Shown here: positions 1 through 43,479 of the stretch, one piece after another
Numbering within the stretch: position 1 is the first letter of the stretch
Layout of the letters: each line of letters begins with the position of its first letter
Source of the DNA: Allomyces arbusculus
Taxonomy: Eukaryota > Blastocladiomycota > Blastocladiomycetes > Blastocladiales > Blastocladiaceae
Assembly: GCA_027604705.1 (NCBI GenBank)
Contig: JADHYV010000115.1
Location: 1 to 43,479, forward strand
Length of the DNA: 43,479 nucleotides
Direction of reading: 5' to 3'
Notes under the pieces: model-generated
What the model saw: only the letters and a program-made list of their open reading frames with translations
Told to the model about the DNA's origin: nothing
Database searches by the model: none
Position numbers and translations under genes: made by a program

Positions 1-750
1 TTGGTGTCCATTGGTCTGGTGCGCGCACAGTTGTCGCGCGCCGCACGCAATACAGCATTGTTTCGCTGTTTGATACTATAGTATATGAGACAGCTAAGAG
101 GTGAAGGAGGTGACGTGCTTGCAAGCGCACCCTCTGACCCCATGTTCCGACCGACCAACCAACCGCGCACGATTCTTCGGCATCAAGAGTAAGAACCACA
201 AATGTGAGCTCCGTGCAGTTGCTGACGATTGCGACATGGAGGGCAAGGCCACAACGTACTGCACAGGCACTCCGAAGAGAGCCGCGAACGCTGTGAACCT
301 GAAAAGATCCGAGAATTAGGCGCAACACCAACGCTGCGAGGATCTCTTTTTGTCTCGAAAGTATCCACGTGAGCAGCGGAGATTGGTTTCCAGGCAGCAA
401 CAGTGTGCGCCAGAGTTTGAGAGCCTGAAATGTTTGATGCAAGCATCATCAACTGCACAACGCGGTTCTCCTGCCCACGAATGTAATGATTGAAACCAGA
501 CATTGCTCCTGACGTCCGGGTCCTCCTCATCGCCCAGCGCCGTGCCACGGCACGCGTGGTACATACCTCGGCCCAATGTGCCAACACAATGCCGCCGCTG
601 AGTTTGGATCCGACCATGAATCGCTCCCGTTACCCAGTGGACGGCGGCGACGCCTCATCATCGACAGCACCGTTTTGGTCAAATGAGGGCGGGGACGCGT
701 GCGAAAGTATCTCGCCTGGTCCTTCCAGCGTGCCATGGATCGCACCCGTC

Positions 751-1477
751 TCAGGTTCCGTGGTCAAACAAACGGAGACGCCGGGGCGCACGCAGGGGCA
801 AGTCGTCCTCCTGATTCGGCGCACCACACTTGCCGAGCACTGCTGCCGATGAAATGTCGCGCTTCGTGCGTGCGTTTTCTCCGACGGCATGGCCGACGTG
901 CGGCTCCAAACTGTCGTCCAAGTCGCTGGCAAGGCCCGTATCGTCGGCGGCCGCCGTGCTGCCGTCGCCAATCCACACCGCATCATCGCCCGCGGCAGCC
1001 GCCGACCCGCCGCTGGTCGAGTCCTCGTCGTCATCATCATCCAGGTCGCCTTCGAAACCCGAACTGTTGCGATCGGAACCGGCTACCGACCTGTCGGAGC
1101 CAAGGTTGGTCGAGCGCGTCGCTCGAGGCCGTGTCGCTACTGCCGTCCACATCGCTGTTCCCATCGATACTGTTGCCGTCGTCCTGGTCGTCCATTTCGT
1201 TGCTGTCCGAATCCGAGTCGCTGGGCAGCGCCTCGACCAGTTGCACGAGCGCGGCCAGGGTGTGAAGGGCTTGGAGAGCTTGGAGAGTGGCAATGCTGTG
1301 GAGATTGTGGAGATTGTGCAGGGTCTGCAGGTTCTGGAGGGTCTGGGCAACACCGCCGAGCTCGATGTGCGCATTATCGAGATCATGCTGAGTGTCGGGA
1401 TCGTGTTGGTGGTCGGGATCGTGTTGGGTGTCGGGCTTGTGTTGGCTGCCGAGGTCGTTGCCGATGTCGTTGTCCAT
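751..1477 (-). CDS. acidic low-complexity protein, gene model incomplete
   Basis: I do not recognise this gene. From an ATG at 1477 the protein starts MDNDIGNDLG, then has a His/Asp/Gln-rich six-residue repeat (QHDPDT-like). A leucine-rich stretch follows, with LQ-LH-LQ pairs spaced like an amphipathic helix (LQNLQTLHNLHNLHS), then Ser-Asp runs. The frame ends near 1037, but a second minus frame (to 751) carries an equally acidic continuation with DLDDDDDED. An intron between about 1175 and 1090 would join them; a GTATCG donor and GGTAG acceptor would fit, which is inference. A further piece in a third frame (ETGAIHGTLEGPG, about 720-680) may be another exon, so the 3' end is unresolved. A disordered nuclear or scaffold protein would fit, but no function can be assigned. 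Confidence 0.4.
1394..1447. repeat. 18-bp tandem repeat, about 3 copies
   Basis: Three imperfect copies of an 18-bp unit (GTCGGGATCGTGTTGGTG type). They lie in frame in the acidic gene above and encode its Gln-His-Asp-Pro-Asp-Thr six-residue repeat. The period is a multiple of three, so copy number can vary without breaking the frame. Confidence 0.7.
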
Positions 1478-1765
1478 GATGGCTGTTGGCTTGAACTGGT
1501 GGCGGTCGACCAAGCTGGAAGGGGAGGGAGAGCGAGCGTGCACGACCACTGCTGCCAACTTGACTGCAAATAGAGCTGGCACTGTCAACCAACAGCAGCA
1601 ACATGTTCCAACGATAGCCGTCGGTGCAGAATTCAGCAGGCGACAAAATAACCGTGGTTATCAGAATTACACGAGCAGAACTTGGTCAGAAACAAAATGA
1701 GGCCACGAAGCATGCTTTCAAGAAAAAGTGGCTCAAGCCGGACCAGCGCTGGGGCATTTCGACTA

Positions 1766-3238
1766 CTACGCGTCCGCATCTCCTTCGTCCGCAAACCGCT
1801 CGACGACCCGGCCGAGCGTCTCGAGCACCTGATCGCGGTACACCTGCGCAGCCTCGACGACGGCGCGGCGCGCCGTAAACTGCACCACCTCCTGCACGAC
1901 CGGCTCGCCCGACACCGGGTCCACGCCCATGGCGCGCGCCTCGACCTGGACCGTATCCTTCTCCTCGGTCACGGGCGTCCACCGCACAGACATGACGTCG
2001 CTGATAAACATGCCGCACACGGTAGCCACAAACTCGCACGCGCGATCGACCACGTCCGGGAACGCGCGCGCATGATCAACGAGGTACTTCACGAGCCGGT
2101 GCGGGTCGACGGGCGGCGGCGCCTTTTCGTCGACGCGGGCAATCGCCTCGAGGTCGTCGCGCTCGTCCTCGAGCGCAATCACGAGCGCGAGCGTCAGCGA
2201 CGGCGTGTCGAGCATGTGCTGCAGGGCGTCAAGCCGGTCTTCGGGCGGGACTATGGCCGGGTCCGCGACTACGCGGAGCAACAGCTTCACGCCGGCGTGC
2301 GTCACGGCCCACTGCACGCGCGCCGCGAGCATCGGGTTGTCGCTTGCGAGCGACTGAACCGGGTGCGCGACGGGGACCGAGACGAGACCGCGCGCGTTGC
2401 CACGAATGCAGAACCCGTGCGCGAACAGGAGCTCCTCGTTGCCCTTTTCCATATCGTACGAGATGAAGAGTTCCGTGTTGGGCGCGAGCGGTGGCGCAAG
2501 CGGCAGGAGCACAATATCGCCATCCTCGGCGCGTTCCCACCGCAACGTTGGGTCGAACGAGTGGTTGGCAAAGTCGAGAATCGGGATCATGGCCAACTCG
2601 GTCCCATGCGTCGCCGAAGGGACCTGGAGCACGCGTGTCCAAAAGACGGCATCAACCCACTGGAAGTCTGCGAACGTCGCAGACAGCGGCACGTTAAAGG
2701 CACCCGTGACAGCAGCAAACTCCTTGACCAATCGGCCGCGCTTGGCGTGAACCAATGTCGGGATCGCCGAGCCCGACAGCAAGCCCTCGAGCTCATGCTC
2801 GGTCCACGAAACAGGCGTCAGGACAGCGTCAGGGCCGGGAAGCGCGTCGAGGTACGCGCGGTCGTGCGGCGGGAGGGCAGGAGCACCGGCATCTGGCCGT
2901 GCGCAGCGCAACAGAAAGGCGAGGAACACGATTCGCTCGATGTGGCTCGACCATGAACTGGCCGGCGCGTCGGCAGTAAGTACGGACAGCGCGTTGGCGA
3001 GCGCCTCGTCGTGATCGCGTGCCCAGTCGGCAATCTTGCGCGCGGTCAATACGGCGTTGGCGGGAATACGCGCGATGCTGGCGTGACCCTCGCTGTCCGG
3101 TACGCTCGACGATGCGCCGCTGGAGGCCGAAAACAGGCCGTTCCCGCCAAATCGCGACGGCGCCACCGTGACGCCGCTGAGATGCGCGCCGGGCAGCGCG
3201 GCAACGGCATCGAAAAGGGTCTTGATGGACTGGTGCAT
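1766..3238 (-). CDS. SET-domain protein lysine methyltransferase (SETD3/SETD6/Rubisco-LSMT type)
   Basis: Single-exon, 490-residue protein from an ATG at 3238. It is predicted to transfer methyl groups from S-adenosylmethionine to lysines (or histidine in SETD3-type enzymes) of non-histone proteins. The family signatures visible are ILDFANHSFDPT, the D..NHS motif of the SET core, and ELFISYDMEKGNEELLFAHGF-like sequence. The second contains the ISY tyrosine and the GN.ELL..GF pseudoknot strand near residues 255-275. The N-terminal half holds the inserted iSET region usual for this class. The C-terminal 200 residues match the expected position of the Rubisco-LSMT substrate-binding domain. Length is normal for the class. 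It is divergent from the P450 gene, with about 900 bp between the starts. The exact substrate cannot be told from sequence. Confidence 0.85.
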   Translation of the reverse strand: MHQSIKTLFDAVAALPGAHLSGVTVAPSRFGGNGLFSASSGASSSVPDSEGHASIARIPANAVLTARKIADWARDHDEALANALSVLTADAPASSWSSHIERIVFLAFLLRCARPDAGAPALPPHDRAYLDALPGPDAVLTPVSWTEHELEGLLSGSAIPTLVHAKRGRLVKEFAAVTGAFNVPLSATFADFQWVDAVFWTRVLQVPSATHGTELAMIPILDFANHSFDPTLRWERAEDGDIVLLPLAPPLAPNTELFISYDMEKGNEELLFAHGFCIRGNARGLVSVPVAHPVQSLASDNPMLAARVQWAVTHAGVKLLLRVVADPAIVPPEDRLDALQHMLDTPSLTLALVIALEDERDDLEAIARVDEKAPPPVDPHRLVKYLVDHARAFPDVVDRACEFVATVCGMFISDVMSVRWTPVTEEKDTVQVEARAMGVDPVSGEPVVQEVVQFTARRAVVEAAQVYRDQVLETLGRVVERFADEGDADA

Positions 3239-4147
3239 GCGCGCGCGTTGCTGGTAGTCAAGAAGCGAGTCCGAATATTGATCGTTGCGTGCTTGACGGA
3301 GTGCGCAAAGTGTGGTCGATTGTGGTTGATGGCCAGCGTCGAGCAGCGTTCAAGTGCCTGGGGGAACGAACTTTGCCGTTGGCCGTTGGCTCGAACCTGC
3401 TCACAAACACGGGCCAGGAGATGTTCGTTCGTGACAGCTTGCCGCTGACCGACCTGACCGGTCTGTGACCACGCAACCTGCAAATCCACATCGTAATTTG
3501 CAGCACTGTCATCAGCAACTCCGAGTGGTTGTTGTGCATCGAGGTCACCGGCGGCAGTCGCGTTCCTGTGCACCATGCCGGCAGGAATGCAGCCCTGCCG
3601 TTGCGCTTCTGGTCAACCAATTGCGCAAATCAAGAGTTGCTCAATCTTCGCGGCATTTTTCATTCAATTTCTCTCACGGCTGGCTCGCTCGATTGGCTCG
3701 CTCGATTGGGTCGCTCGATTGGCATGTGCATCAGCTGCTCGACACTTTGGTCACCAACTTCGACGAACATGGTGCATTTGACCTCGTCTTCCCGACAGGT
3801 CGGTGCCCCTAGCAACCCGACGCGGAGCCTCCGTCCATGTCCATTGCCTTGCGCACACCTGTCCGCTGCACCGATGCTCTCCTGGCGTCGCCCTGGTTTG
3901 ACGGGCGCCCACGTCGTGATCTCGTCCTGCATTTCAAGTGCCGCGCCAGGGGTCGCGCCTCCACTGATGCGACGCGACCAGCGTCATGTCGCACGACAGC
4001 GGCCAACTGTCGAAGACTATATGCGGCCACACGCGCACCAGGTCGGCGGAGTGGATTTCTTTCCGATGCCACCGTGACCGCTCCTCGTTTCTCTCTCCCG
4101 CTCGACGGATCTCAATCTCGAGCGTGGTCCGCCCCCTCTCCACAGCC
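3239..4147. other. divergent intergenic region between SET and P450 genes
   Basis: About 0.9 kb separating two divergent starts, presumably holding both promoters. I see no convincing gene. The only structure noticed is the 13-bp tandem repeat at 3681-3722. Confidence 0.5.
3681..3722. repeat. 13-bp tandem repeat, 3 copies
   Basis: Three near-identical direct copies of TGGCTCGCTCGAT followed by TGG, in the divergent promoter region between the SET and P450 genes. Confidence 0.8.
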
Positions 4148-6159
4148 ATGCCGCTTCTTAGCACCGTCACCAACCTGATTCCGTCGCCGCTGCGCTACAC
4201 GGCAGAATCGGCCGGTACGGCCCTGACCGCGTACGTCGCGCGCGTTCTGCCGTTCACCGCGGTCGAGAACCCGTCGGTGCCGCTCGTCGCCGTCCTTGCC
4301 GTCTCGCTCGGGCTCGCTCTGGCACTGCGTCGTGTGCTGCTCAAATCGTCTGACGCGACCAAGCGACTGCCGCCGGGCCCGCCCGCATGGCCGATCATTG
4401 GCCACTTGCCGCTCATGGCCTCGACGACCGAGACCGACAAGTTGATCCAGGGGCTTGCCAAAGAATACGGACCCATCTTCCACCTCAAGCTCGGCAATGT
4501 CACGGTTATTGTCATTTCGAACGAGGAGCTCGCGCGCGAGACGCTCATTAAGCACGGCAAGACCTACGCCGGCCGGTTCACCGGCAAGGTGCTGTCCATA
4601 TCGGGCGACGGCGCTCAGGATTTGGTCATGGTACGTGACGTCGAATGGAGTTCTGTCGTGTGTGGCTTTGCTCGCATTTTCATTTTCTCACCTTGACGCT
4701 TTTCACCCACTGCGAACAGTCGCCGTACGGCGAGCGCTGGCGCCACCTGCGTCGAGTCGCGCACAGGATCCTGACGCCGCTCGCGCTCACGCAAATGGAC
4801 GTGATGCTCGAGAACGAGTCGCTGCGCATGATCCAGCAGCTGCTCGAGCACAACGACAAGCACCGTGCCGAGCCCATCGACATTGCCAAGCGCCTAATTC
4901 TCTACACGTGCAACATTATCGCGGCCAAGTCACTCGGCGTCACGTTTGCCTCGTCCGACAATGCGACGTTTACGGGCCTGATCGAGGCGATCCTCGAAGT
5001 GTTTGTGATTGGCGGTGTAGGCGGGCTCGAAGACTACTTCAACGGCGGCGGTCTGTTCGACTACATACTCACCAAGCACAAGCGCGAGGCCATGGAGCGG
5101 ATCAAGGAGCGCGTGCATAACAGGTTTATTTTCGGCCGCATCAAGGAACTCCAGGCCATTATCAAGGGCGATCTCGCGCAGGGCCGCGACCCGCGCACTG
5201 ACCGCGAACTGTGCTATGCCGAGGAGCTGCTGCTGACCATGGACGAGGAGAAGCTCACGCTCAACGACATCAAGCTGCTCATGGTGGACTTCATTTTTGC
5301 CGGGATTGTACGTGGCTGATTTTGCGTGCGTTTCTGACCCCTTGAGTTCGTAACCACTGACACGCCCTTCAATTCTTAGGACACGACGTCGGCGACGCTG
5401 CACTGGGTCATGCTCTACCTGTGCAACAACCCGCAAGTGCAAAAGCGCGCGCAGGCCGAGGCCGACCGCATTGTCAAGGCACACAGTCGTCTCCCGTGCT
5501 TCGAGGACATGGACGCAATGCCCTACACGCGCGCAATCATCAAGGAAGCCACGCGCATTCGTCCCGTCGGCCCGCTCGGCCTGCCGCGACAAACGATCGA
5601 GGAAGACACGGTCGCCGGGTACTACATCCCCAAGGACGCACAAGTCATCTATAACACGGTCGGGATCCACGAGGGGCTCTACCCAGAGGACACGGAAAAG
5701 TTCAAGCCCGAGCGGTGGCTCGCGGCCAACTTCAACGACTCGGGCAACGGGTCGATTTTGCCGGCCGCCGGCAGCGGCGGCCGTCGCGGGTCCGACCTCA
5801 AGATCGTGGCCGAGGACGGGGCTCCGCCGTCGTCGGCGCCCGATGAGGCCGGGCACCGGCTCGAGTTGCTCGATGGGATTTACTTATTTGGCCAAGGCCG
5901 CCGCTTGTGCCCGGGCGTGCACCTCGCGCTGCGCGAAATGTTCATTCTAGTGTCGCGGCTCATGGCGTGCGTCACGCTCGACTCGGCCCTGCACCCGGGG
6001 AAGCCGTTTAGCGACGAGGCGCAGTTCGGGCTGACGGTGTTGCCCAAGGAGAAAGTGCTCGTTACGGCGACCGAGCGCGACCCGGCGATGCGCGAGATGC
6101 TCAACATGGAGAAGCGGCAAGTGATGAAGCGCCGCGTGTCACTAAGTGTGCACACGTAA
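4148..6159 (+). CDS. cytochrome P450 monooxygenase
   Basis: Heme-thiolate monooxygenase, probably ER-anchored, substrate unknown. Exons are 4148-4630, 4720-5307 and 5380-6159; both introns are in phase 0 and start GTACGT. The 616-residue product has an N-terminal hydrophobic anchor (about residues 38-60). The proline-rich hinge reads PPGPPAWPIIGHL and the helix-C segment SPYGERWRHLRR. The I-helix AGIDTT is assembled across intron 2. The K-helix ExxR is seen in IIKEATRIRP, then KFKPERW and the heme loop FGQGRRLCPG with its cysteine ligand. Unusually, a Gly/Ser/Asp-rich insertion of roughly 45-60 residues sits between the PERW motif and the heme loop, making the protein longer than the usual 500-540 residues. 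Whether it works in secondary or sterol metabolism cannot be told. Confidence 0.93.
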
Positions 6160-6448
6160 CTCACGGTACGCATGTATGGTTGATGATCCATGAGTCGGGA
6201 TAGGAGGAGGGGCGGCCGGGCCTTGGTGTTGTGGTTTCGGTGCATCGTGTGAATGTGGAGAGATGAATAAATCCGTCAAGTTCAGTCATTTCCACACCAC
6301 CATGAGGCAATTTCTTGACCTTGAACAGCTTCAGCGACAAAGGTTAATGCTCGCACAAGTAATGCAACGACGCGGCGCCCCGAACATACGGAGCGTGCAC
6401 GTCTCGTTCGGATAGCGCCACAGGAGCGACGAAATTACCCTTATCATG

Positions 6449-8154
6449 TCAGACAACAGCAACTTGTAGGAGCAGAAGGACTGCGACATTCAATCGCAAG
6501 AGAGCGGCACGCAGGTGGAACCAGTCACAATGGGCAGATCGTCCGCACTGATGGAAGCTTTCGCCAGCAGGTGTGGACGACACCGTGAGCATAACCGAGC
6601 AGTTGGCCAGCATCCGAGCATACTCTTCACGCTCGTATTCATCTTCTTCATCCTCCTCTTCCTCGCTGCTCTCGTCGGAGCGAATCACAGGGCGTGGCGG
6701 CAACATAAAGTAAACATAGCGAGTCCCTAGATCGCCGAGTGAAGGGAAAGCACCTCGCCAGGCATCTCAGGAAAGCCGTAACGTTCACGCCACTCCCGTC
6801 GAGCCCAGTGACATTATACGGCAGTTTTTCAATAAGTGCGCGCGAATCGGCCCGAGCAGAGAATGCTGCTGGCAGCATCAAGCCCCCCCCCCCGTTGAAT
6901 TCAAGGAGATTCTTGCCTTGTACTTGTCTGATGGAAAGCCCTGCAAGTCAAAATTCAGATATATTTTGAGTGCACATGTTGTAAGTTGTGAATGTCACCA
7001 AAGGAGCCAAGTTGTGGATGTTTCGGTGCAATGAGATGGTTCCCAAAGTGTTGAGTTGTGTCGGCCGTTGATCACGGCGGCTTTCCGCATGACGCAGAGA
7101 ACCGTCACCTGTTTTGAACTCGTGCATGCCTCAAGCGGCAAAGCTCGCTAAAGTGGACTGTGGGCAGTGATTCAAACAATGGCTGTGCCTCGACATTCCC
7201 GAGTTTCTTTGCTAATTCAATGCAATCAAAATGATTCTGAAGGGATCTGTCTTCACACAGTGAGACTTGCAGACGTCCCCACAGAACAACGTCGGGCAGA
7301 TAGGAATGGTCATAACATGGCGTGATAATGACAAAAGTCATGTTGGCGCGCGTCCAGTTTTTTTTTAGCGCGGAATTGCCAGACTTCATGGAGTTGAAAC
7401 AGCTTTGCCAAGAACCGCGAATGAAACCAAACCTATCAAGATATACATCAAGAACAACAACGAAAAGGCAAGGGCCGACATTAAATCAAAGCACCTTGAG
7501 CCGTGGCGCGCCAGTCAACCGCGACGCGCAGCGCAGTGGACAGGGATGCAATGACCCTTGGCATGTCTGGCAGCGAGAAACGATGTGAGGAAAGCAACCA
7601 GTACTTGACCGTTGACGGATCATTGGCCAATTATCAACCGGTCCATTTTTCAAGTGAGAAAACGACACACTGGTGGGGTCGCCATGACATTCAGGGTCCC
7701 TGCGTCAATGCGAGCATTCATCACTTGGTGGGAGCATTGTGGTGCGGTCAGACACGACCTTCGCAAACTGTTCATCCTTGAACGCCACTTCAGTTTCAAA
7801 ATCGTCCTCATCAGACTCATCCACGAACACGACGTTGTCGTCGTCATCAAGGCGAGACGGTAGAACCATGCAAACAAAACGACACTCTGGGTCATGGCTC
7901 GAAGGGGAGACAGACTGGCCCAGCCACGGCAGATGATCAACATAACTATCTTGCCACTGCTTTCAACTTGGCGGGAGAAAAACGAAGGGATGAGGAGTCC
8001 CATCACGCAACAGGGCGCGAATGGCTGGCTTGAAGAGGACCGGAACCGAGAATGCAAGGTTGACAATGAATTCAGGGCTATAGTCGGACCCAGGCAGGCA
8101 AGTGTGCATTAACCAGTAGACAATAAGCTCGATGACATCGTCGGGCAACTGCAA
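6449..8154 (-). pseudogene. decayed F-box/LRR-like gene (candidate)
   Basis: Coding-like pieces follow one another on the minus strand. At 8150-7963 is an F-box-like start (LPDDVIELIVYWLMHT, then VPVLFKPAIRALL). At about 7860-7715, in the same frame, is an acidic stretch (DDDDNVVFVDESDEDDF). At 7389-7105, again the same frame, is a 94-residue run with YLPDVVLWGRLQVSL. At about 6845-6765 is LIEKLPYNVTGLDGSG. At 6750-6600 is FPSLGDLGTRYVYFM running into a long Glu/Asp tract. The frame breaks repeatedly and no set of plausible introns joins everything, so I read it as a decayed host gene. It could still be an intron-rich live gene. No ATG precedes the F-box; the likely start is an exon after TTGCAG. 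Confidence 0.35.
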
Positions 8155-8243
8155 GAGGCTGTGATAAGCTCGTGGTGAGCGTCGAGTGCTGGCGTTTCTG
8201 GCACGAACAACATCTGGCGAACAACACTAGGCTTGAATGTCCA

Positions 8244-8429
8244 TTATTCCACGGTGCGCAAATGCAAAAGCTGTGGTTGTCGTTGAGAGCCATCGTGGTT
8301 GTTGATGAGAGTAATCGTGCGCACAACGTCTCGACGGCCAGTTCCGGTCGTTTGCGATGACGGTGCCACACCTCCACGACAAATATGACCGGATGCTCCG
8401 AAGGCACCTGTTGTGTCGCCTGCTGCCAT
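8244..8429 (-). pseudogene. LRR-like coding fragment
   Basis: A 60-residue minus-strand segment reading DVVRTITLINNHDGSQ and PQLLHLRTVE, spaced like leucine-rich repeats of F-box proteins. It lies just upstream of the F-box-like piece and between it and the UPRTase 3' end. No start or splice context supports a working gene. It may be the tail of a second decayed copy. Confidence 0.25.
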
Positions 8430-8795
8430 CGGCTTGCGGCAGACTTGAACCCGAAAAAGCGTCGTTCATTCCTTGCACAGACAGACGAGTATTGGTGCTT
8501 CGAGGATATTCCTTCTCGTTCGAAGTGGGAGTCGAGATTTTGTTACAAACAGTGCTGCAAGCATCTCGCTTGAGCTCCATAGCATTCGAGTAGCAATGCT
8601 GTCACGTTGGCTTGAGAAAGATGAACGCATTTTATGCGTATCCACCCATTCGCCCAAGAAAGCACGCAACAAAAATCAACGCAACGTCGCCGTGAGCGGC
8701 CGCTAAACAACACATCCCAAATGTGGCTCCACAACGCCTTGGAGCCCAGCACGCATCGGCCCCTGAATGCCATGGCCGCACATTTTCTTCTCCAC

Positions 8796-10750
8796 CTAGT
8801 CGTCCGAGCCAAAGTACCGGTCTACCATCAAACCAAGCACAGGTCAGTCCTGCACGCTCATTCTCCAACGCGCTCCATGACCCAGATCGCCGCACCGCGT
8901 CTGTCCCACCACAACATACCCGCATAATTCCCGATCCCCGGCAGAATATGGTATTGGTCGTTAATTTCCGGGTCGACCTCGGACACAACGACGCGCACGC
9001 GCGGGAACGCGCGGTGAATTGCGTGCAACCCCGGCGGCGCCGCAATCAACGTCGTGAAAATAATGTTCTCCTCCTTGACTTCGTGGTCTAGCAAGACGCG
9101 GATCGCCATGAGCGCTGCCGCACCCGATGCGATCGTCGCGTCCATGAGCAAGACGACGCGGTCCTTGATGTCGACGGGCAGCTTGCAGTAGTGCAGTTCG
9201 GGTTCGCCCGAAATGGGCGACGACTGAATGAGCAACTTGCCAATGGGCACGTCCTTGTAGACTCGGCGCAAGCCGGATTCCATGGTCGCGCCTGACCTGA
9301 TTACGGAGACGCCGCAGATCTAGATGATGGTGGGGGACCAACGAGTCAGTGCCGCAAAGTGGGGGTCCGAAAGGATAATGGGAAGCGTACGTTTTCGGTC
9401 ATGGCGAGACCAGCGAACGTGTCGCCCGTTGGCGTGCGCACGATGCGCTCGACGTGCGGTGACTCGGCGAGCGCACGTTCCATGACGAGGCAACTCAGCC
9501 GCTCCGAATAGAAGATAAAATCACCTGCGGAACAGCAGCGATGGGTCAGCGCGGTCGTTGGTAATGAAGCGTCGAAACCTTGGAAAAAAAGCGTACTGCG
9601 TGATGTTTTCTTGTCGCGAATGATCGTGTGCAGCGCCTTGAGCTGCCCGCGCGGCGGCATGACCACGACCGTCGACGGCAGTTCGGCGGGGAAGTTGGCC
9701 TTGGCGAGCTGGTGGCGGAACGAGAGTCCGCGCTCGTCGAGCTGGTGCTGAATGTGCTTCATGATGAGGTCAATCGCAACTGAAATGGGGAGGGGGGGGG
9801 GGGGGTGCGCCACCGTGAGCACTCATGGGGCTACGTAAACGAAATGAGCAACGAAAACGAACTGACCCAGGTTTTCCTTGCCGCGCGGAACGATCACGTC
9901 GGCAAACTTCATGGTTGGGTAAATAAACTCATCAAAGGCCGGCTTGACAAACATGTTGTACTGCTGCAGCACGCCGGCCACGTCGCGGCCGCGCTCGGCA
10001 ATGTCGCGCTTCACTGGAAATGGAGCGTGGTGGGCGCAAAAAGTCAGAATCCGACCCTATTTTCGAACTGATTTGGCAACCAGCAACGTACGACGGCGTG
10101 CCAAGCGTATGTCCGAATCGGTGTCGACAAAGATCTTGAGGTCCATGAGGTCGCGGACCGACTGGTCGTAGAGTGCGAAGATGCCCTCGAAAATGATAAC
10201 GTTGGCGCCATAGATGGTCGTCGTCTTGTCCTTGAGCCGCGAATGCGTGGAAAAGTCGTAGACGGGCACTTCCACGGACTTGCCGTCCTTGAGCTTGCGC
10301 AGCACATCAAAGAGAATGTCGTAGTCGAATGACGTCGGGTGGTCGAAGTTGTGCTCGCTGTAGGAAGGCCGGACCGTGGTGCAGGGCGGATCAGCGATCG
10401 TTTTCGAGTCCAACATGCGCAGATCCGAGTTCCCGACCGTGCGCCTCGGCAGGAACAGCGCGGACAGAGGATCCGTACTTGCGGTGCGCACACGCAATCT
10501 CCTCGTCGGTCAAGGACTTGTAGAACGAGTCCATGGAGAGCAGCACGACTTGCGACCCGAGGTTCTGCAAGATGCGCTGCGAGACGGTGGTCTTGCCCGA
10601 GGCCGATCCGCCGGCAATGCCGATAATGTAGGGCCGATTGGGCGCGCCGTCCATCGAGTACCACGGCATGCGACCGGTCATGATCGTCTTGCTCTGGCGC
10701 GGCTTGGCCGGCTTCTTGGCAGCGACGGCAGGGGTGGGGCCGGGTGACAT
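8796..10750 (-). CDS. uridine kinase - uracil phosphoribosyltransferase fusion (UCKL1-like)
   Basis: Pyrimidine-salvage enzyme: an N-terminal uridine/cytidine kinase joined to a C-terminal UPRTase-like domain. Seven exons rebuild in frame: 10750-10479, 10357-10092, 10013-9867, 9779-9597, 9524-9391, 9319-8920 and 8821-8796. The product is 475 residues. The P-loop [12 protein letters not shown] is at residues 44-55, followed by MDSFYK and, across intron 1, HRNEHNFDHP. The lid-region YDFSTHSR and [15 protein letters not shown] follow. The UPRT half shows [24 protein letters not shown], the PRPP-loop region [13 protein letters not shown] and [17 protein letters not shown] at the end. The LMD-x-T-x-x-SGAAA loop resembles animal UCKL1 more than bacterial UPRT. 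The last exon codes for only eight residues plus the stop. No start other than ATG 10750 is needed. Confidence 0.93.
9787..9805. repeat. G/C homopolymer tract at an intron 3' end
   Basis: On the sense (minus) strand this is a 14-C run plus CCCC, just before TTTCAG of intron 3 of the kinase-UPRT gene. It therefore forms the intron's polypyrimidine tract. Confidence 0.75.
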
Positions 10751-12584
10751 TCTTGCAGCGAGTTGGCCGGGTACTTGATCACTTGCAGTGAGCGCCAGCC
10801 GGGCGGAGCGGGTTGTGCGGGGTTATGCGGGCGCTCGAGCAATGGGCCCTGGTGGTGAAAGTCCGCCGACAGAGTCGTTGAGGCACGCAATCTTGCTGCA
10901 CTCGATAAGATCGCAGTCCAGTCTGTGTGCTCGACTTGATGTGAACGAGACCAAATCCGTGGGGAGCCAGGCCAGTTTTCGTGTGTTGAGGTGCGAATGC
11001 CACTTACGATACACTTTACGCTCACGACCTTCAGGATACGGCTTCGCCACCCCCGCACAGACTTGCGCCGCGCTTCAGGATCGAGCGCTGCGAGCTGCTG
11101 TGAGCCAGCTTGTCAGGCCACCAATGTGTAGAAGCGGGACGAAGCTCTTGGGGGCGTTGTCAGGAGCATCACGTCCCATCTTCCATCTGGCTGGCAAGAG
11201 CATTCGGTTCATTGCTCTGCTGCACTGCCGCTCACGGGTGAGCAGTTCACTTTCTGATGTGTGGAATGTGCCCTGAAAAGCGAACGGAACATCGTTAGGC
11301 TTTCATTGAGCCTCCGAACACGATCGCAGAGATTGGAAACCATGAATCAAGACCGGCAATCACGCTGCGTTTGGGTGAGGTGATGATGACGCTGGTCGAC
11401 GGACGGCGCTCCCCACTCGTGCATAGAGAGAATGGAGATGGGAAACGTCTGCCGTGAGCCTGGTTCCAGCATTCAAACATCGCCTGTGAGGTTGTGCGGT
11501 TGCTGAGACCAAGGATGAAACCATCACCACAGTTTCTCGGGTCTGTCTGCGATTGGTCGTCAAACGAGCGGCAGGCCAGCAGCACCTTCAAGAGCAAAAC
11601 GTGCACAAACGGCCGCTGGATGATGACGGGCGTGGTAACGGTTGTCGTCGTCACTGTGACTTGAGTCAATCACCAGCCATCAGTGACGCTACGACTTGAC
11701 CGAGCGATCAATTCATTTGAGTAGACCATGCCCCTTCAAGCAACTCTCAACGTAGCAAATTCCCTGTCGTTTCTCATGCCTCGATTGGACATGCGCATGA
11801 CATCGCTGGGTCACGTCGAATCGAATACATCGCAGTCGAACGGGCACAAAGCACCATCACAACACGTTGCTGCGACCACATCATCATGAGGGCGGGGACG
11901 CGCAGAAGACAAGGAGGGCAATAATGGAAATTAAGTTGGAGTATTTCAAAAAGGTTTCTCTACTGACGTCAAACGAGAAAAAAACAGCACGACCTACAAG
12001 TGATGGCCGGGTTCAGCGCGAATGGGGGTTGTACCCGCGGCCGCAAAAGCAGGCCGTGGAGAAGTTGGCCACAGACCTAGAGAAGAACACTATGAATGAT
12101 TCAGCTAAGCGTGTGTGCTCGATGCGATCCCAAAATGTTGAAAAGCAAGACAAGTTGATGCATCGTAAGCTGATGGCAACAAGAGGGCCAACGAATGATT
12201 GACGTCCTGCTACATACCAGCACAAAACCAAAGCCGACCGCATCGAAAGGAAGCTGGCACATGTATCCAAAGATCTAACGGCAAGCGCAACAAGTCGATA
12301 CAGGAAAGGGAAAAGGGGGACAGCGAGTGCCCGGGCATCCAAATGATCTCCGCAAAGGAGACCAAGCGGACACGGTTTCAAAAAGAACGAATGCATGCGC
12401 CGCCTCCATGGGCACAATCCGACACACCAGGGGACACGGCCAAGGGACGAGACGACAGGCACGACGACAAAAAGAAGCGCAAAATAAAGAGCATACAAGC
12501 GGTCTAGCGAAGAAAAAGGTACACCAAAATGAACAAACACTCAAAGCTTGGAAACGGCAACGACGCTCGAAGCGAGGGCAGCGT
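10751..12584. other. gene-poor interval
   Basis: About 1.8 kb with no recognisable gene. A 124-codon minus-strand run without stops (11295-11669) reads FVHVLLLKVLLACRSFDD. It opens with TTG rather than ATG and matches nothing I know. Short plus-strand Lys-rich frames at 11867-12202 and 12199-12507 also look like chance. Coding-like composition is weak compared with the flanking genes. Confidence 0.5.
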
Positions 12585-13965
12585 TTACAGCAACCCGACG
12601 CGACGGAGGTTCTCCTGGATGACAATGTCGTTAACCTAGGACGACGCAAGGTGGAGGGGTCAGTAACGTATTCTGCGGAGGGGTTAAAAAGAAGAAGTCG
12701 ATTCGTACAGCGGCCATGACGAAGCGCACTTGCGTCGTGTCGGTCGCGCACGTGAAGTGCGTGTAGACTTGCTTTTCCGTGGACCGGTTGAGCGCCGTGA
12801 ACCGCTGCAGGAAGTACTCGCATGCCGCGTCGTAGTTGCTGTCGTTGACGGCCGGGAAGTCCGGGAAGTAGTGCGACAGCGGCGAGGACCCGGACATGAG
12901 CTTTTGCTTGAACAGGTCAATCTACAAGGCATGCGGGGCGGGGCGGTAAGTATCGGCGCGAAAAGTATGTGCAGGGCAAGACTAATGCGGACCTTGTTGA
13001 GGAACAGGATGATGGACGTGTGCGCAAACCACCGCGAGTTGCAAACTGTTGAACGAGGAAGTGGCGCGGTCAGCGACATGAGCTGCAAGCCGGAAAAGGA
13101 TGCGGCGCGCAACGTACTGCTGTCGAACAGGGCGAGGGCTTCCATCATGCGGTTGACCGACTCGTCCTCGACGAGCACCTGGTCGTACTCGGAAATGGCG
13201 ACGAGGAAGACAATGGCCGTGACGTTTTCAAAGCAGTGGATCCACTTTTTGCGCTCGGACCGCTGGCCGCCGACGTCGAACATGCTGTGGAGTAGGAAAA
13301 GCACGATGAGTATTGTGCCGTGGCGCATCGCATGAATCCAAAAACACGCACCGGTATGTCAAGTCGCCAATATGGAATGTGGTCTCGACAATCCCCGTCG
13401 TCTTGACACGCGACCGCAAGATATCCTGGTCGGTCGGGACGTACCCCGGTGCGGCAATCCGGTCGAGCGCGTCAAAGTAGTACTTTGCCGAATCGTTCAG
13501 CTGGAACTCGCGCGACCGCAGGTAGGCCGCCTGAATTGCCGCATCCTGCCAGAGCATCGCGACCGCGCGCGCCAAGTCGGCCGGGAATGTATCAACCCCC
13601 GCGAGCGGCGACGAAGTCCCGGCAATCGCGACCGCATCCGCGAGCATTTCCGCGGCCTCCTCGGCGGCCGCCCCGCCAGCGAGCGGCAGCCCAAGCCGCT
13701 GCGTGCACCCATTGGCGAGCGCAACCATGGCTTGCAGTACGTTGGCGAAAATGATTTCGCGGAAGGCTTGCCGGTCAGAGTCGGTGTACCCACCGCCGTG
13801 AATCAGCGTCATTTGCTTGAGAATCGTCGACTTGCCGGATTCACCGGCGCCGAGCAGCAGCAGCTTCACTTCGTTGCGCGCGCGCGCCGCGTCGCGCTTG
13901 AGCTGCATGTCGATGGCGTCCGAGTTGGACTTGCCCTGGGCCTCGGAACTGGAGACGCAGCCCAT
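12585..13965 (-). CDS. heterotrimeric G-protein alpha subunit
   Basis: GTP-binding signal transducer at the plasma membrane. Five exons: 13965-13352, 13284-13118, 13045-12993, 12921-12709 and 12635-12585. The product is 365 residues. MGC at the N-terminus predicts myristoylation (G2) and palmitoylation (C3). G-box motifs: GAGESGKST (P-loop), [12 protein letters not shown] (switch I with the Arg and Thr), [12 protein letters not shown] (switch II, completed across intron 1), FLNK-ID (split at intron 3) and TCATDT. The C-terminus is NLRRVGLL. The residue four from the end is Val rather than the Cys that pertussis toxin modifies. The helical domain is about 10 residues longer than in animal Gi, with an Ala/Gly-rich stretch (about residues 95-120). 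All GTPase residues appear present. Confidence 0.95.
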
Positions 13966-15474
13966 GGTGGAAGACGGATTTGGTGGCGGCGGGAGAAGAG
14001 CGGGAGCGGCGGGACGAAACGCAACGGTGGCGCTGGCGACACGAAAGTCGGTTGTTCGGTCGATGGATGGAAGAGCTGAGATGATTGGAGGCCGACCGGA
14101 GTGTGGGTTCGCCGGCGAGATTGGCGACGGCAGCCACAGCGAGCGGACGGCGAGGACGAGGACCGAGTGGAAGCGGGACAAGAGCAGAAATGGTGAGCAC
14201 AGAGGACAGACGACGTTGACACGCAAGCAAGCACACAGCGGCGGCGTCGCGCAAGGGTGCAGAGGCCCCGGCCGGGTTCGCCACCTCGCATCGGAACAAC
14301 CACACCCAGGTCACACCAAGGAAAATTCGGAGCGAGCGGGCACATACCGTATACCGCGGAGGCGTGCTCACGGTGTCAAGAGCAAGCAAGCGGGCGCCGA
14401 AACTTCAGGCAGCGAACAATGGCCGGAGCGAGGGTCGGCGCGAATGGATGGCGCAACGGCAAGTCGGCACGAGCTGCAAGGCGGCGGGCCAGCAGGAGTG
14501 GTCGGTCGGTCGGCGGGTCAACAATGGATGAACGGCGTCGACGATGTGGGCGGGGCGACCGGGGAGTGCTGGTTCCGCTTGCAGGTCGTGCGAGTGCGTC
14601 AAGGCAGAGAGGAGCGACGAGTCGAGCAGGCAACGGCGAGAGAAAGGGACACGGGGCCGGTGGTGAGAGAGGGCAGGCAGGCTCAAGCCAAGGCTGAAGA
14701 AGGGCGGCGGCGGTCGGCTCGCGGCCTGAGCAGCGATGCTTCAAGAATCAAACGCCCGTGGCCGTCGTCGTCGTGGTGCAGGTGCGGCTTGCTGATGCTG
14801 GCCAGGAGAGCGGAGGCTGGCCCGGTCGTCGTCGTCGCGGTCGTCCGGTCGGCCGTGGCGAAGGCTGCGATGGGCGCACAAAATTGGAGCACGGGACGCG
14901 CGCGCAAGTCGGCGGCGTGGTGCGCGCGTCGCGTCCTTGTCCTGTCAGACGTGTCGGTCGGCTTCTGCCCATTCCTCGCTGACGCCCCGGCAAATGGCGG
15001 TATTTCACGGCAAATGAAGCGCGAATGCACAGCCGGCCAATCGGATGCGGCTGTCGAAGCAGGGCGAAAACTCGGGCAATGAAGGGCGGAAACGGGCGGA
15101 AACGTTCCGCCCGCAGCGGCTGTGCCACAGGGGCAGCGCGCTCTGCCACAGCGTGCTTGTCACGTCGCTCGCGTGCTCGAAGCACTCCCACAGACTTCAC
15201 CTCCTGCGTCCTCCTCCCCGCCAACCGGCTCGACGGCACCGCGGCCCACGCGCGACTCACGACCAAGACATGGCCACCTCGAAATATGTATATACGCATG
15301 CACCACGAGCCCGAATTTACCTGCCCAAAACTTTCGCGCCCGGAGAGCCATTGATCAATCACACAAACCACGCGAAACCAAACCAAACCAAGCCAAGCCA
15401 AACCAAAGCGAAAGACAACTCCCCACCAAACCGAAAAACCAAAAAAAATGAATCATCCCTCCCCACAACGCTCA
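13966..15474. other. intergenic region upstream of the G-alpha gene
   Basis: About 1.5 kb holding the 5' side of the G-alpha gene and the 3' side of the next minus-strand gene. Long open frames exist on both strands, but they are GC-bias artefacts: one runs antisense to the G-alpha exon and none has motifs. Nothing else supported. Confidence 0.5.
15374..15407. repeat. AACCA/AGCCA pentanucleotide repeat
   Basis: A run of about seven 5-bp units (AACCA with some AGCCA), about 70 bp past the 3' end of the coiled-coil gene. Confidence 0.75.
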
Positions 15475-17976
15475 CTACATGGTCCCGCCCGGTGCCCTCG
15501 GCGCGCCTCCTGGCGGCTGTCCGCCACCACCCGCCGCGCCGGCTCCCGGGTACGTCCCGACCCCACTCGTTGCGGCGCCATAATACGCGGCCGCACCGGC
15601 CGACACGTTGCTCGCTGCGTACTCGGACGCCTGGAATTGCACGCGCGGCCTCGCGCGTACCGACGGCGAATCCATGGCTCCAACGTCCCCAGCATGGAAC
15701 TGTGTGTGGAGCGACGAGCTTGACGGGGTCGCCCGCAACGCCGGCGCCGGCGCGCCCGTCGTTGTGGGCGGTGGTGGCGCGGCTGCTGCTGCAGCGGCGC
15801 TCGTGACGGCCACGGGCGCATCGAACAATCCACAATCCGCAAGCACACTGTCGAGCCGGTGCCGCACGAGCGTATCCCTGGCGCGCGCGATCCTCCGCTC
15901 CAGCTCGTCAATCGCGCGGACATGGTCCATGCGCTCCACAATCAACTGGCACATTTTGCTGTGCGCGAGCCGAGAGAGATGTTCAAACTGGTCGTTCTGC
16001 TGCGCATGTTCGGCCACTTTTTGCGCCAACTCGGCGCGCGTCTCCGTCAATTCCTCGGCCAGTTGCTGCGCGAGCGTCGCCTGGTGCACGTACGCCGCGT
16101 GCAAGTCCGTGTACTGCATTTCGACCGACGCCGCGTGGTTGCGCGCGCGCGTCAATTCGGCCTCGGCTGCCGTCAGTCGTGCGGTCAAGCTTGCCGTCTC
16201 GGCCTGCAATTGCGTGACTTCGGAACTGAGCGTCGTCACGTTCGATTGCAGCGACGTGTTCTGCGACTGCAGCGCCGTCAAGTCCTCGCCGGCCTCAGCC
16301 GCCGCCGACGCGGTCGGCGCGGTCGCGGGGCCGAGGAGATCCGCCTGCACTTCGCGCGTCACGGCGCCACGAGACCCGGTCTGCGTCTGCACATGCCGCA
16401 CTTTTCGCCGGCCCACGCTGCCGAGCCCGGAACTCAGGTGCGGCGAACCGTACCCGTTCGATGCCGGGCTGCCGGCACGGCCAGTCGGAGAGGTCGGGTC
16501 GTGCAGTGGGGAACTGGTCCCACCGCTCATGGCCGAGAGCCGATGCGCGGCCCACGAGGGGGGAGCCGTGCCTGCCGACAATCGCGCGGCTGATGAGACA
16601 AGCGTCGAGCTCGACGGTGGGTGAGGGCGTCCAATCGCCGCGCTGGGTGGGAGGTCGCCGTTCTCGCCGCCAGCGCCGAGGAACACGGAGACCGGGTCGT
16701 CGAGCGTTTCGAGCGACGTGCGTGGTGGCCGGACGGGCGGGGCGGTCACAGTCGGAGCCGCTGGGTCGGTGGCGCCGTTCCGCAACGCCATGGTGGATTC
16801 GAGCGCGGCCGATTGTTCCATGAGACTTGCGAGCCGGCGTTGGTGGCGCGACATGGTGGACGTGCGCGAATTCGACCGTTGCAGGGGTGCACCGGCGAGG
16901 GGAGGCGCAGCCGGGTCGGATGGCCCCGGATGAGGTCCCGCGGCTTGCTCGTTTTGCTGCTGCGGTTGCGATTGTTGCTGCTGTTGCGGGTCTGTGCCCG
17001 TGCCCGTCGACGCTGAACTCGAGCTCGCCGACGCGTTGCCGAACATGTCGGTGGCACTCGTGTTCCCACCGAGGTAGGCGGCGTTCCTCGCGCCGTTCCC
17101 GGCAGTGTACCCATACAGCGCGGCCGTCCCCACTCCACCGGCCGTCTCGGCGGTCCCTGACGCCGACGACGCCGAAGACGTGGCCGACGCGACCTGGTCG
17201 TATGGCACCTGCAGCAACACAAACTTGGGTTCCTGGCCCGGCACGCCCATCTTGGGTTTGCGCGGTTTGCCGGGCGTATCGCGAATCCCACCGGCGCGGT
17301 CCTTGTCGCGCTTCCACTTGAACAGGCCGCGCATGCCCTTGTCCTTTTTACTCCCATGGACGGTCGGTTCCGGCGGATTTGAGTTGAGAAAGGCAATCAA
17401 TGAGTCGGTGCCAGACGACCGCGGCTTGCCCGTGGGCGAGTCTGGGATCAGTCGTGGCGCGCGGGCGACGAGCGGAGAACTGCCCTGGCTACTGGAAAGC
17501 ACGTCGCCGAGCGTCGTCGCCTCGGAGTGGGTGGGGGGTGTCGCCGGGACGGGTTGCGCCGGTGCGGCATCGGCGCCGAGACGCAGGCCGGCAAAGGACG
17601 AGGCGGCAGCGAGCGCGAGCGACGGGTCCGCGGCCAGCGCTTGCCGCAGCGAGACGGCCGAGTTGACGGCGGCCGGGACCGAGTAGAGGCCCGATGGCGG
17701 TTGCGGGACCGGTGGCGCGCCGCCGCCACCGGGGTGGGCCGCGTGGTGGTGGTAGTGGCTGGGATGGTGCAGGGCGTGACTGCTGCCGGCGGAGGAGATG
17801 GCAGCGGCCGAGGAGGAGGGCACATAGTGGTGGCCGTGGCCGGTCGGGTGCGCGGCAATCGCGCGGTAGAGCGAGTCTTCGTCGGGCAGGAGGTCGTCGT
17901 CGTCCTCGGAGAGCGAGGAAATGTCGCCGACGGAGATTTCCGACGAGGTGGTGACGGTGCGGTGGTGCTCGGCCAT
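15475..17976 (-). CDS. large low-complexity protein with C-terminal coiled coil, function unknown
   Basis: One uninterrupted 833-codon frame. The ATG at 17976 lies in a strong context (AAGACCATGGCC). The first 200 residues are Ser/His/Pro/Ala-rich with an acidic patch near the start (SLSEDDDDLLPDED). A basic segment KKDKGMRGLFKWKRDKDR lies near residues 208-225. A more ordered stretch, KMGVPGQEPKFVLLQVPYDQ, is near 240-258. A long disordered linker follows, then a clear heptad-patterned coiled coil at about 562-714 (TALQSQNTSLQSNVTTLSSE and beyond). The tail is Gly/Pro/Ala-rich. I do not recognise a family. The layout suggests a cytoskeletal, polarity or membrane-trafficking scaffold, which is inference only. 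A second open frame overlaps the upstream part (see next entry). Confidence 0.75.
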   Translation of the reverse strand: MAEHHRTVTTSSEISVGDISSLSEDDDDLLPDEDSLYRAIAAHPTGHGHHYVPSSSAAAISSAGSSHALHHPSHYHHHAAHPGGGGAPPVPQPPSGLYSVPAAVNSAVSLRQALAADPSLALAAASSFAGLRLGADAAPAQPVPATPPTHSEATTLGDVLSSSQGSSPLVARAPRLIPDSPTGKPRSSGTDSLIAFLNSNPPEPTVHGSKKDKGMRGLFKWKRDKDRAGGIRDTPGKPRKPKMGVPGQEPKFVLLQVPYDQVASATSSASSASGTAETAGGVGTAALYGYTAGNGARNAAYLGGNTSATDMFGNASASSSSASTGTGTDPQQQQQSQPQQQNEQAAGPHPGPSDPAAPPLAGAPLQRSNSRTSTMSRHQRRLASLMEQSAALESTMALRNGATDPAAPTVTAPPVRPPRTSLETLDDPVSVFLGAGGENGDLPPSAAIGRPHPPSSSTLVSSAARLSAGTAPPSWAAHRLSAMSGGTSSPLHDPTSPTGRAGSPASNGYGSPHLSSGLGSVGRRKVRHVQTQTGSRGAVTREVQADLLGPATAPTASAAAEAGEDLTALQSQNTSLQSNVTTLSSEVTQLQAETASLTARLTAAEAELTRARNHAASVEMQYTDLHAAYVHQATLAQQLAEELTETRAELAQKVAEHAQQNDQFEHLSRLAHSKMCQLIVERMDHVRAIDELERRIARARDTLVRHRLDSVLADCGLFDAPVAVTSAAAAAAAPPPPTTTGAPAPALRATPSSSSLHTQFHAGDVGAMDSPSVRARPRVQFQASEYAASNVSAGAAAYYGAATSGVGTYPGAGAAGGGGQPPGGAPRAPGGTM

Positions 17977-18322
17977 GGTCTTGGCGGGATGGTGCGTGCG
18001 TTGGTGCGTGTGCGGCGTGCGGGAGCGGCAAGCTGGTGCGGCCCGGTAATGCGTGGAGGGTCGGTCGGGGTCGCAGCTGTCGAGCCGTTCGTGGTCGGAG
18101 CGGTGGTGCCGTGGGTGGCGGCGGTGCGGACAGGGGACCGCTCGGGAGGGGGCGCCGTGGAGGGCCGGCGCGGGCGCGGTCGCAGCGACTGCAGGCAGTC
18201 CCGGGCGGTGTCAATGCGGTAGGCGGGGCCGGCGCGGCGTCGTCGTCGTCGTCGTCGTAGAGGTACAAGTCGTTGGTGTGGTCGGTCAGCGATGGTGCGA
18301 CTTGGCGTGCTGCGTCGGACAT
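17489..18322 (-). other. upstream overlapping open frame with Asp run
   Basis: An ATG at 18322 opens a frame (MSDAARQVAPSLTDHTNDLY, then six Asp encoded by a GAC-type triplet repeat at about 18236-18260). It stays open past the ATG of the coiled-coil gene in another frame. The first 45 residues look protein-like; the rest is Pro/Arg-rich, as expected of an out-of-frame GC-rich read. It could be an upstream ORF or an extra 5' exon of the coiled-coil gene. Confidence 0.25.
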
Positions 18323-18486
18323 GCTTCGCAGTGAAGGGCGCCTTTCAGCGCGGTGAAGGCGGAGCGGGAGGCGCTGCGCCCACATGGGCCGGCAAGCCGC
18401 TGTCACACGTGCCAATGATGCCGAGGCAGCCGACGCCTCTGTGAAGCCCGAAACCCGAAACGACGTGACCACTAATCGATCAAATC

Positions 18487-19200
18487 AACTACAGACATGA
18501 CCACCGACAAGCCCACCCACTTCGCGCAGCCGCCGTCGCGCCGCGTGCTGGCGCGCGCGACGGCAACTGCCGTGCCCAACGCTGCAACTCGTGCAGCTGT
18601 CGGCCTTACCAAATCTCACACGAGCCGATTACCGCTGCTGCAACGCTTCCAACAACGCCCGTCCCATTGGCCCATCTGCCTAACCTGGTTGGGCGAGTCT
18701 GGAAAAAATGTTTCGAAAGGTGGTGTGGACATTCAAATCGCTCGCTCGAAACCTCGAGCTCCGGCGGCCCAGTTCCAGCTTGGCGCAAATTGTTTCCACT
18801 TGTTCCTCGCCGTCGTCTTGAGCGACTTGTGCCTGCCATTCGCTTCAAGGAGGATGACTTTTGTACTGCGTTCGATGGGCTTGCTGCGTCACCGCCGTTC
18901 CAGCGGCTCGCGACTCTCCGACTCCCTGCATGGTTCAGAGTGAAATCAAGAGCGGCCGCTTTCTCGAGTTGCTGCCGTTGACTTAGACGCACTTCAAGCT
19001 TGCATCACAACATCTCGATCGCCCAAGCGCTAACCGAATTGCACAGCATGTGTTGCAGCAGCTCCCTCTCTTGACGAGATTTGCGATGCATTCCACTCGC
19101 AAAGCCGCAGTCGCGAAAGCGCCGTCATTGCACTGTTCTGGTCAGCCCAGCACAGCCAGTGGTGGAGACGGCAGTTGCACCAGCAGCTGAGTCGCAGACA
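18487..19200 (+). pseudogene. decayed LRR-like coding fragments
   Basis: Plus-strand frames here carry leucine-rich pieces such as FQRLATLRLPAWF (about 18898-18936) and HVLQQLPLLTRFAM (about 19046-19090). They are spaced like LRRs of F-box proteins and broken by stops and frame changes. An ATG at 18497 starts a short Thr/Ala-rich reading. The same kind of fragment occurs at 6.4-8.4 kb. Decay of a host F-box/LRR family is my inference, and a DNA-level comparison would be needed. Confidence 0.25.
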
Positions 19201-20091
19201 GGGACAGATGGTGGGTCCAAGGAGGATGACGATTAAAGGGCCATCTTGATGATGCGTTCCTTGTTAGAAGAAGGTGTGGTTGATGCTTTAGACTTCAGAG
19301 CACCAGTCATGTTGTTGCTGGTTGGTTGAGCACACTGTCAAAGAAGACGCAGAGGAAAGAGGGCCGCTTTGTAACAACGCTCTTTGAAAAGTAAGGCAAT
19401 GACCACTGTGTCAATCAAAACACTGACGTCTGAAAATGAGACAAAACTTGGATGCAAATTGACCCCAGCAACGCTTCTCTTGCTTTCCTCTTGACAGCAC
19501 CACCCTTTTCAATGTTTTTCCATGCATGAGACGGTCTTTGGGGTTCAGTAAAGAGCAGGACGAAGGCCTGGTGGTAGGCACAGATGATGATCCCATTAAG
19601 CACTTATTGCGTTTGCAGGGGAGAGGAGAGAGTTGGAACCACAACCCGCTGTCTACATATGAGTTGTGTTCATGGTGAGCTGGCGCAACCATAGGGCAGA
19701 GAGTAGAGACCTGCACTTTTCTTGCTCCTGACCACCAGCTCAAATCAAAATGCCCATTGTTGTGGTTGCGGCTAACCACTGTGACCAACGAACTGTAAAG
19801 GATAGTGTTTCTGCACAGGTTTGTGATTTGACTGGACACATCAGATCAAATGCGGCTCCAGAAAGCCAACACAATGCATGGCCGCCTTAGTTCTTGCTCC
19901 TGATTTCTTTAGCAACGTGTAAATTCTGACCTGGAGGTCATCAGAGCAAGCAGTCTTGCCTTCAAGAGCTCAAAACTCCTAAATCTAGGCGTCCCACTCC
20001 ACCACATATTGATCTTGGAAAGGATAAGTCTGCTCCAAATCGACCATGTTTGGCCACCAAACTTAATAGGAGCAAGGTAACAGTTTAATGT
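19201..20091. other. AT-richer gene-poor stretch, possible old element fragment
   Basis: Base composition is clearly less GC-rich than the flanking genes. Minus-strand frames have pieces like FGGQTWSIWSRLILSKIN (about 20065-20010) that weakly recall retroelement gag. There is nothing firm and no terminal repeats were seen. If it is an old LTR-type element it is heavily broken. Confidence 0.2.
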
Positions 20092-21515
20092 CTATTGAAG
20101 CGTCCCCTGTTTGGCCAACCGATCCGCAGCCTCATTACCTTCAACCCCTGCATGCCCCGGGCAGTACTCGAACTTGATTTGACCGTGGTGCGCCTGCATG
20201 GCCGCGTCGAGTTCCTTGAAATAAAGCGTGTTCTGTACGTCGCGCTGTTGCGAGTCCTTGTACCCGTTTTTGCGCCACTTGACAATCCAACTCGTCATGG
20301 CATTGATCACGTATTGCGAGTCGGTGCGGATCAGCAGGTTCTCAAATGGCGAGACGGTGCGGAGGACCTCGGTGACCGCCTATGGAAGAGCGCAACGATC
20401 GTATCGTGAGATGCGGGGTGGATAAGATGTGGGTGAGAGAGAGGAGAGTTGATTTCGGGACCTGAATCTCGGCCTTTTGGTTCGAGTGCAGCGATGCGGC
20501 GTTGGCCGACGTTTCGAGGATCCGTAACGGCAGCGAGATGTTTCTGGTAATGGATGGGACCGCGTGAGCGCGTGCCGGTCCGAAATCAATCGCTCGCATA
20601 CAAAGCAATGAGCATACCGCGGATCGCCGCGACCAAACCACGCGCCGCTAAACACGACAAGATAGTGAGTCGCGTAAATCGCAACGGGACCGCTGGGCAC
20701 AGCCGAGGACGCACATGCCGCCTCGCCGGCGCCCAGCGGGGCCCTGGCAACTCCCGTCCGTGTAGACGACGGTCACGTTATCGGATGCGGGCGTGTCGAC
20801 GCGCACGGGCGTGAATCGGCGTAACAGATCCTGGGCAATGGCGGCTGTCCCCGCGCCGTTGAGATTTGCGCCATGGTTGCGCGACGTCGAGCTTGACGAG
20901 GGAGCGTGCGGCGGTTTCCTCGACCCCGGCTAGTGGATATGACCATGGGGGCGGTGTTAGTCAAAGAATACCAAGGTCGATGAGCACTTGCGGGGCGTGC
21001 ACCTCCGGCTTGAACCGGGGTCCGCCTTGCACACCCAATCCGGGTTCGGCCGTGCGACTGCGTGGTCCTGCCGACGACCTGGTCGCGGCAGCGGTCCCCT
21101 CGAGCCCGTTCGCCCGCATGTACTCGGCAGCCTCGTACTGCGACGCGAATCCCTGGAACTTGGCGTTTGAGAACCCAGCCGTTTGCATTTGGCACTCGGG
21201 CCACGACCGGTAGAGGCCAGGCTTGCGGCCGCGCACGACGACGTAAAAACTCTTCTTGGCTTTGGCCATGGTGGCCGACGAGAAGAAGCGGTCGGAGCTG
21301 TCTGGGAGGTTGGCGAGCGTGGCGCGCCGTCGGCACGCGTCGAGAGCCGAGAAATCGACGGCGGGCAAGTGGCGGGATGCGTGCGTCGTTGAAAGAAGCC
21401 GCGCCGTCGCGCGGCTCGAGAAATGGCGGGTTAACTGGCGCGCTGGAGTGGAAAATGAGGACGAGAATGCTGCAAATGAGGACGACAATGGTGCGCGAGC
21501 GACTGGACCGAGCAT
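20092..21515 (-). CDS. ribonuclease H1 (mitochondrial and nuclear)
   Basis: Cuts the RNA strand of RNA-DNA hybrids. The first ATG is 21515. Exons: 21515 to about 20965, then a second exon ending at 20715, 20647-20618, 20543-20462 and 20379-20092. The hybrid-binding domain follows residue 83 (KKSFYVVVRGRKPGLYRSW). The catalytic domain is rebuilt across three short introns: YTDGSC, GGIGAWFGRGDPRNISLPL, NQKAEIQAV, IRTDSQYV and GHAGVEGNEAADRLAKQG. All four acidic active-site positions (D, E, D, D) are present. The first junction is uncertain: a GTATTC donor at 20964 with a GGACAG acceptor near 20849 keeps frame, but a CACTAG acceptor is also possible. The first 82 residues are rich in Ser, Arg and Ala with few acids, like a mitochondrial presequence. 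A second in-frame ATG at 21269 would give the nuclear form. Confidence 0.92.
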
Positions 21516-21924
21516 CAACTTGAGCGGCGGCTAAGGGTGTAGCAGGCCGTCGACTTCGCGGCGGTGCAGTTGGCGAGAGCTTGAGCACTTTGCGGTTGGT
21601 TGATTGGCCAATTCGATTCGACAGGATGGTGGGTCGCAGCGCTCGCGTCGCGATGATGCGGCCGGGCCCACACTTGACGACGCAGCGGCGTTTGACTCAC
21701 TGTGCGGTGGAGGCATCCCTGCCCATGCGCACGTGCACTGGCGCATTCGGGCGTGACCGCGGAACGTCAGCGCGCTCCGCTCCCAGTCCGGCCACTTCGC
21801 GATCCGCAAGTGTGAGCACCACCAAGGCTGCCGCGACAACGACGACGGACCGCACACGCACCTGCGCCGGCGCATCCACCAACTGCCTTCCCGCTGCACG
21901 CTCCGACCAAACCAACTGACGACC

Positions 21925-22883
21925 ATGGCGCTCAAGCTCGAGGCACCAAAGGCCGGCTTCTCGTTTGACCTGCACGCGCGCAATGACATGCTCGTCTCGC
22001 GCGGCGCCAAGGTGCCCAAGGCCACCAAGACCGGCACCACCATCGTCGGCGTCATTTACAAGGTACATACGCTCGCTGATCCTTGCAAATCGACGCGCCG
22101 CGTCCAGCGCTGATCCGCGGCTCAATACCCACACAGGACGGCGTCGTGCTCGGTGCCGATACCCGCGCCACCGAGGGCCCCATCGTCGCCGACAAGAACT
22201 GCGAAAAGATCCACTACATTGCCCCCAACATGTACTGCTGCGGTGCCGGCACCGCCGCCGACACCGAGTTCACCACCAACCTCATCTCCTCGCAAATCGA
22301 GCTGCACAGCCTCTCCACAGGCCGCGAAGCCCGCGTCGTCACGGCCATGACCATGCTCAAGCAACATCTCTTCCGGTACCAGGGCCACGTCGGTGCCGCC
22401 TTGATTCTCGGCGGGGTCGACTTCCACGGGCCACAGCTCTTCACGATCCACCCGCACGGGTCGACCGACAAGTTGCCTTACGTGACCATGGGGTCCGGGT
22501 CGCTCGCGGCCATGGCCGTCATGGAGGCCAAGTGGCAGCCGGACATGGATCGCCAACAGGCGATTGACGTGGTCGACGAGGCCATTCGCGCTGGTATCTT
22601 CAACGACCTCGGGTCCGGGTCGAACGTCGACGTGTGCGTCATCACCAAGGGCAACGTTGACTACCTGCGCAACTACGCCAGGCCCAACGAGCGCGGCGTG
22701 CGCGAGGGCGTCTACACTTACGCACCGGGAACCACGAGTGCGTTTTCGATTTGGCACACGATTAATTACTGTTCTTGGGCGTCCACCTTATTTTCCTTCG
22801 CGATATTTCCGGTAGAGGTTCTCACCGAAACGATTACGAACCTCGTCGACGTGATCGAGGGCGATGCCATGGACCTGTCATAG
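21925..22883 (+). CDS. PUP1: 20S proteasome beta-2 subunit
   Basis: Trypsin-like catalytic subunit of the 20S core. Exons 21925-22062, 22137-22737 and 22816-22883 give 268 residues. The propeptide is 37 residues and ends ATKTG; the mature protein starts TTIVGV. In mature numbering the catalytic set is visible: Thr1, Asp17 (GADTRA) and Lys33 (CEKIHY). Pocket positions Ala20, Cys31 and Gly45 match beta-2 rather than beta-1 or beta-5. [12 protein letters not shown] and [11 protein letters not shown], with the Ser/Asp that support the active site, follow. The C-terminal arm (VLTETITNL) that embraces beta-3 is completed by the last exon. It is divergent from RNase H1 with about 400 bp between starts. 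I use the yeast symbol by family match. Confidence 0.95.
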
Positions 22884-24327
22884 CTGATCGAGCACAATGG
22901 TTGCGGTTCGGTCCGTTAGGTGTCGCCGAAATCGAGGAAATCAGGGCGGGCAGAGCCAGAGATTGCTGTATAAAGTCCATAACGAGCCGCCAATCTTGGC
23001 GTTTTCTCTCCAACGTTTTTCCTCCACCTCTCGCCACCTCAGTGTGTGAATCGCATGCTCCAAGAGGCTCCAATGCGCTTGGACTCGTCTCGAGCATAAC
23101 CCCAGGAGAGCAAAGGCAGTCAGTCCTAACACAACGCATTATCTATGTTCCACCTCTCCGACCTCCGTTACTCGCGCAAACACCCTGCCCATCAACCGTC
23201 TTGCATCGCAGCGCCCTGGTATCCACGTCAAATTGCCGCACACGCCGTGCGTACGGGCGCCACCTCCGACCCACAGACTGTCGTGGATCCGCGCGCCAGG
23301 CGGCGTGCCAAGGACCTGCGTGCTGTCGAGCCGCCAGCCCGGAGCCGGTCAAGGAGATTGACCACGGCGACGGCCGTTCTCATCATTGCCAGCGATGCAC
23401 CAAATATGATTTTATTGGAGCCTAGTCACTCTATCACAATCGGGTAATCCCATCTATCGTAAGATATCTACCCGCATAACAATCGCGTCGCTGTCATTGC
23501 CGCAGAGATAATTTGGAGAGCGGAGCGTACGCCACGCAGGTGCGTATGGCCGTCGCGGTCGCGCCTGGCACCAGCCGGTATCGATCAGACTACGTGTCAG
23601 ACTGCGTCGGATGACCGCGTCTGGATCGACGGGGAAGGGGGTGGGGAGGGTGCTCACCCACTCGGCCATTGAAGCGGTCGATATCGGACGGAAAATCGCG
23701 ATTCAAGGTGCGTGCTGCCTCTGTCCCGCAGTGGCAATGAGCACGAACAGCTCATACACCGTGCGCCCGCGAGAAGGAATTCGCATTGCTGCAGCCGACA
23801 AGACAGACCGCAAACAGCGCGAGAGAATCCCGACGCGCGTCACATCACCACAAACAAACTCAACCAGGCACGATGGGGTCAGTAAGGAAATGAAATCGTA
23901 ATAAATCTGCGATCAGCGCGTGCGGAACGGCGGTGTCGTTGGGGAAGGGGATGGGGAGGGCGACGACATGATTGACGACAAAACGGATCTAAAGACAAAC
24001 GAGAGGGAGGGACAAGAAGCGTTCAGTCCTGCGAGCACTGTGTCAGCGAGGCAATAAGCTGGGAGTTTCACGTCACCACGCGAACGAGGCGTACAAGTAC
24101 GGTGCTCTTTCGCCGCTTTGCCCTGGGCGACAAAAGGCCGGCCCCTCGCCATGAGCGCTCTCTTCACACAACCTCGCCCCACCTCGCTCTTTCCTTGAGC
24201 GAGAACTTGCACACAAATACTTGCGCTCAGTTGCGCCTCTCGCTCGCGCTCATGTGCACCCATCGTTAAGTATTGCAGCAACCCTGCTTCTGGCGGGCGA
24301 ACTGCTCATGCGACGCTCAGGTCACCC
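22884..24327. other. intergenic interval without recognised gene
   Basis: About 1.4 kb after the proteasome gene. Only short, motif-free frames; no tRNA-like cloverleaf or repeat noticed. Two G-rich GGGGAAGGGGGTGGGGAGGG-like tracts lie near 23634-23652 and 23940-23960. Confidence 0.5.
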
Positions 24328-24915
24328 TTGATTCTTGCTCCAAAGTCGATGACATGCAACGTGCCCATTCAATCAGATCATGCTAGAATGTTGCGTGCAG
24401 CGCGGCTGATTGTTTGGGACAAGTGTTCCATGGCCCACCGATTTGCACTGGAAGCAGTCCTTGACGATCATTTGCGCGACATCACGGGCGTTGACGCTCC
24501 ATTTGGTGGCAACGTCGTGATTTTTGGTGGCGAATTTAGCCAAACTCTGCCAGTCGTTCGTGGAGGAACGGCTGGGGACACGGTTGCCGCATGTTTGGAG
24601 CGATCAAAACTTTGGCAGCACGTCCAAAACGCTTTCCGATTGACCCAGAACATGCGTGCTGCTGGTCAACAAGGGCACGATGCTTGACTTCTGTCAATTG
24701 GCAATGGGGAATGCGCCGCGAATCAACAACCCGAACGTGTATCCCGCGACAATCAAGGAAGAGAAGCTCGCCGCTCACCCGGAACGTGTTCGTTATGGTC
24801 CCACTGTCAAGAAGGAGTCAAGGGCGATCAGCCTAGAGATCTCTGCCTTGCGACTCCGTACCGAGTCGGAAATGAAGGCGTTTCCTCTCCACTCGCTTTT
24901 GATTCTTGCCATTTA
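24328..24915 (+). mobile_element. broken Pif1/Helitron-type helicase fragment
   Basis: The plus frame 24328-24687 reads AARLIVWDKCSMAHRFALEA, then PFGGNVVIFGGEFSQTLPVV and LWQHVQNAFRLTQNMRA. These are helicase motifs II, III and IV of the Pif1 superfamily, as found in Helitron transposons and their host-derived relatives. The Walker-B acid pair (normally DE) reads DK, and GGDFRQ reads GGEFSQ. The frame then stops. A following frame (about 24656-24913) carries LLVNKGTMLDFCQLAMGNA and NNPNVYPATIKEEKLAAH, which resembles the next part of the same protein after a frameshift. No Walker A part (GKT) or Helitron ends were found, so it is a truncated relic of about 0.6 kb. Confidence 0.7.
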
Positions 24916-25533
24916 GCCATCGACCGCGGCATGTCGAGCTCGCGCACGGACCATCACCAAACGACTTGAGTGATCGACGCGGTCATGTGAGTTGGAAAGG
25001 TGTTCAATCTGCAAACCATTCGCCTTCAACCGCAACAAGACAGGCTGCGCCAAAGTCATTCAACCACGCTGCCCAACTGGTTGCATTGAGCAGCGGGCGA
25101 CCCATTTCCGGAGCCAACCGCCGCTTCAAGCATTGCCCGTCATCTTGGAGCCAATTCGCGAAGAGCAACCTACACCAACAGCTCGCTGTCCCAACAGCTC
25201 TTGGATCCTCAACCACCCGTCAACTCGCCGTTTTCTAACCCGCCGACCTGCTCGTTAAGACCATGTATGGTAGGCTGCGACTCTTCCTCGAAATGGAACG
25301 GCCACATCAGCATCCGCGAACCTAACAAGTTGGCGTTGCAAACCAGGACGACCACCCACGGGCTCCGGCGCTGCGGCACCACGGCCGGGGACAAGGAGTG
25401 GAACGTGTGCGTGTGGGAGTCTCACCTGATCTCGTCGGATGGTCGTAGTCAGTCACTCATCGCCTGTCGCGGATCGTTTTCGGCAGCATGGGGTCGCGGC
25501 GCAACGTCGCTTGGTGGACCCCCCAAGACGGGC
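24916..25533. other. interval between helicase relic and IFT74
   Basis: About 0.6 kb that should contain the promoter and possibly further 5' coding sequence of IFT74. A frame open from 25201 runs into the first IFT74 exon and includes an in-frame ATG at 25267. Confidence 0.4.
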
Positions 25534-27563
25534 ATGGGGTTCTCGATGGTACGTGCTGTCAATCGCCCGTTTCGTCGCCAGGTTGTTTCAATCTCACTGA
25601 TATTCCACCTGTCGATCACCAACAGCCGCCGTCGACAGCCATGATGCGGCCCGGGACGTCCGCGCGGGGTCTGTACTTTATCGTCACTGACTTGCGCGCG
25701 CGTATCCGGGATGCTCGCTCACTCCCAAGCCTTCCATCTCCCACAGTCCCAATGACGGCCATGGGCGAGCGCCCGCTCACGCAGCAAGGGATCGGAGGCA
25801 TGCCCAAGACCGGGTACGGCACGAGCGCGGGCGGTGGTGGGCGCGCCGTCCAGGACCGGTCCTACTGGATGGGCGAGATCAAGCAGCGGCTCGCGGCACT
25901 GAACGTGGAGATGAACAAAATTCGCAGCGACATGGACGTGCTCGAGCGCGAGAATGCCAATTACGTCAACTTGGAGAAGCGGTACGTGCTCGTATGTCGT
26001 CGTCGCGAAGTGCCGTTGCGAGAATCTCACGATTTGAACGACCATAGAGCGATGGGCTTGACCGACGAGTTGCGCGACTTGCAGGGGCAGCTCGGCGACT
26101 ACAACACGCTGATTGATAAGCTGCACACGGGCGCCGACTTCGAGGAGACGCAGCGTGCCGCCAAGGAGCTCGCGATTAAGAATAATCGCGACCAGGAGGA
26201 GATTGACACCTTGTTTATGGGCCGACAGGAGTACGTGCTTGACCAGCTCGGTGTCGCGCACTTTGCGGATTAGCTAACCGCCTGCATTCGCTTCCTTAGA
26301 AACGAGCGCCAAATCAAGGCGTGCGAGGAGCAGCTCGCCCAGGAAAAGGACAAGGCCTCGTCGCGCATTTCCGAGCTGGTGCGTGTTGCGTTTTTGGACT
26401 TCTCTCCCAGGTTGACGATTGAAATTGCTCACTCCCACTTTGCCGTCAACGATTAGGGTCCCGATACGCAAGCCAAATGGACGCAACTCGAAGCCGACAA
26501 CACGCGACTTCTCGCCGACATTGCGCAGCAGCAAACGGCGCTGACGGGCGCGCAGGCCAGGCAGACGCAGCTCGAGCGCGACCTGCAGCAGGACCCGGCG
26601 CGGCAAAAGACGTGGTCGTTGCAGGAAAGGAAGCGACAGCTGCAGACTAAGTTGCACGAGATGGCTGCGGCCGACCAGGCGGGCGCGGCGCTCGATACCA
26701 AGGAGGCGATTCTCGAGGACATCAAGAAGAATAATGCCGAGATTGCCAATATCGACCGCAACTTGGCCGACCTTGAGCGCGCGCGGCAAGCCTTGGCCAT
26801 GCAGATCCAGCAGCTAGATTCGACCGTGTCCGAGGAAAAGGCGGCCAAGTTTGAGGAACTCACGCGCAAGGACAAGGAAATGACGGCGTTCTTGGCCGAG
26901 GCACCGGCGCTGCTCCAGGCCGAGGCCGAGCGGACCAAGGCCGTGCAGGCCGAGATTGTCGCGCTGCTTGCGGGATTGCACGACTTGTCGGGCACGACGC
27001 TTGGGACCGCCGCCGATTTGCAGACCATGACGGGCGACTTGGCCGAAAAAGAGAAGGAGCTGACCAACGCCGAGCGCACGCAGCGGCACCTCGATTCGGA
27101 GCGCGAGCGGCTCATGGGCGACCTGGAACGCGTGCATCAGCTCGAGGCCAAGATCGATGCCGAGCGTGTCGCGCTGCAGAAGCGAGTCGAGACGCTGAAT
27201 GCGGAAATGCGGTCGTTTGACGACGTGGACCGAATTCAGCGCGAGCTCACGGCCAAGCACACGGCACTCGCGGCCGAGGTTGCACAGCGGCGGACGGCGC
27301 GCCGCTGGGCCAAGCAGCAGTTGACGATGCAGACGACGCGGTACGAGCTGAAAAAAGCGCAGCTGCAGGATAACGAGACGTATCGGCAGCTCGCCGCGCT
27401 CGAGACCAAGTGGAAGCAGCTCGAGGCGAACAATGCCGCCGCGCGTGAGTTTATTGCCGACAAGACGGCCGAGGCCGAGTACAGCGACGTGCAGCACAAT
27501 GTCATGACCCTCGTCGGTGAGTGTTTGGAGCAGAACATGAAGATGGTGGGACTGGCGCCGTGA
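25534..27563 (+). CDS. IFT74: intraflagellar transport protein 74 (IFT-B core, tubulin/IFT81 partner)
   Basis: Coiled-coil subunit of the IFT-B train, which pairs with IFT81 to carry cargo along the flagellum. Exons: 25534-25548 (start uncertain), 25626-25668, 25747-25981, 26048-26230, 26300-26378 and 26457-27563, about 553 residues (human 600). Family hallmarks: GERPLTQQGIGGM followed by GRAVQDRSYWMGEIKQRLA, KRAMGLTDELRDLQGQLGDY (joined across intron 3) and, near the end, KKAQLQDNETYRQLAALE-KW. Nearly everything after residue 70 is heptad-patterned coiled coil. The Gly/Arg-rich N-terminal tail expected for IFT74 continues upstream of the ATG I chose (GRGATSLGGPPKTG in frame). The true start may therefore be 25267 or an earlier exon. 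This gene is the best evidence that the organism has a flagellated stage. Confidence 0.92.
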
Positions 27564-27795
27564 TGGAGGGAACTGTGAATCAAAAACTTTGATCAAATGG
27601 ACGTTGAAATTGTTCTTGTCATTTGAGCGTTTGGACCATGTGCGTTCAGCTCGCTTCCACGTCGTCTGCGAAGATGAGGTACAGTCGGCATTCACAGCCA
27701 AACTGAACAGAAAAAAGAACCAATACAGTGCGATGGGGAAGGAACATCCAAATCTACATCAATGAAGCGACCCTAGTCACGAGGACAACGGCAAT

Positions 27796-29619
27796 CTAAT
27801 GCTCGGGCCGGTGATCAAACTCGTAGTCGCAGTGCACAAACGCGCGCTCGACATTGGGCAGCAATTCGAGCTTCTTCTGCAGCGACTCGCCGATATCGTG
27901 CGACTCGTGCAGCGTCATTTCTGGCGGCAAGACAATGTCGACTTCGACAAACATACTGTTGCCCAAGTAGTAAGCCTTGCACGTATCGACCTGCCGGATC
28001 TTGGCGTGGTGCGTCGCAGCAATGTAGGTGATCTTGTTGAGGAAAGCGGGCGGCGCCGACCGGCCGACGAGGAGCTGGATGTTCTCTGTGTCGGTGGAGA
28101 AGATCAGCGACACGAAATATTGCCGAGAAGTTGCGTGAAATGAAGCCGTACCCCACGCCGACGCGGACCACGACCGCAAAATCAAGAGGCCAATTACAAT
28201 AGCACCAATCGGGTCAATCCACCAGATCACCTTGGTGCCTACAGCGCGGGAAAAGAGCGTGGTTAGGATATGAACGGTGAAGAATAGATCGTGTGGAAGG
28301 GTGCGAACCGAGCAAGGCCATGGACAAACCAAATGTGTTGAGCGTCAAGTCGTTGGAATGGTCCGTGGCCAAGGTCTTGGCCGTGTTGGACCGGCGGAGG
28401 GCGTAGCAATAAAAGAAGAGAGCGACCTTGACGCCTGCATCGGTAAGATTCGCAGCGTGAGAAATAGCGAGACAATCGCGCACGAATCGTGCCGGAAATG
28501 CGGGAACGTACAAAGCGCGACGCAAATGAGCACAATTTCTTGCCACGACATGGTCGGGATCTTCTCCTCGAACGCAATAAGAGTCGTCACGCCTTGAATC
28601 TGTCGAGAGCATCGCAAGAGTAAGCCCCAATAGCGTTTCGGCGGATGGCAGCCAAAGCCAGCACGAACCACGAGCTGCAGCGATAGAGCGGCCATGAGGC
28701 ACGAGAACACAATGATGCCAATCGTCTCGTACCGCTTCTTACCCTGTTTGTCGAGTCGTGGTTAGATAATGCTGCGGACTTTTGACACAAGCGGTGCGCC
28801 CACGTACCGTTGGGTAGTCGAGGACATTTTGGCGCTTGGCGGCGCGGTCTGCGAGAAGCAGCACCATCTAAGCAACAACCTGTCAGATCTTCTCCACTGG
28901 CAAACGTCGGGCCGGAGTAAGACGAACCCCGGACAGCAGGTCCATAAAGGCATCGGTCGCCGTGCCGAGCAGCGAGAGGGACCCCGAGAGCGACGCAGCC
29001 GTAACTTGGCAGCTGATATTTCACAGACACCCGGATCGGGTCAGAAACGATCAGGGGGTACGCTCTTAGTTGAATGATAGCGGAGGCGTACCAAAAGAGA
29101 ACCACGTTGGCGGCCAAGCTGAGCTGAACCGCCATTGTCACCTATGCCATGGCGCTCGAAAGTGAACTCGACGAAGAATATCAACTCGACAACAACAGCT
29201 CTGCGCACTTTGCGGTCCGTGTCGGCCTGCTCCACCGAGTTGTCGGCAATCGGCGTCAAGAGATCGTCGATGAGTTCATTCTGCTCCTCGTAAAACCGCG
29301 CGACCTTCTTGCCGGACGCGCCCGAGGTCTTGCGTAGCTGCTTGAGCTCCTCGGGCGACTTGCGCGACGTTGTCAGGCGGTGCGTGAGCCCCTCGGAGAG
29401 CCATGGATGCTGCAGCGACTCGGTCGAGGTCGAAACGGACGAGGCCGAGCGCAGTCGCGGCGGTTCCGGCATCATGGGCACGCGCGGCGTCGACGGCGAC
29501 ACAGACGAGGACGCCCCGGACGCGGTGACGAGCGGGATCATGTCGAATGCGGTCGGGCTTGGCGCAAAGGACGTCGGGCTCTGCGCGATGGGTGACGCCG
29601 ACGGGAAATTCGAGGCCAT
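27796..29619 (-). CDS. cation diffusion facilitator transporter, probably Mn-type
   Basis: Proton-coupled exporter of divalent metal into organelles or out of the cell. Nine exons: 29619-29209, 29141-29092, 29012-28928, 28867-28808, 28743-28665, 28592-28512, 28434-28330, 28238-28152 and 28085-27796, giving 415 residues. The N-terminal tail is Ser/Pro-rich, then FYEEQNELIDDLL, typical of the Mn-CDF group. Membrane helices 1-2 include LSGSLSLLGTATDAFMDLLSG; then come LDYPTGKKRYETIG, HSNDLTLNTFG and WWIDPIGAIVIGL. Both metal motifs read DxxxD (DAFMD in helix 2, DHSND in helix 5). That pattern is associated with manganese, whereas HxxxD goes with zinc. The cytoplasmic ZT-dimer domain (NKITYIAATHHAKIRQVDT to FVHCDYEFDH) ends the protein. 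It is convergent with IFT74, 232 bp apart. Confidence 0.93.
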
Positions 29620-30308
29620 GGTGCAGCTCAGGTCACGGTCGGCGGCGTCGTGGCGCTCTCTTCCAACAGGCGATGGCAAGGTTGGAGCAGGTTGCAGCAC
29701 GTCGCCGTTGTCGTTGCAGTGACAAGATAAATACGGGTGGCGGATCACTTGCCGAACGAGTGAACCAGCGACAGCCGCACGTTTTGTCATTTCTTCGTGC
29801 CGACGTGCCGTCGGAGCACGTTCGAGAACGAGGCGCAGGCCGTTTCCATGCCGCGCTGCGAGATCGCCTGAGGCGCCTGACTTGCGACACGCCCACCTGC
29901 CAGCCCTCTCGGCCAAGTCCCGCACGTCCCGCGGCAGAGTGCGGCCTTTCGGGCTCTCGCACACGGCCATGGCCAGCCATCGTCCCCTTCCGGCCGGCCC
30001 ACCGGTTCGCATGCCGTTCGCTGGCACGCAAACCGCGCAAAAACAAGGACGCTGAACGCACGGCGCATCATGGCCTCGGCGCTGCGGCCCAGATGCGGCA
30101 ACTGAAGGCGCCATCCACGTTCCCGTTCACGACCGGGACCGGGTGAGCTCCGGCTACTTGAGGGACTGCACCCCCAGTCGTCACGCTCGCCCAAATCTGC
30201 AGCGACCCGCCATCCAGTCGAACGCTGCAACCACACGCTGCACTCGTTGGCCTCTTGTCCGCACGCAACCAGTAATTCGAATCCACCTCCGCTTCACGAC
30301 ACAGCACC
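29620..30308. other. divergent promoter region, CDF and first PQ-loop gene
   Basis: About 0.7 kb between divergent starts. No gene, repeat or RNA recognised. Confidence 0.5.
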
Positions 30309-30846
30309 ATGACCAACCTGTCGACGACCGAAGTGGAGGCCATTGGCTATGTCGGCGGCGTCGTTTTGGGTACCGGTTAATTGTTCAAGTTTCGCTCAAA
30401 TAAACCCCCCTCGTTGCTCGTGCCCACGGTTCATTTTGCCGACAATGAATAGCGCTCTGCCTGGCGCCGCAAATTGTTCAAGTCGTCCGCACTGAGTCGG
30501 CGGAGGACATTTCCTACGCGTGGCAATTCCTGTACCTCGTTGGCCTTGCAATCACCTTGGTGCGCAACGTGTTCTTGCCAACAGTCCGCGCACGAACCCG
30601 CCGCTGACCGTCGACAATCCCATTGTGCAGGCATACCTGGTCCTGGTGGATGCTGTTGCCGGATACGTTTCAGTGATTGTCGAGATTGCCCTACTTCTCG
30701 TCCTCGTCGCGTGCAAATGGTATTACGACCGGAAGCGCGCAAAGCGCGTATTGCAGGCCGAGCTCGTGGGTGACGTACTCGCAGACATGCGCGCCAGCGA
30801 GAACGGCGCGGATTCTGATGCCAAGGCACCGCTCGCGTCCGCTTGA
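30309..30846 (+). CDS. single-repeat PQ-loop / SemiSWEET-like membrane protein, copy A
   Basis: A 127-residue protein from exons 30309-30369, 30453-30559 and 30631-30846. It has one MtN3/PQ-loop unit of three membrane helices. Helix 1 is IGYVGGVVLALCLAPQIVQV with the PQ pair. The loop RTESAEDISYAWQ links to helix 2, FLYLVGLAITLAYLVLV. Helix 3 is VSVIVEIALLLVLVACKW, followed by a basic then acidic cytoplasmic tail. The family fold (known for SWEET and SemiSWEET) works as a dimer of such units, moving sugars or other small solutes. Transport of sugar by this protein is inference. No second repeat can be found downstream before the stop. The next gene encodes a paralogue with the same two intron positions and phases (phase 1, then phase 0). 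An uncharacterised PQ-loop subfamily is the main alternative. Confidence 0.85.
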
Positions 30847-31698
30847 CGGGTGGACAAGGCGCCTGCATAGCTTATAGTTCTGTTTTTGGGCGTGAATGCA
30901 GATAAATTGGTATTAGGCGGCTCATTTGATGTGTTGCCGTTTGCGGCCAGCTTGCACCACGCGTCGTGCCGCGCCGCGCCGGGCGCGTTCTTTCGCTGAC
31001 AGAGAAAGCACGACAACAAAACCGGCTCAAGAGACCGAGCCTGCACGAGAACACATGAGTCCGCTCATCTTGTCTTGTCGTAACACGGCGGCGGCGCGCC
31101 TCTCGACCGGCCCGAGCTGATGGTCAGATCGCTCATGGCCAACCACCTTGAATGGTGCCGTTCGATTGTTCAGGAGGAGCTGCCACGGGGTGCACATGAT
31201 GATGGCTCGACCGTCATTTCGGCCCCTCTTGCTCGGAAACGACTCTGCAACGCCAACCCTCGGTGGTATTCTGGTGCATTCCCCCGTGCGCGACGCGTCT
31301 TGCAGGCCGACAAATAAACGCGTCCACATGCGACCGCGTCGCCACCAAAACGCGCGCATGTGTTCACGACGCGCACGGACCACGTCGAGTGCCTGTTGTG
31401 TTCCACGCCATAGGTTTGTAATTCGATCTGCTCGCTCGTCTATAAATACTGTCTCCCCCCCCCCCCTCACGCTGCCATGGTCCCATTCTCAACGAGTACT
31501 CCTTCGCGCGCTACTGTCACGACCGACATTTTGTGCTCGCAACTCTTGCAATTTCCGAGTCACACATTGGCGCGCCGCGTCTTTCCTGCCACGTTGACCT
31601 GCCACTGGATGGCTGGTTCGACTCTCTCCATTTTCTTCTCGTACACAGCCCGCCGCGCGTTCCTGTCCCCCGACGTGGCGAACCGGCCGTAAACAAAA
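30847..31698. other. intergenic region between the two PQ-loop genes
   Basis: About 0.85 kb. A TATA-like element and a 12-C run lie near its right end. A short frame from an ATG at 31477 may be an upstream ORF in the leader of copy B. Confidence 0.45.
31441..31448 (+). promoter_or_regulatory. TATA-like element for PQ-loop copy B
   Basis: TATAAATA followed after 6 bases by a run of 12 C (31455-31466) and an ATG at 31477 in good context (GCCATGG). Placement about 250 bp before the coding start of copy B would imply a leader of over 200 nt containing that short frame. Confidence 0.35.
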
Positions 31699-32395
31699 AT
31701 GGATCCGATGATTGTGAATAAGAATTGCCCGGTGCCGACGTGGTACACGGCGCAGGTGATGGGCGCCGAGCCGGCGGCGACGACAGCGGGTGAGCACAGT
31801 GCCTTGGTCGAGGCGATTGGTTATGTGAGCGGAGGGATTCTCGGTACAGATTGATCCGCAGTCGAAATTGTTCTGATTGGAACTACGGTCCCTGACGCGC
31901 GATGATGATGTGGGTGGTGCGGATTAACAGCCGTGTGCCTCGTGCCGCAAATCTACCAAGTGTGGAAGACACGGTCAGCCGAGGATATTTCGTACTGGTG
32001 GTCGTTTCTCTACTTTCTCGGCACGGTCGGGACGCTGGTACGTCTGCGCATGACGTGTCAATCGGTGATGGTGGAGAACCTGACGCGCGCGGATCTAGGT
32101 GTATATGGTGCTCGTAAACGCCGTGGCCGGATGGGTCTCGGGCGCGATTGAGACGGTCATGTTGTTTGTGTTGGTTGGGATCAAGTGGTGGTATGACCGG
32201 CGCGCGCAATTGGCCGGGGATGGTGGAGAGGCGGAGGAGGCCGCGGTGATAGCAGCGGTGAGGACGGCACCGTCAGTGCGCAGTCACCGATCGGCGTCTT
32301 CGTCGACGGTCAAGTACCCGGGCCGCGTGCTGTACGCGGTGGTGGATCAGGTCGAGGACGAGAACGCGACCACGGTCGGTGCGGGCGATGCGTGA
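31699..32395 (+). CDS. single-repeat PQ-loop / SemiSWEET-like membrane protein, copy B
   Basis: A 182-residue paralogue of copy A, from exons 31699-31843, 31931-32037 and 32099-32395. The middle exon is exactly 107 nt in both genes and the intron phases agree. The N-terminus is 30 residues longer (MDPMIVNKNCPVPTWYT). Helix 1 reads IGYVSGGILAVCLVPQIYQV, the loop WKTRSAEDISYWW and helix 2 FLYFLGTVGTLVYMVLV. Helix 3 reads VSGAIETVMLFVLVGIKWWY, then an acidic, Ser-rich tail of about 70 residues. SAEDISY and the Glu in helix 3 are conserved between the copies, while tails differ fully. That fits an old tandem duplication under constraint in the membrane part. An upstream ATG at 31477 is in another frame, so 31699 is preferred; the in-frame Met near residue 21 is also possible. 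Confidence 0.85.
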
Positions 32396-32568
32396 GAGTG
32401 GGCATGTGGGCTCGCGGAAGGGGAGTTGCGACCAGCAAAGACGAGAAGAAGCAGAATATACACGTGTTTTTGGCGGTTGCATGATATTAGGCAGCGCGGC
32501 AACGGAAAAGTGGAGAGAAGCCGCTGCCCGACGAGACGAAAGGAAAACGGCGGCAACGAGAGAGAAAT

Positions 32569-33396
32569 TCAAATCACGCGGCGGTCCGACATGACGCGGA
32601 CAATCGCGCCGACGCCCGAGACCTCGGTGATCTGTTTTGAATGGCGAGCAAGCAACAGGCCAGGTTTAGCAACGGCATCGCGCAGCAAATCCGACCGGTG
32701 TCGAGGGGGGGGGGGGGTACCTTTTCGTGCCATGCGAGGAGCGCGCCGCAGTTGTAGAGTTGAGGTTGGGCCATGGCCTTGTAGACGTACTTGAGCAGCA
32801 GGTCGCGGTCGGCGGGAGAGAGGACGGGCAGGTACTGGGCGGCATCGGCGACACGGGCCGTGGCCAAAACGTCGGCCACGGCCTTGGTGGACTGTTCCTT
32901 GGCCGGAGCGAGGGCCGGATCGGTGCCGTAGGGCGCATCGCCCGTGAGCGCAGCGCTGAGGGCCTCGGCAACGGCGCCACTGGAATTGAAGGAGCGGGAC
33001 ACGACACGCGGTGGACGGCGTTAGGTTCCGTTCGACTCGGGTGAAGGTGACAGGGTGGGTGGTCGAGGCTCGCGAGACGCGTCGTGTGCGGTTGGAAGTG
33101 CAGGGGCCGCGGCGCGTGTCGACCCATCGGCATGCCCCATGGCGTTGCCAAGCGGTGGCGCCGAGTGCGGCCGCTGGCTCGTTGGCTGGCTGCGCGTGGA
33201 TCGGCGCGCGGCCCCGCAGAAAGAAGCGAGCAGGTCGTGATAATTACCGGGCGAGCAGGCTGGCAACGTGGGCGGCGCGCTCGGCAGCGACGGCGTTGAG
33301 CACGTCGGGCGGCGGGCCGGCCGGGTTGAGCGCGGCCGACTCGTAGTCCTCGTCGTCGAGGCCGAGCGAGTCGACGTCGACTTTGCGGTGCGACAT
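32569..33396 (-). CDS. ARPC5: Arp2/3 complex subunit 5 (p16-ARC)
   Basis: Smallest subunit of the actin-branching Arp2/3 complex, an all-helical protein bridging ARPC1 and ARPC4. Exons 33396-33248, 32979-32721 and 32631-32569 give 156 residues (human 151). Family signatures: HRKVDVDSLG at the N-terminus, then EALSAALTG. The best-conserved block is DLLLKYVYKAMAQP..YNCGALLAWHEK. The last exon supplies ITEVSGVGAIVRVMSDRRVI, matching the GVGSIVRV end of animal ARPC5. Intron 1 is 268 nt, well above the 65-120 nt of its neighbours. The 5' splice site of intron 2 runs straight into a 13-C tract. The frame is open upstream of ATG 33396, but the family start fits this ATG. It is divergent from the WEPLG-repeat gene. 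Confidence 0.93.
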
Positions 33397-33705
33397 GGTA
33401 TCGTATTGAGCGTTGCGCGAGCTGGCTTGCGGCGTCGCGGGCGGGGTCGGGACGCAGAGCAGGTTGAGCGCGCGCGAGAACATCGAGTGCGGCGGGTGGG
33501 TGCGGTTGCGGACGGACGCGGTGGTGTGGGCTGCAGGCGCGATCGTCGTTGGGAGCGGTTGGCACGACTTTGCGTGTGGGAACCAAGGAGGCCCGGAGGC
33601 ACATGCCACGCCCGGGGCAGCTCGGCCGGCGTCTGTGGCGTGATCAACCGCGGCCCGCCTGCAGTCGCCCCGCCCCCGCTGCGGTCGCGTCGTCCGACCC
33701 GTCCC

Positions 33706-33771
33706 GACGCGGTCTCGGCCCCATCGCGACGCGGTCTCGGCCCCGTCCCGACGCGGTCTCGACCCAGCATG
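33706..33771. repeat. 22-bp tandem repeat, 3 copies
   Basis: GACGCGGTCTCGGCCCC plus a five-base variable end (ATCGC or GTCCC), repeated at 33706, 33728 and 33750. It lies in the divergent promoter region between ARPC5 and the WEPLG-repeat gene. Confidence 0.85.
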
Positions 33772-33971
33772 CGCCGGCTGCTCATGGTGAACGATCGCCG
33801 CAGCGCGGCCGTGATTCCGCGCGTGATGGCAAGACTGGCCGCACCGCTCGCGCCCGCGCGCGGCCATGCCGTGCCCACCGACCCGACGCTCGCCGCCACG
33901 GCTCCGATGCACCGCCACGCCCCGCACCGACCGGCGCCTGGGCCCCGCTCGCGCTCCGCACGCGCTTCTCC

Positions 33972-35892
33972 ATGGCCGCCGCCCGCGTCGACCTACCCCG
34001 ACCCCACACGTCGACGGAGCTCCATGTCCTGACCGCACGGTTCTCCGTGCCGCTGCCGCACCGGATCGCCGACGCTGCGGTGCGGTCCGCGCAGGCCAAG
34101 GCCACCGTGGCCGCGACCTTGGCCGTCCCGAATGTGCGCACCGAAGCTCTGCCCGACCTCGCCAGTCTCGCCGCTGTCGTCGACATTGATGCGGCCCCAA
34201 GTGCAACACCGGCGGCTGCCGCAAGTGCGCACCGCGTCGTTGGCGTTCGCTTTGCCTGCTCGCTCTCGTTCCCGGCCGCAACGCCCGCTGCTGGCAGCGA
34301 GATACAGCCGCAATGCCATGCTGCGTTGAGCGCGTGGATCACTGAATGCCTCGCTGCCGTGTGGGCGCCCATGGACGTCGCCGTCGTGCCGCACCACCTT
34401 GATCAGCACGCGGCGCTCGATAACCCGCACAGGCTGATCCTCGGTACGTACGAGGCCGCCCCTCCGCTCCCTCCACTCCATCTTCGCCCTGATTCTCTGC
34501 TGTCGCTTGTCGTCGTCCTCCACCTGCGCAGCGTCGGCGACCTTGATCCCACGCGCCAACGCATCGCTCGTCCACGCTCATCCGCGGCTGCGCCTGCCCG
34601 CACCAGCACGCACTGCGACGCTCGTCGCCATCCACGTCCATGCTCACATACCCTCCTGCGCCGCGCCGGACGTGCGAACCAGCCTCTTCTCACCAGCACA
34701 GGCCACCGACCCACCAACTCGCGCATTTGTCGCGACGCTCGCGATCACGACGCGCATGCACTTCCAGCGACTCTTCCCGCGCATCTTTTCCGCGCCCTAC
34801 GTGACCGCTGTCACCAAGTCGGCCACCTACCTCCCGACCATGGCCACGGCCATGGCCAACATTTTGCAGCGTCGACAAGCAGCGCAATGGCCGGGACAGC
34901 TTGCCGTGCCGCCGGTTCCGGTGCCTGCTGCCGACCAAATTCAACCAGTATCCGCGGCTGCGACCCAATTTGACGAAGCCGACCTAATTACCGCCGCAAC
35001 CCAATCCGCGTCGGCGGACGCGACGACGCAGTTGCTCTACCGCCTGGTCCGCACCGCCGCGCTCAAGATACGGATTCCGCGACCGGCGCCCGACTGGATC
35101 GCGCGCGTCGCAAGCAGCCGGCCGGGAGCGCCTGTCGACGACGACAATCCACCTCCACTGAACCATTCGCAGCACCACGCACGCGATGTGCACGGTGTGT
35201 TCGAACCGGCGTGGCTTGCCGAAATAGGCGACCACGCATGGGAACCCCTTGCCACGCCTGGTGCCGGCGGTTCGCAAATGCTCATTGGCGCGTCCTTGGT
35301 GCACTCGCCGTCCTTGAATGATGTGAACTGGGAACCGCTCGGTACCACTGCGGTGGATGGGCGCCTGCCGAGTGCGCCGGATTTGGCGTGTCTCGCCGAG
35401 TCAATGACGCAGGACGACGAGGCCTGGGAACCGCTCGGCCGCGCCGGTGCCGACCCGCGAGATCCGCTCAGGCACGTTGGCGCCGATGCACGGCCGCCTG
35501 ACCCGCAATGTGCAAAGTGGCCTGGTTTTGCCGAGTCGGCGACGTTCGACGACGTGCCGTGGGTTCGAGTGGGGCCAGGTGTCGCTCGCGCCGACATGGG
35601 TCTGCTGTCTGGGCCTCCTGTGGGTCCAGAATCGGCTGGGACCGTGCAGGATGTGGACCTGGTCGAAGACGATAATGACGACGACCTGTGGGATTGGCAG
35701 CGAGTGCGCGACGGCGTAAATGTGCCGACGCTTCCTGACCTGGCAGAGTTTGCGCAACGGGCTGCTGCACTGGCTGAGGTGGTCGAGGAAAATGAGATGG
35801 CGTGGGAACCGCTTGGTCACGGCCGGCTGGAGGACGGGCTCGATGCGCGTGGGGTCCCGAATGCGGTGGATGATGGGATAGAGGTGGATTAG
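33972..35892 (+). CDS. unknown protein with repeated WEPLG motifs
   Basis: I do not recognise this gene. Exons 33972-34443 and 34532-35892 (intron phase 1, 88 nt) give 610 residues. The N-terminal 360 residues are Ala/Pro-rich but contain ordered-looking stretches (ALSAWITECLAAVWAPMDVA, TRMHFQRLFPRIFSAPYV). The acidic C-terminal half carries a Trp motif at about residues 394, 424, 456, 501, 544-546 and 582. It reads WEPLA, WEPLG, WEPLG, WVRVG, WDWQR and WEPLG. Each is preceded by acids (DD or EE) and often by a Leu-Ala-Glu segment such as PDLACLAES, PGFAESA or PDLAEFAQ. This is the look of a repeated short binding motif in a disordered tail. The start at 33972 (CTCCATGGCC) is the first good ATG, but the frame is open further upstream. 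No membrane segment is evident. Confidence 0.7.
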
Positions 35893-36398
35893 GACCTGTT
35901 TCTTCAATGGTTGATGTAGGGTTGTCTTTTGGTGCGGGATTGCTTCCTCTTCCGCCAACCATCACCGTCGTCGGTCGCCATGGGCAGACAGGACGATACG
36001 TCTCAGCGCGACTCGGACGGTTGCTCTGGCGGCGCACGCGTCCATTCGCGCATCACCTTGTTGGTGTTGTGTTCGTTGTGTTGAGGTTTGCTCGCATTCT
36101 CTTTCTTGCCTGTAATGACAACAGGGCAGCCTGCGCCCGCCGCCGCCTGCAGGTCGCCTTTCGAAAAAGGGTCATGTTTGGTGGCGAATAGCCGCAGGTA
36201 GTGATATATGGAACCAAACGCGGGGCCAATCGCGCGAAAACGGTTTCATTTTCCATGATTTCGTGTGTTGCCATTCGCATCTAAATACACCTGTGGGACA
36301 TGTTCTGCCCCTCATCAAATAAACGCCTGCAAATCAAAAGTCAAAGTCAGAACTGCCTTCCAGCCAAGTCTCAAAAATCTCGGACATAGGTACCGTCG
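35893..36398. other. convergent intergenic region
   Basis: About 0.5 kb between the 3' ends of the WEPLG gene and the MFS gene, less GC-rich than the genes. No gene or repeat recognised; must contain both polyadenylation regions. Confidence 0.5.
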
Positions 36399-39069
36399 TC
36401 AATGCAGCTGGCGGAAACACATGGCGACAATGACGCCGCCCAGCACCGCCAGCGTCGATAACGCATTCATCGCCAACCCATACGAGCTATCCTGCGCAAT
36501 TAACGCCGCGATCCCGGCGGGAATCACTGCGAGCGACCCGTTCACGCAACACGTGACGACGCCGTACGCCGTCGACAGCGTGCGCGGGTCGTGCACAATG
36601 TACGGGATCAGCGGCCACAGCATCGACGCACCGACCGCATACGCCGTCCCACACCCGAGCAGCGCCGGTAACAGGAACCGGCGGTCGTCCGAGTGCCCAA
36701 ACGCAAGGCACACGAGCGCGAGCAAAACACCGTTTGCGTGCAGTGCAAACTGCCGCTGCCGGTGCGACATGCGCTCAAACAGGTACCCCGAAACCGGCAC
36801 GACCAGCGTCGCCATCGTATCCGCGAGCGCAACCATGGATCCGGCCTCGGTCGCGGCCAGGCCGTACTTGGACTGCAAAAAGCCCGACGCCAAACTCGTC
36901 ACCGTATTGCATGTGCCGTAAACGCTCACCATACCGAGCGCGATCGCCCAGTACTCGACAGGGAACGACCGCAGGACCAACTGGCCGTCGTGGTCGGTTG
37001 CTGCCGCTGCCGGCGGGTCCGGGACGAGGTATGCGCTCACCGGAATTGGGATCGCCGAGCCCATGACCGACGGCACGACCGTCGCGGGCGGTCGCGGCTT
37101 TTCATCGCTCATATGGTCAGCGGGATTTTCGGCGCTCGTCGTCGTGTGACCAAACGCGCCGCTGAGCGTGCGTTCGAGCCACCACCCGTGCCGCGTCTGT
37201 GCGTCGAGGTCCGGCACACCACTGGTCGGATCCCGTGCGACGGGCCACGGCTCGACCCCGGCCGTCGAACCCGCATCGTCGTCGCGACCCGGAACCGTAG
37301 AAATGAGGCCCAGTGTTGACATACGACGGCCACCCACCGGTGGCGGGACCGCGGATGCGTGGAGCAACGGTGTGCCCTCGGTCACGGACGGTGGTGCGCG
37401 CAAACTCGCCCACGAATCAAAACTCTGTAGCCGCGACCGGTGCGAGAGGCGACGTGGGCGGCGGAACCGGGCCTCGGACGCGGACCGTAGGAGTGATACG
37501 GGCACGTCCTCTTCGTCGTCCGACGAGACATGGTGTGCAGATTGCGCGCGGTGGTAGTCAATGAGGCACGCGAACGCGCCGAGAACGAGCGAGATGGAGC
37601 AGAGGATCAGGGCCGACATGCCCGCGATCGAGGGGCCAAAGCGCGTCGCGATGACAGGGGTGAGCAGGTCGTTCATGACAGAACCCAATCTGCACAGTGG
37701 CAAATGCGCGCGACGAGGTCAGGAATGGGTGCAATGCGAAACAAAGTGCCGCGAAACCGTGAGCAACGAACCGTGCCAGCGCGAGATGGAAGCCGAGCGC
37801 AAATCCCAGCGATCGTTCGTGGAACCTGACAGAAATCAAGACTGTCAATTTGGTGTCCACAATCGGCGACAATGTACCAAACGAAGACGTACCAATCGCA
37901 AGTGATTCGAGTCTGCGATACGCTGAGCGACTCGCCGCCGACGCCGAGAAGGAACCGGCCGAGGAGGAGCCACTCCATGCTGGACCACTGGATCCCGAGC
38001 GCGACAAGCCCTTGGCCGGCGACGACCAAAGTGAGAAGGATCATGTGGATGCTCCGGGCACCTACACCGAGGAATTGCAAAGCATGAGCCTGCAAACCCG
38101 GTATAGATCGCACCACGGGAACGCACCGTGGATATCAATCATTCGACCCGCAAGAAACGGCATGATCGCATTCGGCAGAGCGTACATGGCGTACATGCGC
38201 CCAAACGGGCCTTGCCACGCGTCCTCGTCAAACCCGAATCGGTCCTCGAGCTGCGTGTTGAGTTGGCCCGGCAAATCAAACGCATAAAACGAGCCGGTCA
38301 CGGACAGGGCCAGCGTGAGCAGGAGAAGCGGGCGGTTGGGAACGTAGGCCGGCCCATCGTCACGAGCAGCGACACTTCCACCCGCAATCGTCGCAGCACC
38401 GCAGTGCAACGGGAGCGCGACAACGCTGCCCGCACAGGAAGGTAAGACTCGACCCGCAACGCCGCCAAATCCGCCGATTTCGTCGCTGCCGAGCACTCCC
38501 CCAGCTAGGCCCAAAGAGGTGGCCACGGGAACTGGGAGCGTCGTGGAAACGACGACGCCCGGGTCGATGGCGACCACAAACGTGGTGGTATGAGGCTCGA
38601 CGCCATCACAAAAGACGGACGGGTCCGGAATCAGCGGGTCACTTTCATGCCCATCGTGCAGTCCCGCATCGTTCTCGTCTCTGCGCCGCTCCACGGGACC
38701 GGGACCGCGGTCAATGGGGAGTCCAAACCGGAGAATACCCGATGGGAAACCATGTTCTTTCGCGTCAGCGACCGAGGCCGTGTAGGTCGAGCCCGTTGCG
38801 CACAGACTCGACGAAATGACGGAATGGCCCGTCTGTGTCGTCGTATCGCCGCGAGAATGGGAGCGGTACACTGGCTGCGGGGGGTCGCCGACGTCCGGGA
38901 GCGCCGTGGAAATAGGTTCGCGCTGGTTGGTTGGGCAATCAGGTGGTCGTGCGCTGAAACAATTTGCTTGCAGCGGAAGCGAATTGAGTGCGGACTCAGG
39001 TCGGGGCGAGAGAGCACGAGGCAGGGATGTTGGAGACTGAGCGGATGCCAAGGTCATGGGCCGCGGCAT
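36399..39069 (-). CDS. MFSD1-like major facilitator superfamily transporter
   Basis: Twelve-helix transporter related to lysosomal/vacuolar MFSD1. Exons 39069-38127, 38061-37893, 37825-37772 and 37689-36399 give about 818 residues. An exceptionally long N-terminal tail (about 245 residues, Ser/Pro-rich with acidic patches) precedes helix 1 (LLLLTLALSVTGSFYAFDLP). The family blocks follow: YAMYALPNAIMPFLAGRMID, MEWLLLGRFLLGVGGESLSV (Gly-rich helix 4) and RLGSVMNDLLTPVIA. A hydrophilic loop of nearly 200 residues, carrying several acidic-Ser segments, separates the two six-helix halves. The second half begins EYWAIALGMVSVYGTCNTV. MFSD1 proteins of animals are about 465 residues, so tail and loop explain the extra length. 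MFSD1 is reported to export dipeptides from lysosomes; substrate here is inference. ATG 39069 is the first in frame, and Met5 is also possible. Confidence 0.88.
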
Positions 39070-39632
39070 TCAAATGGTGAGGTGCGTGAGGAGCTCCTGT
39101 CGCCGTGGACTCGAGATGGTCAGAGGACCTCTGGTCGGAACTGCACAGGATAAACAGCGACGGAAGCAACGGTGGGCACGCTGGGCCGGGAGAAACAAAT
39201 TAGGTGAGCTTGGTAAGGCGCGCTGCAGCAAGTTACGCTCGGCGTCCGGACGATGTGATGTTGTCTTGGTTTTCCGATGTTCACGTCGATGACGGCGTGC
39301 AGCGCCTGAGCCAGATGGGACGTGTGTGACCATTGTCAAACCAACACGCTCTTCACTCTTACTCAAAAGGAACGTTTCAACCGCACCCCGCATTTTCTAT
39401 CCCAAATGCAAGCGCGGACATGGTAAGTAGATGCTTGCCTGATCCACCTCTTGCCAATGGACTCGTCCGACATCATGAAGTTGGCCCACTCGATCCATGC
39501 TCAATCAAGCTGGAGGTGCTCAATCCATGCTCAATTGACCCTTGATCAGCCGATTCATACCTGTGGAAACGTCCTGGCACAAAGCTCAAGCTGACAACAG
39601 CGTATTGCCTGCAGAGTGACAGCCAAACTGAA
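39070..39632. other. boundary between the MFS gene and retroelement debris
   Basis: Upstream region of the MFS gene passing into lower-GC sequence. It has a local duplication of CTCAATCCATGCTCAAT-like words near 39487-39540. No gene seen. Confidence 0.4.
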
Positions 39633-40479
39633 GTGACCAACCACGAATTCTCTCGCATCTTGAAAAAGGCGCTACATGGTCTCAACAGCATGCAGTGGGA
39701 GGACATGGTTCCAATTACACAGTTGACATACACTCTGCTTGTCATCACACTCTTGACATGTTGCCACTCCAAGCAGCTGTTGGCACTGTTCCTTGACTTC
39801 CAGCAATCACATATACAGCTGCTTATCTCGATCCACCCATGTTCCACGACCTGGCGTCATGACTCCTGTGCATTCATGATGCCATCTTGGACTTGCAGCA
39901 GCACATGCTGCAATGCACTCCCTGAAGCCAAGCAGCTCTCTGGCAAAACGTGTTGGCAATTTCATCATGCTCAATGCACACAGCCTGAATGCAGACACTG
40001 CTGGACTTCCTGTCACAGCCCAGTTATGGCCATTGTATATTGGGCCATTCAAGGTCATTGCACATTGCTTGCCTGTGAGCTTCCAGCTCGAACTGTTGGA
40101 TGTATGCTTGCCAACAAAAATGATACTGCTGACTCTGGCAATGAACCTGACAATGGCACTGGCAAGCACGATGAGATTGCACTGCCACCTGACCACACCA
40201 AGATCATGGTACTGGCCTGGTGGCCTGTGTGAGGAGTGAATGGCACCAGGGTGCTTTGGCCAAAGCAGGGCAGCTCCCATGGGCCACCAAATGTCGGAGT
40301 GTTCGGCTCGCATTTGTGTTTCCCCTTTGATGTTTTTCCTTTGTCGTTTCACCGCTGGAGTTGTGTGAGTTGGTCCCACGTGTAAATGATGGTGGCAACC
40401 TAGGGTTTGGTTGCCACCGCCGTGAAGTGCAGAGTTCACGCCCCAAATGAATTCTCTCTCCCCACTGAACCTTTTGATA
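39633..40479 (+). mobile_element. broken LTR retrotransposon, 3' end of pol plus LTR (Ty3/gypsy type)
   Basis: The plus strand carries remnants of the end of an integrase region: LYIGPFKVIAHCLPVSFQL recalls the IGPF(K/Y)V block at the integrase C-terminus of Ty3/gypsy elements. It is followed within about 60 bp by an LTR copy (40292-40479). The coding part is broken in several places. No 5' half is present, so this is a truncated fossil. Confidence 0.6.
40292..40479 (+). repeat. LTR copy 1
   Basis: Begins TGTCGGAGTGTTCGGCTCGC and ends about TGAACCTTTTGATA. The core contains an inverted pair, GGTGGCAACC ... GGTTGCCACC. By eye it is about 95% identical to copy 3 over their 137-bp overlap and clearly more diverged from copy 2. 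Exact ends are uncertain by a few bases. Confidence 0.75.
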
Positions 40480-41014
40480 CCAAACACAAACCAGGGTGCT
40501 CTCTGCAGCACTGTTGCTCAAAACCACCCACCAACAACCACCACACGCGCACGCTACACCCACCCCTCCCACCCACCACCAGCTGCAAGATGATGTTAAC
40601 ATTGATACTCTCAGCTGCTGCAGTCTCAGCCTCAGCCCATGCTGTTTGTTTCTGCAGCAGCACCAGCACTTACTGCCACAGCACCACCTGACCGCACTGC
40701 CACCGTTGCACGCCCGCTCGCCCGCCCAAATACCGCAGGGCAATAGCCGAGAGCCCCGAGCACCTCTGGGCACTGGCGCCAGGCCGCTGTCAGTCCTGGG
40801 GAGGCTGTTGGGGTGAGATCGCGATGTGACTGCTACTGGCTCCTGCTGACGCGCACGCACCCCTTCCCTCCTGCTCTATTGCTGGGTTTATTCCTTGTTT
40901 TGCTGCTGTGGACGACGGGATTTGGCGACCAGTCGGTGCTGCGGCTGTGCGCGCCATTGCACTCCTGCACTCTGGCATTGTGCAAACTGACCCGCTCACC
41001 AGTGCTGGCCTCAT

Positions 41015-41086
41015 GCGCGCCGTCCTGCTCTCGCGCGCCGTCCTGCTCTCGCGTGTCGTCCTCCTCTCGTGCTCCGTCCTGCTCCT
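41015..41086. repeat. 18-bp tandem repeat, 4 copies
   Basis: Units GCGCGCCGTCCTGCTCTC at 41015 and 41033, then two degenerate copies. Lies inside the retroelement-rich tail. Confidence 0.8.
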
Positions 41087-41093
41087 TCATGCG

Positions 41094-41420
41094 GGCGCCA
41101 CGGTGGTGCGTGCCATCTGTTGAAGTGTGATTCCAGCACTGCTGTCCTTGATCAGGTTTTGGCGCAGCGGTTAACTCAACACCATCCTCCACATGGGCGC
41201 CATGGTGGTGCACACCATCTTTCGTGCAGGCGCCACACTGGCCGTTGCACAGACGCCACAGCGGTTTGCGCCGTTCTTCACACGGGCGCTGTGGTGGTGC
41301 GTGCCGCCATTTGCACGGCCACTGTGGCGGTGCAAGCTGGCTTTCACACGGCTGCTGTGGTGGTGCACACTGTTCCTTGTGCAGGCGCCATGGTTGTGAG
41401 CGCTGTCCTGGCTGTCTGTG
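41094..41420. repeat. degenerate ~33-bp minisatellite
   Basis: About eight to ten diverged copies of a unit built on GGCGCCATGGTGGTGCACAC. On the minus strand one frame stays open and reads as an 11-residue repeat of APPQxPCExxx type (APPQQPCESQL, APPQWPCKWRH, APPQRPCEERR). No gene context supports translation. It probably belongs to a retroelement interior or its flank. Confidence 0.65.
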
Positions 41421-41650
41421 CTGTGGTCGTGTCAGCTCTGCTGTCTTTATGGTGCGAGATGGGGTGCTCCTGTCCACCTGCGCTGCAGATCCAGGCTCTC
41501 ATCTCAATACTAGTTTATTGGGAGGAGTGACGCCCACCTGACAATGCCTAACCTCACAAGCGCACTGAGCAGCCTCCTTGGCCGGTTTTCGTGATCAGCG
41601 CATTGCAGGCGTGCCAATCAGTCCACAATCAAATGGCCGCCACACAATAA

Positions 41651-42321
41651 TCATTCAGTGAAAACGCGTAGAAGTAAAAGGGCCATCAAGAGGACATGGC
41701 GTGCTGCATTTGCCAAGTGCTGATCACTAGTGATCATCCATGTCATTGATGCAGGCAACAATGAGGAAACGTGAGGAGCACTTGCCAAAGGCCAACTCCA
41801 CTTCTGCGTCGCATCTGTGTTGTCATTTGCGCTCAGCAGCTTGTCGTCAGGATCATGGCGACTGACAATGGCCACCACTTGCACTCCCAGGTCGCAACGT
41901 GCACCATTATGTCATCAACCATGTTGTTAGCGAGAGTCCCTTTCATGTCCACCAGCACCTGAGACATGGCATGCTCAAAGATGGCAACTGAGTTCGTGTA
42001 GCCTTGCAGCAGCTGGGTCATGTGCACCAAGCCCAAGGGTGTCCACATTGCAGTTAGGTCACGACTCTCTGGGGCAGGTGGGATCTGGTCGTATCCAGAC
42101 ATGGCATTGAGCAGCAGCAGGAGCAGGTACCTGGCAAGCCTTATAGTCAAGTCGTCACAGGCCAGTGTTGCAGGGCCACCATCAGACACTGCCCTCAACA
42201 GTCCTGTTGGTGCTTGGCAGCAGGATTCAGATCTGGGCAGTGACAGTTCATGTGACCAGGGCTGATCACTGACTCCCAGCCACTGAGTTGAGGTTGCTGG
42301 TTCACACCTGACCTTGCTCAC
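41651..42321 (-). mobile_element. broken Ty3/gypsy pol fragment (reverse transcriptase region)
   Basis: The minus strand reads NAMSGYDQIPPAPESRDLTA, then TPLGLVHMTQLLQGYTNSVA and NNMVDDIMVHVATWE. This is the palm region of a Ty3/gypsy-type reverse transcriptase as found in fungal chromatin-associated elements. The fragment is short and broken in a few places, and lies in the opposite orientation to the pol fragment at 39.6-40.2 kb. The two are therefore separate insertions or a rearranged one. Confidence 0.8.
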
Positions 42322-42736
42322 ACCTGCAGTTCACTCCCTGGCAGGCATGACCCTTTTCCTTTCATTTTCTTATGCACCTCCTGCCATGTTTCTACCTGTG
42401 AAAATATGCCACAACCTCAGGCTGCTGCTTGCAGACTGTCATGACCACCTCCAGTCCTCTCTTCATCAGGACCACTGTCATTGATGTGCAACATTGCCAT
42501 GCCTCCACCTTTCCATCCTCATTATCATTCTCTGCTGCCTCACCACACCTGGCCGTGACTATGGGAGCCAGTCCCTTCTTCCACACAAGTCAATTGCACC
42601 TGCTAAAGCATGGCGTCAAGGAAGTTGGTGCACCTTGTCCTGGTCCCATGCTAGGAACAGCATGACAGACCACTGGGGGACCACACAGAACTGAGCATGG
42701 CAACTGCCACCAACAGCCCCCATGGACCGCCACAGG

Positions 42737-42915
42737 TGTCGAAGTGTTTGGCTCGCTTTTGCTTCTTTCCTTTGCCATTTCCTTTGTCGTTTCTTTGTTG
42801 GGGCAGTTTGAGTTGGAACCACGTGTGTATGAAAGTGGCAACTCAGGTTATGGTTGCCACCACCGTGAAGTGCAGAGTGCACTCCCCAAATGAATTCTTT
42901 CTCCCTGTTGAACCT
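42737..42915 (+). repeat. LTR copy 2
   Basis: TGTCGAAGTGTTTGGCTCGC start, same internal inverted pair and AAATGAATTC-TTTCTCCCTG-TTGAACCTT end as copy 1, but clearly more diverged. It may be the 5' LTR of the fragment to its right. Confidence 0.7.
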
Positions 42916-43341
42916 TGCAAAAGGTTATGAGCCCTGGGCGCATCCCAAGCGCTCACGGACCGAACAAACGCTGCTGAACGACTCATCGTGTACCCGCTGC
43001 TGCTGCTGCTGCCAATTTTCGCTGCATCTCAACCCCGCCCACCAATCAACCAGTGGGTGCCATGCTGACCCATCCGTTTTGACCCCGATGACGAAAAACA
43101 ACCGAAACCTGCACCACCACTGGCCAAAACTTGCTGCATCCGCTTGTTGAAACACAGCGCCATTTTGTTACAAATCAATTTGGACAATTTTGCCGATATC
43201 TCGACCCACACAATGACTGTCACCACCACCTCATCTGTGTCGGTCAAGACGCCGATTTCTGGCCAACCAGCAATGATTGAAACACTCAAGGCCGATGGCT
43301 CAAACTGGCCAACATTCTCTGACTGCTTTCTGGGCTTCCTA
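42916..43341 (+). mobile_element. LTR-retrotransposon leader and gag-like start, interrupted
   Basis: Downstream of LTR copy 2 is an approximately 300-bp leader. It is followed by a frame from an ATG at 43213 reading MTVTTTSSVSVKTPISGQPA, then ETLKADGSNWPTFSD, which resembles the start of a Copia-type gag (L-x-G-x-N-W). The reading is cut by LTR copy 3 in the opposite orientation. Family assignment is tentative. Confidence 0.45.
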
Positions 43342-43479
43342 TATCGAAAGGTTCAGCAGGGAGAGAGAATTCATTTGGGGTGTGAACTCTGCACTTCACG
43401 GTGGTGGCAACCAAACCCTAGGTTGCCACCATCATTTACACGTGGGATCAACTCACACAACTCCAGCAGTGAAACGACA
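43342..43479 (-). repeat. LTR copy 3, inverted, runs off the window
   Basis: Reverse complement of the LTR family, about 95% identical to copy 1 over 137 bp; differences are mostly transitions. Its left edge abuts the gag-like start, so it inserted into that element. The remaining part lies beyond the window end. Confidence 0.75.

Follow-up and report, generated by a model that had tools for sequence, protein, structure and literature searches.

Two genes in the genome of Allomyces arbusculus (Blastocladiomycota) each encode a single PQ-loop unit. They lie in tandem on the + strand, gene A and then gene B, at 30309-32395 of the window, which is the whole stretch of DNA analysed here: positions 1-43,479 of the forward strand of contig JADHYV010000115.1, assembly GCA_027604705.1. 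Eukaryotic SWEETs have two MtN3 units and a linker in each chain, and SemiSWEETs have one three-helix unit with a PQ motif. Are these two genes pieces of a two-unit protein, the halves of a split carrier, sugar SemiSWEETs kept by a eukaryote, or members of a family of their own? The predicted gene models are as follows.

30309..30369, + strand: gene A exon 1, 61 nt, start of helix 1
30370..30452, + strand: gene A intron 1, 83 nt, phase 1, GT..AG
30453..30559, + strand: gene A exon 2, 107 nt, PQ motif and helix 2
30560..30630, + strand: gene A intron 2, 71 nt, phase 0
30631..30846, + strand: gene A exon 3 including the stop, helix 3 and cytoplasmic tail (model helix 65-119)
30682..30684, + strand: gene A codon E74, the helix-3 glutamate invariant in the family (from spliced translation and alignment column counts)
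31699..31843, + strand: gene B exon 1, 145 nt, carrying an N-terminal extension
31844..31930, + strand: gene B intron 1, 87 nt, phase 1
31931..32037, + strand: gene B exon 2, 107 nt, PQ motif and helix 2
32038..32098, + strand: gene B intron 2, 61 nt, phase 0
32099..32395, + strand: gene B exon 3 including the stop, helix 3 and long tail
32150..32152, + strand: gene B codon E102, the helix-3 glutamate invariant in the family (from spliced translation and alignment)

The spliced products are identical in every letter to the deposited proteins GGF31_000967 (gene A; P0007, 127 aa) and GGF31_000968 (gene B; P0001, 182 aa), the deposited models being predictions too. The intron layout is shared, as the first-pass annotation had noticed, with phases 1 and 0 in both genes and a second exon of 107 nt in each. 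Pairs with consecutive gene numbers on a single contig are present in two other Allomyces species (AMAG_13112/13113 and GGF32_004634/004635). The A. javanicus orthologue of B, GGF32_004634 (P0002), has extra residues after exon 1 and lacks four after exon 2; this deviation at both splice points is perhaps an annotation error. Homologues are found in four genera of the phylum, Allomyces, Blastocladiella, Catenaria and Sorochytrium, which with the introns bears out the earlier view that these are native, spliced tandem genes and not contamination. Bacterial contamination or recent transfer was rejected because of the splicing and the presence in four genera. The 47 prokaryotic loci read, from a sample of two phyla and nine single genomes, all keep an Asn and lack the glutamate discussed below. 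Because the pair is conserved in Allomyces and matches solved SemiSWEETs (PDB 4rng, E 3.8e-13), chance is excluded, and at the level of sequence the tandem one-unit gene pair is confirmed as an observation.

Twelve neighbouring ORFs were scanned with Pfam and five of them match: two cytochrome P450 pieces, a G-protein alpha, p16-Arc and an MFS protein. The p16-Arc gene, for a subunit of ARP2/3, is the convergent downstream neighbour (32577-33020, - strand, 66.9 bits). The ORFs at 4645-6156 (+), 13231-13965 (-) and 36402-37676 (-) match cytochrome P450, G-protein alpha and MFS, respectively.

Both proteins exceed the cut-off of 22 bits for the Pfam PQ-loop model PF04193, A with 31.4 bits (residues 10-62) and B with 42.4 bits (residues 37-91). 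In each this is a single stretch, so that the reading of one unit per gene stands and the two units of a eukaryotic SWEET are not present. The first-pass annotation had also pointed to MtN3_slv, and that part did not hold: B reaches 14.2 bits, under the cut-off of 23.7, and no match is listed for A in the Pfam scan at E 1 or better. By E value the best NCBIfam match is SemiSWEET_2 (A 2.4e-8, B 5.1e-8), at 34 and 33 bits, which is less than half of its cut-off of 80. The nearest solved structures to A and B are bacterial SemiSWEETs. A ten-row profile finds, besides 4rng, five more SemiSWEET sequences among solved structures, down to E 1.1e-6, and the predicted fold aligns with SemiSWEETs over 81-86 residues (PDB 4rng, 4qnc, 4x5m and 9kax). 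Foldseek with the predicted structure gave no match reaching E 0.001, the best being 1.1e-3.

Relatives were sought in two profile searches, both of which scored the 7996 candidates with the most shared words. The first returned 23 proteins at E 0.01 or better, from three species of Allomyces, two of Blastocladiella, Catenaria, Sorochytrium and unnamed sources. The second, built on ten diverse rows, returned 160 with an E value of 1 or less, and the best 120 of these were examined. The family set used here comprises 122 proteins (P0001-P0018 and P0024-P0127); outside it are three SemiSWEET-like controls (P0019, P0021 and P0022), a two-unit protein (P0020) and a truncated one (P0023). Among the members with a name are P0033 of Scenedesmus sp., P0110 of the diatom Grammatophora oceanica and P0111, a 'viral metagenome' entry, and several unnamed rows would be 'green' by their similarity to P0033. 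Many members are short unnamed proteins like P0111. These probably come from giant viruses, since the best viral fold matches include 'PQ loop repeat' proteins of Mimiviridae sp. ChoanoV1, a Bathycoccus virus and Hokovirus (E 2.3e-4 to 3.5e-3); the same list also contains phage proteins named PQ-loop or SemiSWEET. Scans of viral contigs for a one-unit locus confirmed none, tblastn against phage records gave two partial weak matches, and a pattern search for a prokaryotic origin matched 13 stretches, none of them confirmed. The 642-kb uncultured phage record LR756502.1 holds, at 56997-57161, a partial weak relative of the virus-type P0035 (36% over 54%).

A profile of the 108 members from outside the Blastocladiomycota scores A at 95.8 bits and B at 92.7 bits, and six bacterial SemiSWEET-like sequences at 40.7-57.7 bits. 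The A. arbusculus genome has SWEET loci on contigs C2, C13, C93 and C125 and several further PQ-loop loci, plus MPC loci. Eight unit fragments from its SWEET and two-unit PQ-loop loci score 2.4-14.6 bits with the same profile, these being exon pieces of 41-82 residues whose shortness lowers the scores. A tree built from 80 columns of 52 rows unites all 38 rows of the family in a single clade (99/99) and leaves the SemiSWEETs in more than one group. Within the family clade are a group of fungi (93/86), a group of the fungi with the SpeD fusions described below (89/84) and the green rows (99/91). We rely on this tree for two points alone, that the family is one group and where B belongs, because its bootstrap is unsettled, several branches in the outgroup are long and the SemiSWEETs are split. 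Profile scores and tree together rule out that A and B are halves of a two-unit protein, in agreement with the first-pass annotation.

What, then, distinguishes this family from SemiSWEETs? The residues were counted in an alignment of the 122 members and the three controls, numbered by EcSemiSWEET, whose pocket is lined by Trp50 and Asn66 (PMC4309421). Neither residue is found in any of the 122 members, A and B included, and by these residues the label of a SemiSWEET-like sugar carrier given to these genes at first does not fit them. The Trp50 position is occupied by H in 78, N in 15, T in 14, S in 7, M in 4, I in 2 and G in 1, with 1 gap, and the Asn66 position by T in 61, S in 22, L in 13, V in 9, G in 5, A in 5, I in 3 and C in 2, with 2 gaps; A has Thr and Val at the two positions, and B has Thr and Gly. 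Three residues beyond Asn66, glutamate is present in 120/122, the two gaps being 71-residue proteins that end upstream of this column. The PQ pair and a Trp at the Met39 position are each present in 122/122. Members are thus recognised by four features, the PQ pair, Trp at the Met39 position, Tyr at the Tyr53 position and Glu at Asn66+3, and A and B have all of them. The controls P0019, P0021 and P0022 have the pocket Trp and Asn, and Ala at Asn66+3.

Prokaryotic sequences were compared in two sets. Among 64 distinct SemiSWEETs, taken from 80 loci found by pattern and mostly from Bradyrhizobium, all 64 have the pocket Trp, all 64 the Asn and none the glutamate. Among 47 loci found with the family profile, the Trp is present in 46, the Asn in 47 and the glutamate in none. 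Trp at the Met39 position is shared by 24/47 and 1/64 of these rows. The 47 loci come from searches of 9, 398 and 296 genomes, which with two counted twice make 701 prokaryotic genomes, representing two phyla and nine single genomes. In the two larger searches, matches at E 1e-10 or better were counted (17/398 and 77/296 genomes), and in the search of 296 the best 20 of 79 matches were read. The two sets have at least 8 loci in common and together hold 75 distinct core sequences. We conclude that A and B belong to a distinct one-unit PQ-loop family, found in eukaryotes and probably in giant viruses, whose mark is an invariant helix-3 glutamate.

A further indication of function comes from fusions. 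In P0110 of the diatom G. oceanica (304 aa) a one-unit PQ-loop domain precedes PF02675, the SpeD-type AdoMet decarboxylase, and P0123 (306 aa), from a metagenome cluster of seven members, has the same architecture. The two are 55% identical with their parts in equal order, and they are alike in the ESH segment except for two residues; its serine is presumably the source of the pyruvoyl group. The Thermotoga enzyme (1tlu) is a match for the SpeD portion of P0110, with E 1.3e-4. The fusion evidence thus consists of two proteins, from one diatom and one metagenome cluster, within the best 120 of 160 matches. The A. arbusculus genome has no match to PF02675 and has the eukaryotic-type AdoMet decarboxylase on contigs C10 and C154, so in the fungus the link to polyamines is by family only. 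The Pfam scan of the 12 neighbouring ORFs shows no polyamine gene, and 7 of these ORFs have no match at all.

By analogy with SemiSWEETs, each protein is most likely a dimer in which two three-helix units surround one central pathway. The PQ motif would be the hinge, with alternating access around it as in the SemiSWEET structures. Such a dimer would put two glutamates at the site that binds sugar through Asn and Trp in SemiSWEETs, and would add two mostly polar residues there, Thr in A and B and mainly His, Asn or Ser in other members. Because this glutamate pair and the polar residues replace the Asn/Trp sugar site, the substrate is probably a cationic amine, and because the unit is fused to a SpeD-type decarboxylase, a polyamine is the most likely candidate, with one amine end at each glutamate. 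A is probably a homodimer, and B may pair with itself or with A. The substrate reading draws on one signature and two fusions, and taken together with the dimer the polyamine carrier is a tentative reading that falls somewhat short of being probable. A broader proposal, which we regard as possible but doubtful, is that blastocladiomycete fungi, green algae, diatoms and giant viruses share an unrecognised family of half-size polyamine carriers. In this family a dimer of the SemiSWEET type would have been adapted from sugars to cationic amines as a glutamate pair took the place of the Asn/Trp pocket. The diatom fusion to an aminopropyl-donor enzyme could then couple polyamine synthesis to transport, with a presumed direction into, for example, the silica deposition vesicle.

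The main rival of the polyamine reading keeps the charged site and changes its role. The glutamate could serve proton coupling, and the carrier would then move some other small substrate, an organic cation or a zwitterion, for example a basic amino acid. The lysosomal PQ-loop carriers, for example PQLC2 and cystinosin, are the model for this. We consider it rather unlikely.

A and B could also be ordinary sugar SemiSWEETs that a eukaryote has kept, working as homodimers in passive sugar diffusion. The fold is the same, SemiSWEET_2 is the best NCBIfam match and the nearest solved relatives are SemiSWEETs. Loss of the Trp by itself leaves sugar possible, because the W50A variant of EcSemiSWEET takes up more sucrose than the wild type, whereas N66A lowers the uptake (both PMC4309421). 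However, the sugar-contacting Asn is kept in 111/111 prokaryotic rows (in two partly overlapping sets) and in 0/122 family members, a new glutamate lies inside helix 3, and the NCBIfam score stays under half its cut-off. As read from these alignments, the loss of the Asn with the gain of an acid speaks more strongly against sugar than the loss of the Trp, and we hold sugar diffusion to be improbable.

A third possibility, suggested in part by the first-pass annotation, is that A and B form an obligate heterodimer and so would be a split two-unit carrier. The mitochondrial pyruvate carrier MPC1/MPC2 is such an obligate heterodimer. Among the matches listed, however, B-type proteins are found in Allomyces only, and the two Blastocladiella species, Catenaria and Sorochytrium have one protein each. 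In the core, A shares 62% of its residues with B and 61% with the Catenaria protein, against 71% and 73% with the two from Blastocladiella. A is thus nearer to Blastocladiella than to B (Catenaria being no closer), and therefore B is a diverged duplicate. In the tree B groups with P0004 of A. javanicus (100/98) on an Allomyces-only branch, and A with a third Allomyces paralogue (89/75). The existence of this A-like gene (P0009, A. arbusculus GGF31_004018, on a contig of 2988 bases; P0010, A. javanicus; P0012, A. macrogynus) also argues against a fixed pair. As far as protein searches show, the ancestral state in the phylum would be one gene, and the best explanation of these sequences is that A is the ancestral form and B an Allomyces duplicate with longer ends. 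The MPC genes lie at separate loci in the genome and neither A nor B has an MPC match at E 1 or better. The split carrier is not favoured and is highly improbable. Identity with the pyruvate carrier itself was ruled out, PF03650 not being listed for A or B at that threshold. A broken B-like copy is present at C106:13435-13734 (locus L030, about 3435-3740, - strand); it looks like a pseudogene because TAG occurs in each of its two matched exon-like pieces, and P0004 is an open protein that resembles it.

That the unit is a membrane anchor or scaffold and no transporter, tethering SpeD to the membrane in the diatom, is scarcely likely at all even though fusions can tether enzymes and two members are fused, because a mere anchor would not need both a PQ hinge conserved in 122/122 members and a charged helix-3 residue in the 120/120 that reach the column.

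Should the substrate be an amine, a switch of substrate class would have taken place in one of the smallest transporter folds, within eukaryotes and probably also in their viruses, and a single residue provides the test. The diatom fusion might then give a direct handle on the polyamine route to silica-forming compartments. A risk in naming is also corrected, as 'SemiSWEET-like' in a eukaryote need not imply sugar.

How does this family compare with known systems? It shares with the bacterial SemiSWEETs (4rng, 4qnc, 4x5m and 9kax) the single three-helix unit, the PQ motif and the fold over the aligned residues, and differs in lacking the pocket Trp and Asn and in having the invariant helix-3 glutamate, the constant Trp at the Met39 position and a cytoplasmic tail. 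MPC1/MPC2 differ in their Pfam match and in their loci. The giant-virus 'PQ loop repeat' proteins resemble the family in fold matches and in having one unit, as judged by length; they are virus-encoded, and the glutamate was checked in P0111 and similar metagenome proteins only. The diatom aminopropyltransferase fusions of PMC12803844 are likewise diatom fusion proteins of polyamine biosynthesis, whereas the partner in P0110 is a membrane carrier unit, and neither 'PQ-loop' nor 'transporter' occurs in that paper. A study of green algae (PMC9520054) mentions candidates with one unit and works with six SWEETs of A. macrogynus, among which A or B may or may not be counted, and PMC10774165 does no more than mention chytrid SWEETs. 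In the open-licence literature, with subscription journals outside this scope, we found no description of the glutamate-type family or its SpeD fusion, and nothing on PQ-loop proteins with polyamine transport or with giant viruses. The eukaryotic SemiSWEETs of three to four helices in Jia et al. 2017 (PMC5742349) are alike in having one unit in a eukaryote; that paper describes them as SWEET/SemiSWEET homologues, whereas A and B are below or without a MtN3_slv match, although some members may be shared. A single unit in a eukaryote, which the first-pass annotation set against the two units normal there, was therefore already in print. One-unit SWEET relatives of eukaryotes are known, and what is new, as far as the open-licence literature goes, is the glutamate family and its SpeD fusion.
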